This document shows, in pieces, positions 1-64,000 of a stretch of 64,000 bases of DNA. The notes beneath the pieces were generated by a model. It searched no databases, was not told the DNA's origin, and was given only the letters and a program-made list of their open reading frames with translations. The stretch is from an uncultured Clostridia bacterium. GTDB taxonomy: Bacteria; Bacillota; Clostridia; Oscillospirales; Ruminococcaceae. Made by a program: the position numbers and the translations under genes. The stretch spans positions 95,644 through 159,643 of the forward strand of contig CANQPL010000001.1 of assembly GCA_947625735.1 (NCBI GenBank), in the 5' to 3' direction. Every line of letters begins with the position of its first letter. Positions within the stretch are counted from its first letter, which is position 1.

Positions 1-603
1 GTAAACGGACTCTATATCTTTACTGCCAATGACATTATTTATCAGCTCAGCACCGATGAGGACGGCATACTTGATTTTGTGGTAAGAAGAAACGGCGAGG
101 AGGTAGCTCTCAACGGTGTGAAATTTGATCTTACTGTTGATGAGAAAACAGGAGAGCGTACCCTGAATTACGATTTTAAGGTCTATGCAAAGCGCCTTGA
201 TCTGTTGTCCCTCATTCCGCAGGCTTCACGGAAATTTGCATATTATTCACGGCTTATCTTTATGTCTTTAGGTGACCTTATTTCCGGAAAATACGGCATC
301 AACAATTTACAGGGACCTGTAGGAATTGTGACGGTAATTTCGGAAAGCGCCAAGGAAACGGGCTTTGACATAGGTTATCTTCTGGATATCGCAATGCTTA
401 TCTCGGTAAACGTCGGCATCTTTAATCTTCTCCCTCTCCCCGCTCTTGACGGCGGCAGACTGGTTTTCCTTATTATCGAGGGTATACGGCGCAAGGCGTT
501 AAAGCCCGAAACAGAGGGCATGGTGCATTTTGTGGGCTTTGCGCTGCTGATGATGCTGATGCTTGCGGTGACCTTTAATGATGTGAAAAATATCTTTGTG
601 TGA
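1..603 (+). CDS. rseP: RseP-type site-2 zinc metalloprotease, C-terminal part (gene enters from the left edge)
   Basis: The frame is open from base 1 to the TGA at 601-603, so only about the last 200 residues are present and the HExxH zinc site lies outside the window. What is seen: the end of a PDZ-like segment, then membrane helices with LPLPALDGGRL (about 9 residues, bases 430-465), which holds the conserved LDG motif supplying the third zinc ligand of intramembrane S2P proteases, and a final hydrophobic helix. The family cleaves membrane-bound anti-sigma factors and signal peptide remnants within the bilayer. ispG follows after 9 bases and polC after that, the usual dxr-rseP-ispG-polC order of Clostridia, which supports the call. 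Confidence 0.88.
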   Translation, partial: VNGLYIFTANDIIYQLSTDEDGILDFVVRRNGEEVALNGVKFDLTVDEKTGERTLNYDFKVYAKRLDLLSLIPQASRKFAYYSRLIFMSLGDLISGKYGINNLQGPVGIVTVISESAKETGFDIGYLLDIAMLISVNVGIFNLLPLPALDGGRLVFLIIEGIRRKALKPETEGMVHFVGFALLMMLMLAVTFNDVKNIFV

Positions 604-612
604 TGGTGAATT

Positions 613-1665
613 ATGAAAAAAAATGTACGTAAGGTCAAGGTCGGAAATATCATTCTCGGTGACGGACATATTCCTGTGCAGTCTATGCTTAATGTTCCTG
701 CGGAAGATGTTCAGGGAAATGTCCGTCAGGCGGAGGAGCTTGAAAGAGCGGGCTGCGAAATTATCCGTGTTTCAATACCTTCTGCGGCGGACGTAAGGCT
801 TATTGATGCCATAAAAAACAAAATAACTGTGCCATTGGTGGCAGATATCCATTTTGACTATAAAATAGCTCTTGAATGTGCGGCGGCGGGAGTGGATAAG
901 ATACGCATAAATCCCGGAAATATCGGCGGCATGGACAGGGTAAAGGCAGTTGCAGATGCCTGTGCAAACAGAAATATCCCCATTCGCATCGGCGTAAATT
1001 CGGGTTCTCTTGAAAAGGAAATACTGGCGGAGTACGGCTCACCCTGTGCAGAGGCACTTGTAAAAAGTGCGGCGGGTCATGCAAAGCTGCTGGAGATGTG
1101 CGATTTTAATGATATTGTTATATCAATTAAATCCTCAGATGTAAAGACAATGATAGCCGCCTACAGGCTTGCATCAGAGCAGATGGAGTATCCGCTTCAT
1201 CTGGGAGTGACCGAGGCAGGTACTGAGCGAATGGGTATTATAAAATCAGCCGTGGGAATTGGCTCACTGCTTTGTGACGGTATCGGCGATACCATTCGTG
1301 TATCTCTTACCGATGATCCCGTTAAGGAGATAAGTGCGGCAAGAGATATTCTGAAAGCCTGCGGCATGGGAAAGGGCATAAGGCTTGTTTCCTGTCCTAC
1401 CTGCGGAAGAACTAAAATAGATCTTGTGGGGCTTGCAAAAAAGGTTGAGGAGCTTGTAAAGGATATTCCTCTTGATATTACCGTGGCGGTCATGGGCTGT
1501 GTGGTAAACGGTCCGGGAGAGGCAAGAGAAGCGGATATAGGTATTGCGGGAGGAGACGGCTGCGCTGCACTTTTTGCAAAGGGCAGGCTGTTAAGGAAAG
1601 TCCCCGAGGATAAAATAACAGAGGAACTTATGGCGGAAATTGAAAAGCTCCGTCAGAAGGAGTGA
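613..1665 (+). CDS. ispG: 4-hydroxy-3-methylbut-2-enyl diphosphate synthase (flavodoxin/ferredoxin)
   Basis: IspG (GcpE) catalyses the second-to-last step of the MEP isoprenoid pathway, reductive ring opening of methylerythritol cyclodiphosphate. The 350-residue protein is the short bacterial form. The N-terminal TIM barrel starts with the conserved [10 protein letters not shown], and the C-terminal iron-sulfur domain carries [11 protein letters not shown] and [11 protein letters not shown], which supply the three Cys that bind the [4Fe-4S] cluster together with a Glu. The ATG at 613 sits 9 bases after the rseP stop, so translation is probably coupled. Its last bases carry the ribosome binding site of polC. 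Confidence 0.95.
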
Positions 1666-1672
1666 TATTCAG

Positions 1673-4600
1673 ATGCTTATCAAAGAGCTTTTTGAGGGAT
1701 TTACGGAGGATATCCCCAATCCTGTGGGCAGGGGAGAGCTGCTGCGTCTGGCGAGAAGCAGAGACGGAAAAAATATGCGTGTCTTTGCCAAATTTACACA
1801 GCTTCAGAAAGCGGACAATCTTCTGGAATTTGAAAGAGCGGCAGCACAGGCGGTGGGACTTGAAAGTCTTCGTGTAATGTGCCGTTATACTCCCGATATG
1901 CTCGATCCCCGCTATACCTCAGAAGCAGTAAACAGACTCAGACAGGAAATGGCAGTTATCAACGGTCATTTAAACGGAGCATTTTACTATCTTGAGGGGG
2001 ATACCATACATATTGAACTCAAAAGGGGCGGCGCAGATCTTCTGACAAAGGCGGGCTTTGAAACGGCACTTGCAAGGCTGATGAGCGAGGAATTTTCCCG
2101 AAAGCTGACAGTAAAGCTTATTGAGAAAAATCAGGCTGACGATGACCATGAGGAGCGTCTTAAAGAAGCCTATGAAGCCGCCGCACCTGCTCCCGCCGAA
2201 AATACTGCTCCTGCTGCCCATTATGTGCAGAGTGTTCCCGAGGAGCCTGCCGAAACGGTTGAATTTACCTCAATTCCCGTAATGACCGAGGGCGCAGAGG
2301 TTATAAAGGGCAAGAGGATCTATGCTCAGACAGTTATTAACATAGGCGACATTGTCGAGCCGCAGCAGAATGTCGTCATCTGGGGAGACATTTTCGATTA
2401 CAGCGAAAAGGAGATAAGAAGCAAAAAGGGTGAGGAAAAGCGCATAACCTCCGTCAGTCTTACCGATTATACAGGCTCTGTCAGCATTAAGGAGTTTGCG
2501 GACAAGGGCAGTGAAAACCCACTTGCAAAGCTGAAAAAGGGTACTACAGCGGTAATAAGAGGCAGGGTTGATTTTGACAATTTTGACGGGGAATTTGTTC
2601 TCCGTGCAAATGATATAATGCTTGTAAAAAAGATAGACAGAACCGATAAATGCGAACAAAAGCGGGTAGAGCTGCATATGCACACCAATATGTCCCAGAT
2701 GGACGCACTTACTCCTGCGGACAAGCTGATAAACAGAGCGTTTTCATGGGGACACAAGGCTATTGCAATTACCGATCACGGCGGAGTGCAGGCATTTCCC
2801 GATGCTGTGGCTGCCTGTGACGAAATTCGCAAAAAGGGCGGGGATTTCAAGATAATTTACGGCTGCGAGGCATATTCGGTGGACGATGTGGTGGAAGCTG
2901 TCAAGGTGTATAAGGATACACCGATCAGGGGAGAGCTTATAGTTTTTGACCTTGAAACCACGGGCTTTTCCGCAACGGGAGATCGTATTATCGAATACGG
3001 CGCAGTAAGGCTCAGAGATCTGGAACTGTGCGACCATTTTTCCTCCTTTGCAGATCCGGAAAAGCCTGTTCCCGAAAGAATAACAAAGCTCACGGGCATT
3101 ACGGGAGAGATGGTGGAAAATGCTCCCTCCCAGCGTGAGGCACTTGAAAAATTTATTGAATACTGCGGCAAGGATCCTGTGCTTATAGCCCATAATGCGG
3201 GGTTCGATACCTCATTTATCCGTGCTGAATGTGCAAGACAGGGGATAAACTTCAAATTCTCTGTAATTGACACTGTAGTAATATGCAGAAGTATGTTGCC
3301 TGAGCTTAAAAAGCATAAGCTCAATATTGTGGCAAAGCATCTGGGGCTGGGAGAATTCGATCATCATCGTGCTTTTGAAGATGCAAAAATGCTGGGAAGA
3401 ATTTTTATAAAGCTCGCTCACAGACTTATTGATGAGAAGCATTGCGTAAACATAAGCGATATAAACGGAGAGGTAAAAAATGTTGATCCCAAAAATCTCC
3501 GTCCTTATCATCAGATACTTCTTGCACGAAACAATGCGGGGCTTAAAAATCTGTATAAGCTGGTTTCTTTCGGACATATAAAATATTACAGCAGACGTCC
3601 GAGAATACCTATGTCAGAGCTTATTGCTCATCGTGAGGGGCTTATTGTAGGCAGTGCCTGTGAGTCGGGAGAGCTTTTTACCGCTGTCCGTGACGGCAGA
3701 CCGTGGGACGTTCTTCTGGAGATAGCGTCATTTTATGATTATCTGGAAATACAGCCCTGCGGCAACAATGCATTCCTTATCCGTGACGAGGAGTATGACA
3801 ATATTAATACTGTGGAGGATTTGCAGGAATTTAACAAGACAATCGTTAAGCTCGGCGAAGCACTGGATATTCCCGTGGTTGCTACCTGTGATGTGCATTT
3901 TATGGATCCGGGAGATGCTGTTTTCCGTAAAATTCTCATGTATGATAAATTTGCCGATGCTGAGAATCAGCCGCCTTTGTATCTGAGAACAACCGAAGAA
4001 ATGCTTGAAGAATTTTCCTATCTGGGTAAGGAAAAGGCTTATGAGGTGGTTGTTACCAATACAAACAAAATTGCGGATATGGTTGATCCCGATATACGTC
4101 CCATTCCTCCCGGTACATTTACCCCCAGCATGGATAATGCCGAGGAGGAGCTTCCAAGGATAACATGGCAGAGGGCAAAGGAGGTCTACGGCGATCCGCT
4201 GCCCGAGATAGTTCAGAAGCGCCTTGACAAAGAGCTTAATTCCATTATAAAAAACGGATTTGCCGTGCTTTACATGATAGCTCAGAAGCTGGTTGCCAAT
4301 TCCAACGAAAACGGCTATCAGGTGGGTTCAAGAGGATCTGTAGGGTCAAGCTTTGTTGCGAATATGTCGGGCATTTCCGAGGTAAACGCTCTGCCGCCCC
4401 ATTATCTGTGTCCCAAGTGCAAGCACAGTGAATTTATTACGGACGGTTCCTGCGGCTCGGGCTACGATCTTCCGCCGAAAAAATGTCCCGACTGCGGCGA
4501 GGATATGATCAGAGAAGGACATGATATCCCCTTTGAAACATTTTTAGGCTTTAACGGAGATAAGGCTCCCGATATCGACCTTAATTTTTCGGGCGAATAC

Positions 4601-5995
4601 CAGACAAGCTCACATAAATATACCGAAACTCTTTTCGGCAGCGAAAATGTGTTCAAGGCGGGTACTATCGGCACTGTGGCAGAAAAAACCGCTTACGGAT
4701 ATGTAAAGCATTATCTTGACGCTGTTGGAAAAAAGGTATCAAAGGCAGAGGAGAACCGCCTTACCATAGGCTGTACGGGTGTCAAGAGAACTACAGGACA
4801 GCACCCGGGCGGAATGGTGGTAGTTCCCTCGGATTATGAGGTGTACGACTTTACACCCGTGCAGCACCCTGCGGAGGATCCTAAGTCTATATTTGTCACC
4901 ACGCATTTTGATTTCCACTCCCTTCACGATACAATTTTAAAGCTCGATGAGCTGGGACACGATGTGCCTACTCTTTATAAGCATCTGGAGGATATGACGG
5001 GAGTCATGACAAAGGATATTTTCCCCGCTGATGAAAAGGTAATGAGCCTTTATGCTTCACCCGAGGCACTGGGCGTTACAAAAGAGGATATCGGCTGGGA
5101 AACGGGTACTCTTGCCATTCCCGAAATGGGAACGGGCTTTGCAATGCAGATGCTCCTTGACGCAAAGCCTACGAAATTTTCCGATCTTTTGCAGATATCG
5201 GGACTTTCCCACGGCACGGACGTATGGCTGGGAAATGCGCAGGACCTTATCAAAAACAAGATATGTACCATTTCCGATGTTATCGGCTGCCGTGACGGTA
5301 TCATGACATATCTTATATATCACGGAATTGATCCGAACCTTTCATTCAAGATAATGGAGATAACCCGTAAGGGAAAAGCGGCAAAACTGCTCACCGAGGA
5401 AATGAAGCAGACAATGCGTGATCATGATGTACCCGAGTGGTATATAGACAGCTGTCTGAAAATAAAGTATATGTTCCCGAAGGCTCATGCCGCCGCATAT
5501 GTAATTGCGGCAAACAAGCTGGCGTGGTATAAGGTATACTATCCGCTGGAATTTTATGCGACTATCTTTACGGTACGAGGTGAGGACTTCGATGCGGAGA
5601 CTGCAATGATGGGCAGGCAGGCGGTAAAGCTTAGAATGAATGAGCTTAAAGCTAAGTCGGATAAGACCGCCAAGGATTCGGGTACATACGATATGCTGCT
5701 TATCGTCAATGAGATGATGGCAAGGGGATATGATTTCCTGCCCATAGATATATACAAATCTCATGCTACAAGGTATCTTGTGGAGGACGGCAAGATCAGA
5801 ATGCCCTATTGTGCGGCTTCAGGTATCGGCGAAAATGCCGCAAAATATCTTTACGATACCGTTCAAAAGGGAGATTTCATATCCATAGATGAGCTTCAGG
5901 AGAAAAGCGGCGTTACAAATGCAGTAATAGAAAAGCTGGAATCTTTGGGGGCATTGGGGAATCTGCCAAAGTCTGACCAGATGAGCCTTTTTTAA
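1673..5995 (+). CDS. polC: DNA polymerase III alpha subunit, PolC type
   Basis: Replicative polymerase of low-GC Gram-positives, about 1440 residues, the usual size. Order: N-terminal domains (about 1-210), OB fold (210-320), PHP domain beginning [17 protein letters not shown], into which a DEDDh proofreading exonuclease ([11 protein letters not shown]) is inserted, then the polymerase core with [12 protein letters not shown] (catalytic Asp residues) and a four-Cys zinc finger (CPKC...CPDC) in the palm region. A TTG at 1640 gives a longer frame, but ATG 1673 is preferred because AAGGAG at 1656-1661 lies about 11 bases upstream; ispG then ends 8 bases before it. No frameshift or missing domain was seen. 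Confidence 0.97.
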
Positions 5996-6008
5996 AGGGG
6001 GGATCTGT

Positions 6009-6806
6009 GTGAACAGGGTACTTTGCTCCACGGGGGCGGTCATTACAAGAAAAAACAACAGAAATTACAGACTGCTCCCCATACTTTGGAGGAAGCTGAA
6101 ATGTGACGGCTTTGAGTTTATGATGTATGATTCCTTTTACGATAAAATTGACGAGATAACATCATTCCTTACGGGAACAGAGATCATCTTCCCCGCATTT
6201 CACTGTGAAAAAACCATAGGTGAGTTTGCCGCCGCCCGTGACAAGGAGGCATTTTCACGGTTTGAAAAAAATTGCAGGGCGGCAAAGCTGTTAGGCTCAG
6301 AGCTGCTTGTTCTGCACCTCTGGAACGGGATCGTATCTGACAGTAATTTTGCCGCAAATCTGGAGGCGTTCAGGACATTTTCGGAAATTGCCGCAGAATA
6401 TGAGCTGTGCCTTACCGTTGAAAATGTTGTCTGCAATAATGGCAGTCCTATGGAGCATCTGCGGGAAATTTCCGACAGGTATCCTCATGCCGTTTTTACC
6501 TTTGATACGAAAATGGCGGCATTTCACGGAGAACTGTCTGCCGTTTATGATGAGGCATTTTTTCAAAAGCATATAAAGCATCTGCATATCAATGATTTCT
6601 GCGGTGCTGTAAAGGACTGGAGCATGCTGAAAACCCTTCACCCCGGCTGCGGAAATGTGGATTTTGACGGCTTTTTCGATTTTGTAAGACGGCAGGATTA
6701 TGGGGGAGATCTTACGGTTGAGGCTACATCTGTAGATAATAACGGCTTAGTAGATATAAACAAGCTCAATGAGGATTTCCGCAAAATAAAAGGCTATATT
6801 GCCTAA
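6009..6806 (+). CDS. Sugar phosphate isomerase/epimerase-like TIM barrel (AP endonuclease 2 family)
   Basis: 265 residues starting at GTG 6009, 13 bases after polC with an AAAGGGGGGAT ribosome binding site. The sequence has the pattern of the xylose isomerase-like TIM barrel family: LLVLHLWNG, LTVENVVCNNG (Glu ligand), VFTFDTKMAAFHGE, HLHINDFCG and LTVEATS, which place His/Glu/Asp metal ligands at strand ends. Members range from sugar epimerases to endonuclease IV, so the substrate cannot be assigned. It is probably co-transcribed with polC; the his promoter begins one base after its stop. Confidence 0.7.
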   Translation: MNRVLCSTGAVITRKNNRNYRLLPILWRKLKCDGFEFMMYDSFYDKIDEITSFLTGTEIIFPAFHCEKTIGEFAAARDKEAFSRFEKNCRAAKLLGSELLVLHLWNGIVSDSNFAANLEAFRTFSEIAAEYELCLTVENVVCNNGSPMEHLREISDRYPHAVFTFDTKMAAFHGELSAVYDEAFFQKHIKHLHINDFCGAVKDWSMLKTLHPGCGNVDFDGFFDFVRRQDYGGDLTVEATSVDNNGLVDINKLNEDFRKIKGYIA

Positions 6807-6835
6807 TTGACAAACAGGTAAAAATATGTTATCAT
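6807..6835 (+). promoter_or_regulatory. Promoter of the his operon
   Basis: TTGACA at 6807-6812, a 17-base spacer and TATCAT at 6830-6835, with TG at 6827-6828 making an extended -10. It starts immediately after the upstream stop codon and is the only good promoter before hisZ. Confidence 0.75.
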
Positions 6836-6857
6836 ATTATCATGATATTATGATAAT
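6836..6857. promoter_or_regulatory. Inverted repeat over the his transcription start (operator candidate)
   Basis: ATTATCAT (6836-6843) and ATGATAAT (6850-6857) form a perfect 8-bp inverted repeat with a 6-base centre, right after the -10 box, where it would cover the start of transcription. No T-box or leader peptide was recognised in the short leader, so repression at this site is the likely control. The core nearly matches the repeated sites at 62673-62689. Confidence 0.5.
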
Positions 6858-6889
6858 GCTTTAACTCATTAAAACAGGGAGAACGATTT

Positions 6890-8083
6890 ATGAAACGATA
6901 CGATCTTATCACCCCAGAGGGAACAAGGGATCTTTTATTCGAGGAATGTGCGGCGGTAAGAGCTGTGGAAACTCGTTTACAGGGGATTTTCAAGGCAAAG
7001 GGATATTCCGAGGTCATCACGCCGGGGCTGGAATTTTATGATGTATTCAACATGAAGTCCAGATATTTTCCTCAGGAAACTATGTATAAGCTGGTAGACG
7101 GCAAAGGCAGGCTTATGGTGGTGCGTCCCGATTCTACCATGCCGATCGCAAGAATGACTGCTACAAGACTTCGTGAACAGACCATGCCTATCCGCCTTTG
7201 CTATTCACAGAGCGTGTACCGCAGCCGTCCCGGAATGAGAGGAAGAAGCGATGAGATAAGGCAGACAGGCATTGAGCTTATAGGCTCTGCTTCAAGACGT
7301 GCGGAGCTGGAGGTACTGGGAAATGCACTGGAGGTACTCAGCTCCTTTAACACTGACGGATTCCGTCTGGAGCTGGGGCATATCGGCTATTTTAAGGCAA
7401 TGGTGAATCATCTTGACTGCTCAGCCGATGATGTGGAGAATATCAGGGGACTTATTGAGGTAAAGAATTATCCTGCATTAAACGATCTTCTTGACAGTTT
7501 GGGCGACAGTGATGTTTCCCGTGCTCTCAGACGTCTGCCAAGACTTTTCGGAGGTGCAGAGGTCTTTGAGGAGGCGGCAGCACTGTATTCAGATAATGAT
7601 GCCGATGCCGCTCTTGATGAATTAAAGGGACTTTATGAAAGCGTTTCGGCACTGGGCTACAAGGACTGCGTAACTATTGATCTGGGACTTGTGAACCGTA
7701 TGGATTATTATACGGGGACTGTTATCAAGGGCTATATTGAGGGCTGCGGCGATGCTGTGCTTTCGGGCGGACGATATGACAGGCTGCTCAGTGAATTTGG
7801 CTGTGATGCCCCTGCAACGGGCTTTGCTGTTAATGTGGATTCGGTAGCACGCACGGAAATGAAAAAGGTGAATTTCAAGCCTGCTGCTCCTGATGTTATC
7901 GTATTCGGTACAGACGGCTATGAAACGGAGGCTATAGTCCACGGACGGCGGCTTATTTCCGAGGGAATAACTGCCGAAACAGCGGTTTTTGATACTATTG
8001 ATGAGGTAAGGAAATATGCCGCCTTAAAAGGTATCGGAAGAATAGATATAGTTTCCGATAGGATCACCTCCGAAAATCTTTAA
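6890..8083 (+). CDS. hisZ: ATP phosphoribosyltransferase regulatory subunit
   Basis: HisZ is a catalytically inactive histidyl-tRNA synthetase paralogue that activates short-form HisG and carries histidine feedback. The 397 residues show the class II synthetase fold: PEGTRDLLFEE at the start, motif 2-like MVVRPDSTMPIAR and CYSQSVYRSRPG, and MDYYTGTVIKGY with LSGGRYDRLL near residues 260-290. It lacks the anticodon-binding domain of true HisRS. First gene of the his operon; hisG follows after 17 bases and is the short form, which requires HisZ. Confidence 0.93.
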   Translation: MKRYDLITPEGTRDLLFEECAAVRAVETRLQGIFKAKGYSEVITPGLEFYDVFNMKSRYFPQETMYKLVDGKGRLMVVRPDSTMPIARMTATRLREQTMPIRLCYSQSVYRSRPGMRGRSDEIRQTGIELIGSASRRAELEVLGNALEVLSSFNTDGFRLELGHIGYFKAMVNHLDCSADDVENIRGLIEVKNYPALNDLLDSLGDSDVSRALRRLPRLFGGAEVFEEAAALYSDNDADAALDELKGLYESVSALGYKDCVTIDLGLVNRMDYYTGTVIKGYIEGCGDAVLSGGRYDRLLSEFGCDAPATGFAVNVDSVARTEMKKVNFKPAAPDVIVFGTDGYETEAIVHGRRLISEGITAETAVFDTIDEVRKYAALKGIGRIDIVSDRITSENL

Positions 8084-8100
8084 ATCAAGGAGAAAAAGCT

Positions 8101-8754
8101 ATGAATAACAATGCGGCAAGACCGCTGAGGATCGCTCTTACAAAGGGCAGACTTGAAAAGGATACAGTAGCGCTGCTTGAACGGCTGGGCTATGACTGCG
8201 GTGCAGTTCATGAAAAGGGAAGAAAGCTCATTCTTCCCGTTGGTGATTCAATCGAAGTTGTGCTTGCAAAGGCTGCTGACGTGATAACCTATGTGGAAAA
8301 CGGCGTCTGCGATTTAGGAGTCGTAGGCAAGGATACCATTATCGAAATGGGCGGAAAATTTTTCGAGCTTTCCGATCTCGGATTCGGAAAATGCCGTTTT
8401 GCTCTTGCAGGAAAAAAGGGCGAGAGCTTCTATGACGGTACTCATGTGCGTACAATTGCAACAAAATATCCCAATGTGGCAAGGAGCTTTTTTGAAAAGA
8501 AAAACATGGACGTGGATATTGTCAAGATCGAGGGCAGCGTGGAGCTTGCGCCCTTGCTGGGACTTTCCCATGCCATTGTTGATATTGTGGAAACGGGTAC
8601 AACGCTCAAGGAAAACGGTCTTGAGGTATACGAATATATCTGTCCTATCTCAGCAAGGCTGATAGCTAATATGGTAAGCCTGAAGCTGCGCAAGGAGGAG
8701 ATCGAGGAGCTTATCTCACAGATAGAAAATACGCTTAAAAGCAAGGTGGAATAA
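8101..8754 (+). CDS. hisG: ATP phosphoribosyltransferase, short form catalytic subunit
   Basis: First committed step of histidine synthesis: ATP + PRPP to phosphoribosyl-ATP. At 217 residues it is the short form without the C-terminal regulatory domain, matching the presence of hisZ. Conserved features: LRIALTKGRLEKD at the start, DLGVVGKDTI, and the PRPP-binding loop VDIVETGTTLKENGL. hisD starts two bases after the stop. Confidence 0.95.
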   Translation: MNNNAARPLRIALTKGRLEKDTVALLERLGYDCGAVHEKGRKLILPVGDSIEVVLAKAADVITYVENGVCDLGVVGKDTIIEMGGKFFELSDLGFGKCRFALAGKKGESFYDGTHVRTIATKYPNVARSFFEKKNMDVDIVKIEGSVELAPLLGLSHAIVDIVETGTTLKENGLEVYEYICPISARLIANMVSLKLRKEEIEELISQIENTLKSKVE

Positions 8755-8756
8755 AG

Positions 8757-10046
8757 ATGATAAAAATAATTACCGCTGATGGCAGCGCAGAAAAGGAATT
8801 TCTCCGTGAGGTCGAAAGACGAAACGGTGAGACAGATAAAAAAATTTCCGAGATAGTTTCGGATATCATTGAAAATGTAATGGAAAAAGGAGATGCAGCC
8901 GTTAAGGATTACACTCTGAAATTTGACGGCAAGCTCCCCGAATTTTACGAAGTACCCTTAGATGAGATACACAAGGCGTTGGAAGATGCGGACGAGGACT
9001 TTGTAAATGCGCTTCTTAACGCTATGGAAAATATTACGGAATTTCACAACAGACAAAAGGAACAGAGCTTTATTGACGCAAGACCCGACGGCTGTATTCT
9101 GGGTCAGCGTGTAAGAGGTCTTGACAGGGTGGGACTGTATGTTCCCGGAGGTACAGCCGCATATCCCTCATCGGTGCTGATGAACGCCGTTCCCGCTAAG
9201 ATCGCAGGTGTAAAGGAGATAATCATGGTAACACCTCCCGGAAAGGACGGCAGACCCAACCCCGATATACTGGCTGCTGCTGCCGTAGTGGGTGTTGACA
9301 GAGTATTTATGGCAGGCGGTGCGCAGGCTATAGCTGCTCTTGCTTATGGCACTGAGGAAATACCGAAGGTGGATAAAATAGTGGGACCCGGAAATATTTT
9401 CGTTGCAACTGCAAAAAAGCTGCTTTACGGAAAAGTGGATATAGACATGATAGCAGGTCCCAGCGAAATACTTATAATTGCGGATAAGACCGCAAATCCT
9501 GCTTATCTTGCAGCAGATCTTATGTCACAGGCTGAGCATGACAGGCTTGCCTCTGCAATACTCATAACCGACAGCAGGCAGATCGCCGAGGAAACTGCGA
9601 GGGAGCTTGAATTGCAGGCGGCGTCACTTGAAAGAAAGGACATAATCGAAAGCTCTATCGGAAATTATGGCGCAATTATCGTTACAGAAAGCATTTCCGA
9701 TGCAGTGGAGCTTGCAAATTCTCTTGCTCCCGAGCATCTTGAAATTCAGGTCGCTGACCCCATGAAATATCTGGGCTGTCTTGACAATGCAGGGTCTGTA
9801 TTCATGGGTCAGTACAGTCCCGAGCCGCTGGGGGACTACTATGCAGGTCCTAATCATGTGCTTCCCACAGGCGGTACGGCAAGATTTTTCTCTCCTCTTT
9901 CGGTTTACAGCTTTGTGAAGAAGTCACAGTTTATTTATTACACGGAACAGGCTCTCCTTGACGCAAAGGACGATATTGTTTGTATCGCCCGCAAGGAAGG
10001 CTTGACAGCACACGCTCATGCCGTAGAGATCCGGTTTGATAAGTAA
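8757..10046 (+). CDS. hisD: Histidinol dehydrogenase
   Basis: Zinc-dependent NAD enzyme for the last two steps of the pathway, histidinol to histidine. 429 residues, normal length. Seen: GLYVPGGTAAYPSSVLMN, DMIAGPSEILI, the zinc/substrate region SQAEHD, and the family signature GDYYAGPNHVLPTGG. It starts two bases after hisG, so the genes are translationally linked. Confidence 0.96.
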   Translation: MIKIITADGSAEKEFLREVERRNGETDKKISEIVSDIIENVMEKGDAAVKDYTLKFDGKLPEFYEVPLDEIHKALEDADEDFVNALLNAMENITEFHNRQKEQSFIDARPDGCILGQRVRGLDRVGLYVPGGTAAYPSSVLMNAVPAKIAGVKEIIMVTPPGKDGRPNPDILAAAAVVGVDRVFMAGGAQAIAALAYGTEEIPKVDKIVGPGNIFVATAKKLLYGKVDIDMIAGPSEILIIADKTANPAYLAADLMSQAEHDRLASAILITDSRQIAEETARELELQAASLERKDIIESSIGNYGAIIVTESISDAVELANSLAPEHLEIQVADPMKYLGCLDNAGSVFMGQYSPEPLGDYYAGPNHVLPTGGTARFFSPLSVYSFVKKSQFIYYTEQALLDAKDDIVCIARKEGLTAHAHAVEIRFDK

Positions 10047-10069
10047 TTTTTTGAAAGGATTGTTAATTT

Positions 10070-11149
10070 ATGGCATATGAGCTTACAAAAAAGCTGAACA
10101 GCATTGACCCTTATATCCGTCTTGACGAAAAATGCGACATACGTCTTGACTCAAATGAATCCTGCTTTAATGTTACGGAAAGACTGGGAGATGTTATTTC
10201 CGAAGCTGTAAAGGGGATACAGTTCAACAGATATCCCGATATTCTTGCCACAGAGGTAACAAAGGCGTTTGCTGATTATTACGGCATCGACCCGATTCTT
10301 TGTACGGCGGGTAACGGCTCAGATGAGCTTATAAGTCTTATACTCGGCTCTTATCTTGAAAAGGGTGATACAGTTCTCACTCTTTCTCCCGATTTTTCCA
10401 TGTATGCATTTTACGGTGCGCTCAGTGAGCTTAAGGTAAAGACTCTTCCAAAGGAGGAGGATTTCCGGATAAGCATTGCAAAGGTCATCGACTGCTGCAA
10501 CAATAATGATGTAAAGGCACTTATTTTTTCAAATCCCTGCAATCCCACATCTCTGGGAGTTACAAGGCAGGATATGATAAAGCTCCTCAAAAATATTTTC
10601 TGTCTGGTTATCGTTGACGAGGCATATATGGATTTCTGGGGAGAGAGTATTCTCGATCTTGTGACGGAGTATGACAATCTGATAGTGCTTAAAACCTGTT
10701 CAAAGAATATGGGGCTTGCTGCTCTCAGACTGGGCTTTGCGGTAAGCTCACTGCAAATATCGCAGGCAATGAAAGCCGTAAAATCCCCCTATAACATAAA
10801 CTCTGTCACTCAGGCGGCTGCCTGTGCGGTGCTTCGCTCAAAGGACGTTATCCGTGAATATACCGAAAAAATAATCGAAAGCAGAAAGACATTGCAGGAG
10901 GCGCTTTCGGATATGGCGAAACGCTGCTTTGCCATTGAAAAGGTCTATAATTCCGTAACAAACTTTGTTCTTGTAAAGGTTACCGATCCCGAAAGGATAA
11001 CAGCAGAATTGCTGGAAAAATCTATATCGGTAAGACGTCTCGGCTCCTATATCCGCGTTACCGCAGGCACGGAGGAGGAAAACAGAATTTTCTTGGAGGA
11101 ATTTGAAAAGATCCTCATTAAAGTCAGAAAGGAAAAGGGGAAGGACTGA
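10070..11149 (+). CDS. hisC: Histidinol-phosphate aminotransferase
   Basis: PLP-dependent fold-type I aminotransferase converting imidazole acetol phosphate to histidinol phosphate. 359 residues. RLDSNES at the N-terminus, GNGSDELI, FSNPCNPTS, VDEAYMDF (PLP Asp) and TCSKNMGLAALRLGF, in which the Lys of SKN forms the Schiff base. It lies between hisD and hisB in the operon. Confidence 0.93.
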   Translation: MAYELTKKLNSIDPYIRLDEKCDIRLDSNESCFNVTERLGDVISEAVKGIQFNRYPDILATEVTKAFADYYGIDPILCTAGNGSDELISLILGSYLEKGDTVLTLSPDFSMYAFYGALSELKVKTLPKEEDFRISIAKVIDCCNNNDVKALIFSNPCNPTSLGVTRQDMIKLLKNIFCLVIVDEAYMDFWGESILDLVTEYDNLIVLKTCSKNMGLAALRLGFAVSSLQISQAMKAVKSPYNINSVTQAAACAVLRSKDVIREYTEKIIESRKTLQEALSDMAKRCFAIEKVYNSVTNFVLVKVTDPERITAELLEKSISVRRLGSYIRVTAGTEEENRIFLEEFEKILIKVRKEKGKD

Positions 11150-11156
11150 TAATAAT

Positions 11157-11735
11157 ATGCGTATTGGCGAGATCACCCGTAAAACAAAGGAAACAGACAT
11201 CTCCGTCAGGCTTTGTCTTGACGGCAGCGGTAAATACAATATTGATACGGGCATCGGCTTTTTTGACCATATGCTGACGGCGCTCTGCGTTCACGGCGGC
11301 TTTGATATGGACGTAAAGGTCAAGGGCGATCTGTATGTGGACGGACATCACAGTGTGGAGGATACGGGCATCGTGCTGGGACAGGCATTCAGAGAAGCTG
11401 TGGGGGACAGAAAAGGTATAGCCCGTTACGGTACGGCATTTATTCCAATGGACGAAAGTCTGGGAGCTTGCAGCGTGGATATCAGCGGCAGACCGTTTCT
11501 TGTGTATGAGTGCAGCTTTTCCGATCAGAGGACGGGGGAGTATGACAACTGTCTTACTGAGGAGTTTATGCGGGCGTTTGCATTCAATGCACAGATCACT
11601 CTCCATGTGAAATGCTTGTACGGCTCTAACGATCATCACAAGAACGAGGCAATGTTCAAGGCATTGGCACATGGGTTAAGGTCAGCGCTGAGTATCAGCG
11701 GCAGAGAAATACTTTCTACAAAGGGAGTGCTTTAA
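11157..11735 (+). CDS. hisB: Imidazoleglycerol-phosphate dehydratase
   Basis: Monofunctional IGPD (about 192 residues) without the histidinol phosphatase domain found in enterobacterial HisB. Two His-rich metal sites are visible: FFDHMLTALCVHGG with DGHHSVEDTG, and the second copy NDHHKNEAMFKALAHGLR. A longer frame overlaps hisC, but ATG 11157 with GGGGAAGGA upstream gives the standard N-terminus MRIGEITRKTKET. No histidinol-phosphatase gene is in the window. Confidence 0.95.
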   Translation: MRIGEITRKTKETDISVRLCLDGSGKYNIDTGIGFFDHMLTALCVHGGFDMDVKVKGDLYVDGHHSVEDTGIVLGQAFREAVGDRKGIARYGTAFIPMDESLGACSVDISGRPFLVYECSFSDQRTGEYDNCLTEEFMRAFAFNAQITLHVKCLYGSNDHHKNEAMFKALAHGLRSALSISGREILSTKGVL

Positions 11736-12344
11736 ATGATCGCTATAATTGATTACGGTGCGGGAAATATTTTTTCGGTCAAAAATGCCCTTGATCATCT
11801 GGGAATAGAAAGTCTGCTGACATCGGATATTGAGACAATACGTTCGGCAGAGGGGATAATTCTTCCCGGTGTGGGAGCATTCCCGTGGGCAATGAATAAG
11901 CTGAGGGAAAGCGGACTTATTGAAGAAATAAAGGAACAGGCGAAGAAAAAGCCCTTTCTGGGAATATGTCTCGGAATGCAGCTTCTCTTTGATAAGGGCT
12001 TTGAATTTGAGGAATGCGAGGGGCTGGGGCTTATTCCCGGATATGTGGACAAGATCCCCGAAACAGACCTGATAATTCCTCATATGGGCTGGAATAAGCT
12101 GGAATATAATCACGAATGTCCGCTGCTTCACGGACTGGGCGATGACGAGTATGTTTACTTTGTTCACTCCTACAAGGCATTCTGCGGCGACAGTGAGCTT
12201 TGCGCCTATGTGGAATACGGCTCAAAGGTCCCCGCATTGGTATCCGATGGGAAATATGTCTACGGCTGCCAGTTCCACCCCGAAAAAAGCGGCAGTACGG
12301 GACTCAGAATACTCGGCAATTTTGCCGGATTGTTAAGGAGCTGA
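11736..12344 (+). CDS. hisH: Imidazole glycerol phosphate synthase, glutaminase subunit
   Basis: Class I glutamine amidotransferase that feeds ammonia to HisF. 202 residues with nucleophile Cys in [13 protein letters not shown] and the His-Glu of the triad in QFHPEKSG. The ATG directly follows the hisB stop. hisF begins 4 bases after hisH; in many Firmicutes hisA lies between them, but not here. Confidence 0.96.
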
Positions 12345-12348
12345 AAAT

Positions 12349-13110
12349 ATGCTTGCAAAAAGGATAATTCCCTGTCTTGACGTCCGTGACGGCAGGGTGG
12401 TAAAGGGTGTTAATTTTAAGGGGATAAAAGATGTGGGTGATCCTGTAGAATGTGCATATGAGTACAATTTACAGGGCGCAGACGAGATCGTATTTTATGA
12501 TATAACCGCCTCCCATGAGGGCAGGGGTGTTATTCTCGATGTGGTAAGAGAAACGGCGAAAAAGGTATTTGTTCCTCTTACTGTAGGCGGAGGCATAAAG
12601 ACAGTAGACGATATCCGCAACACTCTGAGAGCAGGAGCGGATAAAGTTTCCGTAAATTCTCAGGCGGTACAGAATCCCGAGCTTATAAGAAAGGGTGCTG
12701 ATATTTTCGGCAGTCAGTGCATATGTGTGGGAATTGACGCAAAAAAGACTGCCGACAATAAGTGGACGGTGTATATAAACGGCGGCAGGATAGATATGGG
12801 AATTGATCTTATCGACTGGGTAAAGCAGATAGAGCAGCTCGGTGCAGGGGAGATATGCCTTAACTCCATAGATACAGACGGAGTGCGGGGAGGCTTTGAT
12901 ATTCCCATGCTCAAAGCGGTGGTATCGGCTGTAAAGATACCTGTAATTGCCAGCGGCGGTGCGGGAAAGCTGAGTGATTTTCCAGATGTATTCCTTGAAA
13001 CTGACTGTTCTGCGGCTCTTGCTGCATCACTTTTCCATTTTGGGGAGCTGACTGTGCCACAGGTCAAGGCTGAGCTTAAAAAGCACAGTATACCCGTAAG
13101 GAGTGTGTGA
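12349..13110 (+). CDS. hisF: Imidazole glycerol phosphate synthase, cyclase subunit
   Basis: (beta/alpha)8 barrel that makes imidazole glycerol phosphate and AICAR from PRFAR with ammonia from HisH. 253 residues; the start [20 protein letters not shown] holds the catalytic Asp, and CVGIDAKKT the second Asp on strand 5. The [13 protein letters not shown] pattern and the CxGxDAK strand identify it as HisF and not its paralogue HisA, which normally supplies the substrate. Confidence 0.96.
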
Positions 13111-13111
13111 T

Positions 13112-13525
13112 ATGGGATATATTGAGGAAACCGATGAGTTTATCCCCGACTGGAACAAGCTGTCGGAGATGGACAGGGAATGCCATGTGATCCCTGTTGC
13201 AGTGCAGAATATAAACACCAAAGAGGTCATACTTATTGCCTATGTAAATGAAACGGCGCTGCGGGAATCCATAAGACTTAAAAAGGTTGTACTCTGGAGT
13301 ACGTCAAGGAACAAGCTGTGGTTTAAGGGTCAGGAGTCGGGAAATACCTTTACCCTCCACCGTATACTCGTAAACTGTGAGCAAAATTCGCTGGTATTCA
13401 TGGCATCTCCCGATAAGGGAAACATCTGTCATACAAGCTATAACGGAGTTGCAAATAATTGCTATTACAGGGAGCTTGATATGAACAAAATGAAACTGAT
13501 CAATTTAAATGAGAAAGGAAAGTAA
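13112..13525 (+). CDS. hisI: Phosphoribosyl-AMP cyclohydrolase
   Basis: Zinc hydrolase opening the purine ring of PR-AMP. About 137 residues, stand-alone (not fused to HisE). Seen: VPVAVQN-type start, LIAYVNETAL, LWSTSRNKLWFKGQESG and the Cys positions in VNCEQNSL and GNICHTSYNG. ATG 13112 is chosen over GTG 13103 because AAGGAG at about 13097-13102 has better spacing; it starts one base after the hisF stop. Confidence 0.94.
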   Translation: MGYIEETDEFIPDWNKLSEMDRECHVIPVAVQNINTKEVILIAYVNETALRESIRLKKVVLWSTSRNKLWFKGQESGNTFTLHRILVNCEQNSLVFMASPDKGNICHTSYNGVANNCYYRELDMNKMKLINLNEKGK

Positions 13526-13529
13526 TAAA

Positions 13530-13853
13530 ATGAGCGTATTAAATGATTTGTATGCAGTGGTAACAGACCGCAGAGCTAATCCTCAGGAGGGTTCTTACAC
13601 CTGTTATCTTTTTGAAAAGGGTCTTGACAAGATATGTAAAAAGTGCGGTGAGGAGTGTACAGAAATGGTTATTGCCGCAAAGAACAACGATAATGATGAG
13701 CTGAAAAATGAAATTGCCGATCTGTTTTACCATGTGGCTGTCCTCTGCGCTCAACAGGGTCTTGACATTGCCGAGGTTGAAGATGTACTGAAGGAAAGAA
13801 GCAATAAAATTGGCAATTTAAAACAGTTCCACGTATCGGATCACAATACTTAA
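13530..13853 (+). CDS. hisE: Phosphoribosyl-ATP pyrophosphohydrolase
   Basis: MazG-like all-alpha hydrolase removing pyrophosphate from PR-ATP. About 107 residues; KICKKCGEECTEMVIAAKN and NEIADLFYHVAVL carry the acidic metal-binding residues (EExxE and ExxD). The start at ATG 13530 follows GAAAGGAAAG and lies 4 bases after hisI. Last gene of the operon. No clear terminator hairpin follows; the sequence passes straight into the degraded island. Confidence 0.94.
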   Translation: MSVLNDLYAVVTDRRANPQEGSYTCYLFEKGLDKICKKCGEECTEMVIAAKNNDNDELKNEIADLFYHVAVLCAQQGLDIAEVEDVLKERSNKIGNLKQFHVSDHNT

Positions 13854-13874
13854 AAATAGTGTAAAGGTAAACCC

Positions 13875-14105
13875 ATGGCTTACAATGAATGGGAGCATAA
13901 AAAGCGTGGCATTCAATAATATCAGCAAGTGCCGGACCAAATGGAAATGTTGATAAGCTATGGGGTGATTCCGAAGAATGGTTGATTAAATTACCATGAT
14001 CCCGGCAGACGATTAACTTATCCTTTTTGGGGTGATGACGTGAAGAAGAGATGGACTTTGGATGTTGGGTAACAGAAAGTATTAAAGAATATATGACACG
14101 ATAGA
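13875..14105 (+). pseudogene. Degenerate coding remnant (family not recognised)
   Basis: No intact gene, but protein-like stretches occur in successive frames: one with PNGNVDKLWGDSEEWLIKLP (about 13929-14000), one with GRRLTYPFWGDDV and one ending MDFGCWVTESIKEYMTR before the TAG at 14101-14103. The tryptophan and acidic-rich pieces follow one another as if frameshifts and a stop broke a single gene of about 70 codons. No function is proposed. Marks the left edge of the island. Confidence 0.35.
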
Positions 14106-14187
14106 ATAATTATATTTTGAAGTTACATTTGGAAAAACAACTTTGGAAAAAGTATGTTATTAGTTTACAATACATTCGGAGGTTATA

Positions 14188-14643
14188 ATGAGGTTTTATT
14201 TAATTTTTAATGACAACAGTCAATGCTTGAAAAAATGGTGTGAAAGGGAGCACTATATATATAATGAAAATGAGTATTCTCTATACACTCCTCAAAAAAA
14301 TTTTTTTATTGCGGAATATTATGATAAATATACATGGCCCGAATATGGATTGTATCTAAATCATGATATTCATATTGAATTACAGTTCAATTTGGAGGAT
14401 TTTAATCTTTTTTTTTCGTTAGTAAAGTATGTAATAATAAATACCTGTTCTGATATGTTGGTGTTTCGAGAAGATGCTATACCATTCATACATAGAAAAA
14501 ATAGTAAAATATTGGTGGATAATGTTTTTTGGGATGAGGAACGAATGTGTTGTGAAAATATCGGCGAATTACGTGATAATCTTTTTTCAGAGTTGGATTA
14601 TAAAATTGTTAATATAGATGAATATTTTGGTTTCAAAGAGTAA
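14188..14643 (+). CDS. Hypothetical protein, 151 residues
   Basis: Starts at ATG 14188 after GGAGG (14178-14182). The protein is rich in aromatic and acidic residues and has no signal peptide or membrane segment; it is cytosolic by appearance. AT-rich codon use clearly differs from the his operon, suggesting transfer. Its size, acidity and position beside relaxase and toxin remnants would fit an immunity protein, but no family was recognised. Confidence 0.5.
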   Translation: MRFYLIFNDNSQCLKKWCEREHYIYNENEYSLYTPQKNFFIAEYYDKYTWPEYGLYLNHDIHIELQFNLEDFNLFFSLVKYVIINTCSDMLVFREDAIPFIHRKNSKILVDNVFWDEERMCCENIGELRDNLFSELDYKIVNIDEYFGFKE

Positions 14644-14842
14644 TGTTATAAGCGATTCTTGGTGGGAGATTAATAATGCTTTGAATACAAATAGCAAACT
14701 TAGCAAGATTACAGTTGTGTTTGATTTTGACTGCATTTTTATTATTGTTTATTCTTATGGGCTATATTTATTTACACAGTGTTTAATTCAGTCCCTCGGC
14801 TACAGATATTTTTTGGGAATACGTATCTGAATTAGTGGAGAA

Positions 14843-15022
14843 AGAGGAATATTAAGTATGTTAAATAGAATTATTAATTTTAAACCTATAAAAGTAATCA
14901 AATTTTTTATTGGATTGATTGTTTCATTGGGTAGAGGAATATTAAGTATGTTAAATAGAATTATTAATTTTAAACCTATAAAAGTAATCAAATTTTTTAT
15001 TGGATTGATTGTTTCATTTGGT
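14843..15022. repeat. 90-bp tandem direct repeat (two copies)
   Basis: Copy 1 14843-14932 and copy 2 14933-15022 are identical except for the last few bases (GGGT against TGGT). The unit contains a ribosome binding site, an ATG and 25 codons encoding a membrane helix. The near-identity points to a recent slippage or unequal crossover event. Confidence 0.9.
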
Positions 15023-15370
15023 ATATGCTATTTATTGTGTATACTTATGATGGGGATAGCGTTTCAATATGATGCATGGACTGATGAATGGATTGAATAT
15101 ACCAGGTACATAACTGATGATAATAAATACAGTGTAATAGTTTATGCTAGCTATCCAGCCTTACCGCCTTTCGATACTTTTGATGTTAAAGTCGAATGTC
15201 AAGATAATACAACGGGTAAAACGGTTGTACTTAAAGAGAAAAAATGCTCTTTTTCGGAAGATGATTTCGAGTTTGAATTCAAGTGTATTTCGCAAAATGA
15301 AGCGTATTTGATAATAAATGATCGTAATTCGCCCATAAAAATCACTATATTCTGGGATGAATATTTTTGA
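14858..15370 (+). CDS. Hypothetical membrane-anchored protein with duplicated N-terminus
   Basis: 170 residues if started at 14858, about 140 if started at the second ATG, 14948. A perfect 90-bp tandem duplication repeats the ribosome binding region and the first 30 codons, so both ATGs have the same AGAGGAATATTAAGT context. The protein has a hydrophobic helix (one or two copies), then an outside domain of about 90 residues predicted as beta strands (SVIVYASYPALPPFDTFDVK). No known family. AT-rich like its neighbours. Its 3' end overlaps the convergent relaxase remnant by 26 bases. Confidence 0.5.
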   Translation: MLNRIINFKPIKVIKFFIGLIVSLGRGILSMLNRIINFKPIKVIKFFIGLIVSFGICYLLCILMMGIAFQYDAWTDEWIEYTRYITDDNKYSVIVYASYPALPPFDTFDVKVECQDNTTGKTVVLKEKKCSFSEDDFEFEFKCISQNEAYLIINDRNSPIKITIFWDEYF

Positions 15371-16232
15371 TGTGGTTATAAGTTTTTACAAATTTTGGAT
15401 TCTGCATTATTATCTTAGAAATATAATCTTCACTAACAATGTCATGATAGGTTTTGGCAATGTTAGTATATACTTCATACAACTGTTTGCAGCTCTCGAG
15501 TGAATTTTTGAGGGCTGCTATTTTTTTATTTGTTTCCTGTTGTAAGGATTTCAGACGGTCAATATCGGAGTGGCTCTTTATATTGTTATTATGCAAGGTC
15601 TGTTTGCAAATGTTAAGCTGTAATTGTTCAGCAGCAGAGGGATCAGGTTTATCAACAAGCGACAGATATATATCGGTTTGTTCTGCAAGAGTTTCAAGCC
15701 GTTCGGTTTTCACAATAAGCTCATTTAATCCACGCCTTGTGTTTTCATACTCGTCTTTCAGCTTTGATATTTTACCCTCCAATTCTCCAATAGAATGAAT
15801 ATTATCACGGTTAATGATAGATAGCTGTGCCGACAGCTTGTAAATATCAATGTCATTCTCGGGGGAGTAGGGAGCAGAGCTGTCACGCTTGCGCCGGATT
15901 TTCTTACCCTCCCTTGCAAGCTGCGTAACATCATTGATTGTACGAATATAATCGTCACGGATTGGTGCAAATTCACTTGACAAGGCATAATTCGCTCCTG
16001 TGTCTTTCCAACGAATGCGGGAAACAAGACTTAATTCGCTGTAATCCTCTCCGAGTGTTTTCAGACGAACAAATCTTTGCTGCCCCTCTGCCTTGACCGA
16101 GATATATTTCCCTCTCTTGACAGTGTATCCTTTCAATTCCATTTCATAAAGCAGCTCATCAATATTTTTGACAGTTCCGATCAGACCGTCAATTTCAAGA
16201 CGGATTTTCTGCTTCCATGGAATCATAATCAT
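15345..16232 (-). pseudogene. Relaxase/mobilisation protein, C-terminal remnant
   Basis: The 295-residue frame matches the C-terminal region of Firmicute conjugative-element relaxases: WKQKIRLEIDGLIGTVKNID, LKGYTVKRGKYISVKAEGQ, FVRLKTLGEDY, then long coiled-coil segments. The N-terminal nicking domain with its Tyr and HxH metal site is absent, so it cannot nick DNA. There is no good ribosome binding site at the 5' end. It is a decayed piece of an integrative and conjugative element. A second relaxase tail lies on the other strand at 16416-16556. Confidence 0.7.
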
Positions 16233-16430
16233 AATTATAATGTTCTAGTGTGGAAGCCCAACCTCTACCTAGCGGATCACCATATCTTTCTATGTTTAAT
16301 CATATATATGCTCACGAAGAAGTGGTGGTGTCATATCTTTATATTCAATACCTAAATTTCGCCTTGCTTTCCACATCTCATATGCAATTTTATCCTTTGA
16401 TAACCCCTGCGCTTCGAAAGCTGCAAGCAG
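16233..16430 (-). pseudogene. Frameshifted polymorphic-toxin-like C-terminus
   Basis: On the minus strand the reading AAFEAQGLSKDKIAYEMWKA continues as RRNLGIEYKDMTPPLLREHI and meets a stop (TAA), and in the next frame NIERYGDPLGRGWASTLEHYN continues the same pattern. The LREHIY...NIERYGDPLG theme is familiar from C-terminal regions of secreted polymorphic toxins in Firmicutes; the exact family name is uncertain. One frameshift plus truncation by the relaxase remnant makes it inactive. Confidence 0.45.
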
Positions 16431-16556
16431 TTATATGAAGTATACTCTGATATTGCTGATACTTACTACAAAATTGCTAATAGCAATTATATTTCAAAGT
16501 TAGCTAAACCACACAGGGAAATTTGTTCAAAATTCAATACAAGCTTTAATCATTAG
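16416..16556 (+). pseudogene. Second relaxase C-terminal tail, opposite orientation
   Basis: The plus-strand frame from 16416 reads ESCKQLYEVYSDIADTYYKI and on to TAG at 16554-16556. It aligns with ESCKQLYEVYTNIAKTYHDI in the tail of the minus-strand relaxase remnant at 15345-16232, so both descend from the same gene family. The 47-codon fragment starts abruptly at the junction with the toxin-like remnant. It shows two elements, or one rearranged element, decayed here. Confidence 0.55.
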
Positions 16557-16586
16557 TATATTTGAGATTAAAATATATTTATAACA

Positions 16587-16856
16587 TCATTTATTCAGTC
16601 TTCGTCTATTTTTATGGAAGTAATCCTCGAACTGAGCATTAACAATATTGTCCACATCATCGAAATTTAAATACTTACCATATTTTTCATACCATACCTC
16701 ACCCCACTCTTTACCGTGACGCTCACCGGTACAAACACCCTCAGCATCACATACATAATATTCCTCGCCATAACAATGCTCAATGATCCATTCAATGTTA
16801 CTATATTTCTCCCTTAGTTTTTTTAAATCTGCAAATAATTTATCCTGCAGTTTCAT
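16587..16856 (-). CDS. Hypothetical protein, 89 residues
   Basis: A short acidic protein with an unusual density of Trp, Tyr and Glu (YSNIEWIIEHCYGEEYYVCD and GKEWGEVWYEKYGKYLNFDD). No signal peptide or membrane segment. The AAGGGA before the ATG at 16856 is too close (0 bases), so the start may be wrong or the gene may be a remnant. No family recognised. Confidence 0.4.
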   Translation of the reverse strand: MKLQDKLFADLKKLREKYSNIEWIIEHCYGEEYYVCDAEGVCTGERHGKEWGEVWYEKYGKYLNFDDVDNIVNAQFEDYFHKNRRRLNK

Positions 16857-16873
16857 TCCCTTACCATTGAAGA

Positions 16874-17022
16874 TGATATAATATAATTGATTATTATTAA
16901 GGGACTCCCGGCTTCAGTTTAAAGTGCATCCATCCATTTGCGATTGAAGTGCAGGTGCCTGTCCCGCAACGGCATTTCTCAGGTGGAAATATTTTAAATC
17001 GACTCACTTTGTGGGTCTTTTT
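16874..17022 (+). ncRNA. Candidate small RNA ending in a terminator
   Basis: An extended -10 (TGATATAAT, 16874-16882) is followed by about 130 bases without an ORF. Possible pairings are GGGAC (16901-16905) with GTCCC, and CTTCA with TGAAG, and the stretch ends at a strong terminator (stem GACTCAC 17001-17007 / GTGGGTC 17011-17017, then TTTTT). No convincing -35 was found. No known RNA family was recognised. The rest of 17023-17281 is AT-rich and shows nothing identifiable. Confidence 0.35.
17001..17022 (+). terminator. Rho-independent terminator
   Basis: Seven-base-pair stem GACTCAC/GTGGGTC (one G-T pair), loop TTT, followed by TTTTT. No protein gene precedes it on this strand, which is why a small RNA is suggested. 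Confidence 0.75.
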
Positions 17023-17281
17023 GTGTTGCTCAAACGCCGAATTTGCACTTAAAACGAATTTTTCATGCTAATTACCTCTTATTTTTACTATTTCCTGATT
17101 CCGCAAAGCTCAAATCGGATATGATTTCGTACAGAACTTTGAATTCATACTTTTACTCTTATTTCATATGTTAATTTATTATCGCAACTGTACGAAGTTT
17201 GTAATCATTGAATAAAGTTATCATGCAACAATTTTGTGAAATTTTTCAGTGATTTTACGCACACAAAATAGTCAGAAAACA

Positions 17282-17310
17282 GCCCTCACAAACAAGTGAG
17301 GGCATTTTTA
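17282..17310. terminator. Terminator of the pentapeptide-repeat gene (bidirectional)
   Basis: GCCCTCAC (17282-17289) and GTGAGGGC (17296-17303) form a perfect stem with T-rich runs on both sides. On the minus strand it follows the stop codon of the pentapeptide gene. Confidence 0.8.
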
Positions 17311-17324
17311 CAGCCTATGATCCG

Positions 17325-17762
17325 TTATTTATAATATTTTTCCAATAGCTCTCTTACAGGAATACCGTCAATAGTCATTCCCGATATCTGACATGAATTG
17401 ATAGAAAGTCCCTCCAGATTGCAGTTTTCAATTGTTACATTTCTCAGATCGCAGCCTGTAAGGCTCGACCCTTTCATATTTACGCTTTCCAGCTTTCCGT
17501 TAACAATATCTCCGTTGGTTATACGGCTTTTTGTCATGGAAGTATCAGTAATGGTCATGTTCGACATATTTGCATTCAGGATAGAGCCGTCCTCAAGCAT
17601 TACATTGTCAAAATGAGCGGATATCATATTGCATTCGCTTATGGTTATTTCCGAAAAATCACAGTCAGAAGCAGATATTCCCGTAAAATTCGTACCCGAA
17701 ATGATCGTATAAGTAAAATCGCAGTCGCTGCATGATTCGATCCTTTCATTATTGAGCAGCAT
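17325..17762 (-). CDS. Pentapeptide-repeat protein
   Basis: 145 residues built of approximate A(D/N)LXX repeats: CDFTYTIISGTNFTG, CDFSEITISECNMIS, GCDLRNVTIENCNLEG and so on, predicting a right-handed quadrilateral beta helix. The C-terminus DGIPVRELLEKYYK is a helix often seen in clostridial members. The function of such small proteins is mostly unknown; some mimic DNA and protect gyrase. ATG 17762 follows AAAGGAGGGG. It lies downstream of the pgk terminator and may be reached by read-through. Confidence 0.75.
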   Translation of the reverse strand: MLLNNERIESCSDCDFTYTIISGTNFTGISASDCDFSEITISECNMISAHFDNVMLEDGSILNANMSNMTITDTSMTKSRITNGDIVNGKLESVNMKGSSLTGCDLRNVTIENCNLEGLSINSCQISGMTIDGIPVRELLEKYYK

Positions 17763-17782
17763 CTTAACCCCTCCTTTCCCCT

Positions 17783-17823
17783 TAAAAAATAAGGCGCCAT
17801 ACCCCTTTCGAGTGCATGACGCC
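17783..17823 (-). terminator. Terminator of pgk
   Basis: On the minus strand GGCGTCATGC and GTATGGCGCC pair around an 11-base loop and are followed by TTATTTTTT. It lies between pgk and the pentapeptide gene, so some transcription probably ends here. Confidence 0.7.
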
Positions 17824-17848
17824 GATAATCACGTTTTTTTATGACTGT

Positions 17849-19072
17849 TTATGCTTTTTCGGCAATTACGTCAACGCCGGGAAGCACCTTGCCCTCAAGA
17901 TATTCGAGAGATGCGCCGCCGCCTGTTGAAATATGTGACATTTTATCAGCAAAGCCCAGCTGAATAACAGCTGCCGCAGAATCTCCGCCGCCGATAATTG
18001 TGGTTGCGTCTGTGTCTGCAAGTGCCTTTGCAACAGCAATAGTACCCTTTGCGAGAGTGGGGTTCTCGAACACGCCCATAGGACCGTTCCATACAACTGT
18101 CTTTGCGGACTTGACTGCATCTGCAAAGAGAGCCTGTGTCTTAACGCCAATATCAAGACCCATTTTATCAGCGGGAATTGCATTTACCTCTACGCACTCA
18201 ACTGCGATCTCTGCATCAATAGGATCAGGGAACGATGCTGCTACCTCAGTATCAACAGGGAGCAGGAGAGTTTTACCCAACTCCTTTGCCTTAGCGATCA
18301 TATTCTTGCAGTAGTCAAGCTTTTCATCGTCAACGAGGGATTTTCCTACTTCCATGCCCTCAGCCTTAAGGAATGTGTAAGCCATTCCTCCGCCGATAAT
18401 AAGAGTATCGCACTTTTCAAGAAGATTTGAGATAACATTGAGCTTGTCGGCAACCTTTGCACCGCCGAGAATTGCTACAAAGGGTCTTACGGGATCCTCT
18501 ACAGCATTTCCGAGATACTGTATCTCCTTCTGCATGAGATAGCCTACAGCTGTCTCCTTGACAAATTTGGTAACGCCTGCGGTAGATGCATGGGCGCGGT
18601 GTGCAGAACCGAAAGCGTCCATTACAAATACTTCATTGTCTACCAGATCGGCAAGCTCCTTAGAAAACTCCTCGCCGTTTTTGGTCTCGTCAGCACCGCG
18701 GAATCTTGTGTTTTCGAGAACAACGATCTCGCCGTCCTTCATCTCGGAAACATATTTCTTTGCATTTTCGCCGACTACCGTATCGTCAAACGCACAAATT
18801 ACATTTGTATTAACGAGCTGTGCAAGTCTTTCTGCTGCGGGAGCAAGAGAGAACTTTGCCTCGGGACCGTTCTTGGGCTTGCCAAGATGTGAGCAGAGTA
18901 CTACCTTTGCGCCCTCGCTTACCAGCTTGTTAATAGTGGGGAGAGCTGCAACGATTCTGTTGTCGTTGGTGACCTTGCCGTCCTTGAGAGGTACATTGAA
19001 GTCTACTCTTACGAGAACTTTCTTGCCCTTGACGTTCAAATCGTCAACTGTGACTTTGTTTAATCCTGCCAT
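17849..19072 (-). CDS. pgk: Phosphoglycerate kinase
   Basis: Glycolytic enzyme, 1,3-bisphosphoglycerate + ADP to 3-phosphoglycerate + ATP. 407 residues. The start carries [18 protein letters not shown] (substrate Asp/Asn), then [38 protein letters not shown], and the nucleotide end [10 protein letters not shown] and [14 protein letters not shown] 19072 follows AAAGGATG. Not clustered with gapA or tpi here; it has its own promoter. Confidence 0.97.
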
Positions 19073-19127
19073 TGGAATGACATCCTTTCATTAGAAAATT
19101 GTTCAGCTTAAAAAAGCTATTATATAT

Positions 19128-19156
19128 ATTTTATACTATTTTCCTAATTTTTGCAA
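19128..19156 (-). promoter_or_regulatory. Promoter of pgk
   Basis: On the minus strand TTGCAA (19156-19151), a 17-base spacer and TAAAAT (19133-19128). TSS is expected about 50 bases before the ATG. Nothing else was recognised in 19157-19208. Confidence 0.65.
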
Positions 19157-19208
19157 TAGGTTTTGAGAATTTTTATGTAAATTTTTTTCCTGAGCATTTT
19201 CCAGATCA

Positions 19209-19240
19209 TAAAAAAATCCCTGCGCCTTTACACGCAGGGA
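19209..19240 (-). terminator. Terminator of the AspT-type permease gene
   Basis: Stem CCCTGCG/CGCAGGG with a run of seven T on the minus strand, directly after the stop codon. Confidence 0.85.
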
Positions 19241-19246
19241 CGGATA

Positions 19247-20497
19247 TTACTTTGCATATGCCGTAATTATGAACTGTGAAACGAGTACGACTGCGATAAG
19301 TGCTATGGGGTAAGCCGCCGCATAAGCAGAGGCAACGTTATCGGTCTTGGCAACATTAATAAGCGTACCCAGTGCAGGTGTAGAGGTCATGCCTCCGGTA
19401 ATTCCTCCCAGATTGTTGAAAAGGGGGAGCTTTATGATATATTTTGCGATAATGAAGCCCACGATCATGGGAATAAGCGTCATGAGAGCGCCATAAAGGA
19501 AATAATTTACTTTAAAATACTCTGTGAAACTTGCACCGCCCGGGATACCTGCACCGATAAGGAACATCATAAGCCCGAACTCTCTGAAAAGCTCCAGCAT
19601 ACTCTTGTTGGGGGTAACGCTTAAATTTCCGAAATGTCCGAAATGTGCGATAACCAGTCCCGCAAGCAGACAGCCGCCCGTGGTACCAAGTGAAAAACTG
19701 GACGTACCCATTGGGATCTTAATGCCGCCCACCAGAAGTCCGATGACTATTGCCAGTGCAAAGGGTGCAAGACCGAATCCGTCAAGGTGAAAAAGCTCAC
19801 TGCTGTCCTTGCGTACTCTGCCGGTATCGACCGAGGTGATCTTTGATCTTTCCTCCTCAATATTGGCTTTGCATATTTTAGGCATAAGCTGTACGAAAAG
19901 CACAACACCGACAACGCCGAAAAGATACGCAATTCCGTGTCCTACGGTCACCTCTGCCTCCAGCTCGGAAAGCATATCCGTAGGGTATGCAGATGCCAAC
20001 GTGTCCTTTGCCGCAGAAAATGCAGGCGTTGAGGTAAGCGCTCCGGAAAGAAGTCCTACTGCCATTACCGAGTCACAGCCCAGTACTGCAATGCAGAATA
20101 CGGTGGTCGCACCGCCCAGCAGAATAATTATAAGGCTAAGCAGTGCATAAGATGTGAAATTTTTCTTAAGGCTTGAAAAGAAGTTAGGTCCTGCAATAAA
20201 GCCTACAGATGTAACAAACAGAATAAGTCCGATATTCTCCACGATCTTAAGATAGTTTTTGGAGATCGAGGATACGGCAATGTCTGTGCCCTTTAAATAA
20301 ATTGCATTTGTCGCCGCATCATTTGCAAAGAACAGCGCACCTATCAGCAGTGCTACGATAAACACTCCCGCAGTACCAAGTGAGATACCTTTTACGGTGA
20401 TGCGTCCCAGAGCGTAGCCCAGCGCCGCAACTACAAATGCGATAAACAAAAGGAATGTGATACCTGTGATCGAAAGAATTCCCCCAAACAGGTTCAT
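19247..20497 (-). CDS. AspT/YidE-type membrane antiporter (candidate succinate exporter)
   Basis: About 416 residues and ten or more hydrophobic helices in two repeated halves, each with the glycine-rich signature of the aspartate:alanine exchanger family (FVTSVGFIAGPNFF; FLIGAGIPGGASFTEYF) and a conserved GLLSGALTSTPAFSAA / GITGGMTSTPALGTL pair. The TrkA-C domains of classical AspT are missing. Start: ATG 20497 with GGGAGG 9 bases upstream is preferred over a longer frame from 20548. It follows the fumarate reductase genes, so export of succinate is an attractive guess; the family also carries aspartate and other dicarboxylates. Confidence 0.75.
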   Translation of the reverse strand: MNLFGGILSITGITFLLFIAFVVAALGYALGRITVKGISLGTAGVFIVALLIGALFFANDAATNAIYLKGTDIAVSSISKNYLKIVENIGLILFVTSVGFIAGPNFFSSLKKNFTSYALLSLIIILLGGATTVFCIAVLGCDSVMAVGLLSGALTSTPAFSAAKDTLASAYPTDMLSELEAEVTVGHGIAYLFGVVGVVLFVQLMPKICKANIEEERSKITSVDTGRVRKDSSELFHLDGFGLAPFALAIVIGLLVGGIKIPMGTSSFSLGTTGGCLLAGLVIAHFGHFGNLSVTPNKSMLELFREFGLMMFLIGAGIPGGASFTEYFKVNYFLYGALMTLIPMIVGFIIAKYIIKLPLFNNLGGITGGMTSTPALGTLINVAKTDNVASAYAAAYPIALIAVVLVSQFIITAYAK

Positions 20498-20590
20498 AGG
20501 TTTATACCTCCCATTTTTCTGTAGGACAGACTGATCGGAGCATGACACTTCACGATCGGATCAGACTCTCCTTAACTAAAATAAACACTG
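20498..20590 (-). promoter_or_regulatory. Leader region of the permease gene
   Basis: Between the tfrA terminator and the permease lies about 90 bases that include the inverted repeat CTGATC...GATCAG on the minus strand. No clear -35/-10 pair was found, so the gene may depend on read-through of the terminator or on an atypical promoter. Confidence 0.3.
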
Positions 20591-20625
20591 TAAACCCCCG
20601 CAGATCCGCAGGGGTTTACTTGTTC
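20591..20625 (-). terminator. Terminator after the fumarate reductase gene
   Basis: AAACCCCTGCGGATCTGCGG (start) and the matching GGGGTTTA end form a strong hairpin (bases 20591-20618) about 80 bases after the tfrA stop. Confidence 0.75.
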
Positions 20626-20699
20626 CTATAAGATTATACTACTATTTTCTTCAAATTGACAGGGTTTATGCTAAAATTTAACATAAAATTTACTCTGTG

Positions 20700-22301
20700 T
20701 TAATTTGCTTTCCTTGCGTAATCGGGCAGCAGCTTAGGAGATACCACATCAGTTTCGATGCCTGCTGCTTTCATTTCATCTGCAAACTTATTTACATGGT
20801 CAAGAGTGAGCTTGCCCACAGTGACTTCCTTGTACTTCTTAGCAACGCTTCTGCCTGCATTTCTTCCGAATACGATAACGTCCAGCAGAGAATTTCCCAT
20901 AAGTCTGTTTCTGCCGTGAATACCGCCTACTGCCTCGCCTGCAACATAGAGATTCTCAATGCCGCTCATGCCGTCATCGGTAATGTCGATGCCGCCGTTC
21001 TGATAGTGAAGAGTGGGGTATACAATGATAGGCTCTTTACGGATATCTATGCCGTATTCCATGAACATTCTCAGCATTGCGGGAATACGCTTTTCAATAG
21101 TTCCCTCACCGTTTTTCAGCTCGATCATAGGAGTATCCAGCCATACGCCCTGTCCGTCTCCCGTGCTTATACCCTTGCCTCTTGCCTTGCACTCACGGAT
21201 AATGGAAGATGCACACACATCACGGGTTTCAAGAGGATGCATGAATACCTCGCCATCGCAGTTTACAAGCTTAGCGCCCAGAGAACGTACCTTCTCTGTT
21301 ACAAGTGCGCCGAAGATCTGCTCGGGGAATGCTGCACCTGTGGGGTGATACTGAAGCGAATCAGCATACAGCAGCTTTGCACCTGCACGATAAGCAAGCA
21401 CCAGTCCGTCAGCAGTTGCGCCGTAATGGTTGGAAGTGGGGAAGCCCTGATAGTGAAGTCTGCCTGCACCGCCTGTTGCGATAACGACGGTCTTAGCCTT
21501 AGCTACCATCAGCTCCTTAGTTTCCATGTTCATAAGAACTGCGCCTGCTGCCTTGCCCTCATCATCGAGTATTATTTCAATAGCTGCGGTAAAGTCGATA
21601 ACAGGGATCTGACGGTTGAGTACCTCATCACGGAGCGTTCTCATGATCTCGGCACCGGAATAGTCCTTGCAGGCGTGCATTCTCTTGCGGGATGTGCCGC
21701 CGCCGTGGGTGGTTACCATAGTGCCGTCGGGTGTCTTATCAAATTCAACGCCCAGCTCATTGAGCCACTTGATAGCATCGGGTGCTTCGGTTACGAGCTT
21801 GTATACCAGCTCATGCTTTGCAGCAAAATGACCGCCGCCGTAAGCGTCAATGTAATGGATAGCAGGGGAGTCGTTGGGCTTATCCGCAGCCTGAATGCCG
21901 CCCTCTGCCATCATGGTGTTTGCGTCGCCTATACGCAGCTTTGTTACGATCATAACATTTGCGCCGCCGTTGTGAGCCTCGATAGCTGCCGAAGAGCCTG
22001 CGCCGCCGCCGCCGATAACAAGCACGTCTACATCATATTTAGGGTGTTCAAGGTCGATCTTTGCGGGATCTATACGGCTGTTTGCCTGTAAAAGAGCAGC
22101 CAGCTCATGAGGAACCTTTTCGCCCTTGTTAGGACCTATCTTTAATTCCTCAAATTCTGCTTCGATGTGATCGGGGTGGTATGTAGCGAGGATCTCTTCC
22201 TTCTGCTCTGCTGTCATTCTCTCAGGCTCATATGCTGCATTTGCAGCCCGGTTGGCTTCTACCTTTTTGATCGAAGCAAGCATTTCTTCATTTGTATACA
22301 T
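20700..22301 (-). CDS. tfrA: Fumarate reductase flavoprotein subunit, TfrA-like
   Basis: Reduces fumarate to succinate. 533 residues with the Rossmann FAD site VLVIGGGGAGSSAAIEAHN, MAEGGIQAA, THGGGTSRKRMHACKDYSG, QYHPTGAAFP and the catalytic Arg region ETRDVCASSIIREC, then YVAGEAVGGIHGRNRLMGNS. The position of the His that covalently holds FAD in FrdA/SdhA (SHTxAAEGG) is Asn here (ANTMMAEGG), as expected for a TfrA-like enzyme with non-covalent FAD. No FrdC/FrdD membrane anchor is encoded nearby. Its partner iron-sulfur gene is 15 bases upstream. Aspartate oxidase is less likely given the HdrABC-linked context. Confidence 0.85.
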   Translation of the reverse strand: MYTNEEMLASIKKVEANRAANAAYEPERMTAEQKEEILATYHPDHIEAEFEELKIGPNKGEKVPHELAALLQANSRIDPAKIDLEHPKYDVDVLVIGGGGAGSSAAIEAHNGGANVMIVTKLRIGDANTMMAEGGIQAADKPNDSPAIHYIDAYGGGHFAAKHELVYKLVTEAPDAIKWLNELGVEFDKTPDGTMVTTHGGGTSRKRMHACKDYSGAEIMRTLRDEVLNRQIPVIDFTAAIEIILDDEGKAAGAVLMNMETKELMVAKAKTVVIATGGAGRLHYQGFPTSNHYGATADGLVLAYRAGAKLLYADSLQYHPTGAAFPEQIFGALVTEKVRSLGAKLVNCDGEVFMHPLETRDVCASSIIRECKARGKGISTGDGQGVWLDTPMIELKNGEGTIEKRIPAMLRMFMEYGIDIRKEPIIVYPTLHYQNGGIDITDDGMSGIENLYVAGEAVGGIHGRNRLMGNSLLDVIVFGRNAGRSVAKKYKEVTVGKLTLDHVNKFADEMKAAGIETDVVSPKLLPDYARKAN

Positions 22302-22316
22302 GGTGCAGCTCCTCCC

Positions 22317-22991
22317 TTACTTTTCAATATCTCTGTTGTTGTAGCGTTCCTGAAGCTGCTCGTTGGATTCCGCCATGAGCGTATCAAGGAACTCCTTGAA
22401 ATCGCCGTTGTGTATCTCCTTTACCCTGTCCTCAAGGTGCTGAGTTTTTGGCTGGAGATACTTTCCGTTGATCCTTCTTGCAAGCATAGCCACCTGCGGG
22501 TGGGAGATGCCTGCGGGACATCTGGAGGAGCATACGCCGCACATTACGCAATCGAAGGATTCGTCTGCACATTTGTCAAATTCGCCTCTCTGTGCATAAG
22601 CGATATACTGCATAACATTCAGCTTCTGTGTACAAGCCTTTGTGCAGGCATTGCAGCCTACACAAGCGTAGATCTCAGGGTAAAGCTGCATCATAACAGC
22701 CTGTGTGGTGGGGATATTGTTGATATCATAGATCTGTTTTACCAGCGGGAAGAAGGGCAGAGTTGCAATGTACATATCCTCCTGTACCTGTGTCTGGCAG
22801 GCAAGGCAGGTCTTAAGCTCGGGGTCGCCCTTTATCCTGTATATTGTGGCACAGGCACCGCAGAATCCGTTGCGGCAGCCGCAGCCTCTGATAAGCTGAT
22901 AACCCGCATATTCCATAGCTTTCATGATGGTAAGGCTTGCAGGCACGGTGTACTGCTTGCCGAACAGATAAATATTTACCATATTATCCAT
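22317..22991 (-). CDS. tfrB: Fumarate reductase iron-sulfur subunit, TfrB-like without the HdrB domain
   Basis: About 224 residues: a plant-type [2Fe-2S] domain (GCGCRNGFCGAC...CLAC, about residues 36-65) followed by two [4Fe-4S] motifs, CVGCNACTKAC (about 106-116) and CVMCGVCSSRCP (about 147-158). Carries electrons to the flavoprotein. Methanogen TfrB is fused to an HdrB-like CCG domain; that part is missing here and HdrB is a separate gene upstream. ATG 22991 with AAAGGAGTG is preferred over a longer frame from 23048. Confidence 0.8.
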   Translation of the reverse strand: MDNMVNIYLFGKQYTVPASLTIMKAMEYAGYQLIRGCGCRNGFCGACATIYRIKGDPELKTCLACQTQVQEDMYIATLPFFPLVKQIYDINNIPTTQAVMMQLYPEIYACVGCNACTKACTQKLNVMQYIAYAQRGEFDKCADESFDCVMCGVCSSRCPAGISHPQVAMLARRINGKYLQPKTQHLEDRVKEIHNGDFKEFLDTLMAESNEQLQERYNNRDIEK

Positions 22992-23013
22992 CTTGAATTT
23001 CACTCCTTTAATA

Positions 23014-23847
23014 TCAATATTCGTTAGGCAGCTCACCGAGCTGGTCAAATCTGAAAACGGGACCGTCCTTGCATACGTACTTATTGCCGATGTTGCAGCG
23101 TCCGCACTTGCCGATGGCGCATTTCATGCGAAGCTCCATGGTTGTAAACACCTGCGTTTCCTTGAAGCCCAGTTCTTTAAGTCCCGCAAGTGTGAATTTT
23201 ATCATAATCGGAGGACCGCATATAAGAACAGTCTTGCTGATATCCGGGGTAAGCTCCTTTACGTAATTGGGGACAAAGCCTACGTGACCGTCCCAGCCCT
23301 CCTGTTCACGGTCGATTGTAAGGTTTACGGTGATGCCGTCATCTGCCAGCCACTCGTTCAATATCTCCTGATAATCCACAAGATCGTCCTTTGAACGGGA
23401 ACCGTAAATTATCTGTATGCTGCCGTAGTTTTCCCTCTTGTCACGGCAGTAGTTTATTACCGAACGCAGAGGAGCAAGTCCGATACCGCCTGCGATAAAG
23501 AGAAGATCCTTGCCCTTGAGCTTTTCCGGATCCTCCACGGGAAAACCGTTGCCGTAGGGTCCTCTTACGGTGATCTGCTGACCTACGTCCATCATGTGGA
23601 GCCATGAGGTAAGGCAGCCGCATTTCTTAATGGAAAATTCCATAAATTCTTTGTTTGTGGGAGATGAGGTAATTGAAAACATACCCTCGCCCACTCCGGG
23701 AACAGAAAGCATAGCGCACTGACCGGGAATATGCTCGAACAGCTTCTTGCCGTCTGTGCCGACTACCCGGAATGTCTTTACATCGGGAGTATCGATCCGG
23801 ATATCGGTAACAACGCCGAGTTTTGGTATCAAGGTTTCATTCAGCAT
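23014..23847 (-). CDS. floxA: FAD/NAD(P)-binding oxidoreductase subunit, FloxA/HydG-like
   Basis: 277 residues of the ferredoxin-NADP reductase-like family found in dihydroorotate dehydrogenase PyrK, sulfhydrogenase gamma and FloxA. An FAD domain (about 1-110, RGPYGNGFPVE), an NAD(P) domain starting LLFIAGGIGLAPLRS, and a C-terminal [2Fe-2S] site CAIGKCGRCNIGNKYVC. It would be the entry point of electrons from NADH. Sits between the Fe-S subunit FloxB (7 bases upstream) and TfrB. Confidence 0.78.
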   Translation of the reverse strand: MLNETLIPKLGVVTDIRIDTPDVKTFRVVGTDGKKLFEHIPGQCAMLSVPGVGEGMFSITSSPTNKEFMEFSIKKCGCLTSWLHMMDVGQQITVRGPYGNGFPVEDPEKLKGKDLLFIAGGIGLAPLRSVINYCRDKRENYGSIQIIYGSRSKDDLVDYQEILNEWLADDGITVNLTIDREQEGWDGHVGFVPNYVKELTPDISKTVLICGPPIMIKFTLAGLKELGFKETQVFTTMELRMKCAIGKCGRCNIGNKYVCKDGPVFRFDQLGELPNEY

Positions 23848-23854
23848 AGTTTTC

Positions 23855-24874
23855 TTACTCCTCTCCGAAGGTCTTGATGACCTTGATGATATTCATGGAG
23901 ATCGGGCATCTGGAAAGACAGCGTCCGCAGCCTACGCAGCCGAACTCACCGTTGTTGTTGTCGGGAAAATATACCAGCTTGTGCATGAATCTCTGTCTGA
24001 AACGCTCGACCTGAGAGTTACGGGAGTTTGCTGCCGCCATTTTGGTGAAATCGGAGTACATACAGCTGTCCCATGTGCGGTAACGCTTGATGCCGTGACC
24101 TGTATCAAAATCCTTTATATCATAGCACTGGCAGGTGGGGCAGACAAATGTACAAGTGCCGCAGCCGAGACAAGCCTCGGACAGCTTCTTCCAGTGTTCG
24201 GAATTGAAGATGTCAAGGAGCGTATTCTTTCTGAAATAATCGGTGCTTACATTTGCAAAGGGAAGTTTTTTCATGATCTCGGCGGTCTGTGCCTTCTGAG
24301 CGTCAACAGCCTCGGTGCCGCACTCTGTAAGCATATCCTTTACGGATTCAATGAATTTTTCGCCCTTTTCGGTGTTAGCGTTTATATAAAGAGCATCTTC
24401 CGTAATGTGGCAGGCAGCATCGCCCTCGGGAGATGCGGCATCAATGCCGAATACAGAGCAGAAGCAGTTTTCCTCAGGCTCTGTGCAGGCAAGAGTTATG
24501 ACCGTGCCATGTTCTCTGCGTGTGGCATAATAGGTATCTACAGGCTCTGCAAGGAACACCTTGTCGAGAATGGTAAAGCTTCTTGCGTCACAGGCACGCA
24601 CGCCGAATATTACGAAATTTTCGCTTTCCTGACGGTTGTCGATGATCTCTATGTTCTTGCCGTTCATGTTGAAATCGCAGAGGTTTGTGGTCTGGGGGAA
24701 GAAGTGATCCTTTGCGCTTCTAACGGTGTTGAGCGCCTTTGACAGCTTCACACCCTCCTCCCACTTTACATAGGAGGCTCTGCCGTCCTTGCCGTCTGCG
24801 GGAAGATAGAGGGTCTGAGCCGCTGCAACAGCTGCAAACAGATCATCTAATTTTTCGATGGGAAGTCTGAACAT
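23855..24874 (-). CDS. floxB: Iron-sulfur subunit, sulfhydrogenase beta/FloxB-like
   Basis: 339 residues. The N-terminal domain (FVIFGVRACDARSFTILDKV) resembles the beta subunit of archaeal sulfhydrogenase and AsrA; the C-terminal half has two [4Fe-4S] motifs, CLGCGTCTFVCPTCQC and CVGCGRCLSRCP. It passes electrons between FloxA and the next partner. Its start touches the stop of the upstream gene (1-base overlap). Confidence 0.75.
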   Translation of the reverse strand: MFRLPIEKLDDLFAAVAAAQTLYLPADGKDGRASYVKWEEGVKLSKALNTVRSAKDHFFPQTTNLCDFNMNGKNIEIIDNRQESENFVIFGVRACDARSFTILDKVFLAEPVDTYYATRREHGTVITLACTEPEENCFCSVFGIDAASPEGDAACHITEDALYINANTEKGEKFIESVKDMLTECGTEAVDAQKAQTAEIMKKLPFANVSTDYFRKNTLLDIFNSEHWKKLSEACLGCGTCTFVCPTCQCYDIKDFDTGHGIKRYRTWDSCMYSDFTKMAAANSRNSQVERFRQRFMHKLVYFPDNNNGEFGCVGCGRCLSRCPISMNIIKVIKTFGEE

Positions 24875-25851
24875 TATTCCTTACCCCCTCTTTTATATAC
24901 GATATTCGGCTCACAGTCACCGAAGGTGTAGGCATTAAGAGGCGCTCTTGTATCAAGATCCTCGCCTGCCTGATATTCGCCGTAAAATTCGTTTATATCC
25001 TTGATATACTTGCGGTTAAGAAGGTGCAGAGGAATGTTCTGAGGACATACTCTTGTACATTCGCCGCAGTCGGTACATCTGCCCGCAACGTGGAACGCAC
25101 GGATAAGATGAAACATATTTTCTTCAAAGGAATCGGTTGCCGCTCTCTGCTGTATACCGGAAGCGGGGTTATCAAATACGCAGTTTTCGCAGGAGCAGGC
25201 AGGACATACGTTGCGGCAGGCATTGCAGCGGATACACTTTGAAAGCTCACCTCTCCAGAACTCATAGCGTTCCTCCGAGGTCATCTTTTCAAGTTTTTTC
25301 ACCATTTCAAAACGTGCGCCGTCATTGTTTACCTCACCGTCATTGCCGATCATCTCATCAAAGATAACGTGCTTCTTGCTCTTGCAGGTCTTGCACTTAT
25401 CGCCCAGAGTTTCGGATTTGGGTATGGTCTTATCTCCGTAAAGAGTGTGGACAGTAACGTTCTCGCCGTCACTTTCCATGCCCGTAATACCCTTGATGCC
25501 CTTTGACTTGACTGTATCCGCATCTACCTTTCCCGTACATTCAACGCCTATAATATAGACGTTTTCACGGAGAATGCGATGCTCCTTCAACAGCTGGTTA
25601 AAGCTGTAGGAGTCGCAGGGCTTGAGGAATACAAGGAGTTTTCCCTCCTTGCGGGACTCTTTGATAATGTATTTTGAAAGGTTGGGGGCGCAGAAATCAT
25701 TGTAAATGAAGCCTGCGTCAAGCTCCTCTGCCGAGGTAAACACGGCGGGAGTAGTATCATAGGCAAACTCGCCCGCTTTCCAGCCGACAACACGGTTTAC
25801 TGTACCGTCGGCAAGCAGCTCCTTTGCACGGCTGATCACTGCTTCTTGCAT
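24874..25851 (-). CDS. floxC: Iron-sulfur subunit, FloxC-like (FrhB-type N-terminus)
   Basis: 325 residues. The N-terminal domain (LVFLKPCDSYSFNQLLKEHR, IIGVECTGK) is related to the F420 hydrogenase/dehydrogenase beta family, and the C-terminal part holds two [4Fe-4S] motifs: CIRCNACRNVCPACSC and CTDCGECTRVCPQ. Extra Cys in DKCKTCKSK may bind another cluster. It overlaps mvhD by 16 bases, so stoichiometric expression is likely. Confidence 0.7.
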   Translation of the reverse strand: MQEAVISRAKELLADGTVNRVVGWKAGEFAYDTTPAVFTSAEELDAGFIYNDFCAPNLSKYIIKESRKEGKLLVFLKPCDSYSFNQLLKEHRILRENVYIIGVECTGKVDADTVKSKGIKGITGMESDGENVTVHTLYGDKTIPKSETLGDKCKTCKSKKHVIFDEMIGNDGEVNNDGARFEMVKKLEKMTSEERYEFWRGELSKCIRCNACRNVCPACSCENCVFDNPASGIQQRAATDSFEENMFHLIRAFHVAGRCTDCGECTRVCPQNIPLHLLNRKYIKDINEFYGEYQAGEDLDTRAPLNAYTFGDCEPNIVYKRGGKE

Positions 25852-26282
25852 CTCAGATCCTCCAATCTCTTGTTCTCTCCAAGCTTTGTGACGGTTTCCA
25901 CAAATTCATTCATGGTCGCCGCAAACTTTGCGCCCTCTGCCGCAGAAACCCATTCCACACGGGTCCTCTCCTTTTCAATGCCCATATAATCGAGCATGGA
26001 GAACAGTAGAGTCATTCTTCTTCTTGCAAAATAGTTGCCTGATGTATAGTGGCAGTCCCCGGGGTGGCAGCCGCACATGATCACACCGTCCGCACCTCTC
26101 TGAAACGCACGTAGTATAAACATGGGGTTGACACGGCATGAGCAGGGAACACGGATTATCTTGACATCGGCAGGGTAGTTAATCCTGTTTGTACCCGCCA
26201 GATCCGCTCCTGCATAGGAACACCAGTTGCAGCAGAATGCAACGATCTTGGGTCTGAATCCTTTTGTTTCGTTTACTTGCAT
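25836..26282 (-). CDS. mvhD: MvhD/FloxD-like [2Fe-2S] protein
   Basis: 148 residues, the MvhD family that links an electron-input module to HdrA. Conserved Cys: FCCNWCSYAGADLAG at the start, VPCSCRV in the middle and CGCHPGDCHY. It overlaps the end of hdrA by 10 bases, the same adjacency seen in mvhD-hdrA and floxD-hdrA loci elsewhere. No MvhA/MvhG hydrogenase subunits are present, so NADH via FloxA is the likely electron source. Confidence 0.85.
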   Translation of the reverse strand: MQVNETKGFRPKIVAFCCNWCSYAGADLAGTNRINYPADVKIIRVPCSCRVNPMFILRAFQRGADGVIMCGCHPGDCHYTSGNYFARRRMTLLFSMLDYMGIEKERTRVEWVSAAEGAKFAATMNEFVETVTKLGENKRLEDLRCKKQ

Positions 26283-28264
26283 ATCGCATCTACCTCCGCC
26301 ATGATCTGTTTATTGGAGAAGCCCTTGAGATCCATTGCGCCGGACGGGCAGGCTACCGTACAAGCACCGCAGCCCTGACATACCGCCTCATTGACGCTTG
26401 CCACACGGCGGATCGCAACCGTTCTGTCAGGCTGTCTGAACTCCTTGTCGGAATAGGTGATAGCACCGTAAGGGCATACCTTTTCGCAGGCGGAGCAGCC
26501 GTTGCACATAAGCTCGTCGGAATGAGCCACACAGGGGTTGCAGGTAAGCTTATCCTTGCTGAGAAGTCCTATTACCTTAGCTGCCGCCGCACTTGCCTGA
26601 GATACAGTCTCGGGAATATCCTTCGGTCCCTGGCAGACGCCCGAGAGGAAAACACCTGCGGTGGGGCTTTCCACGGGACGGAGCTTTGGATGCGCTTCGG
26701 TAAAGAAGTCGTTTGTATCCATGCTTGCGGTGAGCATTGTAGCGATCGAACGTGCGGTCTTGTCAGGCTCAATAGCAGCAGCCAGCACCACAAGATCGGC
26801 TTCGATATGGAGCTGCTCATTTGCGATAAGATCCGATGCCTGTACCATCAGCTTGCCGTCTGCACGTGGGGCAACCTTTCCTACCATGCCCTTGATGTAG
26901 TGAACGCCGTATTCCTCCACAGCTCTGCGGTAAAATTCATCAAAATTCTTACCGGGTGTACGAACGTCAATATAGAATACATACACATCTGTATCGGGAT
27001 ATTTTTCACGGGTAAGCATTGCGTGTTTAGCGGTGTACATACAGCATATCTTTGAGCAGTACTGCTTTCCGCATTCTGTAGTGGATCTTGAACCCACGCA
27101 CTGAACAAACACAATTGTGTGCGGGTGTACGCCGTCTGAGGGACGAAGAAGCTGACCGCTTGTAGGTCCTGCTGCGTTGGTAAGACGCTCAAACTCCAGA
27201 GAGGTGATAACGTCCTTACTCTGTGAATATGCAAATTCATCGAATTTTTCAAGGCTTATGGGATTATAGCCGGTAGCCGCAACAATTGCGCCGTACTTTT
27301 CCTCGACTATCTCATCTTGCTGCTTGTAGTCTATAGCACCTGCGGAGCAAACCTTAGCGCATACTCCGCACTTGCCGTTTTTGAGCATATTACAGTTGTC
27401 TGCATCAATGGTAGCCACCTTCGGAACTGCCTGAGCAAAGGGAATATAGATAGCTCGTCTGTTATCCATACCCAGATTAAATTCGTTTGGAATCTTCTTC
27501 TGGGGACATTTTTCTGTGCATACGCCGCAGCCGGTACATTTTGTTGCGTCCACATAGCGGGCTTTTTTTCTTATCTTCACAGTGAAATTGCCAACAAATC
27601 CCGATACAGCCTCTACCTCGCTGTATGCGTAGATATGGATCTTCTCATTCTGTGCGCAGTCAACCATTTTAGGTGTGAGTATACATGATGCACAGTCGAG
27701 AGTAGGGAATGTCTTGTCTATCTGAGTCATCTTTCCGCCGATAGTGGAATTTTTCTCCACGATGTCAACGTCATAGCCTGCCTCTGCAATATCAAGAGCA
27801 GTCTGTATTCCCGCAATACCGCCGCCGATAACCAGCGCACGCTTGGTAACAGGACTTTCTCCCGCAGTGAGGGGAGCGTTGAGCTGTACCTTTGCTACAG
27901 CCGTTCTTGCAAGAATTATGGCTTTTTCGGTGGCTGTCACCATATCCTTATGTATCCATGAACACTGCTCACGGATATTGGCGATCTCCACCATGTAGGG
28001 GTTAAGACCTGCCTTTGCGGCAGCCTTCCTGAATGTCTGTTCATGCATACGCGGCGAGCAGGAGCAAACTACAACTCCGTCCAGCTTCTGCTCTTTTATG
28101 GTGTCCTGAATAAGTGTCTGACCCACCTCGGAACACATATACTGATAATCAACGGAGAAAACAACCGCAGGCTCTTTGCTCATCGCCTCGGCAACTGCCT
28201 TGACGTCGACTGTAGCCGCAATGTTCGTACCGCAGTGGCATACAAATACGCCTATTCTAAGCAT
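26273..28264 (-). CDS. hdrA: Heterodisulfide reductase subunit A (electron-bifurcating flavoprotein)
   Basis: 663 residues, full length. N-terminal domain with FVCHCGTNIA, FAD Rossmann motif ALVIGGGIAGIQTALDIAEA, Cys-rich inserted ferredoxin domain (CTGCGVCTEKCP; CGVCAKVCSAGA), and a C-terminal ferredoxin domain with two [4Fe-4S] motifs (CNGCSACEKVCP; CQGCGACTVACP). In HdrABC this FAD splits electron pairs between a high- and a low-potential route. hdrC is 15 bases upstream and mvhD overlaps downstream. Confidence 0.9.
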   Translation of the reverse strand: MLRIGVFVCHCGTNIAATVDVKAVAEAMSKEPAVVFSVDYQYMCSEVGQTLIQDTIKEQKLDGVVVCSCSPRMHEQTFRKAAAKAGLNPYMVEIANIREQCSWIHKDMVTATEKAIILARTAVAKVQLNAPLTAGESPVTKRALVIGGGIAGIQTALDIAEAGYDVDIVEKNSTIGGKMTQIDKTFPTLDCASCILTPKMVDCAQNEKIHIYAYSEVEAVSGFVGNFTVKIRKKARYVDATKCTGCGVCTEKCPQKKIPNEFNLGMDNRRAIYIPFAQAVPKVATIDADNCNMLKNGKCGVCAKVCSAGAIDYKQQDEIVEEKYGAIVAATGYNPISLEKFDEFAYSQSKDVITSLEFERLTNAAGPTSGQLLRPSDGVHPHTIVFVQCVGSRSTTECGKQYCSKICCMYTAKHAMLTREKYPDTDVYVFYIDVRTPGKNFDEFYRRAVEEYGVHYIKGMVGKVAPRADGKLMVQASDLIANEQLHIEADLVVLAAAIEPDKTARSIATMLTASMDTNDFFTEAHPKLRPVESPTAGVFLSGVCQGPKDIPETVSQASAAAAKVIGLLSKDKLTCNPCVAHSDELMCNGCSACEKVCPYGAITYSDKEFRQPDRTVAIRRVASVNEAVCQGCGACTVACPSGAMDLKGFSNKQIMAEVDAICK

Positions 28265-28279
28265 CTGCTTTTCTCCTCC

Positions 28280-28657
28280 TTACTTACTGTATTTACGGAA
28301 TGCGCTGACGAGAAGCTGCTGAGGCGTTTCCTCGTCAATAAGCTCCGGCACCATGCTTGCTTTGAGATGATTATTGCCCTTCTGACGGATAGCGGAAAGT
28401 CTTACAGCCTCCACTACCTTTGCAGGCTCTACGTTTCTCGGACATCTTTCGACACAGGCAAAGCAGGAAAGACATTTGTACAGCGATTTACTGTTAAGAA
28501 GCGGTTCAATGTTTCCTGTTTCAACCATGTATACAAACTGGTGAGGGTGATACTCCATCTCATCATAGGAGGGACAGGTACCCGAACATTTTCCGCAGCG
28601 CATACATTTACGCACGTCCACACCGCTTATGCGGAGGACTTCTTCTCTTTTATCCAA
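28280..28657 (-). CDS. hdrC: Heterodisulfide reductase subunit C
   Basis: 125 residues with two [4Fe-4S] motifs, CMRCGKCSGTCPSYDEM and CLSCFACVERCPRNV, that wire HdrA to HdrB. ATG 28657 follows GAGGAGGTAAG. It is 13 bases after hdrB. No membrane helices, so it is the soluble HdrC type and not the DsrK/HdrDE type. Confidence 0.88.
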   Translation of the reverse strand: MDKREEVLRISGVDVRKCMRCGKCSGTCPSYDEMEYHPHQFVYMVETGNIEPLLNSKSLYKCLSCFACVERCPRNVEPAKVVEAVRLSAIRQKGNNHLKASMVPELIDEETPQQLLVSAFRKYSK

Positions 28658-28670
28658 AGCACTTACCTCC

Positions 28671-29459
28671 TCAGTTTTCTTTTACACCCAGAGCCTCTGC
28701 AAGAAGCTCGGTGAAATAATAAACCGGAACACCCTTATCATTTTTCTTCATATTATACATACAAAGCGGGCAGGCAGTCACCAGCAGTTCTGCCTTGAAA
28801 TCGGCTGCACTGTCGGCAACGGCATTTCTTCTTTTTGCAGCGGCGTCCTTGTCCTCCAGGGTAAGATATCCGCCGCAGCATTCATTCCTCATGGGGTATA
28901 TAACAGGCTCTGCACCGATCGCTCTGATAAAATCCTCCATGATCTTCGGATTTTCAGGATCGTCCATCTTCATCACCTTGCCGGGACGAAGCAGCAGACA
29001 GCCGTAATATGCGCCGATTTTTTTGCCTGTCAGGGGATTTGTTACCTTTTCTTTCAGGGTATCAAATCCTACCGTATCTCGGAGCATTTCAAGAAAATGC
29101 ACTACCTTTGTCTCACCGTGATATTCCTCGGGAAGATCGTTTTTCAGGTAATTATTCGCTCTCATGCAGATATCCGCATCGGTCGCCATATCATTGTTGA
29201 CCTGCTTTAACACATTGTGACAGGCTGAACAAAGGGTGATAAGATCCCTGTTATGTGCTTTGGCATCTGCCAAGGCTCTTACGGAGGAGAGTTTTGTGGC
29301 TATCTCGTCCTTTGCCATTGGATAAACGCCGCCGCAGCACTGCCAGTTCTCGATCTCTTCAAGCGTGATACCCAGTGCCTGTGCGGAAAGACGGGCATAT
29401 CTGTCAAGGTCCTGAGCCTTGTTTTTCAGCGTGCAGCCCGGGTAATAACTGTAAACCAT
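28671..29459 (-). CDS. hdrB: Heterodisulfide reductase subunit B
   Basis: 262 residues with two complete CCG domains: YYPGC near residue 9, CCGG near 41, CSAC near 77; then a Cys near 153, CCGG near 194 and CPLC near 231. These bind the two non-cubane [4Fe-4S] clusters where CoM-S-S-CoB is reduced in methanogens. Since CoM/CoB are not expected in a Firmicute, the natural acceptor here is probably the TfrAB pair or an unknown disulfide. First gene of the Hdr-Flox-Tfr block, 22 bases after fumC. Confidence 0.9.
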   Translation of the reverse strand: MVYSYYPGCTLKNKAQDLDRYARLSAQALGITLEEIENWQCCGGVYPMAKDEIATKLSSVRALADAKAHNRDLITLCSACHNVLKQVNNDMATDADICMRANNYLKNDLPEEYHGETKVVHFLEMLRDTVGFDTLKEKVTNPLTGKKIGAYYGCLLLRPGKVMKMDDPENPKIMEDFIRAIGAEPVIYPMRNECCGGYLTLEDKDAAAKRRNAVADSAADFKAELLVTACPLCMYNMKKNDKGVPVYYFTELLAEALGVKEN

Positions 29460-29481
29460 AGCTTTTATCCTTTCTGAAAAG

Positions 29482-30858
29482 TTATATCATCTGCTCGGGG
29501 TGGAACACCTCGTCAAATTTTTCGGGGGTAAGGAAACCAAGCTCAACGCACGCTTCCTTAAGGGAAATATTGTCCTTGTACGCTTTCTTTGCGGTCTTAG
29601 CGGCATTCTCATAACCTATATAGGGGTTGAGTGCCGTTACGAGCATAAGCGAATTGTACAGGTTGTGGTGCATTTTTTCCTTGTTAGCCTTTATTCCCAC
29701 AGCGCAGTTTTTATTAAAGGAGCGGATCGATTCACTGAGAAGCCTTGCTGACTGTAAGAAGTTGTAGGCGCATACGGGCATGAACACGTTAAGCTCAAAA
29801 TTGCCCTGACTTGCAGCCATTCCCACAGCTACATCGTTACCCATTACCTGAACGGCAACCATTGTGACCTGTTCGCACTGAGTGGGATTTACCTTTCCGG
29901 GCATAATGGAGGAGCCGGGTTCATTTTCGGGAATGAATATCTCGCCAAGACCGTCTCTGGGACCGCTTGCAAGCCATCTTACATCGTTTGCGATCTTCAT
30001 CATATCCGCAGCAAGAGCTTTCAGTGCGCCGTGAGCGAATACTATCTCGTCCTTGCTGGTAAGAGCATGAAATTTATTGGGTGCTGTGATAAAATCCTTG
30101 CCGGTAAGCTCAGATACAGCCTTTGCCACTTCCTTGTCGAAGCCCTTGGGGGTGTTAAGTCCCGTGCCTACCGCCGTACCGCCCAGAGCAAGCTCTTTAA
30201 GTTGGGGGAGAGCGATCTCAAGGAGTTTTCTGTCCTTTTCAAGGGAGGATCTCCAGCCGCTTATCTCCTGTGAGAATGCGATAGGAGTAGCGTCCTGCAA
30301 ATGTGTGCGTCCGCTCTTTACAATGCCCTCGTTTTCCTTTTCAAGGCGCTTGAATGTATCCACAAGTTCATCTATTGCGGGCAGAACATTGTCCTCGATC
30401 GCCATTACCGCCGAAATGTGCATAGCGGTAGGAAATGTATCATTGGAGGACTGGCTCATGTTGATATCGTCATTGGGGTGCAGCAGCTTTGCTCCTGCGA
30501 TCTCGTTTCCTCTGTTGGCAATTACCTCGTTTGCGTTCATGTTGGACTGTGTGCCGCTTCCTGTCTGCCACACTACAAGCGGGAAATGCTCGTTAAGGCT
30601 GCCGCTTATCACCTCGTCACACGCCTGTGATATTGCAGCGAGCTTTTCGTCTGTCATCTTCTCGGGTTTAAGGGCATGATTTGCAATGGCTGCGGCTTTT
30701 TTCAGATAGCCGAACGCCTTTGTGATCTCTCTCGGCATAGTTTCGATCCCAACACCGATAAGAAAATTCTCATGACTTCTTTCGGTCTGGGCAGCCCAGT
30801 ATTTGTCGGCGGGTACCTTTACCTCGCCCATTGAATCGTGTTCGATACGGTATTCCAT
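29482..30858 (-). CDS. fumC: Fumarate hydratase, class II
   Basis: Malate to fumarate, iron-independent. 458 residues with the superfamily signature GSSIMPGKVNPTQCE, SGSGTQSNMNAN-type loop (TGSGTQSNMNANEV), SSNDTFPTAMHI and GRTHLQDATPIAFSQE. Aspartase is a homologue, but context (malate dehydrogenase before, fumarate reductase after) and length favour FumC. 22 bases separate it from hdrB, suggesting one transcript. Confidence 0.92.
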   Translation of the reverse strand: MEYRIEHDSMGEVKVPADKYWAAQTERSHENFLIGVGIETMPREITKAFGYLKKAAAIANHALKPEKMTDEKLAAISQACDEVISGSLNEHFPLVVWQTGSGTQSNMNANEVIANRGNEIAGAKLLHPNDDINMSQSSNDTFPTAMHISAVMAIEDNVLPAIDELVDTFKRLEKENEGIVKSGRTHLQDATPIAFSQEISGWRSSLEKDRKLLEIALPQLKELALGGTAVGTGLNTPKGFDKEVAKAVSELTGKDFITAPNKFHALTSKDEIVFAHGALKALAADMMKIANDVRWLASGPRDGLGEIFIPENEPGSSIMPGKVNPTQCEQVTMVAVQVMGNDVAVGMAASQGNFELNVFMPVCAYNFLQSARLLSESIRSFNKNCAVGIKANKEKMHHNLYNSLMLVTALNPYIGYENAAKTAKKAYKDNISLKEACVELGFLTPEKFDEVFHPEQMI

Positions 30859-30951
30859 TTATGTACTCCTTATAATTATAGCATATTCATATACACGACT
30901 TTTGGCGGCAGCGCAAAAAGCACTTACCGCCGTCATGAAAATTCGCTGCCT
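30859..30951 (-). promoter_or_regulatory. mdh-fumC intergenic hairpin
   Basis: On the minus strand GGCAGCG and CGCTGCC (about 30-base loop) can pair in this 93-base gap. It has no T-run, so it may be an RNA-processing or partial attenuation site between mdh and fumC. A TGCTATAAT box (30875-30883) lies too close to the ribosome binding site for a normal leader. Confidence 0.3.
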
Positions 30952-31893
30952 TTAAAGATTGATATCCTTGATAACCGCTTTCAGGCTGTCTGCGGAATGT
31001 CTGAGCTTTTCGATTTCCTCATCTGTGAGGGGAACGTTGAGCTTGCCCTCAACTCCCTTCTGTCCGATAACCGAAAGGGTAGAAAGACATACATCGCTGA
31101 TGCCGTATTCGCCGTTCATCATGGTGGATACGGTAAGTGTAGTGTCAATGCCGCTGAACAGGCACTTGCAGATGTGGCATACCGAAATTGCAATAGCATA
31201 GAAGGTAGCGCCCTTGTTTGCAATTATCTTAGCGCCGGATTTTCTTGTGTACTCCTCGATCTCGGCATAGTTTACAACGGGACGTTTATCTGCGGGCAGA
31301 CACTCAATGTACTGCTCAATGGGAATATTGGAGATGTTGGCAAGTGACCACGGCACGAAAGAGGAGTCGCCGTGTTCACCGAAAACGTAAGCATGAACAT
31401 TCTGCTGGCTGATATTAAAGGTTTCGGAAAGGCGGGTGCGCAGACGGGCTGTATCAAGTGTAGTACCCGAGCCGATGATCTGATTTGAGGGCAGTCCTGA
31501 AATTTTGTGGAACAGATATGTAAGAATATCTATAGGATTGCTTACTACGATATAAACGGCTTCGGGAGCGTATTTAACTATCTGAGGAATAATGGTTTTT
31601 GTGATGTCTACATTTACCTGTGCAAGCTCAAGACGGGACTGACCCGCTTTTCTCGGCAGACCTGAGGTAAGTATTACCACATCGGAACCTGCTGCGTCTG
31701 CGTAGGTACCCGCATAGATGGAAACAGGTGAGCAGAACGGTACGCCCTGACGGATATCCATAGCCTCCCCCAGAGCCTTGTTTTCGTTGATATCGATCAT
31801 GACGATCTCAGACGCAATGCCGGTAACGACCATGTTATAGGCAATTGTGGAGCCGACGCTGCCCGCGCCGATGATTGTGACTTTGTTGCTCAT
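30952..31893 (-). CDS. mdh: Malate dehydrogenase (LDH/MDH family, Arg at the specificity position)
   Basis: 313 residues with the NAD Rossmann motif TIIGAGSVGSTIAYN and Asp in IVMIDINEN that selects NAD. The active-site loop reads SGLPRKAGQSRLEL: the residue that is Gln102 in lactate dehydrogenase is Arg here, the classical determinant for oxaloacetate/malate. The catalytic His is in GEHGDSSFVPWS. Annotated by homology alone it would be called L-lactate dehydrogenase. It starts the reductive branch with fumC and the fumarate reductase cluster. Confidence 0.8.
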   Translation of the reverse strand: MSNKVTIIGAGSVGSTIAYNMVVTGIASEIVMIDINENKALGEAMDIRQGVPFCSPVSIYAGTYADAAGSDVVILTSGLPRKAGQSRLELAQVNVDITKTIIPQIVKYAPEAVYIVVSNPIDILTYLFHKISGLPSNQIIGSGTTLDTARLRTRLSETFNISQQNVHAYVFGEHGDSSFVPWSLANISNIPIEQYIECLPADKRPVVNYAEIEEYTRKSGAKIIANKGATFYAIAISVCHICKCLFSGIDTTLTVSTMMNGEYGISDVCLSTLSVIGQKGVEGKLNVPLTDEEIEKLRHSADSLKAVIKDINL

Positions 31894-31980
31894 AAACTTT
31901 ACCCGCTTTCTGTAAGTATTTTTGATTGCAGCTTTTTTAAAAACCCGTCCATGACTCGACAGATTTTTCTCCTTGATACT

Positions 31981-32009
31981 ATTCTACCACACTTGACAGC
32001 AAAAATCAA
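31981..32009 (-). promoter_or_regulatory. Promoter of the mdh-fumC-hdr-flox-tfr block
   Basis: Minus strand TTGATT (32009-32004), 17-base spacer, TAGAAT (31986-31981). The leader of about 80 bases has no ORF. A perfect inverted repeat CACTTGA (31990-31996)/TCAAGTG (32006-32012) overlaps the -35 and spacer and could be an operator. Confidence 0.6.
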
Positions 32010-32335
32010 GTGAAAAAAATTATAAATTTGATATTGCTAAAATTTTAACAAACAGTGTGGAAACCTGTTGCAGAATTAACAAGCCTATAGATTTTCACTC
32101 CCGCTAATTTGGAAAAATTGCCAAAAAAGACGGTTATTTGGCACTTGCGACTGATGAAGGAGCTTCTTCGGATTTCCGTGAATTTTCCTTAATTGGATAT
32201 TAAATCGTAAAAAAAACGGTAAAAATTTAATTGTAAATTTTTTTATAATTATTTTTAAAAATATCTGTATTTCTTCGTAATGCATATTTTTTCCCTGTCT
32301 GAAAACAATAAAATGTCAGAGAAAGGAATGATCCG

Positions 32336-33082
32336 ATGCCGTCTGTCTACGCTCATCTTCTTATGGGAGATAAAGTCCTGCGCCGGTTGTCCCCTGAAAT
32401 GCGGGACCGTCTTTTATCCGAAAAAAAGCTCTTTTATATGGGACTTCTGGGTCCGGATATACTGTTTTTTTACCGTCCTACAGGTGTCAACAGCTTTAAC
32501 CGTATGGGCAGCAGGATACACAGCCGTGAGGGGCTTGAAATAATCGGAAAAGCCTCCTCGGCACTTTCGGGAAATGATAGTGATGACAGTAAATTTGCCT
32601 ACATCTGCGGTCTTATCTGCCATTTTGCTCTTGACAGGCGGTGTCACGGCTATATCCGACGCAGAACGGAAAAGCTGCTTGTACCCCATGCGGGAACAGA
32701 GCTTCTTTTCGATATGAGGCTTTTTGTTCGCTGCGGCAGGAGGAGAGCTGTTTTGCGCCGTCTTGATCCCGATCTGCGCTCCGCCCGTGTGGTTTCGGGA
32801 TTTTACGAGGGTACAGACACTGCACGGATCTTCTCTGCCATGAGAAATGTCCGCAGATTCTGTAAGCTTTTCGCAGCAATTGCGGAGCGCCGTCATGTGG
32901 ATAATTCCTTTAAAGGTTCTGACAGGGTTCTCCTGTCGCTTCTCCGCAGTGCTGCCTCTGATGCGGTCATGCTTATTTCGGAGCTGGAGGATTCGGCTGC
33001 GGGCTTAAAGAGCTGGAACAGGATATACAGGTATACATTTGCTTCGGATATCCTCTCCGATGATAATCATGATCGTGTGTAA
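32336..33082 (+). CDS. Zinc-dependent phospholipase C family protein
   Basis: 248 residues of the ZnPLC/S1-P1 nuclease-like fold: N-terminal SVYAHLLMGDKVL, FYMGLLGPDILFF and YICGLICHFALDRRCHGYI, giving His/Asp zinc ligands. No signal peptide is visible, as in many clostridial cytosolic members whose role is unknown. ATG 32336 follows AGAAAGGAATGATCCG. It converges on and overlaps the next gene by 16 bases. Upstream, 32010-32335 is AT-rich with no gene. Confidence 0.7.
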   Translation: MPSVYAHLLMGDKVLRRLSPEMRDRLLSEKKLFYMGLLGPDILFFYRPTGVNSFNRMGSRIHSREGLEIIGKASSALSGNDSDDSKFAYICGLICHFALDRRCHGYIRRRTEKLLVPHAGTELLFDMRLFVRCGRRRAVLRRLDPDLRSARVVSGFYEGTDTARIFSAMRNVRRFCKLFAAIAERRHVDNSFKGSDRVLLSLLRSAASDAVMLISELEDSAAGLKSWNRIYRYTFASDILSDDNHDRV

Positions 33083-33516
33083 TGCCTGAGCCGCTCATTT
33101 AAAAGCTCGTATCTCAGGCGTTTTTCCTCCTTTGAAAAGTGTACGTCCCTTGATTGTTCGACTCCGCTGCCATAGTCAAGCTCTCCTGCCTTTTCTCCGA
33201 ACTGCTCCGAGGTAAGGTCAAATATACATTTTCCCACGCGATTAAAGCAGTGGATATTTCCGTTTTCCGTGAGAATACCATATACACTTCCTCCGAAAAT
33301 ATCCTGAGCAAGAAATGCTGTCACCGAGCATTGTCCGAGAGTCATGTTTTCCGGTGTCCATTGATCCCTCATGCGGGGAGCGCAGGTTTCAGCGCACCAT
33401 ACCATGCTCAGGGCTTCATACAGCTTTTCGGGGGAGGTGACAGACGGATAATCATTTGTTATCGGTGAAACGCTTTGCAGCGCTTTTTCGTCATTATGGT
33501 AAAATCCCGATCTCAT
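33067..33516 (-). CDS. YunG-like conserved protein
   Basis: 149 residues. The central part LGQCSVTAFLAQDIFGGSVYG, HCFNRVGKCIFDLTSEQF has the Cys-x-x-x...His-Phe-Asn...Asp pattern of a small papain-like/YunG family of unknown function. Its ATG overlaps the stop of the Spo0A-like gene by 4 bases (ATGA), so the two are co-translated. Confidence 0.5.
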   Translation of the reverse strand: MRSGFYHNDEKALQSVSPITNDYPSVTSPEKLYEALSMVWCAETCAPRMRDQWTPENMTLGQCSVTAFLAQDIFGGSVYGILTENGNIHCFNRVGKCIFDLTSEQFGEKAGELDYGSGVEQSRDVHFSKEEKRLRYELLNERLRHYTRS

Positions 33517-34313
33517 TTGTTTTCACCCTTTTTGCATTTTATTGCTGTCACAACCTCGGGAAAGCACTGCAGATCCATATCCTCACAGATAGCATCTGCC
33601 ACAAGAGATATGAATTCAAAATTTGTGGGCTTTCCCTTGTCACTTCGTATGGTATTGCAAAACAGCTGTTCTATAAAATCAAGATCTCCTCTGTTAAAGC
33701 CTGCCTCAATTGCGGTACGGATCGCTCTTTCAACAGCCTGCGCAGTAGAACCCACCATTTGAGCAAGCTCCTGATACAGATTTTTGCGGAATGCTCCGAA
33801 AGGATCTCCCTCCTCTATGATCATAATGATCGCTTCCCTTACATATGTGTATCCCTTCAGATGTGCAGGAATACCGATCTTTTTGAGCATTTCCGTGACT
33901 TCTTTCCTTATGGCAATGCTTTCCTTCTGATCGGCAGCGGGGAAGTGTACTTTTTCCTTCAGCACATCAAGTATTTTTTCGGATTCTATAGGCTCTGTCA
34001 GTATCGTGTATCTGTTATGTGGTATGTCGCCGGGCAGCCTGTAGTTCATGTATGGAGTTTTTATGATAAAATATGTATCAAGCCCCATATGTATGCTTTC
34101 TTTGATAGTATTTATGATTTTGCCGTTGGTGCTGCTTATCACTACTGCGTCCGGTTTTATCGCACGCAGCATTGCAATGATCTTTTCCGGATCAGTCTTT
34201 GCTTCGGGATAAACTGCAAAATAGCCCATAGAAAGCAGATATTCCGCTGTTGCTTTCATGAATGACCTGTTTTTGTCGGCAATAAGTATTTTCGGTGATT
34301 TTGAACTTATCAT
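33513..34313 (-). CDS. Spo0A-family regulator with a degenerate receiver domain
   Basis: 266 residues. The C-terminal half is a clear Spo0A DNA-binding domain: IGIPAHLKGYTYVREAI, AQAVERAIRTAIEAGFNRGD and KPTNFEFISLVADAI. The N-terminal half is receiver-like (KILIADKNRSFMKATAEYLL), but the acidic pair is ADKN rather than DDN and the strand that should carry the phosphorylated Asp reads PDAVVISSTNG, with Ser. It is therefore unlikely to be switched by phosphorelay. It may be an orphan paralogue of the sporulation regulator in a lineage with reduced sporulation. Confidence 0.8.
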   Translation of the reverse strand: MISSKSPKILIADKNRSFMKATAEYLLSMGYFAVYPEAKTDPEKIIAMLRAIKPDAVVISSTNGKIINTIKESIHMGLDTYFIIKTPYMNYRLPGDIPHNRYTILTEPIESEKILDVLKEKVHFPAADQKESIAIRKEVTEMLKKIGIPAHLKGYTYVREAIIMIIEEGDPFGAFRKNLYQELAQMVGSTAQAVERAIRTAIEAGFNRGDLDFIEQLFCNTIRSDKGKPTNFEFISLVADAICEDMDLQCFPEVVTAIKCKKGENK

Positions 34314-34340
34314 TTTTATCTCCCGCTTCTTAAAATATGG

Positions 34341-34370
34341 AAAGACCCTCCCGCAGAATACTGCGGGAGA
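34341..34370 (-). terminator. Terminator of the GH130 gene
   Basis: CTCCCGCAG (34348-34356) and CTGCGGGAG (34361-34369) form a perfect nine-base-pair stem after the stop of the phosphorylase gene; a short T-rich tail (GGTCTTTCC) follows on the minus strand. Confidence 0.7.
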
Positions 34371-34396
34371 GCCGCTTGACGGCGTATTAATGCCGA

Positions 34397-35422
34397 TCAG
34401 ACCTGACTGTTGTTATCAAGGAAATCCATAACAGCGTCAACTGTTGTAAATGCAAGAGATGTGCAGGTGTCAGCGCAGCCGTAGTAAATGCAGATCCTGC
34501 CTGTATCTGCATCAACAAGATTTGCGCAGGGGAATGTTACTGCATCGGTATCGCCTACCAGCTCATAGTACTCCTGAGGACTGAGCAGATAGGAGGCACC
34601 TCTCTTGAGTACCTTCCAGGGCTCGTCCTTGTCAAGGAGAGCTGCAGAGAAGCTGTACACATAGCCGTTGCATGATGTGAGTACGCCGTGATAGAATATG
34701 AGCCAGCCTCTGTCTGTCTCGATAGGAATAGGACCTGCACCCATCTTTGTGGACTCCCAGCCCTTAGAGGGTCCCATTACGTGTCTGTGCTGTCCCCAGA
34801 AGGTAAGGTCGGGTGACTGGCTGATAAACATATCGCCGAAAGGTGTATGACCGCTGTCGGAAGGACGGCTCATCATCATATACTTGCCGTTTATCTTGCG
34901 GGGGAACATAACTCCGTTTCTGTTGAAAGGAAGATATGCGTTTTCAAGCTGAGTGAAGGTCTTGAAATCATAGGTGTATGCAATGCCGATAGTAGGCTTG
35001 TAGCCGTATGCGTTGCACCATGTAACGATGTACTTGTCCTCGAGTTTGCATACTCTGGGGTCATAGCCGTACTGCCATGTTGCAACTTCGGGGATATCGC
35101 ACTCAAAATGGATCCTTTCCTCGTTGATATCCCAGTTTATGCCGTCCTTGGAGAAGCCTGCGTGCAGCTCCATGTTGCGCTCTCTGTCGTCTACACGGAA
35201 TACGCCCGCAAATTTGTAGTCGCCTGTCTCAAAGGGTACAACAGAGCTGTTGAAAATAGAGTTGGACGGCTCGCTGTATCCGTTTGCCTTTTTAACATTG
35301 ATCTGATCCCTCTTGATTATGGGATTTGCGTTGTAGCGCCATACTACGTCCCTGCAGCCCTCGGGCTTGTCCATCCAGGGAATGTTCGGCATGGATACAC
35401 CGTTTACGATTTTGGTCTTCAT
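34397..35422 (-). CDS. GH130 beta-1,4-mannooligosaccharide/mannosylglucose phosphorylase
   Basis: 341 residues of glycoside hydrolase family 130 (five-bladed propeller). GVFRVDDRERNMELHAGFSK, YGYDPRVCKLEDKYI (catalytic Asp in YDPR), FPRKINGKYMMMSRP and ESTKMGAGPIPI (phosphate-binding region) are typical. The overall pattern is close to what I recall of the Ruminococcus albus enzyme RaMP2, which phosphorolyses mannooligosaccharides to mannose 1-phosphate; RaMP1-like mannosylglucose activity cannot be excluded. Single gene with its own promoter. Confidence 0.82.
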   Translation of the reverse strand: MKTKIVNGVSMPNIPWMDKPEGCRDVVWRYNANPIIKRDQINVKKANGYSEPSNSIFNSSVVPFETGDYKFAGVFRVDDRERNMELHAGFSKDGINWDINEERIHFECDIPEVATWQYGYDPRVCKLEDKYIVTWCNAYGYKPTIGIAYTYDFKTFTQLENAYLPFNRNGVMFPRKINGKYMMMSRPSDSGHTPFGDMFISQSPDLTFWGQHRHVMGPSKGWESTKMGAGPIPIETDRGWLIFYHGVLTSCNGYVYSFSAALLDKDEPWKVLKRGASYLLSPQEYYELVGDTDAVTFPCANLVDADTGRICIYYGCADTCTSLAFTTVDAVMDFLDNNSQV

Positions 35423-35514
35423 AGTTGATTCCGCCTTTCATTATTTTAATTTTAAATTTTTTCGCTGCTTATGTTGCATTTCTTTGGCGAATTTATTCGC
35501 TGCTTACATTATCT

Positions 35515-35543
35515 ACTATATCAAAAAAATTCCATTTTGTCAA
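35515..35543 (-). promoter_or_regulatory. Promoter and operator candidate of the GH130 gene
   Basis: Minus strand TTGACA (35543-35538), 17-base spacer, TATAGT (35520-35515). TGTTAATTTTAACA (35547-35560), a palindrome, lies just upstream. In the leader TTCGCTGCTTA occurs twice (35461-35471, 35496-35506, plus-strand reading), 35 bases apart. Confidence 0.65.
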
Positions 35544-35775
35544 TGGTGTTAATTTTAACATTTAATGCCATTTAATTTTGTGAATAATGCACAACTAATA
35601 TAATAAAATCGCAGAAAATAACAAATTTTCATGGTATTTTCGGGCTTTTTAAACGTTATCGGAGCATTTTGCGATAATTTTTAATACACATAAATATTAA
35701 TATTTTTATATAATTTATAACTTTTGCACAAAAAAATTTCTGATTTTTTTATCATCAATTTCTATTATATCTATT

Positions 35776-35806
35776 TTTAACTTAATTTAACTAAATTTAA
35801 GTTAAA
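35776..35806. repeat. 10-bp inverted repeat upstream of the AGCS gene
   Basis: TTTAACTTAA (35776-35785) and TTAAGTTAAA (35797-35806) are perfectly complementary, in a very AT-rich 300-base gap (35561-35883) that otherwise shows no gene. Could be an operator for the symporter gene or a simple AT cruciform. Confidence 0.4.
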
Positions 35807-35883
35807 TGACAACCTGCATATTTAAGACTTTCATTTCATAATGTTCATTGACGCACATTTTCCATAAAAGGAGTGAAAAAAAG

Positions 35884-37221
35884 ATGTCCGTTACGGGAAA
35901 GATAAGCTCTCTTTTGTGGGGAGAAGCAACCATTATCCTTATCGTAGCACTCGGTATCTATCATACGGTCAAAAGCCGTTTTATCCAGTTCAGAATGTTT
36001 TCCCTTATCGGAGGAAAAAGCGGAAAAAACCGTATGAAAGCCGTGACCTCCGCTCTTGCCGCTTCCATGGGAACAGGCAATATAACAGGCTGTGCTGCGG
36101 CAATAGCTGCGGGCGGTGCGGGAGCTGTATTCTGGATGTGGGTATCGGCTTTTTTCGGTATGGCTCTTGCATTTTCCGAAAATAAGCTGGGCGCAGACTT
36201 TGCACGACGCTTTAAGCGGACGGGCAGTCCTATGCTTTATATGGAAAAGGGTCTGGAAAGTCCCGTACTTGCCCGTATCTATGCGGCAGGCTGTCTTTGC
36301 GCCGCCTTTTTTATCGGCTCCATGAGCCAGTCGGCTGCCTTTGCGGAGACTCTTTCGGACAGCTTCTCTGCTCCTCAGCCTGTTTTTTCCATGATACTTG
36401 CACTTATTACGGGGATCGTAATTTTTTCTTCTCATAAGGCATCGGACAGTATCATGAGCCATGCCGAAAAGCTGGTTCCCGTTATGGGACTTGTGTTTAC
36501 CCTTGCCTGTGCCGCACAGCTTATTGCCGTAAGAGCCGACCTGCCCGCTGCTCTTGCACAGATAATTTCATGCGCCTTTTCGCCCGAAGCCGCTGTGGGA
36601 GGAGCTGTGGGTGTTACTGTAAAAAAATCTGTTTCCGTGGGTCTTCGCAGAGGCGTTTTCTCTAATGAGGCAGGCATGGGAAGCTCGGTGCTGGTTCATT
36701 CAGAAGCGGATTTCGGCTCTCCCGAGGCTGCGGGCGCATGGGCTGCCTTTGAAGTATTTCTTGATACTATGGTCTGCTGCACTCTTACGGCTGCCGCCGT
36801 GATAACCTCTCCGCTGTACAGGGAAAAGGGTGTTTTTGACGTTACCCGCATATTTTATGACGGTCTGGGGTCATGGGGAAGTGCTGCCGTTACACTGTGT
36901 ATCTGTCTTTTTTCATGGGCTTCGGTGCTGGGCTGGTGCTGCTATGGGGAAAAATGTCTTGATGTTCTTGTCCGCCGCAGGAGAGCGGGTACTGTCTTTA
37001 AGCTGCTTTTCTGTCTTTCGGTATTTCTCGGAGGAGTTATCCCGCAGGACAGTGTACTTGATCTTTCCGATCTTTTTAACGCCCTTGTAATGTTTATCAA
37101 TCTCGGTGCGATCACCGTTCTTACTGCCTGTGAGGAAAATTATTCCTCTGCTTATGATCCGCATTTTCATGGGAATACTAATGATGACGGCAGAACCGTC
37201 GGAAAGGTCATGATCCCATGA
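35884..37221 (+). CDS. Alanine/glycine:cation symporter (AGCS family)
   Basis: About 445 residues with ten or so membrane helices. Family features: TVKSRFIQFRMF, ALAASMGTGNITGCAAAIAA, AVFWMWVSAFFGMALAFSEN and GLRRGVFSNEAGMGSSVLVH. Sodium- or proton-coupled uptake of alanine or glycine is the family role. ATG 35884 with AAAGGAGTG upstream is preferred over a frame from 35848. Overlaps the next gene by four bases (ATGA), so the two TSUP halves are in the same operon. Confidence 0.88.
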   Translation: MSVTGKISSLLWGEATIILIVALGIYHTVKSRFIQFRMFSLIGGKSGKNRMKAVTSALAASMGTGNITGCAAAIAAGGAGAVFWMWVSAFFGMALAFSENKLGADFARRFKRTGSPMLYMEKGLESPVLARIYAAGCLCAAFFIGSMSQSAAFAETLSDSFSAPQPVFSMILALITGIVIFSSHKASDSIMSHAEKLVPVMGLVFTLACAAQLIAVRADLPAALAQIISCAFSPEAAVGGAVGVTVKKSVSVGLRRGVFSNEAGMGSSVLVHSEADFGSPEAAGAWAAFEVFLDTMVCCTLTAAAVITSPLYREKGVFDVTRIFYDGLGSWGSAAVTLCICLFSWASVLGWCCYGEKCLDVLVRRRRAGTVFKLLFCLSVFLGGVIPQDSVLDLSDLFNALVMFINLGAITVLTACEENYSSAYDPHFHGNTNDDGRTVGKVMIP

Positions 37222-37568
37222 ACAAATTTTTTATGCCGCTGACAGGGGCGGTAACAGGTCTGCTCAACGGCTTTTTCGGGTCGGGAGGCGGTGCGGCTGC
37301 CGTACCCATGCTGCGTCACGGAGGGCTTGAAACAAAAGCTGCCCATGCCTCTGCCTTAGCGCTTACGCTCCCGCTTTCTGCGGTGTCGGCTGTTTTTTAT
37401 CTTAAAAATAACACTGCGGCACTGTCCGATCTTCCGCTTCTTGCACTGTGCGGTCTTGCGGGAGCGGTGACAGGTGCGCTCTGCATGAAAAGGATCCCCT
37501 CCGCCGTTCTTTCGTATATCTTCGGAGTACTGCTGGTTATTGTAGGGGCAAGGGGTCTTTTCGCATGA
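37218..37568 (+). CDS. TSUP (TauE/SafE) permease, half-size subunit 1
   Basis: 116 residues, four hydrophobic helices. GLLNGFFGSGGGAAAVPML and KAAHASALALTLPLSA are the N-terminal repeat signature of the sulfite exporter TauE/SafE family. Normal TSUP proteins are about 250 residues with two such repeats; this is one repeat and the next gene supplies the other. The ATG overlaps the stop of the symporter gene. Confidence 0.72.
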   Translation: MNKFFMPLTGAVTGLLNGFFGSGGGAAAVPMLRHGGLETKAAHASALALTLPLSAVSAVFYLKNNTAALSDLPLLALCGLAGAVTGALCMKRIPSAVLSYIFGVLLVIVGARGLFA

Positions 37569-37921
37569 TGCTGCTTACTCTCCTTGCCGCTTTTATTACG
37601 GGGTTCCTTGCTTCTCTGGGCGTGGGCGGAGGAACTATCCTCATTATCTGGCTTACAGCCGTATGCGGTATGGATCAGATAACCGCTCAGGGGATAAATC
37701 TGATTTTTTTCCTGCCTATAGCTCTTCTTTCTGTTATCATTCATATCAGAAACGGACTTATTGACCTGAAACGTCTGACTCCCGCTCTGCTGTGGGGAAC
37801 GCCTGCCGCTGCTCTTGCTGCATTTGCCGCTTCCGGTACGGACAGCGTTTTTCTCGGAAAGGCATTTTCTTGCTTTATCCTGCTGTTGGGACTTAAGACA
37901 CTTTTCGGCAGCAAAGGGTAG
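37565..37921 (+). CDS. TSUP (TauE/SafE) permease, half-size subunit 2
   Basis: 118 residues, four hydrophobic helices with GFLASLGVGGGTILIIWLT and ITAQGINLIFFLPIALLS, the matching second TSUP repeat. Starts at ATG 37565 overlapping the previous stop (ATGA). The pair would assemble as one transporter for sulfite, sulfoacetate or similar anions; the substrate is unknown. Confidence 0.72.
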   Translation: MMLLTLLAAFITGFLASLGVGGGTILIIWLTAVCGMDQITAQGINLIFFLPIALLSVIIHIRNGLIDLKRLTPALLWGTPAAALAAFAASGTDSVFLGKAFSCFILLLGLKTLFGSKG

Positions 37922-37980
37922 GAACGGGAGAAGTCTCATTTTTTTCTGACCTGTTTTTTCTCGAAAAACGGAAAAAATGC

Positions 37981-38009
37981 TTGATTTTAAAGCGGATATG
38001 TGCTATAAT
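37981..38009 (+). promoter_or_regulatory. Promoter of the sugar transferase gene
   Basis: TTGATT (37981-37986), 17-base spacer, TATAAT (38004-38009) with TG at 38001-38002 (extended -10). Confidence 0.75.
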
Positions 38010-38011
38010 GT

Positions 38012-38037
38012 ATTTATCTCCGGAGTCGGAGATAAAT
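38012..38037 (+). promoter_or_regulatory. Perfect 11-bp hairpin at the 5' end of the sugar transferase mRNA
   Basis: ATTTATCTCCG (38012-38022), loop GAGT, CGGAGATAAAT (38027-38037). It begins 3 bases after the -10 box, so it is either an operator over the start site or a stabilising 5' hairpin. The CTCCG/CGGAG core could also sequester a ribosome binding site. Confidence 0.55.
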
Positions 38038-38064
38038 ATTTTCAGCAAGGTGAACTGTAAAATT

Positions 38065-39483
38065 ATGGAAGTTAAAAAACGGAGAAAACGGGAAAAATAT
38101 AAGCGCTTTATAATGTCCCTGATCTCTATGGTGCTTGTGGGCTTTCTTGTCGGCTCATATGCTTTTATCTGGCAGAAATATTATAATGTATGGCTGGCGT
38201 CCGATCGTATACAGGCGGCTTATTTCGGCTGGAAAGGAAATCTCCTGATCTTTGTAATATATGCCATTCTTATCTTTCTTTTTTCAAGGATATATAACGG
38301 ATTCCGTATCGGTCTGCTGAGAGTTTCCGATATTATCTATTCTCAGAGCCTGTCGGTTTTATTCATCAATTTTATTACATATCTTCAGATCTGTCTGCTT
38401 GAACGTGACATTGCCCGCCCGGGTCCCATTATCGGAAAGACCGCTGCGGATATTATCTTTATCATAATATGGGCATTGATCGGAAACAGGATCTACTTTA
38501 AGCTCTATGCCGCAAGAAAAATGATAATCATTTACGGCAGCAGACAGGCTGTTCCTCTTGTGAAAAAAATGAGCCAAAGGGACGATCAGTTCATGATCTG
38601 CCGTGCTGTAAAATGCGATGAGGATCCTGATGTGATAGCTGCTCTTATCAGTGAGTACGATTCGGTTATAATATGCGATGTTCCGAGTGAGAAGAAAAAT
38701 GATATCCTTAAGCTCTGTTTTGCAAATTCAAAAAGAGTTTACATTACGCCTAAGCTCTCGGATATCATCATAAGGGGAGCAGAGCAGATACATCTTTTTG
38801 ATACGCCCCTCCTTGTCTGCCGCAATTCGGGACTTTCCGCTGAATCTGCCATTATCAAAAGGATATTTGACTTTACTCTCGCTCTGATAGGGCTTATACC
38901 CGCTCTGCCGATAATGCTTGTGACTGCTGTTTGCATCAAGCTCTGCGACGGGGGACCGGTGTTCTACACTCAGGACAGGCTCACAATCGGCGGCAGGATA
39001 TTCAAGGTCTATAAATTCAGAAGTATGGTAGTAGACGCCGAAAAGGACGGAAAAGCCCGTCTCGCAGAAGAAAATGACAGCCGCATCACTCCTGTCGGCA
39101 AGGTGATCCGTATGCTGCGGATTGATGAGCTGCCCCAGATATTCAATATCCTTAAAGGGGATATGTCTATTGTGGGTCCCCGTCCCGAACGCCCTGAGAT
39201 CGCTGCCGAGAATGAAAAAACCATGCCGGAATTCCGCTACAGACTAAAAGTAAAGGCGGGGCTTACAGGCTATGCACAGGTACTCGGTAAGTATAACACT
39301 ACTCCATATGACAAGCTTCGCCTTGACCTTATGTACATAGAACAGTATTCATTTCTTCTTGATCTGAAGCTTATCCTCATGACAATAAAGATACTTTTCC
39401 TCCCCGAAAGCACGGAGGGCGTAAAGGAAACGGATACCGGAACAGCTGAGGATAGCAGATCAGCAGAGACCTCTAAGCTCTGA
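38065..39483 (+). CDS. Polyprenyl glycosylphosphotransferase (undecaprenyl-phosphate sugar-1-phosphate transferase)
   Basis: About 472 residues. Initiates surface polysaccharide synthesis by loading a sugar phosphate onto undecaprenyl phosphate. Four N-terminal membrane helices, a CoA-binding-like domain (about 150-250), a helix then the catalytic domain: RIFDFTLALIGLI, GGPVFYTQDRLT, YKFRSMVVDAE, IDELPQIFNILKGDMSIVGP, RPERPE and VKAGLTGYAQV. ATG 38065 is preferred over a frame from 37981 that would start inside the promoter. No other capsule genes are adjacent. Confidence 0.88.
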   Translation: MEVKKRRKREKYKRFIMSLISMVLVGFLVGSYAFIWQKYYNVWLASDRIQAAYFGWKGNLLIFVIYAILIFLFSRIYNGFRIGLLRVSDIIYSQSLSVLFINFITYLQICLLERDIARPGPIIGKTAADIIFIIIWALIGNRIYFKLYAARKMIIIYGSRQAVPLVKKMSQRDDQFMICRAVKCDEDPDVIAALISEYDSVIICDVPSEKKNDILKLCFANSKRVYITPKLSDIIIRGAEQIHLFDTPLLVCRNSGLSAESAIIKRIFDFTLALIGLIPALPIMLVTAVCIKLCDGGPVFYTQDRLTIGGRIFKVYKFRSMVVDAEKDGKARLAEENDSRITPVGKVIRMLRIDELPQIFNILKGDMSIVGPRPERPEIAAENEKTMPEFRYRLKVKAGLTGYAQVLGKYNTTPYDKLRLDLMYIEQYSFLLDLKLILMTIKILFLPESTEGVKETDTGTAEDSRSAETSKL

Positions 39484-40521
39484 TATGAGCTTATAACTTA
39501 AACGGCTCAGGGCATCGTGATCTGATGCATTAATATATATTTCCTCGATCCTGTCATGTATTTCTTTGGCACGGGTCAGTGTGAGCGCAGCTTCTTTCAT
39601 AAGCTCGGCGGCAGCCTTTTTGTCGAATTTCAGCCGTCTGCGGTCATTCTGCTCTTCTGTCCTGTAGAAGCGTCTGAAGCTCACAGCTTTTTTCGTACCC
39701 TCTGCTTTGATACAGCCGAGGAAGCTCCCTGTAATAAATGCAAGGGACAGTTCGGGTATAAGCAGATGTTCATATGTACATTCGGGGCTTATAAGACATC
39801 TGCTTACCATCACGTCATATCCTTTTTTCATTGCCGCAGCCGAAAAATCTTTTAAAAAAATATCCGCAGCCGTACCGTTGCTGTCAGCCAGAAGATACAT
39901 CTCTGTATCGGAGGGCAGCAGTGTGGAATAGCCGTTCATGGTAACTGCGGAAAGCTGTCGGGTAAGCAGTCTGCCGGCGGTTTGTGTTCCTTTTTTCGGG
40001 AGCAGCCGTTTTGCGGTCCGTTCGGTAAAGGAGGACAATTTCCGATAGTCAATGAGCTTTGCCGCTGTGCTGTTTATATCCCCAAGAAGTGAGGAAACTG
40101 CCGAAAGATATAATCTGCAGCCGGCATGACAGGCGGAGTATTCGTCTGTCAGTCTGATGACCTCCTCTTTTCTTTCTCTTATGAGAGAACCCTCCATTGC
40201 TGCACCCAGATCAACAATAGTCTGCACTGCAAAGGGATATTTTGGATCGGCACAGTGCGGAGCAGTGCCGTCCATGATAAATGCGTTTTTCTCCTTGATG
40301 TAAACTGCGTCAAGAGAATCGGGATCCGCCGAACAGAGAAAAAGCTCTGTCCCGATTTTTTCAAATGCTTCGGCTATCTTCCTCATCAGAGTGGATTTGC
40401 CGCTGCCCGGCGTTCCTTTCAGTATGTAGGCGGTCACCGATGTATCCTCTAAAAAAGATGCGGCGGAGTTTACAAAGCCTGCGGGCGTGGACGAGCCGAG
40501 AAAATATGTAGGCTGTGGCAT
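39460..40521 (-). CDS. P-loop ATPase of unknown function (PRK06851-like)
   Basis: 353 residues with Walker A LKGTPGSGKSTLMRKIA near residue 40 and a second half that may repeat the fold. The pattern (FLGSSTPAGFVN, AFIMDGTAPHCADP) matches a conserved ATPase of endospore-forming Firmicutes whose function is not established. It converges with the sugar transferase, overlapping by 24 bases. ATG 40521 follows AAGGAGGATATACC. Confidence 0.6.
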   Translation of the reverse strand: MPQPTYFLGSSTPAGFVNSAASFLEDTSVTAYILKGTPGSGKSTLMRKIAEAFEKIGTELFLCSADPDSLDAVYIKEKNAFIMDGTAPHCADPKYPFAVQTIVDLGAAMEGSLIRERKEEVIRLTDEYSACHAGCRLYLSAVSSLLGDINSTAAKLIDYRKLSSFTERTAKRLLPKKGTQTAGRLLTRQLSAVTMNGYSTLLPSDTEMYLLADSNGTAADIFLKDFSAAAMKKGYDVMVSRCLISPECTYEHLLIPELSLAFITGSFLGCIKAEGTKKAVSFRRFYRTEEQNDRRRLKFDKKAAAELMKEAALTLTRAKEIHDRIEEIYINASDHDALSRLSYKLISELRGLC

Positions 40522-40601
40522 AGGTATATCCTCCTTATAGTAGAAAAATATATCTTATTGTATGCGTTATTGCTCAAATGTTGAAAGGACAGGTGCATAT
40601 T

Positions 40602-41102
40602 ATGAAGCTAAGCGATGTTATCATGACGGCTGCCCGATATGACAGGGGAGACCCTGTGCGTATCCACCATTTTATCAAGGTCTGGGGCTATGCAAGAGTA
40701 ATAGGCGAGGGAGAGGGACTTTCCCCTGAGGATATGTATGCATTGGAGGCAGCTGCCGTTCTTCACGACATCGGTATACATAATGCAGAGAAAAAATACG
40801 GCTCCTCTGCGGGAAAGTATCAGGAAAAGGAGGGACCGTCAGTAGCTGCGGATATCCTTAAAAATACGGGAGGAGAGGAGTATTCGGAAAGGGTATGCTA
40901 TATGGTGGGGCATCATCATACCTATACTGGAATAGACAGTACCGCTTTGCAGATACTTATTGAAGCAGACTTTATTGTGAATATCGGCGAGGACGGTCTT
41001 TCCCGTGATGCTGCTCTGCGGATAAGGGATAAATATTTTTTAACAAAAACAGGCAGGGAACTTCTTGACTGCCTATATCTTGCTGAAAAATATAAAGCAT
41101 AA
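40602..41102 (+). CDS. HD-domain phosphohydrolase
   Basis: About 166 residues with His in RIHHFIKVWGYARV, the His-Asp pair in AAVLHDIGIHNAEKK, GHHHTYTG and ILIEADFIVNI; together these make the metal-binding HD site. The family hydrolyses nucleotide or cyclic dinucleotide phosphates; the substrate is not evident. ATG 40602 after GAAAGGA is preferred over the frame from 40578. Confidence 0.75.
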   Translation: MKLSDVIMTAARYDRGDPVRIHHFIKVWGYARVIGEGEGLSPEDMYALEAAAVLHDIGIHNAEKKYGSSAGKYQEKEGPSVAADILKNTGGEEYSERVCYMVGHHHTYTGIDSTALQILIEADFIVNIGEDGLSRDAALRIRDKYFLTKTGRELLDCLYLAEKYKA

Positions 41103-41182
41103 TAAACAAAAGTTTTCGTAATTGTTATACTTTTATGTGATTTATCACAAAAAATCTGCAAAAAATATGTGTAATTTATGAA

Positions 41183-41300
41183 TTGATTTTTTTAATCATA
41201 TGGTGTATAATATAATCAAGCTCAAAGAAATGATAAATACACTATCCTCTCTTAAAATCTTTCCATAAAAAGCAGTCACTTTCAGGTGGCTGTTTTTTAT
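41183..41300 (+). ncRNA. Orphan promoter-terminator pair: candidate small RNA of about 80 nt
   Basis: A consensus promoter (TTGATT 41183-41188, 17-base spacer, TATAAT 41206-41211) is followed 60 bases later by a clear terminator (stem CAGTCAC 41273-41279 / GTGGCTG 41286-41292, then TTTTTT). The only frame between is a 12-codon one (ATG at 41230) with a weak ribosome binding site. The unit lies between the HD gene and the next promoter. Confidence 0.5.
41273..41298 (+). terminator. Terminator of the candidate small RNA
   Basis: Seven-base-pair stem with one G-T pair, six-base loop, six T. Confidence 0.8.
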
Positions 41301-41359
41301 TTGCAAAGCACTGAAATTTTTTAATTTGCGAAATTATCATCGCTATTTTAAAAAAACTA

Positions 41360-41388
41360 TTGCATTTTTCGGAAAAACAGTGTATAAT
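41360..41388 (+). promoter_or_regulatory. Promoter of the small membrane protein-ychF operon
   Basis: TTGCAT (41360-41365), 17-base spacer, TATAAT (41383-41388) with TG before it. Confidence 0.7.
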
Positions 41389-41449
41389 AGTAACAGTGAT
41401 GTATTAAATAAGCAGAGCTTGCTCTGCTATGCAAAAGGAGTAAATTAGT

Positions 41450-41692
41450 ATGATCGATGATATTATGGAAAACATCTGCTGTGACATGAGCAAAAAAATA
41501 AAGCTCACTAAGGGTACAGTCGTGCTTCTGACCGCTGCCGCTTTTGCCGCAGGTATTCTGGTGGGAGCCTGCACAATGGGATTGAAGCTGGGAAAAACCA
41601 TAAGAAAGCTGCGCAAAAAAAGCATGGACGATGATTTTGATGCAGATGAGTATGTAAGAAATCTGAATTTTGACGATGACTGCCAAATCTGA
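41450..41692 (+). CDS. Small single-pass membrane protein
   Basis: 80 residues: a short N-terminal segment, one hydrophobic helix (GTVVLLTAAAFAAGILVGAC), a basic stretch (KLGKTIRKLRKK) and an acidic tail (DDDFDADEYV). ATG 41450 follows AAAAGGAG. Likely co-transcribed with ychF, 20 bases downstream. No family recognised. Confidence 0.6.
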   Translation: MIDDIMENICCDMSKKIKLTKGTVVLLTAAAFAAGILVGACTMGLKLGKTIRKLRKKSMDDDFDADEYVRNLNFDDDCQI

Positions 41693-41712
41693 ATGAAAAG
41701 GAACAGTTAAAA

Positions 41713-42807
41713 ATGAAATTAGGAATGGTAGGACTCCCCAATGTGGGGAAAAGCACACTATTTAATGCCCTCACAAACGCAGGTGCAGAGTCGGCAAATT
41801 ATCCTTTCTGCACCATTGAGCCTAATGTGGGCATTGTTTCCGTTCCCGACAGCCGTCTTGAAAAGCTGCGGGATATGTATCACCCCGACAAATTCACCCC
41901 CGCTACTCTGGAATTTGTGGATATTGCAGGTCTGGTAAGAGGCGCTTCAAAGGGCGAGGGGCTGGGAAATAAATTTCTTGCCGATATCCGTGAGGTTGAC
42001 GCTGTTGTTCATGTGGTACGCTGCTTTGAGGACGACAATATTATCCATGTGGACGGTGCGGTAGACCCCGCAAGGGATATTGAGACAATTGATCTGGAGC
42101 TTATTTTTTCGGATATTGAGCTTCTTGAAAGACGTATCGACCGCACGAAGAAGCTCATCAAGGGAGATAAGAAATATCAGGGCGAGCTTGAATTTTTAGA
42201 GGCTCTGAAAGCACATCTTGAAGAGGGGAGAAGCGCACGTTCCTTCGGATTTACCGAGGAGCAGGAAGAGATCATAAAAACTACGCCGCTGCTTTCCGCA
42301 AAGCCGGTTATATATGCCGCAAACCTCAGTGAAGCGGATTTCAAGGGGAATCTTAGTAATTCTGCTCATTATAAAGCCGTCTGCGAAATAGCAAAGCGGG
42401 AAAATGCCGCCGTGCTGCCCATTTGCGCCGAGCTTGAAGCGGAGATCTCCGACATGGACGAAGAGGATAAAAAAATGTTCCTCTCAGAGCTTGGTCTTGA
42501 GGTTTCGGGACTTGACAGGATAATCAAGGAGGGTTATGCGCTGCTGGGTCTTATTTCCTACCTTACCGCAGGACAGCCCGAGGTAAGAGCATGGACGATC
42601 AGAAAAGGCACAAAGGCTCCCCAGGCTGCCGGAAAGATACATTCGGACTTTGAAAAGGGCTTTATACGGGCAGAGGTAGTGGCTTTTGACGATCTTATGT
42701 CCTGCGGCACAATGGCTGCCGCAAAGGAAAAGGGTCTTGTCCGCTCAGAGGGCAAGGAGTATGTTATGCAGGACGGAGATATTGTGCTTTTCAGATTTAA
42801 TGTGTAA
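41713..42807 (+). CDS. ychF: Redox-regulated ATPase YchF (OLA1/Obg family)
   Basis: 364 residues, standard length. G1 [17 protein letters not shown]3 region [19 protein letters not shown], and a C-terminal TGS domain ([28 protein letters not shown]). Binds ATP rather than GTP and associates with ribosomes and stress responses. Transcribed with the small membrane protein. Confidence 0.95.
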
Positions 42808-42865
42808 CGGTAAATATTTACATATGCCCCGCATGGTAAAGTATTGCGCTCATAATGAAGTTTTA

Positions 42866-42912
42866 TGCCATAGCAGCTCTGATTTAAAGTCAGAAGTACT
42901 ATGGCATTTTTA
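42866..42912 (+). terminator. Terminator of ychF
   Basis: Long stem TGCCATAG...CTATGGCA (42866-42873, 42899-42906) with inner pairing CTCTGA/TCAGAAG and a TTTTTA tail. Confidence 0.85.
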
Positions 42913-42960
42913 TTAACAATTCAGCAGCATTATGCTGTAATAATTACTAAGATAAATCGG

Positions 42961-43165
42961 AATTTGCGGGCGGAACCCGCAGCCACCTCGTTAGTGAGTT
43001 TTGCAATGATTTTTCAGATAGTAACTCGGTAACTTTCATTTGCTGTGGCGTTAAATTCTTATAAGCATCACAGCACAAACTAAAGTTACCGAGTTACTAT
43101 TGAGATGTTTAAGTAAAACACACCAACGACCTGCCTGCGGGGTCACCCCGCCAACCCGCAATTTT
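42961..43165. repeat. Large imperfect palindrome (MITE-like or structured repeat)
   Basis: The core is a perfect 17-bp inverted repeat, AGTAACTCGGTAACTTT (43020-43036) and its complement (43082-43098), enclosing a smaller GCTGTG/CACAGC pair. Homology continues outwards: AATTTGCGGGCGG...CCCGCAG at the left matches CTGCGGG...CCCGCAATT at the right in reverse, and CTCGTTAGTGAGTTTT matches AAAACACACCAACGAC. Total about 200 bp with no ORF. It fills the ychF-ABC gap. Confidence 0.7.
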
Positions 43166-43317
43166 TTGTTTTGCTGTGTATTTGCCGTAAAAAATCCTTT
43201 GGGTTTAAAATATATTTGTGTGATTTGTCTATTTAAAAAAATTAGATTTTATGGTATAATGTACTATATATCGGATAGAGTTTTTGTGCAATTTTAAGCA
43301 AAGGGTGGTATGTGTAA

Positions 43318-44019
43318 ATGAGCTATGTTTCCATGAAAAATGTTTACAAAAGCTATAAAATGGGCGAGGTCATCATAAAGGCATCTGACGGAGTTTCCTT
43401 TGATATTGAAAAAGGAGAGTTTGTCGTTATTACGGGGGCAAGCGGTGCCGGCAAGACCACTATTCTCAACCTTCTGGGGGGTATGGACTTCTGCGATGAG
43501 GGAGAGATAATCGTTGACGGCAATGATATTGCAAAATATAAACCAAAGGAGCTTACTGCATACCGCCGCTATGATATAGGATTTGTGTTCCAGTTTTACA
43601 ATCTTGTTCAGAATCTTACCGCCAAGGAAAATGTGGAGCTTGCCGCTCAGATATGTAAGGACAGTCTTGATGCGGCTGAGGTCCTCAAATCGGTAGGTCT
43701 GGGAGAAAGAATGGATAATTTTCCCGCTCAGCTTTCGGGCGGCGAACAGCAGAGAGTTTCCATAGCCCGTGCCCTTGCCAAAAGTCCGAAGCTCCTGCTC
43801 TGCGATGAGCCTACGGGCGCTCTTGACTATAATACGGGCAAGACCATTCTTAAACTTTTGCAGGATACCTGCCGTGAAAAGGGCATGACCGTCCTTGTCA
43901 TTACTCATAACTCGGCTATTACGCCTATGGCGGACAGAGTTATCAAGGTGAAAAACAGCAAGGTTGCAAAGATCGCACTTAATCCGAATCCTACGCCTGT
44001 TGAAAATATCGAGTGGTAA
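43318..44019 (+). CDS. ABC transporter ATP-binding protein (MacB/LolD type)
   Basis: 233 residues. Walker [18 protein letters not shown]-loop FVFQFYNLV, signature [15 protein letters not shown], Walker [13 protein letters not shown] and switch His VITHNSAI. It pairs with the FtsX-type permease that starts 20 bases later. Such pairs export peptides, lipoproteins or antibiotics; nothing here fixes the substrate. Confidence 0.92.
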
Positions 44020-44039
44020 AAGAAAGGGCTTTTAATATT

Positions 44040-47000
44040 ATGAAAAATAAGCTGTTTTTAAATACGCTCCGTTCGGTGAAAAAGTCACCGGGAAGATTTA
44101 TTGCAATTATGGCGATAATTGCAATAAGCTGTGCTTTTTATTCGGGAGTCAAGGCTGCCTGCCCCGATATGAAAAATTCCGCATGGAAATATTATGACGA
44201 ATATTCACTTGCGGATATACAGTTAAAATCCACTCTGGGCTTTAATGATTCCGATGCCGCACGGCTTGCGGAGGAGGACGCTTTCGATAAGGTATATGCG
44301 GGATATTCCGCTGACCTGCTTGTAGACGGCGATAACGGACAGGCTGCCGTTCATGTTATGAGCTATTCTCCCGATTATCCTCTTAATAAGCTGATGATCA
44401 CAGAGGGACGTATGCCCGAAAAGTCAGGAGAATGTGTTGCAGATGCAGACTCAGGCTCAAAAATAGCATTTGCTGTGGGGGATACTGTTACTTTTGCCGC
44501 AGATGAGGGCGAGGAGATTTCCGATTATCTGGATACTGATGAGTTTACAGTTGTAGGACTTGTAAAATCTCCGCTGTATGTTTCCTTTGAAAGAGGTTCT
44601 ACTACTATCGGAAACGGATCTCTGAGCGCATTTATTTACATTCCCTATGAAGATTTTTCCTATGATACATATACAGACATCTACCTTTCTGTAAAAAATG
44701 CTCATGACAATGATGTCGAGCCTTTTTCGGAGGAGTATGACAGCAGGGTAGAGGAGGGCGAGAAAATTGCCGAAAACCTCTCCGCAGAGCTTCTTGATAT
44801 CAGAGCCGAAAGTATAAGAGCTGATGCGGATGAGGAGCTTGCAGAACCCCGTGAACGTCTTGCAGACGGAGAAAAACAGCTTGATGACGGCATGAAAAAA
44901 TACAATGACGGAAAAAAAGAACTGGAGGATGCCCAAAAGGACTACAATGACCGCCTTTCCGAATTTGAGGAAGGGGAGAGCGAATGGAACGACAGCAAAA
45001 ATGAGCTTGATGACAAGGAAATAAAAATGACAGCTCTTGCAGATACCTGCGTCAGACTGGATAAATTTCTTGAGGATTATGACGGAATGTATCTTGTGAA
45101 TCTTCCTCAACCTTTGCTGAATATGTTCAAGGAGATACAGAAAGCCTATGACGATAACGGCGTGGAGGCGGATATCGAGGATCTTATGGCTCTTTATGTG
45201 ATAACCGATCCTGCAAGGGAGCCTGTTCAGAAGGAGACAGCAAGAGCATCTATAAGCGGTGTCAACGAGCAGGTGAGGGCTGCAACAGCTGCCGCTCTTA
45301 CTGAGATAGAAGCAGGAAGAGCCGCTCTTGATGAATCAAAAAAGACCCTCGATGAGGGCAGAGAAGGACTTGAAAAATATAAATCTGAGCTTGATGATGC
45401 CCAAAAGGAGCTTGACGATGCTGAGGAGGAGCTTGTTGACGCTCAGACGCAGATAGATGATGCCAATAAGGAAATAAACGATGCACTTACAGAGCTTGAT
45501 GAGCTTATTGCGGACGGTGAGTGGTATATATGGAACAGGGGAGAAATGAACCCCGGGTGTCTTTCCTATGGCAAGGACGCTGAAAGAGTGGAGTCAATAG
45601 CCGCTGTGTTCCCGCTGTTTTTTATAATTATTGCGGCTCTTGTCTGCTCGACTACAATGTCGAGAATGGTGGAGGAGCAGCGCACAGAAACGGGTACTCT
45701 GAAAGCTCTCGGCTACAGCGGTGCTTCGATCATAATGCAGTATGTTCTCTATGCGGTCACAGCAAGTGTGGTAGGCAGTGTTATAGGCACTATAGCGGGC
45801 TTTCCGCTGCTTCCGAATATAATTTACATCTGCTACAAAACTATGTACAGATATCCCTATTTTGAAGCGCCGTTTATGCCGGGATTTGCTTTGGGTTGTC
45901 TCGGCGTGTCAATTCTCTGTACGGGACTGGCTGCTGTATATACCTCGGTAAAGGAGCTTAAATTCGTTCCCGCAGCTCTTATCCGTCCCAAGCCTCCGAA
46001 AAACGGCAAGCGCATTTTTCTTGAGAAGATAGGATTTTTCTGGAACAGACTCAAATTCACTCAGAAGGTCACATTCAGAAATCTTTTCAGATATATGAGC
46101 AGATTTTTAATGGCGGTAATCGGTATCGGCGGCTGTACTGCACTGCTCCTTACCGCATTCGGTCTTAAAGAAGCCATTGCCTGCATAGCCGACAAGCAGT
46201 ATGAAGAAATATTTGTCTATGATGCCGTTGCAGTTGCAAGCGATAAATCAGATGAGGACGATCGCAAAGAAATTTTTGATGTGCTTGATGAGGACGACAG
46301 AATAACAGGTTACATTACCGCTGCTCAGGAAACAAAGGACGTATACTCACAGATAAGTCCCGATCCAGTTGAGTGCTATATCTTTTCGCCTGACAACATC
46401 GAAGAATTTGGTGATTATATAGTGCTTCGTGACAGAAAAAGCGGCTCTCCCATAACTCTTGAAGAGGGCGGAGCGGTGATTACCGAAAAAACAGCAAAAA
46501 TGCTGGGCGTTTCGGCGGGGGACAGCATAACGATCGCCGACAGCACCGCTCCCGTAAGGATAACTGCTGTCACCGAAAATTATACCTTCCACTATGTTTA
46601 TATGCTCCGTTCTACATTTAACAGCGTTATGGGAGAGAAGCAAAGCAACATGATCCTCTTTAATACAGGCGGCACTCCCGAAAAGTCTGTCCGTGATGAG
46701 ATCGCTGAAAAGCTGGTTTCCTGCGATAGTGTTATTACCGCTTCTTTTATGTATGATGGTGCGGATAATTTCCGCAAGCTGGTATCAAGTCTTAACCTTA
46801 TTGTTGTTGTGCTGATAATCTTTTCGGGAGCGCTGGCATTTGTGATACTCTTTAATCTTGCAAATATTAACATAAATGAGCGTGTCAGAGAGCTTGCCAC
46901 CATAAAGGTATTGGGCTTCTTCGATAAGGAAGTAGGGGACTATATCAACCGTGAAAATGTAGTCTCCTCGGTGATCGGCATGATCTTTGGTCTTGGACTG

Positions 47001-47192
47001 GGCATCGTTTTTGAACGGTTCGTGGTAAAGACAGCCGAGGTGGACGAGGTCATGTTCTCACCGGATATACCGTGGTTCTGCTTTATTTTCTCGGTGGCAA
47101 TGATGATCGTATTTACTGTCATTGTAAACCTGTTCTTGTACTTCAAGCTCAAAAAGATAGATATGGCATCTTCAATGAAAGCCATAGAATGA
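44040..47192 (+). CDS. FtsX-family ABC permease with a long extracellular coiled coil
   Basis: About 1050 residues. One N-terminal membrane helix, an extracellular domain, a coiled coil at about residues 255-470 rich in repeated DxxKELxDAQ units (DDGMKKYNDGKKELEDAQ; KELDDAEEELVDAQTQIDDA), an FtsX domain near 530-650 (RMVEEQRTETGTLKALGYSG), a second outside domain and a final FtsX domain (RVRELATIKVLGFFDKEVGD). The architecture is that of MacB-like mechanotransmission exporters of clostridia. ATG 44040 is preferred over GTG 44013. Confidence 0.88.
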   Translation: MKNKLFLNTLRSVKKSPGRFIAIMAIIAISCAFYSGVKAACPDMKNSAWKYYDEYSLADIQLKSTLGFNDSDAARLAEEDAFDKVYAGYSADLLVDGDNGQAAVHVMSYSPDYPLNKLMITEGRMPEKSGECVADADSGSKIAFAVGDTVTFAADEGEEISDYLDTDEFTVVGLVKSPLYVSFERGSTTIGNGSLSAFIYIPYEDFSYDTYTDIYLSVKNAHDNDVEPFSEEYDSRVEEGEKIAENLSAELLDIRAESIRADADEELAEPRERLADGEKQLDDGMKKYNDGKKELEDAQKDYNDRLSEFEEGESEWNDSKNELDDKEIKMTALADTCVRLDKFLEDYDGMYLVNLPQPLLNMFKEIQKAYDDNGVEADIEDLMALYVITDPAREPVQKETARASISGVNEQVRAATAAALTEIEAGRAALDESKKTLDEGREGLEKYKSELDDAQKELDDAEEELVDAQTQIDDANKEINDALTELDELIADGEWYIWNRGEMNPGCLSYGKDAERVESIAAVFPLFFIIIAALVCSTTMSRMVEEQRTETGTLKALGYSGASIIMQYVLYAVTASVVGSVIGTIAGFPLLPNIIYICYKTMYRYPYFEAPFMPGFALGCLGVSILCTGLAAVYTSVKELKFVPAALIRPKPPKNGKRIFLEKIGFFWNRLKFTQKVTFRNLFRYMSRFLMAVIGIGGCTALLLTAFGLKEAIACIADKQYEEIFVYDAVAVASDKSDEDDRKEIFDVLDEDDRITGYITAAQETKDVYSQISPDPVECYIFSPDNIEEFGDYIVLRDRKSGSPITLEEGGAVITEKTAKMLGVSAGDSITIADSTAPVRITAVTENYTFHYVYMLRSTFNSVMGEKQSNMILFNTGGTPEKSVRDEIAEKLVSCDSVITASFMYDGADNFRKLVSSLNLIVVVLIIFSGALAFVILFNLANININERVRELATIKVLGFFDKEVGDYINRENVVSSVIGMIFGLGLGIVFERFVVKTAEVDEVMFSPDIPWFCFIFSVAMMIVFTVIVNLFLYFKLKKIDMASSMKAIE

Positions 47193-47196
47193 TCTA

Positions 47197-48408
47197 TCAG
47201 TTTTCTTCAAGCCACCTTGCGGCAGTATATGCATATGCCGCACTGCCGCAGCAAAGTATGCTGTCGTCAAAACGCACCTTTGGATTGTGCTGACTGTAGA
47301 TATATCCGTCATTGGAGCAGCCCGCTGTCAGAAACATACTTACCGTAGGGATCTTGTGGCTTACAAAGGCAAAATCCTCACTGCCGCCTCCTGCCTTGCC
47401 GCCCGAAACAAGGGAAAGGTCGATCGCCTTTTCTCCCACAAGCTCTGTCATAAAGTCCTTTGCCTGTGCTGCAAGGACGGGATCTATCATCATGCAGGGA
47501 CAGAAATCGTAAAATTCAACATCTGCTTCGCATCGGAACGCCGCTCCCACACTGCGGACGATCTCCCGCATACGGGTTCGGATAAGCTCGCCTGTTTTGT
47601 TTTCGGGATCGGTAGTGCGGATAGTACCCCACATCTCTGCACTGTCTGGTATAACATTTGAGGTAAGCCCTGCCTCAAAGCGTCCTGTGGTGAACACACC
47701 GAAGCTGTTGGGGTCAAGCTCTCTGCTGTTTATCTCCCCGAGTGCAATGTGGATATGTGCAGCCGCAGTTATGGGATCAATGGATTCATGGGGAGTAGAG
47801 CCGTGTCCGCCCTTTCCCTTAACGGTGATGTGATACTGCTCACAGGAGGTGGAGCTTATTCCTCCTCCCGATATAAGAAAACAGCCCGATGGTATGGGCA
47901 TTCCTGCCGTGACATGGATCATCATTGCCGCATCGGGGTGCGGGTCTTCAAGAAGTCCCGAGGAAAGCATATCAGGTGAGCCTTGAAAAATTTCCTCCGC
48001 AGGCTGAAATTCCAGCTTTACCGCTCCCATAAGCTCATTTTCATGAGATTTGAGCAGCTTTGCAGCACCAAGCAGCATTGCGGTATGCATATCATGTCCG
48101 CAGCCGTGCATTTTTCCGGGCGTTTCGCTGCGATAGTCTACATCTGCCTCTTCGCTCAGCGGAAGTGCGTCCATGTCCGCACGCAGAAGAATTGTCCTGC
48201 CCTTGCCGGGATCGCCGGCAATTGCGATAACTCCCGCCTTGCCCATTTCGGCGGGTTTATATCCCATTTCGGTGAGCTTTTGCATAACAAGAGCTTTTGT
48301 ACGGCTTACATCAAAGCCTGTTTCGGGGTGTCGGTGTATGTCCCTGCGTATCTCCTGAAGCTGAGGCTGTAATTTTTTTGCTTCGTTTAAAATGTCCTGC
48401 TTGTTCAT
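47197..48408 (-). CDS. M20-family amidohydrolase (N-acyl amino acid deacylase-like)
   Basis: About 403 residues. IRRDIHRHPETGFDVSRTKA, metal motif GCGHDMHTAMLLGAAK, EFQPAEEIFQGSP and GGGSEDFAFVSHKIPTVSMF. The family includes IAA-amino acid hydrolase, hippurate hydrolase and N-acetyldiaminopimelate deacetylase; the substrate is not resolved. ATG 48408 after AAGGAGGAATTTTT. Converges with the ABC permease, 4 bases apart. Confidence 0.85.
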   Translation of the reverse strand: MNKQDILNEAKKLQPQLQEIRRDIHRHPETGFDVSRTKALVMQKLTEMGYKPAEMGKAGVIAIAGDPGKGRTILLRADMDALPLSEEADVDYRSETPGKMHGCGHDMHTAMLLGAAKLLKSHENELMGAVKLEFQPAEEIFQGSPDMLSSGLLEDPHPDAAMMIHVTAGMPIPSGCFLISGGGISSTSCEQYHITVKGKGGHGSTPHESIDPITAAAHIHIALGEINSRELDPNSFGVFTTGRFEAGLTSNVIPDSAEMWGTIRTTDPENKTGELIRTRMREIVRSVGAAFRCEADVEFYDFCPCMMIDPVLAAQAKDFMTELVGEKAIDLSLVSGGKAGGGSEDFAFVSHKIPTVSMFLTAGCSNDGYIYSQHNPKVRFDDSILCCGSAAYAYTAARWLEEN

Positions 48409-48511
48409 AAAAATTCCTCCTTGAAAGAGTTTATTATCACACATTGTGCATGATTTTCTAAAACAAATTGCGGACGTCGGCGAAAAACGGGCATTCCCTG
48501 TAATGCTCCGT

Positions 48512-50470
48512 TTACTCGCTCAACTCCTTTATCTTGTCACGCAGATATGCGGCGTGTTCAAATTCAAGCAGCTTTGCCGCCTCCTTCATCTGCTTTGTGA
48601 GCTTTTCTATAAGCTCTTCTTTTTCCTTTTTGCTCATGCGCTTTTTGGCGGTCTTTTTCTCCACGTCATCTTTGGCGGATATTTCGATAACATCACGGAT
48701 ATCCTTTATAATTGTCTTTGGGATAATGCCGTGCTTTTGGTTGTAGGCAAGCTGCAGCTCACGGCGGCGGTTTGTTTCGCCGATTGCTCTTTCCATTGAG
48801 CCTGTTATCATGTCCGCATACATGATAACCTTGCCCTCGGCGTTTCTTGCGGCTCGTCCTATAGTCTGGATAAGTGATGATTCGGAGCGCAGGAATCCCT
48901 CCTTGTCCGCATCGAGTATGGCTACCAGCGACACCTCGGGAATATCAAGTCCCTCACGGAGAAGATTTATTCCCACAAGTACATCAAATTCACCGAGACG
49001 CAGACTTCTGATTATCTCCATTCTCTCGATCGTGTCTATATCGTGGTGCAGATAACGCACACGCACGCCTGCATTTGCAAGAAATGCGGTAAGATCCTCA
49101 GCCATTTTTTTGGTAAGGGTAGTCACCAGTACACGCTGCCCCTTGTCGGCACGTATACTTATTTCTCCCAGCAAATCCTCTATCTGTCCCTCCACCGGAC
49201 GGACTATTACCTCGGGATCAACAAGACCCGTGGGACGTATCACCTGCTCTACTATCTGTTCGGATTTTTCACGCTCGATAGGTCCGGGCGTTGCCGATAC
49301 ATAGACTGCCTGTCCCCGCTTTGCGTCAAACTCCTCAAAATTAAGAGGACGGTTGTCAAAGGCTGAGGGTAGACGGAATCCGTACTCCACCAGTACGCTC
49401 TTTCTGCCCCTGTCTCCCGCACTCATGCCCCTGACCTGCGGCAAAGACACGTGGCTTTCGTCCACAAAGAGAATAAAATCCTTCGGAAAATGGTCAAGAA
49501 GCGTATAGGGGACACTTCCGGGCGCACGGCGTGCAAGGATACGCGAATAATTTTCTATCCCCTTGCAGAAGCCTATCTCCTCAAGCATTTCTATATCATA
49601 AAGGGTGCGCTGTCTGAGCCGCTGGGCTTCTACGAGCTTGCCCTGCTCCTCGAACCACCTGACACGCTCCTCAAGCTCTTTCTGTATCTCCTCTATAGAA
49701 TCATGCAGATGCTCCTTCGATACCACATAATGGGAGGCGGGATATATAGCTGTATGGGCAAGTGTGGAAATAACATTTCCGGTCACAGGCTGAAATTCGC
49801 AGATGCGGTCTATCTCGTCTCCGAAAAACTCAACACGTATCGCCGTTTCCGCCGAGCCTGCGGGGAATATCTCAACCACGTCCCCTCTGACACGGAATTT
49901 ATTGCGGACAAAATTAACATCGTTGCGTTCATACTGGATAGCTACCAGTCTGCCTAAAAGCTCCTCTCTTGAAAGCTCCATGCCCTTTCTCAGTGAGATA
50001 ACATTGCTGCGGTACTCCTCGGGTGCGCCAAGCGAATAGATACAGGATACGCTTGCCACAATGATAACATCTCTGCGCTCTGCCAAAGCCAGCGTTGCAC
50101 TGTGGCGGAGCTTATCTATCTCATCATTTATGGAGCTGTCCTTTTCGATGTATGCATCTGTAGAGGGAATGTATGCCTCGGGCTGGTAGTAATCATAATA
50201 GGAAACGAAATACTCTACTGCATTTTTCGGAAAAAACTCCTTGAACTCAGAGCATAGCTGTGCCGCAAGGATCTTGTTGTGGGCAAGCACCAATGTGGGG
50301 CGGTTCATTTCGGCAATGATATTTGCCATTGTAAAGGTCTTTCCCGATCCTGTAACGCCCAGCAGTGTCTGATCCCGATACCCCTTTTGAAGTCCGTCAA
50401 CCAGTGCCGCGATCGCTTCCGGCTGATCTCCCGAGGGCTTGTAGGGGGAGACAAGCTCAAATCTGTCCAT
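48512..50470 (-). CDS. uvrB: Excinuclease ABC subunit B
   Basis: Nucleotide excision repair helicase-like damage loader. 652 residues with Walker [16 protein letters not shown], the beta-hairpin [33 protein letters not shown], helicase motif [18 protein letters not shown] and the C-terminal UVR motif [19 protein letters not shown]. uvrA is not in this window. Confidence 0.97.
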
Positions 50471-50623
50471 AAAATTTCCCTCCCGAAATAAACTATACCT
50501 CTGCGGTGTTATTTGTTTTCCGCACTTGGAAAAATCTGATAATTGTCCGAAATGAGCAAATGCCTGTCCTTCGGCACTTGCGGGGGTAATTGTAAATAAA
50601 ATGTTAAATTAATCAAAAACCAC

Positions 50624-50651
50624 TTGAAAATACTATATGTTGTGGTATAAT
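50624..50651 (+). promoter_or_regulatory. Promoter of the glycyl-radical-domain gene
   Basis: TTGAAA (50624-50629), 16-base spacer, TATAAT (50646-50651). Confidence 0.7.
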
Positions 50652-50678
50652 AATATACAGAACCACAAAATATTGATT
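50630..50678 (+). promoter_or_regulatory. Tandem NrdR-like boxes
   Basis: ATACTATATGTTGTGG (50630-50645) and CCACAAAATATTGATT (50663-50678) match the NrdR consensus acaCwAtATaTwGtgt at about 13 and 12 of 16 positions. The first fills the promoter spacer; the second lies past the expected start. They are separated by 17 bp (33 bp centre to centre), close to the usual three helical turns. Confidence 0.6.
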
Positions 50679-50699
50679 TGTGCATGACTTAGCGGCGGC

Positions 50700-50739
50700 G
50701 GCAAAGGCACTCTGATCGTTCCGGTTTCTGTCCTTTGCC
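50700..50739 (+). promoter_or_regulatory. Leader hairpin of the glycyl-radical-domain gene
   Basis: GGCAAAGG (50700-50707) pairs with CCTTTGCC (50732-50739) in the 150-base leader. No T-run follows and no known riboswitch was recognised. Confidence 0.4.
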
Positions 50740-50805
50740 CTATAAAACGTACCTTACCCGTTAAAAAAATGATCATATAAAAATTTTAAAAAGGAGAGGA
50801 ATATT

Positions 50806-51075
50806 ATGTCAATGAATGTAAATGTAACAGGCGGCACACTTCCCGAGGAGGAGATAAATGCCTACATAAAGCACGGCGAGGATAAATATCCCAACAGGCG
50901 TATAGTAGGAATGGATATCAATGTGGACGGTGAATATGTGGATCTCAAATATTATTTTGACAGCGTTCCCTTTGACCGTATCAGACGGATCACAGGTTAT
51001 CTGGTGGGTACTCTTGACCGCTTCAACGATGCAAAGCGCTGTGAGGAGCATGACAGAGTAAAGCACGGCGTCTGA
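50806..51075 (+). CDS. Stand-alone NrdD-like glycyl radical domain protein
   Basis: 89 residues. The C-terminal 30 residues, RRITGYLVGTLDRFNDAK followed by CEEHDRVKH, align with the C-terminus of anaerobic ribonucleotide reductase, which in E. coli reads RVCGYLGSPDARPFNAGKQE and on to RRVKH; the Gly of TGY corresponds to the radical Gly. The rest of NrdD (ATP cone, catalytic barrel, zinc site) is absent. It resembles the idea of GrcA/YfiD, a spare glycyl-radical part, but for NrdD. ATG 50806 follows AAAGGAGAGG. NrdR-like boxes in its promoter support a link to nucleotide reduction. Confidence 0.6.
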   Translation: MSMNVNVTGGTLPEEEINAYIKHGEDKYPNRRIVGMDINVDGEYVDLKYYFDSVPFDRIRRITGYLVGTLDRFNDAKRCEEHDRVKHGV

Positions 51076-51154
51076 TGTATTCTTATTATAACACATATGT
51101 TCGATATATAATAAAAATAAATGTTGACAAATTATTAAATTACAGTGATTTGTA

Positions 51155-51190
51155 AAAGGGAGTGCATTTGCTCATGCACTCCCTTTATTA
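51155..51190. terminator. Bidirectional terminator
   Basis: AAAGGGAGTGCAT (51155-51167) and ATGCACTCCCTTT (51174-51186) form a perfect 13-bp stem. It serves the glycyl-radical gene on the plus strand and the 58-residue gene on the minus strand. Confidence 0.85.
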
Positions 51191-51215
51191 TGCGCCGGGA
51201 ACAGTTTAAATTCCC

Positions 51216-51392
51216 TTATTCAGTGGGGTACAAAAAGTGTTCCTCACGCTTCATTTTTGCCCTGTTATATGCTCGGGCACAGGGCGGTTTTCGGGTGAAG
51301 GGGGACAGTCCTCCCCAGTCCCTGCGAGCTTTTTTGTATAGTTCACGCTGTTTTCTTTTGCTCATTTTGTTTATCGGTACATATCTGTTCAT
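51216..51392 (-). CDS. Small basic protein, 58 residues
   Basis: A short gene with a strong ribosome binding site (AAAAGGAG, 10 bases before ATG 51392). The protein is very rich in Lys and Arg (MSKRKQRELYKKARRDW, AYNRAKMKREEH) and would bind nucleic acid or ribosomes. It lies 42 bases downstream of rtcB on the same strand and ends before a terminator, so it is probably the last gene of the rtcB transcript. Confidence 0.65.
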   Translation of the reverse strand: MNRYVPINKMSKRKQRELYKKARRDWGGLSPFTRKPPCARAYNRAKMKREEHFLYPTE

Positions 51393-51434
51393 GATCTGCT
51401 CCTTTTCTTTTTACAAAGGTGTCAGAGCCTGTAC

Positions 51435-52649
51435 TTATCTTCCTTTGATCTCGGCTCCCGCCTTGAAATTGTAGATAGGCTTTATTATATCCTGCACCTC
51501 GGCGGTATCGTTTATATTGTCAAGAATATCGTTTATGCCTTTGTATGCCATCGGGCATTCGTCAAGAGTTCCTCTGCCTACAGAGGTGCTGTAGATACCC
51601 GTCATCTGCTTTTTAAATTCGCTTACGGTAAATCTCTCCTTTGCCTCACCTCTGCTCATGAGCCTGCCCGCTCCGTGGGGAGCGGAATAATTCCAGTCCT
51701 CATTGCCCTTTCCGATACAGATAAGACTGCCGTCCCTCATATTTATGGGGATAATGAGCTTTTCTCCCCGCTGTGCCGATACAGAGCCTTTTCTGAGGAT
51801 CATACGATCTGTGTCGATATAATTGTGTATAGTGGTAAACTGCTCGATCACTGTAAGCTTCATGCCTCTTACTATTTCGTCCATCATTGCTTTTCGGTTT
51901 AGCAGCGCATACTGTGAAACCAGCTTCATATCGTGGATATAGTCATCAAAAAGCGTTCCGCTGACATAGGCAAGATTTTTCGGGATAGATGCATTCTTTC
52001 CTGATCCCAGCTTTTTCAGCTCACGGCTGATCTCCTTTTCACGTCCAGAGGATCTAAGCTCATTTATAAGGTCTTGTACGGCTTCGTTTCCTGCGTGACG
52101 GAGCTGCTTATATCCCTGCTCCTGATAGTATTTCGCTACCTCAAGCCCTAAGTGACGGGAGCCGCTGTGAATGACAATGTAAATTCCCTTTTCACCAATG
52201 TCTGCTTCAATAAAATGATTTCCGCCTCCGAGAGTGCCGAGGGAACGTTCTGCCTTTCGCAGATCAATATGCTCTGCGCATCTGAGCGCACAAAGATCTA
52301 TTTCCTCCGACATCTTATGGGGCTTGCTGCGGATCGCAAAGCCCGAGGGGATCTTTTCATAAATGAGCTTATCCAGCTTTTGAAGCTCGATGTGTTTTTC
52401 CTTTAAAATTGCTGTTTCCATTCCGCAGCCGATATCTACGCCTACAAGGTTCGGGACGATCTTGTTCGTTACAGTCATTGTAGTGCCTATCACGCAGCCT
52501 GCGCCTGCATGAACATCGGGCATCATTCTGATACGTTCTCCGATTGTAAATTCCTGATTGCAAAGCTCGATTATCTGAGAAACAGAGCTGCTGTCGAGGG
52601 TATCTGTGAAAACCTTTGCGCTGTTGAATTTTCCGTTAATTTCGATCAT
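51435..52649 (-). CDS. rtcB: RtcB-family RNA ligase
   Basis: Joins RNA 2',3'-cyclic phosphate (3'-phosphate) and 5'-OH ends with GTP and Mn. 404 residues. Metal and guanylation residues are present: PDVHAGAGCVIG, VGVDIGCGM, LGGGNHFIE, HSGSRHLG and YSAPHGAGRLMSR, whose His takes GMP. Not accompanied by archease or RtcA here. It is preceded by a short ORF and a terminator-like hairpin (see those entries). Confidence 0.92.
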   Translation of the reverse strand: MIEINGKFNSAKVFTDTLDSSSVSQIIELCNQEFTIGERIRMMPDVHAGAGCVIGTTMTVTNKIVPNLVGVDIGCGMETAILKEKHIELQKLDKLIYEKIPSGFAIRSKPHKMSEEIDLCALRCAEHIDLRKAERSLGTLGGGNHFIEADIGEKGIYIVIHSGSRHLGLEVAKYYQEQGYKQLRHAGNEAVQDLINELRSSGREKEISRELKKLGSGKNASIPKNLAYVSGTLFDDYIHDMKLVSQYALLNRKAMMDEIVRGMKLTVIEQFTTIHNYIDTDRMILRKGSVSAQRGEKLIIPINMRDGSLICIGKGNEDWNYSAPHGAGRLMSRGEAKERFTVSEFKKQMTGIYSTSVGRGTLDECPMAYKGINDILDNINDTAEVQDIIKPIYNFKAGAEIKGR

Positions 52650-52691
52650 TTTTGTTCCTTTCTGTCTTGTAGTTTATGCTGTGCGCAAAAA

Positions 52692-52717
52692 TGCGCCCCC
52701 GTTCAAACGGGAGCGCA
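52692..52717 (-). terminator. Terminator/attenuator between the leader ORF and rtcB
   Basis: TGCGCTCCCGTT, loop, AACGGGGGCGCA on the minus strand (one mismatch) followed by TTTTTG. It lies 43 bases before the rtcB start and after a consensus promoter, so rtcB transcription must pass it. Confidence 0.75.
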
Positions 52718-52745
52718 TTTATGACAAATATCATAATAACCCATA

Positions 52746-52838
52746 TCACAATGATAATGGGCGAGGGCGCACAGCCGCTTGCATTTTAAATCTGAGAGTA
52801 TACATTGTTTTAAAACTTTGATTTGTATATATTGTCAT
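52746..52838 (-). CDS. 30-codon leader ORF upstream of rtcB
   Basis: ATG 52838 with a strong AAAGGAGG six bases farther up (52850-52857 region) opens a frame of 30 codons, MTIYTNQSFKTMYTLRFKMQ then AAVRPRPLSL, ending at TGA 52746-52748. Its bases 52767-52775 (GCTGTGCGC, minus strand) are perfectly complementary to 52678-52686, just past the terminator. This is the arrangement of a translation-sensitive attenuator. It may instead be a small independent peptide gene. Confidence 0.45.
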   Translation of the reverse strand: MTIYTNQSFKTMYTLRFKMQAAVRPRPLSL

Positions 52839-52886
52839 GGCGGCTGCCTCCTTTCATTTTAATAAAGCATTAAATGCTTGTTACAA

Positions 52887-52916
52887 ATTATAACATATCA
52901 AAATCAGATCTGTCAA
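52887..52916 (-). promoter_or_regulatory. Promoter of the leader ORF-rtcB unit
   Basis: Minus strand TTGACA (52916-52911), 18-base spacer, TATAAT (52892-52887) with TG before it. Just upstream, CACTAAA (52927-52933) and TTTAGTG (52948-52954) form an inverted repeat that may be an operator. Confidence 0.75.
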
Positions 52917-53013
52917 GTTAAAATATCACTAAAAAAGAATCGTTAACTTTAGTGAAAATGACATTAAGTAAAAATTTTCTCACCGATTTTTACAAAAAAT
53001 TCGTTCTGCGGTA

Positions 53014-53042
53014 TTGCTTTTTTGTAAGTAATATGGTATAAT
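53014..53042 (+). promoter_or_regulatory. Promoter of the GGDEF-araB-araD operon
   Basis: TTGCTT (53014-53019), 17-base spacer, TATAAT (53037-53042). It diverges from the rtcB promoter. Confidence 0.6.
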
Positions 53043-53084
53043 ATTTCTGATTATAACATTTGTACGGTTTAAGGGGTGATCGCC

Positions 53085-54980
53085 ATGATCGGCGGCAGAA
53101 AAATCGCTGCTCTGTGCATTTCGAGGGTGAATGACGATGCAAGTCATGAAACTATTATCAGTCTGGGCAGCGCTCTTTCAAAAATAAACTGTAGTCTTTT
53201 TGTGTACTGCACAAGCACCGACCTTTACTGGGATTCCCCCGGAGCAAAGGGGGATTCTGCGGTATTTCGTCTGGCAGACCCGGAGGTGCTTGATGCTCTT
53301 ATTATCTTTTCGGAGAGAATAAGGAATGTTCCCAGTGTCAGTGAGCTGGAAAAGCGTGCTGTTCAACGAGGGATACCTGTTATATCTATCGGCAGCAGCG
53401 AGGGGTGTGACTATTGCTGCCATGACGTGGAATTTGACTATGAAGCGGGTTTTGAGAATGTCGTGCGTCATGTGATCGAAGTCCACAAGCCCTGTACCGT
53501 TCATTTCATGGCTGGAATTAAGGATAACGATTTTTCCGAAAAGCGTCTGGCAGTTTTCAGACGCATCATAGGAGAAACGGATATTCCTTTCGGTGATGAG
53601 GATATAAGCTACGGACAGTTCTGGTCACTGCCCGCAATGGAAGCGACCGAAAAGCTGATAAAGGAAAACCGACTGCCCGATGCCATTATCTGCGCCAATG
53701 ATATTATGGCAATAGCGGTGTGCAATGTACTTAAAAATCACGGCATAAAATGTCCCGAGGAGATCATAGTAACGGGCTTTGACGGTGTTCTGGAGATAGA
53801 TTTTTCCGTTCCGAAGATCACCTCCTGCCGATGCTGCTACAGCGATATTGCCGATAAATGCGCAGAGCTTATACAAAATCTGTGGGAAGGTCGGGAAATG
53901 CCCCGCAAAAACTACATTCTTCCAAAGCTGCTCCTCTCAGAGTCCTGCGGCTGCGACTTTTCCGAAAAGGTCAATACCTCCGAATACCTGAGCAGGATAA
54001 ACAATAACTTTTTCCGTTTCCGTGAGGAGGACAGGATCCTTGCCGAGATCACTGCCCGTATGCAGACCTGCCGCACGGTCGAGGAGGCTGCAAAGGTTTT
54101 GCACAGCTATGTTATCTACGATATGTGCTGTATCCTGACTCTTGAATGTATTGATGAATCCATAAATCCGCTGACCTCTCCCGAGAAGGAGAGCTATGGG
54201 GAAACTATGTGCCTGTTTTACAATGCTGACAGACCCGAAGATCCGCCCCGGAAATTTTCTGTAAGGGATATAATTCCCGATCTGGAAACTCAGCTCAGGG
54301 TGGGTTACCCTCTTGTTTTTGCGGCACTGAGCTTTCTTGATGTTCAGCTGGGGTATGTGTGCTTTCACTTCCACGACAACGATATAGCCAACTATACCAA
54401 GGTGCCGCAGACAGTAAATGCTCTTAACAATGCTATCGGCGGTTTCCGCAATATCCGTTGGCAGCAGCATCTGGGCAGACAGCTTGAAGATATGTACAGG
54501 ATAGATTCGCTGACGGGGCTTAATAACCGCAGGGGATTCGCAAGAGAATACAAACGTCTGCTGTCAGGGAAAAAGGAGAATGACAGGTTTACAGTTGTAC
54601 TGTCCGATCTTGACGGACTCAAACAGATAAACGACCGATTCGGTCACGGCGAGGGCGATCGTTCTATCCGCATAGCTGCCGAAGCGCTGCGTAAGGCTTG
54701 CCCCGACAATGCGATATTCGTCCGTTTCGGCGGAGATGAAATGCTTGCTGTCATTCCCGAAGCGGTAAGTGAGGAGAATATCCGCAAAGCTGCTAAGGAG
54801 TTTCTTGACAGCGTGAACAGTTCATCTGATAAGCCGTATAAGGTATCATCAAGCCTCGGAATTTATGTTACGGAAAAGGGCGACAGCCTTGATTTTGAGG
54901 AGCTTTTCAAAAAATCCGATGCTCTTATGTATGCCGACAAAAAACGAAAAAAGGAGGCAGAGTCAAAAAATGACAAGTGA
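53085..54980 (+). CDS. LacI-type sugar-binding domain fused to a GGDEF diguanylate cyclase
   Basis: About 631 residues. N-terminal 290: periplasmic-binding-protein-like domain as in LacI regulators but without a helix-turn-helix (AIICANDIMAIAVCNVLKNH, EEIIVTGFDGVLEIDFSVP). Middle 290-460: GAF-like region. C-terminal: GGDEF domain, DSLTGLNNRRGFAREYKRL and VRFGGDEMLAVIPE. The signature is GGDEM; the inhibitory RxxD site is not conserved. No signal peptide or membrane helix, so it senses a cytosolic ligand. ATG 53085 after AAGGGG; it overlaps the kinase gene by 11 bases. Confidence 0.8.
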   Translation: MIGGRKIAALCISRVNDDASHETIISLGSALSKINCSLFVYCTSTDLYWDSPGAKGDSAVFRLADPEVLDALIIFSERIRNVPSVSELEKRAVQRGIPVISIGSSEGCDYCCHDVEFDYEAGFENVVRHVIEVHKPCTVHFMAGIKDNDFSEKRLAVFRRIIGETDIPFGDEDISYGQFWSLPAMEATEKLIKENRLPDAIICANDIMAIAVCNVLKNHGIKCPEEIIVTGFDGVLEIDFSVPKITSCRCCYSDIADKCAELIQNLWEGREMPRKNYILPKLLLSESCGCDFSEKVNTSEYLSRINNNFFRFREEDRILAEITARMQTCRTVEEAAKVLHSYVIYDMCCILTLECIDESINPLTSPEKESYGETMCLFYNADRPEDPPRKFSVRDIIPDLETQLRVGYPLVFAALSFLDVQLGYVCFHFHDNDIANYTKVPQTVNALNNAIGGFRNIRWQQHLGRQLEDMYRIDSLTGLNNRRGFAREYKRLLSGKKENDRFTVVLSDLDGLKQINDRFGHGEGDRSIRIAAEALRKACPDNAIFVRFGGDEMLAVIPEAVSEENIRKAAKEFLDSVNSSSDKPYKVSSSLGIYVTEKGDSLDFEELFKKSDALMYADKKRKKEAESKNDK

Positions 54981-56589
54981 ATGGGAAAGAAAAATAACAG
55001 AAATTAAGGAAATGATAGATGAGGGCAAAACCTTTCTGGGCATTGAGCTTGGCTCTACAAGAATAAAGGCAGTGCTTATCGGATACGATGATCCCGAGCC
55101 GTGCGCTCAGGGCGCTTACAGCTGGGAAAACAGCTATATAAACGGTTACTGGACATATTCTGTTGAAGATATCCGAAAGGGTATCAGGGGCTGCTATAGT
55201 TCTCTGAAAAAAGATGTGCGGGATAAATACGGCATCACTCTTAAAAAGACAGCCGCAATGGGAATTTCGGGCATGATGCACGGTTTTATCGCTCTTGATG
55301 AAAATGATGAGCTTCTTACACCGTTCAGAACATGGAGAAATACCAACACAGGCAGGGCAGCCCGGGAGCTGACGGAGCTTCTTCATTTTAATATTCCCAT
55401 GCGTTGGAGTATTTCTCATTTATATCAGGCTGTACTTGATAATGAAGAATATCTTTCACGTATAAGGCATATGACTACTCTTGCGGGTTATATCCAGTAT
55501 ATCCTGACAGGGGACAGAGCTGTGGGCGTTGGTGAGGCTTCGGGAATGTTTCCGGTAAAGGGCTGCGGCTATGATGAGGATATGCTGAGCAGTGCGGATG
55601 AGCTTCTGCATTCTCACGGATTTGACCGCAGCCTTGCGGATATACTGCCCGGAGTGCGGACAGCGGGTACGGCGGGTGCAGCGCTGACCCCCGAGGGAGC
55701 GGCTTTTCTCGATGAGGAGGGAGATCTTGAAGCCGGTATTCCTCTGTGTCCTCCCGAGGGAGATGCGGGTACGGGAATGGTAGCCGCAAATGCCGTTCGT
55801 TCGGGTACGGGAAATGTTTCGGCGGGTACTTCTGTATTTGCCATGCCCGTTCTGGAAAAGCCACTTAACGGTGTTTACCCCGAAATAGATGTGGTATCCA
55901 CTCCCGACGGAAAGGTCTGCGCAATGGTACACTGCAACAACTGCTGTTCGGAGCTTGATGAATGGGTGGGAATGTTTGCGGAATACTCCTCTCTTGTGGG
56001 AAAACCTCTTGATATCGGAACGGTGTATACTGCACTTTATATGAAAGCCATGCAAGGCGATCCCGACTGCGGCGGCGTGTACGCCTATAATTTCCTTTCG
56101 GGAGAGCCTGTGGTAAAAGTAGACAAGGGTCACCCAATGTATTTCAGGACGCCTGACAGCAAAATGTCCCTTGCAAATTTTATGCGTTCTCAGATATATT
56201 CCGCATTGGCGTCCTTAAAGCTGGGAATGGATATCCTTAAAGAAAAGGAGAACATTAAGACCGATAAAATAGCAGCTCACGGAGGATTTTTCAAGGTGCA
56301 TAACACCACAGAGCATATACTTGCAGATGCGTTGGATACTCCCGTAACAGTTTCTGAAGCGGCAGGGGAGGGCGGTGCATGGGGTATGGCTCTCCTTGCG
56401 GCTTATATGATGCGTTCAAACGGTATGAGCCTTGCAGACTGGCTTGAAAAAAAGGTTTTCGTTTCGGTGCGTTCGAGAACGGCATACCCTACCGAAGAGG
56501 GCAAAAGGGGATTTGATTCATATCTGGAGCGGTATAAGAGCGGTATCGGCGCTCAGAAAGCGTTGGAGGAGGTAAAATATAATGCTTGA
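54970..56589 (+). CDS. FGGY-family carbohydrate kinase, L-ribulokinase-like
   Basis: About 539 residues. [17 protein letters not shown] (phosphate 1), [39 protein letters not shown] and [19 protein letters not shown] (ATP site). The next gene is an L-ribulose-5-phosphate 4-epimerase, so L-ribulokinase is the best guess; xylulokinase-like activity cannot be excluded. ATG 54970 with AAGGAGG, and overlaps the GGDEF gene. Confidence 0.78.
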
Positions 56590-57271
56590 AGAACTGAAAG
56601 AAGAGGTCTTAAAGGCAAATCTTTTGCTGCCAAAATACGGACTTGTTACCTTTACATGGGGAAATGTTTCCGCAGTTGACAGGCAAAGCGGAATGATGGT
56701 AATAAAGCCCTCGGGAGTGGAATATGATGAGATGACTGCTGATGATATGGTTGTAGTTGACCTTGAAAGCGGGGAGCGTGCCGAGGGCAGATACAAGCCC
56801 TCCAGCGATACGCCTACTCATCTGGAATTGTACAGAGCCTTTTCAGATGTGGGAGGTATTTGTCACACTCACAGCAGGTGGGCAACCTCATTCGCGCAGG
56901 CGGGAAAGGGTGTGCTGCCTATGGGTACTACCCATGCGGATTATTTTTACGGAGAAATACCCTGTACAAGAGCTATGACCCCCGAGGAAATAGGCGGGGA
57001 GTACGAAAAAGAAACGGGCAGTGTAATAATTGAAGCCTTTAAAGGAATTGATCCTATGACTGTTCCCGCAGTGCTTGTCAAAAGTCACGGTCCGTTTACA
57101 TGGGGAAAAACTGCCTTTGAATCGGTTCATAATGCGGTAGTGCTGGAGGAAGCGGCTTTTATGAATTTCCATGCAATGGCAATAAATCCTCAGATAGGAT
57201 CAATGCAGAGAGAGCTTCTTGACAGACATTATCTCAGAAAGCATGGAGCAAATGCATATTACGGTCAGTGA
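56582..57271 (+). CDS. araD: L-ribulose-5-phosphate 4-epimerase
   Basis: 229 residues of the class II aldolase/epimerase fold. [39 protein letters not shown], and zinc ligands in [12 protein letters not shown] and SHGPFTWG. Starts 8 bases inside the kinase gene. Completes conversion of L-ribulose to D-xylulose 5-phosphate. araA was not found in the window. Confidence 0.92.
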
Positions 57272-57334
57272 TGTGTAAAATTTTGGTATAATATTGAAGA
57301 AAATTTTAAATTTAATTAAAATGCATAAAAACAC

Positions 57335-57363
57335 TTGACAAAACCACCTGTTAAGTGTAAAAT
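57335..57363 (+). promoter_or_regulatory. Promoter of pfkA with operator-like repeat
   Basis: TTGACA (57335-57340), 17-base spacer, TAAAAT (57358-57363). CACTTGACA...TGTTAAGTG (57332-57357) is an imperfect inverted repeat across the promoter. Confidence 0.7.
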
Positions 57364-57421
57364 AGTATAAGAAGTTATATTTTCCCAACGGTCGGAAAAA
57401 CAGAAATCGGAGGAAAAAATT

Positions 57422-58387
57422 ATGCAGAAGGCTATTGGTGTATTAACAAGCGGCGGCGATGCGCCCGGAATGAATGCTGCTGTAAGAGCCGTTACCAGAG
57501 CAGCCATAAGAAAGGGCTACAGGGTTATTGGTGTGCAGAGAGGATATAACGGTTTGTTAAACGGCGAATGTGTTGAGCTCAGCTGCCGTGATGTTTCCGA
57601 TATTATCCAGAGAGGCGGCACTATCCTTTACACCGCAAGATGTAAGGAATTTATGTATGAGGAATACATAAAAAAAGCTGCGGAAAAATGTAAGGATCTG
57701 GGTATCGAGGGTATGGTCGTTATCGGAGGAGACGGCTCTTTCAGAGGTGCTGCCGATCTTTCGAGAATAGGAAATATCCGCTGTATCGGTATTCCCGGTA
57801 CTATAGACAATGATATCCAGTGTACAGAATATACCATAGGCTATGATACAGCTATGAATACCGCTCTTGAAATGATCGACAAGATAAGAGATACCTCACA
57901 GTCTCACGACAGATGCTCCGTAGTTGAGGTAATGGGAAGAAATGCAGGCTGGATTGCTCTTAATGTAGCGGTAGCATCGGGTGCAATTGCTTGTATCACT
58001 CCGGAAATGCCGTATGATATAAAGGCAATTGCGGAAAAGATCACCAAGGCTCATGAGGCTCAGAAGGAGCATTTTATAGTTGTAGTTGCAGAGGGAGTAA
58101 ACAATTCCGAGGGCATTACAAGGGAGATCAAGGAGCTTACCGGTATAGAAACAAGACTTACCGTTTTAGGTCATGTTCAGAGAGGCGGTATGCCCACACT
58201 CAGAGACAGAGTTGCCGCAAGCCAGATGGGTTATCATGCAGTCGAGCTTATTGACAGGGGTACTACTAACAGAGTTGTCGGCATGAGGGACAACAAGATA
58301 ATTGACGTGGATATACAAGAGGCTCTTTCGATGAAAAAGCCTTTTGATACCGAGCTTTACAGAGTCTGCAACGAGATCACATTCTGA
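57422..58387 (+). CDS. pfkA: ATP-dependent 6-phosphofructokinase
   Basis: 321 residues. GVLTSGGDAPGMNAAVRAV, VVIGGDGSFRGA (Gly after GGD favours ATP over pyrophosphate), GIPGTIDNDI, EVMGRNAGWIAL and LGHVQRGGMPT. Glycolytic fructose 6-phosphate phosphorylation. ATG 57422 after CGGAGGAAAAAAT. Single gene with its own promoter. Confidence 0.97.
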   Translation: MQKAIGVLTSGGDAPGMNAAVRAVTRAAIRKGYRVIGVQRGYNGLLNGECVELSCRDVSDIIQRGGTILYTARCKEFMYEEYIKKAAEKCKDLGIEGMVVIGGDGSFRGAADLSRIGNIRCIGIPGTIDNDIQCTEYTIGYDTAMNTALEMIDKIRDTSQSHDRCSVVEVMGRNAGWIALNVAVASGAIACITPEMPYDIKAIAEKITKAHEAQKEHFIVVVAEGVNNSEGITREIKELTGIETRLTVLGHVQRGGMPTLRDRVAASQMGYHAVELIDRGTTNRVVGMRDNKIIDVDIQEALSMKKPFDTELYRVCNEITF

Positions 58388-58407
58388 TTTTCAGGTACAT
58401 ATTTCAT

Positions 58408-58534
58408 CGCATTACAGAGTAGACGGCTGTGCGTATCAGTGTCCCGATGACGGGGAGTTGCATCGGGAACGAAATGCAGGAGCATTTTTAAAACGGCTTT
58501 TGCTGCGGTACAGTCGTCGCATCCCGCTGAATGC
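58408..58534 (+). promoter_or_regulatory. Tetrahydrofolate (THF) riboswitch upstream of folT
   Basis: Conserved blocks occur in order: GAGTAGA (58417-58423), GCGTATCAGTG, GGGGAGTTG, ACGAA (58469-58473), CGGTACA and GTCGCATCCCGCT (58514-58526). GCATT/AATGC would close the outer helix. This matches the THF-I aptamer as I remember it, and the gene that follows is a folate transporter. The leader between the aptamer and ATG 58622 ends with AGGAGG, which suggests translational control. Confidence 0.8.
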
Positions 58535-58621
58535 ATTATTTGAAAAAGGGGCTTTTCATTCTCTTTCATATAATGCACAAGGCATAGCCATGCTCTCATG
58601 CATTATTATTTAGGAGGCAGT

Positions 58622-59260
58622 ATGATGAAAAGCTTTTTTCATTTATTTAAATTATCCTACGATGAGGTGTTCGGCAGGAAGGGCACACTTGGGATAGTAA
58701 ATCTGGGAATAACTGCAATGCTTATTGCAGTTTCCATGATAATCGAATCCATGACTATTGAAGTGGCTTTTTTCAAGATCAATTTTGCATTTCTTGCAAT
58801 TGCCGCCATTGGTATGCTCATGGGTCCCACAGTCGGCTTCTTTGCAGGCGGCTTGTGCGATGTGGTCGGATTTCTTGTACATCCCTCACAAGGCTTTCTG
58901 CCTGTGTATGTACTCATCGCTTGCTTACAGGGACTTATCTACGGACTGGTGCTTTACAGAAAATGCGGCTATGATAACAAAACAGAGCGGGAAAAGGGCG
59001 TTATGCTTTTTGTACGGCTTGTTATTGCAAGACTTCTCGATGTGGCGATAATAAATCTTCTTTTAAACACCGGAGCAAATCTTTATTACGGTTTTATTCC
59101 CGCAGCGTCATATTCGGCAGCCGTTTCAGCAAGACTTATAAAAAATCTTCTTGAGCTGGCGGCTGATATTCCGTTGTTAGCGGTCATTATGCCGGTAGTG
59201 CTGATGGTATACAATCGTATAGCTAATAAATATGAAAAAAACAGGATAGAAGGGTTATAA
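58622..59260 (+). CDS. folT: Folate ECF transporter S component
   Basis: 212 residues, six hydrophobic segments. IVNLGITAMLIAVSMII at the start, IGMLMGPTVGFFAGGLCDVVG and PVYVLIACLQGLIYG follow the S-component fold; the loop IVARLLDVAIINLLLNTG is FolT-like. The ECF energising module is not in the window. ATG 58622 follows AGGAGGCAGT. proC begins 2 bases later. Confidence 0.8.
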   Translation: MMKSFFHLFKLSYDEVFGRKGTLGIVNLGITAMLIAVSMIIESMTIEVAFFKINFAFLAIAAIGMLMGPTVGFFAGGLCDVVGFLVHPSQGFLPVYVLIACLQGLIYGLVLYRKCGYDNKTEREKGVMLFVRLVIARLLDVAIINLLLNTGANLYYGFIPAASYSAAVSARLIKNLLELAADIPLLAVIMPVVLMVYNRIANKYEKNRIEGL

Positions 59261-59262
59261 TA

Positions 59263-60060
59263 ATGATAAAGGTCGGATTTATCGGAACGGGAAACATGGG
59301 CGGCGCTATAATTGGCGGTATTCTCGGTGCATTCGGCAGCAGTGCCGAAATTTACGCCTTTGATACGGACAGTGAAAAGCTCTCGGCTCTTGCGGAAAGG
59401 GGAGTGAAGCCTCTTTCCTCTGAGGGGGAGGTCTGCGATATGTGCAAATACGTATTCCTTGCTGTAAAGCCTCAGATATTTGATGTAGTTATGCCCCGTA
59501 TAGCAGATCATGTGACGGAGGATAACGTGATAGTATCCATAGCTGCGGGTATTACCGAGGAATATATCATCTCAATGACCTTTCCTCAGGCAAAGACTGT
59601 CATTGTAATGCCTAATACGCCTTTCCTGTTAGGGGAGGGTGCGACTGCTCTTGCAAAGGGAAAAAACACCTCCGATGAGGAGTTTGAGACAGTAAAGCAG
59701 ATTTTCTGCACAGGCGGCATTTCCGAGGTAATTCCTATGGATAAAATGAAAGAGATCATAGCTATAAACGGCAGTTCTCCCGCATTTATCTATCTTTATA
59801 CCAAGGGCTTTGTGGATTATGCCGAATCCGTAGGAATTGACAGAGATGCAGCTCTCAGACTGTTTGCACAGTCTCTTATCGGTTCTGCTAAAATGCTCAC
59901 AGATTCGGGTAAAACAGTAGATGAGCTTATAAAAATGGTATCCTCTCCCGGAGGCACAACTCTTGCGGGGCTGGACGGTCTTTACGAGGGTAAGCTGACC
60001 GATGTTGCAGCCGACTGCTGCAAACGCTGTACAAAAAGAGCCTATGAGCTTTCAAAGTAA
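59263..60060 (+). CDS. proC: Pyrroline-5-carboxylate reductase
   Basis: Last step of proline synthesis. 265 residues: GFIGTGNMGGAIIGG (NADPH site), AVKPQIFDVV, VIVMPNTPFLLGEGATAL, and the C-terminal VSSPGGTTLAGL signature. Probably transcribed with folT. Confidence 0.96.
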   Translation: MIKVGFIGTGNMGGAIIGGILGAFGSSAEIYAFDTDSEKLSALAERGVKPLSSEGEVCDMCKYVFLAVKPQIFDVVMPRIADHVTEDNVIVSIAAGITEEYIISMTFPQAKTVIVMPNTPFLLGEGATALAKGKNTSDEEFETVKQIFCTGGISEVIPMDKMKEIIAINGSSPAFIYLYTKGFVDYAESVGIDRDAALRLFAQSLIGSAKMLTDSGKTVDELIKMVSSPGGTTLAGLDGLYEGKLTDVAADCCKRCTKRAYELSK

Positions 60061-60134
60061 GCATTTTATTTAACTTGTCCGCATACATTTATATTGTACC
60101 GAAAGGTAAAATATAAAGCAAAGGACGGGTAACA

Positions 60135-60761
60135 ATGACCGTAAAAACCGGAAATAAACATCGTTATCGTATCGCAGATATCCGTAAAGCTCCCGTAAGA
60201 AGAGCAAAAAAGCAGTCCCGCAGAGAGCCGTATTTCACTGCACTTGCTTTTGCTGCGAGTGCAGGCGTGGCTGCGGGCGCATATGGGTATTACAGCATGG
60301 GCGGCGGGGAGATCGGCAGTATGATTTCTGAAATTTCCTCCGGAAGTTTTCTTATCAGCTTTATGGACAGCCTTTTGCTGCTCATGGTGTATATTATTTT
60401 GTTTTTTTTCGGAGGTCTTTCTTCTGTAGGCAAACCCATTGCCTATCTTCTTTGTGTATTCAAGGGAATGGGAGCGGGCTTTTTGTCCGCTTGCCTGTTT
60501 TCTGCTGGGGTTGGGAACATAGACGCCACAGCCGTAGCAGTGATCCTGCCCTTTGAAGCGATGAGCCTTGCGGTTGTTATACTTGCAGCAAGAGAGAATA
60601 TACGTCTTTCCCACATTACTGCAAAGCGTACCTTTGCTCAGGCAGAGGGAAACGGTGCGGATATTTCACTCTATCTGAAAAAATTCGGCGTGATAATTGC
60701 TGCCGCTGCGGCGGTGTCGGCTATTGACGGACTTATGTCCGTTCTTTGTGAGATGTTTTAA
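60135..60761 (+). CDS. SpoIIM-like membrane protein
   Basis: 208 residues: a basic N-terminus (RRAKKQSRRE), then four to five hydrophobic segments in the spacing of stage II sporulation protein M (FFFGGLSSVGKPIAYLLCVFKGMGAGFLSACLF as the middle; only part is quoted in family signatures). Low sequence support, so the call rests mostly on topology and size. Confidence 0.45.
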   Translation: MTVKTGNKHRYRIADIRKAPVRRAKKQSRREPYFTALAFAASAGVAAGAYGYYSMGGGEIGSMISEISSGSFLISFMDSLLLLMVYIILFFFGGLSSVGKPIAYLLCVFKGMGAGFLSACLFSAGVGNIDATAVAVILPFEAMSLAVVILAARENIRLSHITAKRTFAQAEGNGADISLYLKKFGVIIAAAAAVSAIDGLMSVLCEMF

Positions 60762-60783
60762 ATTTAAGGAGTTGTAAAATAAA

Positions 60784-61650
60784 TTGGGATTTTTAGGTTT
60801 AGACGCTGATTATGATAAGGCGGGGGTGGGTATTCCCAAAAATGCTCCCGTAAAAAAGCCTTTTTTTCGTTTCTGGGAAATGTATTTTTCCAGATTCTGG
60901 AAGATGCTCAAGCTAAATATTCTGACCTTTATTTTTTGTCTGCCTGTCGTTACGGTAGGTCCGGCGCTTGCGGGTATGACAAAAGTGCTGCGCTGCTATG
61001 TTCTGGACAAGGACGGCTTTATGTGGCATGATTTTAAAAAGGGATTTATGGGGAATCTGAAACAGTCCATACCTGCGGGGCTTATTGATATATTGGCGGC
61101 AGCCTCTCTTATCTGTGCGTTACAGGTCTATCCCGCAATGGCAAAAGCTGCTGAGGAAAGCGGTACAAGCGGGACTTTTTACTATATACTTTGTATCATT
61201 TCCGTTAGCTTCGGGCTTACTATTCTTATGATGAATTTCTTTGCCTTTCCAATGATTGTTTCTACCGATCTCAGGTTTAAGGATATAATTAAAAATTCTT
61301 TCTATCTTGTATGCCTCGGACTTAAAAAAAATCTCATCACCATGCTGATAATTCTGTTCGCTTCTGCGGTAATCGTTATCGGTACACTTGTTAGTCCTTT
61401 GATTTTGATCCTGATCCCATTCTGGCTTATAAGCTTCCTTGGATTTGTGATTATATTTAACAGTTATCCGCTAATACAGAAGTATGTTATTGATCCGTTT
61501 TACGCTGAGAAGGGGCAGGATAATCCCGAGTATGATTATTTGAAGCCTCTTGATGCAGAGGATGCCGTATTTCTTGATAAGGGAGGAGAAGAAGCCCCCA
61601 CGGAAAGCAAGGCAAAGCAAAAAAAGAAAAAAGGAAAGACAATTTCTTGA
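60784..61650 (+). CDS. YesL-family (DUF624) membrane protein
   Basis: 288 residues with six hydrophobic segments. FWEMYFSRFWKMLKLNILTF, IFCLPVVTVGPALAGMTKVL and MNFFAFPMIVSTDLRFKDI follow the DUF624 pattern, a family of unknown function often beside sugar transport genes. The start is TTG 60784 with AAGGAG 12 bases before it; a later Met is possible. The C-terminus ends in a Lys-rich tail. Confidence 0.72.
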   Translation: MGFLGLDADYDKAGVGIPKNAPVKKPFFRFWEMYFSRFWKMLKLNILTFIFCLPVVTVGPALAGMTKVLRCYVLDKDGFMWHDFKKGFMGNLKQSIPAGLIDILAAASLICALQVYPAMAKAAEESGTSGTFYYILCIISVSFGLTILMMNFFAFPMIVSTDLRFKDIIKNSFYLVCLGLKKNLITMLIILFASAVIVIGTLVSPLILILIPFWLISFLGFVIIFNSYPLIQKYVIDPFYAEKGQDNPEYDYLKPLDAEDAVFLDKGGEEAPTESKAKQKKKKGKTIS

Positions 61651-62230
61651 TAATGATTTTTAAAAATGTTATAGCAAACATTTACAGAAGCAAAATAAGG
61701 AATTTAAAGATCATAGACGGTCAATGTAAGAATTGATTTATGATGCTGAACGGCTTGCTTTTTTAACCATATATGGGGCTTTCTAAAGATGTGAAAGATC
61801 TACCGGAAGAAAAAATTAACATATCCCTGTAAAGTGTTTTTTATTGTTTTTAAATGCACACATCAGATTTAGACGAGATAATCTTCATGGGGATATACTT
61901 ATTTGTTTTTGCTTGATTTAAATATGCTTTATGACCATATTATAAAATTTACTTTTGAAAATCTCTAATATAATACTTTAAATTGAAGGATCAAATTAGC
62001 ATTTAGAAGATTTAGTGAGCGGCTTTTTGTTAGACTTGCTTGTATTGTGGCTGTCTTTTCTTAATTTGATTGATTATGTGGGGAAATATTCTTTATTTTA
62101 ATATAAGGGGAGGGTTCCCCTAATTTCGTATAATCAAAGTTATGCGAAATTAGAAGAATCGGAGAAAAACAAATTGCTTTATACCGTGCAGCATTTTGAG
62201 TACATAACAATTTGTCTATATTTAAAAATA
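61651..62230. other. AT-rich intergenic region with a decayed fragment
   Basis: No intact gene. At 61739-61832 a frameshifted remnant reads DAERLAFLTIYGAF then SKDVKDLPEEKINISL to a TAA. AATTTCG...CGAAATT (near 62129-62158) and AGGGG...CCCCT (near 62106-62121) are small inverted repeats. Confidence 0.35.
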
Positions 62231-62256
62231 TCCTCCGAGGATAACCCGGAGGAAAA
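62231..62256 (-). terminator. Terminator of the 76-residue gene
   Basis: TCCTCCG (62231-62237) and CGGAGGA (62247-62253) pair; on the minus strand TATTTTTAAA follows. A poly-T run is also present on the other side. Confidence 0.65.
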
Positions 62257-62271
62257 AAATATTTTAAAAAA

Positions 62272-62502
62272 TTAAATAGATTTAACATACATATCATGAA
62301 GAACAGAAATAACATCCAGAACATCACTAAAACTAAAACCAAGCTCAGTAAAACAATCATGACCATTAAGAGTAATACAACTAAAAACATCAAATAAAGT
62401 ATTTAAAGTAACAAGATCAGCATAATTCGGACAACGTAAAAAATGTATAACATTTAGATCAAACTTATCAACAAGAATACCAATATTAACAAAACAATAC
62501 AT
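62272..62502 (-). CDS. Hypothetical protein, 76 residues
   Basis: Starts at ATG 62502 with GGAAGGATG upstream and runs to 62272. Contains CPNYADLVTLNTLFDVFSCI and ELGFSFSDVLDVISVLHDMY; no membrane helix, no family recognised. AT-rich codons differ from the core genes. It diverges from the ribbon-helix-helix gene and shares its repeat-bearing promoter region. Confidence 0.45.
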   Translation of the reverse strand: MYCFVNIGILVDKFDLNVIHFLRCPNYADLVTLNTLFDVFSCITLNGHDCFTELGFSFSDVLDVISVLHDMYVKSI

Positions 62503-62573
62503 AATAAAACATCCTTCCGGGCTCTGCCCTGTTATTTTTTCGGGTATTTCCTAACCTCTGTATATATTATAAC

Positions 62574-62689
62574 ACATGATAGCATGACATTAAACAACAT
62601 TTAATAAATTTATTGTTAAAAAAATATGTCATGATAGCATGATAAAAATAAAGACTTGACAAACAAAAAATATCATGATATAATGATAA
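62574..62689. promoter_or_regulatory. Three operator-like repeats and promoter of the ribbon-helix-helix gene
   Basis: Near-identical sites CATGATAGCATGA (62575-62587), TCATGATAGCATGATAA (62629-62645) and TCATGATATAATGATAA (62673-62689). The third covers the -10 of a perfect promoter, TTGACA (62656-62661), 17-base spacer, TATAAT (62679-62684). The pattern suggests autoregulation by the regulator it drives. Confidence 0.6.
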
Positions 62690-62704
62690 AAAAGAGGTGA
62701 TAAA

Positions 62705-62917
62705 ATGGCAATGTCGGAAGCACATAAAAGAGCAGTAAACAAATATAATGCTACTGCATACGAACAAATAAATATTAGAGTATACAAAGGGCAACGGGAG
62801 CAAATAACAGCATATGCAGCAGAACAAGGTAAAAGCCTAAACGGCTACATTAATGACCTGATAGCTAAAGACATGGGCGAAAGGCTGACACGACCGGATC
62901 AGGAGCAAGGGAAGTAA
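62705..62917 (+). CDS. Ribbon-helix-helix (Arc/CopG-like) DNA-binding protein
   Basis: 70 residues. AYEQINIRVYKGQREQITAY and GKSLNGYINDLIAKDM give the beta strand and two helices of the RHH fold. ATG 62705 follows GAGGTGATAAA. Small RHH proteins usually repress their own operon. It is a mobile-element-style gene. Confidence 0.7.
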   Translation: MAMSEAHKRAVNKYNATAYEQINIRVYKGQREQITAYAAEQGKSLNGYINDLIAKDMGERLTRPDQEQGK

Positions 62918-62932
62918 ATCCCTTGCTTCTTT

Positions 62933-63832
62933 TTAATCAAAAAAAGACAACTGATTAGGGTCAATACCGATCCACCAGTTAAAAATATCCTCGCCAGTTT
63001 TCCAAGTTGAACTAGGTTTAGAAATAGTTTCATCGGAATAGTAATCAACTAATTTCCCAAACGTTCTAATATATGCCTTTTTATATGTTGGATAAATTTC
63101 AAAATCTCTTTGCATACCTTTTTGACCTTGCATAGGGCAACCAATGCAACCAATACGTTTACACCCACATTGATATAACGGATTTGCTTTGCAGCCGTAG
63201 TAATTCAAAAATTCCCAAACTTCAGAATCTGTCCAATCAATAATCGGGTTTACTAAAGTAGATGTAGTTCTATAACAATATTCAACAAATCGCCGTGAAT
63301 CGGAATTATCATAATTAAGAATTAAACCACCGGAAGAAGAAGGAGATATAATATAATTTAAATTCATATCCTCAGCAATCTTAAGAGTAGTTTTTGGCTT
63401 ACCAATAATTTTAACAAGTCCGGAGTTTCTTTTACGATTAATACTTTCAGCAGCCCTAACACCTGTTACTCTTAATCGACCTTTGCCGCCAAACTCCTTA
63501 AGTTCGGAACAGCAATAACGCATGTGCCGAAGCGGAGGAATATGCCTCTTAACTATAAGATTCCACATTGTTTTCGGAGTCCCGTCAGAATAATATGCAC
63601 GTTCAATTATAACATTAGGAATAGACTTGATATAGTGAATAGTCTCCGGAGCGTCAACAGTAGTTAGATTATGAACAATATCAGCTCTAACTCCGGCAAG
63701 CTCCGCAAGTATCCTTATAGTATCGCTATCTTTACCGCCACTATAACATAAGTAATAAGGTTCCGTCTCAGGCTCGAAAGTCCGAAGTCGTTCAATAGCA
63801 GTATTAACTTTTTTTAACAATGAATCATACAT
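62933..63832 (-). CDS. Phosphoadenosine phosphosulfate reductase-family protein, phage/mobile-element type
   Basis: About 299 residues. P-loop PP-motif CYSGGKDSDTIRILAELA, RYCCSELKEFGGKGRLRVTG and a Cys cluster, QCGCKRIGCIGCPMQ, which could hold an iron-sulfur cluster. Family members in phages and mobile elements are also related to DndC/thiolation enzymes; actual activity is unknown. ATG 63832 after GGAGTG is preferred over TTG 63847. Converges with the RHH gene. Confidence 0.75.
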   Translation of the reverse strand: MYDSLLKKVNTAIERLRTFEPETEPYYLCYSGGKDSDTIRILAELAGVRADIVHNLTTVDAPETIHYIKSIPNVIIERAYYSDGTPKTMWNLIVKRHIPPLRHMRYCCSELKEFGGKGRLRVTGVRAAESINRKRNSGLVKIIGKPKTTLKIAEDMNLNYIISPSSSGGLILNYDNSDSRRFVEYCYRTTSTLVNPIIDWTDSEVWEFLNYYGCKANPLYQCGCKRIGCIGCPMQGQKGMQRDFEIYPTYKKAYIRTFGKLVDYYSDETISKPSSTWKTGEDIFNWWIGIDPNQLSFFD

Positions 63833-63918
63833 AAAAAAACACTCCAAATATAAGATTATTTTAAAAAATAAGAAAGTAATTAGAAATTTAAATTTTTAAT
63901 GTACAAATAAAAAAACTA

Positions 63919-64000
63919 TTAAGGCGGAGGAATACCGCTCTTTAATTTCAAGATATGCGTAATATCGCGGACAACCTCATTAAACATAGCTAAGCGCTCA
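63919..64000 (-). CDS. C-terminal end of a gene running in from the right edge
   Basis: The minus frame reads ERLAMFNEVVRDITHILKLK and ends with PPP before TAA at 63919-63921. Only 27 codons are in the window; no family can be named. 63833-63918 is AT-rich without a gene. Confidence 0.45.
   Translation of the reverse strand, partial: ERLAMFNEVVRDITHILKLKSGIPPP

What the first reader, a model, noticed from the sequence alone, without database searches (positions are those of the whole stretch)
20700..29459. HdrBCA-Flox(MvhD)-TfrBA cluster: a candidate NADH-driven, electron-bifurcating soluble fumarate reductase
Nine adjacent genes on one strand encode full HdrB, HdrC and HdrA, an MvhD-like protein, FloxC, FloxB and FloxA-like subunits, and a TfrB-like iron-sulfur and TfrA-like flavoprotein. 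All cofactor motifs are intact: two CCG domains in HdrB, two [4Fe-4S] in HdrC, FAD plus four ferredoxin motifs in HdrA, FAD/NAD and [2Fe-2S] in FloxA. HdrABC-Flox is known to couple NADH and ferredoxin to another acceptor by flavin-based bifurcation, and methanogen Tfr uses CoM/CoB thiols. Here no thiol cofactor genes are nearby and fumarate reductase sits in the same block, so I infer that fumarate is the high-potential acceptor: NADH oxidation reduces both ferredoxin and fumarate. I do not know of this exact combination being described.
Basis: partly seen in the sequence, partly recalled or inferred. Interest (0 to 1): 0.9.

Follow-up and report, generated by a model that had tools for sequence, protein, structure and literature searches.

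The report
Ferredoxin-coupled NADH:fumarate reductase operon
A bacterium in whose genome no genes for the usual quinone-based, membrane-anchored fumarate reductase were found carries, in one gene block, a soluble fumarate reductase next to an NADH-oxidising complex of a kind predicted to split electrons, which would likely let it save extra energy when it makes succinate; the idea was already put forward in 2019-2020 for another succinate producer, and the gene set is widespread in relatives.

Summary
In detail: nine intact genes at 20700-29459 (- strand) encode HdrB, HdrC, HdrA, FlpD/MvhD, FloxC, FloxB, FloxA, FrdB and FrdA. Fumarase and a malate-dehydrogenase-like gene precede them, an exchanger gene follows. 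The order is the same in 57 of 57 related loci with enough flank. In 291 genomes of the class, FrdA is in 40, HdrA in 43, both in 39. The host genome has Rnf but gave no UbiA, Sdh cytochrome b or DsrC hit. New here: HdrB has two subtypes. The Frd-type was seen in 24 of 28 FrdA+ genomes examined, even where the two loci are unlinked, and in 0 of 42 FrdA-negative ones, so HdrB probably feeds FrdB. 'TfrB-like' is off too: FrdB lacks the CCG half. FrdBA also occurs without Hdr nearby (18 of 40 distant loci). Ferredoxin coupling and HdrB-to-FrdB transfer remain inferred; my searches found no assay.

The parts
30952..31893 (-). lactate/malate dehydrogenase family; predicted malate dehydrogenase (Arg at the substrate-specificity position)
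   Evidence: NCBIfam: over the cut-off as L-LDH and marginally over it for an MDH subfamily; Arg at that position in 48 of 48 aligned rows, window included; the Arg/Gln rule is recalled
29482..30858 (-). FumC, class II fumarase
   Evidence: TIGR00979 707.5 bits over cut-off; next to the block in 51 of 53 loci
28671..29459 (-). HdrB, Frd-type subtype, two CCG domains
28280..28657 (-). HdrC, two [4Fe-4S] motifs
26273..28264 (-). HdrA, FAD (predicted bifurcating) and Fe-S clusters
   Evidence: aligned over residues 3-660 to 5odc_A HdrA, 690 bits; single match in the genome
25836..26282 (-). FlpD/MvhD
   Evidence: PF02662 188.6 bits
24874..25851 (-). FloxC, dicluster Fe-S protein
23855..24874 (-). 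FloxB, sulfhydrogenase-beta/AsrA-like Fe-S protein
23014..23847 (-). FloxA, FAD/NAD(P)H-binding and [2Fe-2S]
   Evidence: (sulfhydrogenase gamma 9nez_C)
22317..22991 (-). FrdB, [2Fe-2S] and two [4Fe-4S], 224 aa, start corrected from 23048
20700..22301 (-). FrdA, fumarate reductase flavoprotein with an N-terminal extension (residues 1-88)
20590..20619 (-). terminator-like hairpin between FrdA and the exchanger (13 pairs, weak T tail)
   Evidence: consensus match only
19247..20548 (-). AspT/YidE/YbjL-type exchanger, possible succinate exporter
   Evidence: PF06826; next gene in 35 of 66 loci
32019..32048 (-). promoter-like site upstream of the whole unit
   Evidence: consensus match only

Best explanation
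The block encodes a soluble fumarate reductase (FrdBA) side by side with a FlxABCD-HdrABC-type complex and is predicted to work as one NADH-oxidising machine that would split electrons between ferredoxin and fumarate. Inferred route: NADH -> FloxA (FAD, 2Fe-2S) -> FloxB/FloxC -> FlpD -> HdrA FAD, where one electron of each pair goes down to ferredoxin and the other goes up through HdrC and HdrB to FrdB and the FrdA FAD, which reduces fumarate. Overall: 2 NADH + fumarate + 2 Fd(ox) -> 2 NAD+ + succinate + 2 Fd(red), about -49 kJ/mol at standard potentials (my arithmetic: NADH -320 and fumarate +33 mV from passages, ferredoxin about -420 mV recalled). Reduced ferredoxin would be spent by Rnf to pump ions, or by a hydrogenase. 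The flanking genes would make fumarate (malate dehydrogenase, fumarase) and possibly export succinate. Shown: gene set, order, conservation, intact ligands, catalytic residues, HdrB subtype association, no hits for UbiA, Sdh cytochrome b and DsrC, presence of Rnf. Inferred: complex formation, direct HdrB-to-FrdB transfer, bifurcation, direction, NADH rather than NADPH.
For: Nine-gene order on one strand in 57 of 57 loci with at least 7.3 kb upstream, of 80 fetched; FumC beside it in 51 of 53, the MDH-like gene in 43 of 52. Class sample of 291 genomes: FrdA in 40, HdrA in 43, both in 39; on one contig in 34 of the 39 (33 about 4 kb apart, one 1.3 kb), on different contigs in the other 5. Among 40 distant loci, 4 keep the parts together in another order (FrdBA before HdrBCA-FlpD-FloxCBA) and 3 have HdrC-HdrB-FrdBA alone. 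Frd-type HdrB in 24 of 28 FrdA+ genomes examined, including 6 where HdrBCA-Flox lies away from FrdBA, and in 0 of 42 FrdA-negative genomes with a HdrB at the locus, while HdrA, FlpD and Flox identities do not split this way (the genome counts were tallied by me from these lists). HdrB tree of 47: the 12 canonical HdrBs and L164 lie beyond a branch of 1.02 changes per site, support 100/100. FrdA active-site His, Thr, Glu, Arg set conserved in 121-122 of 122; model closest by Foldseek to E. coli FrdA. Own genome: Rnf C, D, E, A and B, no UbiA (14 of 14 controls ring), no Sdh_cyt (7 of 14), no DsrC (only 1 of 14). In L175 the block sits with a different fumarase (FumAB), a PF00939-family symporter and a two-component system. 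PMC7282089: the operon rises about 4-fold under CO2 limitation (not significant for every subunit), and loss of succinate under H2, which it cites, fits ferredoxin coupling.
Against: No assay that I could find. FrdBA is not bound to this complex: 18 of 40 distant FrdA loci have no Hdr gene in the fetched stretch, and 4 of 39 FrdA+ genomes of the phylum sample have no HdrA match, so FrdBA can take other donors. One FrdBA-linked HdrB (L164) groups with the canonical type, and in three more FrdA+ genomes (G382, G039, G033) only a canonical HdrB was seen. The SdhE and HdrB family scores do not tell the subtypes apart. The joined FrdB-FrdA model was too poor to show an interface. PMC7282089 also reports that adding Na2S had the opposite effect to H2, which the authors call confusing. 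NADH versus NADPH was not tested. The host genome is 93.6% complete, so absences are not proof.
Confidence: 0.62

Rival explanations
1. NADH:fumarate reductase without bifurcation: Flox-Hdr only wires NADH to FrdBA in a soluble chain and no ferredoxin is reduced.
For: NADH-to-fumarate is strongly downhill; bifurcation is inferred from HdrA homology alone; Hdr/flox had never been studied biochemically when PMC4215793 was written in 2014 (passage).
Against: HdrA keeps the aligned Cys and FAD-domain motifs of the bifurcating HdrA 5odc and the genome has Rnf to use ferredoxin; a simple reductase would not need HdrA, HdrB and HdrC (inference).
Confidence: 0.15
2. Thiol-linked route: HdrB reduces a disulfide (or oxidises a thiol pair) and FrdBA draws electrons from that thiol, like a split thiol:fumarate reductase.
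For: HdrB normally acts on a disulfide; PMC7282089 writes 'ferredoxin (and thiols)'; three distant loci carry only HdrC-HdrB-FrdBA.
Against: FrdB has no CCG domains to take electrons from a thiol by itself; no DsrC hit in the genome (other thiols not searched); FrdBA and a dedicated HdrB subtype occur together.
Confidence: 0.12
3. FrdBA takes electrons from a quinol or another carrier, and Hdr-Flox with its own disulfide acceptor is merely co-regulated.
For: FrdBA exists without neighbouring Hdr in 18 of 40 distant loci, one of them (L142) with NrfH-like cytochromes.
Against: No UbiA and no Sdh cytochrome b hit in this genome; 39 of 40 FrdA carriers in the class sample also carry HdrA; no membrane anchor among the block's proteins.
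Confidence: 0.07
4. The complex runs backwards, oxidising succinate with NAD+ and reduced ferredoxin (confurcation).
For: HdrA enzymes are reversible in principle (recalled).
Against: The His that carries FAD covalently in succinate dehydrogenases is Asn in 122 of 122 FrdAs (aligned to SDH chains; its meaning for direction is recalled); neighbours are MDH-like, fumarase and an exchanger.
Confidence: 0.04

Closest known systems
'Succinate operon' of Pseudoclostridium thermosuccinogenes (PMC7282089; passages and one section read; the 2019 preprint seen only as a reference)
   Same: [quoted passage not shown] same proposal that fumarate reduction is linked to ferredoxin reduction
   Different: No sequence of that strain was compared here; this window has an MDH-like gene further upstream; HdrB subtypes are not mentioned in the passages I read
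FlxABCD-HdrABC (Hdr-Flox) of Desulfovibrio (PMC4215793 passages; Ramos 2015 seen only as a reference)
   Same: Same subunit set for NADH oxidation and HdrABC
   Different: There the acceptor is proposed to be a disulfide carrier such as DsrC; here FrdBA is in the block and HdrB is of the Frd subtype
Thiol:fumarate reductase TfrAB of methanogens
   Same: FrdA's best NCBIfam match is TfrA (340.7 bits, below its 718 cut-off)
   Different: FrdB lacks the CCG half of TfrB; HdrB and HdrC are separate proteins
8-methylmenaquinol:fumarate reductase SdhABE
   Same: A CCG protein (SdhE/HdrB) next to Frd subunits; HdrB scores 143.8 bits to SdhE
   Different: Cut-off is 500 bits; no UbiA hit here; canonical HdrBs score to SdhE at least as well

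Membership tests
FlxABCD-HdrABC | HdrA with FAD and Fe-S ligands | tested here: met
   alignment to 5odc_A over residues 3-660
FlxABCD-HdrABC | FlpD/MvhD, FloxA, FloxB, FloxC in one block with HdrABC | tested here: met
FlxABCD-HdrABC | bifurcation of NADH electrons to ferredoxin and a second acceptor | not testable with these tools
   needs enzymology
P. thermosuccinogenes succinate operon | fumarase, Flx-Hdr, FrdBA, putative transporter in this order | tested here: met
   published gene list; no sequence of that strain was fetched
Thiol:fumarate reductase (Tfr) | TfrB with HdrB-like CCG half | tested here: not met
   FrdB 224 aa, TfrB match only over profile positions 17-94 of 488; no CCG domain
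Quinol:fumarate reductase / complex II | membrane anchor and quinone | tested here: not met
   no anchor in the block; no PF01127 and no PF01040 hit in the 93.6% complete genome
Quinol:fumarate reductase / complex II | His for covalent FAD | tested here: not met
   Asn128 in 122 of 122, opposite His in SDH chains
8-methylmenaquinol:fumarate reductase | SdhE above family cut-off | tested here: not met
   143.8 bits against 500
L-aspartate oxidase | NadB equivalog score and the Glu in the EGGHS motif | tested here: not met
   271.7 bits against 452.75; Gly200 in 119 of 122, Ala in 3; the genome has its own NadB-like protein in L002; the role of the Glu is recalled
Fumarate reductase flavoprotein | active-site His, Thr-Glu, Arg, His, Arg | tested here: met
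   H319, T335, E336, R360, H432, R466 in 121-122 of 122; assignments recalled from E. coli FrdA and flavocytochrome c3

The most novel reading that the evidence does not exclude
Flx-Hdr complexes are modular machines whose acceptor is set by the HdrB subtype: in this widespread subtype HdrB hands high-potential electrons protein-to-protein to FrdB instead of to a disulfide, giving quinone-free fumarate respiration (NADH -> ferredoxin plus fumarate, then Rnf). Reading HdrB subtype from a genome would then predict which anaerobes respire fumarate without quinones.
Probability: 0.5. Interest if true: 0.75.

Novelty: new member of a known kind. Interest (0 to 1): 0.55.

Why it matters
How Clostridia that lack quinones make succinate and gain energy from fumarate is, to my knowledge, not settled. 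If this unit bifurcates, fumarate reduction in many rumen and gut bacteria yields extra reduced ferredoxin, hence ion pumping by Rnf or H2, which changes ATP and H2 budgets for succinate and propionate formation. The HdrB subtype found here gives a genomic marker and a precise biochemical test (does HdrB reduce FrdB?). It would also mend names: one close homologue is named L-aspartate oxidase by its source (P0048).

Tried and rejected
Looked for prior descriptions with ten paper searches. Among the listings, and the passages read in six papers (PMC7282089, PMC9044749, PMC5861303, PMC10579422, PMC8674449, PMC4215793), only PMC7282089 describes this operon. The library misses most subscription papers, and neither the 2019 preprint nor Ramos 2015 is held.

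Tested whether HdrB is nearer to SdhE than to HdrB models as a sign of Frd feeding: canonical HdrBs give the same picture, so dropped. A joined FrdB-FrdA model came out poor (mean pLDDT 60.6, 26 sequences) and was used for no claim or search. A FrdA model from 61 sequences is usable (pLDDT 79.4); its N-terminal 72 residues are barely tested by the VIA rows. The UbiA, Sdh_cyt and DsrC tests were run on one genome only. NAD versus NADP preference of FloxA was not settled. The HdrB reference sequences were chosen after seeing identities and the tree, so that classification is not blind; the counts 24, 4, 0 and 42 put into its Fisher test were tallied by hand; 36 of the 42 FrdA-negative HdrBs were classed by BLAST score only and are not in the tree. 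Related genomes are not independent, so the Fisher values overstate certainty. Taking all Frd-linked HdrBs as one side of the tree is not rejected (p 0.263) but also not shown.

Rows dropped or unseen: of 80 near loci, 23 were too short upstream to test the block. Of 38 other FrdA+ genomes in the phylum list, 5 were not fetched at length (G056, G088, G205, G345, G364) and one fetched locus (L152) is cut at FrdA. The class list gave 39 other FrdA+ genomes; 6 were fetched at length for typing. Of 40 FrdA-negative loci 4 had no HdrB, and G418 had none. The 40 were mostly the highest HdrA scores among FrdA-negative genomes.
Full report
WHAT IS THERE. Two corrections: FrdB most likely starts at 22991, and it is not a TfrB, because the match to TfrB covers only the 2Fe-2S part and the CCG half is missing. 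The unit continues upstream with FumC (29482-30858) and a lactate/malate dehydrogenase-family gene (30952-31893) that has Arg, not Gln, at the classical specificity position, as do all 48 aligned rows (the rule is recalled), so malate dehydrogenase is the likelier reading although NCBIfam names it L-LDH first. Downstream lies an AspT/YidE-type exchanger, separated by a terminator-like hairpin, so it may be its own transcript.

CONSERVATION. Of 80 related loci fetched from named genome records (FrdA 77-96% identical; many titles name cattle, goat, deer, sheep, buffalo or chicken gut, one is the isolate Eubacterium coprostanoligenes, three are titled Treponema or Spirochaetaceae), 57 have at least 7.3 kb upstream, and all 57 hold the nine genes in the same order and strand; FumC precedes them in 51 of 53, the MDH-like gene in 43 of 52, and the exchanger follows in 35 of 66. 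In an even sample of 291 genomes of the class, FrdA (E at most 1e-80) is in 40, HdrA in 43, both in 39; in 34 of these 39 they are on one contig (33 about 4 kb apart, one 1.3 kb), in 5 on different contigs. The single FrdA-only genome is 75% complete; of the four HdrA-only ones one is 62% complete and three have distant HdrAs (43-49%). In 398 genomes of the phylum FrdA is in 39, HdrA in 142, both in 35 (my reading of the two lists).

VARIANTS. I fetched 40 more distant FrdA loci and typed them: 6 have the window's arrangement (one, L167, with HdrC before HdrB); 4 have FrdBA in front of HdrBCA-FlpD-FloxCBA; 8 have HdrA plus a second, mostly very long HdrA-like protein, FlpD and a protein of about 370 aa instead of Flox (HdrC-HdrB seen in 6; the other two, L163 and L165, are cut by contig ends); 3 have HdrC-HdrB-FrdBA alone; 18 have no Hdr gene in the stretch (several with fumarase and malic enzyme, three with pyruvate carboxylase, one with NrfH-like cytochromes); 1 (L152) is cut. 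So FrdBA is a module with several donors. Apart from the two cut loci, none of the 40 keeps HdrA beside FrdBA without HdrB, and three keep HdrB without HdrA.

HdrB SUBTYPES. In the 19 distant FrdBA loci with a HdrB, HdrB is 34-68% identical to the window's (34% is L164; the rest 39-68%), in six FrdA+ genomes whose Hdr-Flox lies away from FrdBA 40-51%, but 31-35% in 12 canonical Hdr-Flox loci without FrdBA; HdrA (53-59% in canonical loci, 51-60% in the rearranged, long-HdrA and unlinked ones), FlpD and Flox do not split this way. The six unlinked loci have the order HdrB-HdrC-HdrA, the canonical ones HdrC-HdrB-HdrA. I then fetched 40 FrdA-negative Hdr-Flox loci: 36 have a HdrB and all 36 are canonical, with 6 more. 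Altogether 24 of 28 FrdA+ genomes examined have a Frd-type HdrB, against 0 of 42 FrdA-negative ones; the near set gave 65 of 65 stretches Frd-type, some repeating genomes of the distant set. The four FrdA+ exceptions are G281 (L164), G382, G039 and G033. The tree of 47 HdrBs sets 12 canonical ones, with L164, apart by a branch of 1.02 at 100/100 support; in the HdrA tree the separations are shorter, and the HdrAs of the long-HdrA variant and of L167 side with the canonical ones. I read this as HdrB having adapted to FrdB, i.e. HdrB is the exit to fumarate reductase. It is correlation, not contact.

GENOME CONTEXT. The genome (93.6% complete) encodes RnfC, D, E, A, B and an unmatched gene in the RnfG position and four matches to the Fe-only hydrogenase domain. 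It gives no hit for UbiA (14 of 14 control genomes do), for Sdh_cyt (7 of 14) or for DsrC (1 of 14). HdrA has a single match. This argues against a quinol-linked enzyme and against DsrC as the acceptor.

MECHANISM. The best-supported reading is NADH oxidation by FloxA, electron delivery over FloxB/C and FlpD to HdrA, bifurcation to ferredoxin and to HdrC-HdrB-FrdB-FrdA-fumarate. Bifurcation rests on HdrA homology (690 bits to 5odc, ligands aligned), not on data. By my arithmetic the net reaction is downhill by about 49 kJ/mol.

PRIOR ART. PMC7282089 (passages and one section read) describes this 'succinate operon' in P. thermosuccinogenes: fumarate hydratase, a bifurcating NADH dehydrogenase/heterodisulfide reductase, fumarate reductase and a possible transporter; it assumes fumarate reduction is coupled to ferredoxin reduction and cites a 2019 preprint on it (title seen only). 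It was the only paper in the library found to hold that reference. Meyer 2014 (title only, seen) links Hdr-Flox, Rnf and fumarate in Desulfovibrio alaskensis, whose fumarate reductase PMC4215793 takes to be menaquinol-linked. So the combination is known as a proposal, unproven in what I could read. What I add: its conservation and rearrangement, its reach across gut Clostridia, the HdrB subtype, the Asn in place of the FAD-binding His, and the probable malate dehydrogenase.

Noticed in passing
L143, L144, L146, L147, L162-L165: FrdBA sits behind HdrA, a second HdrA-like protein of about 1060-1100 aa (1489 aa in L164, with a dihydropyrimidine-dehydrogenase-type domain; partial in L163 and L165), FlpD and a protein of about 370 aa that had no Pfam match in the one case scanned (L144); Flox is missing, so another electron donor is likely.
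   Followed up: partly
L153, L154, L156: HdrC-HdrB-FrdBA with no HdrA or Flox next to it: a possible four-subunit fumarate reductase fed through HdrB.
   Followed up: partly
L142: FrdBA preceded by two NrfH-like cytochromes and an Fe-S protein.
   Followed up: partly
L141, L145, L149: A pyruvate-carboxylase-type protein (scanned in L141) directly upstream of FrdBA in three genomes without an HdrA match; the donor is unknown.
   Followed up: partly
FrdA residues 1-88, window 22038-22301: Conserved N-terminal extension, mostly confidently modelled, outside the range matched by complex II and TfrA families.
   Followed up: partly
one search list, e.g. G371, G212, G098: Many HdrAs of FrdA-negative genomes have one in-frame TGA (possible selenocysteine); the window's HdrA has none.
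   Followed up: no
G000: The operon is patchy: FrdA in 2 of 4 genomes sampled in the window's family (own included) and in 0 of 8 sampled from other families of its order; possible transfer.
   Followed up: no
L218 (G000:C2:4000-16000): A second RnfD-like gene away from the Rnf operon (below the family cut-off in NCBIfam).
   Followed up: no
L065, L108, L110: The operon in records titled Treponema or Spirochaetaceae; transfer or mis-binning.
   Followed up: no
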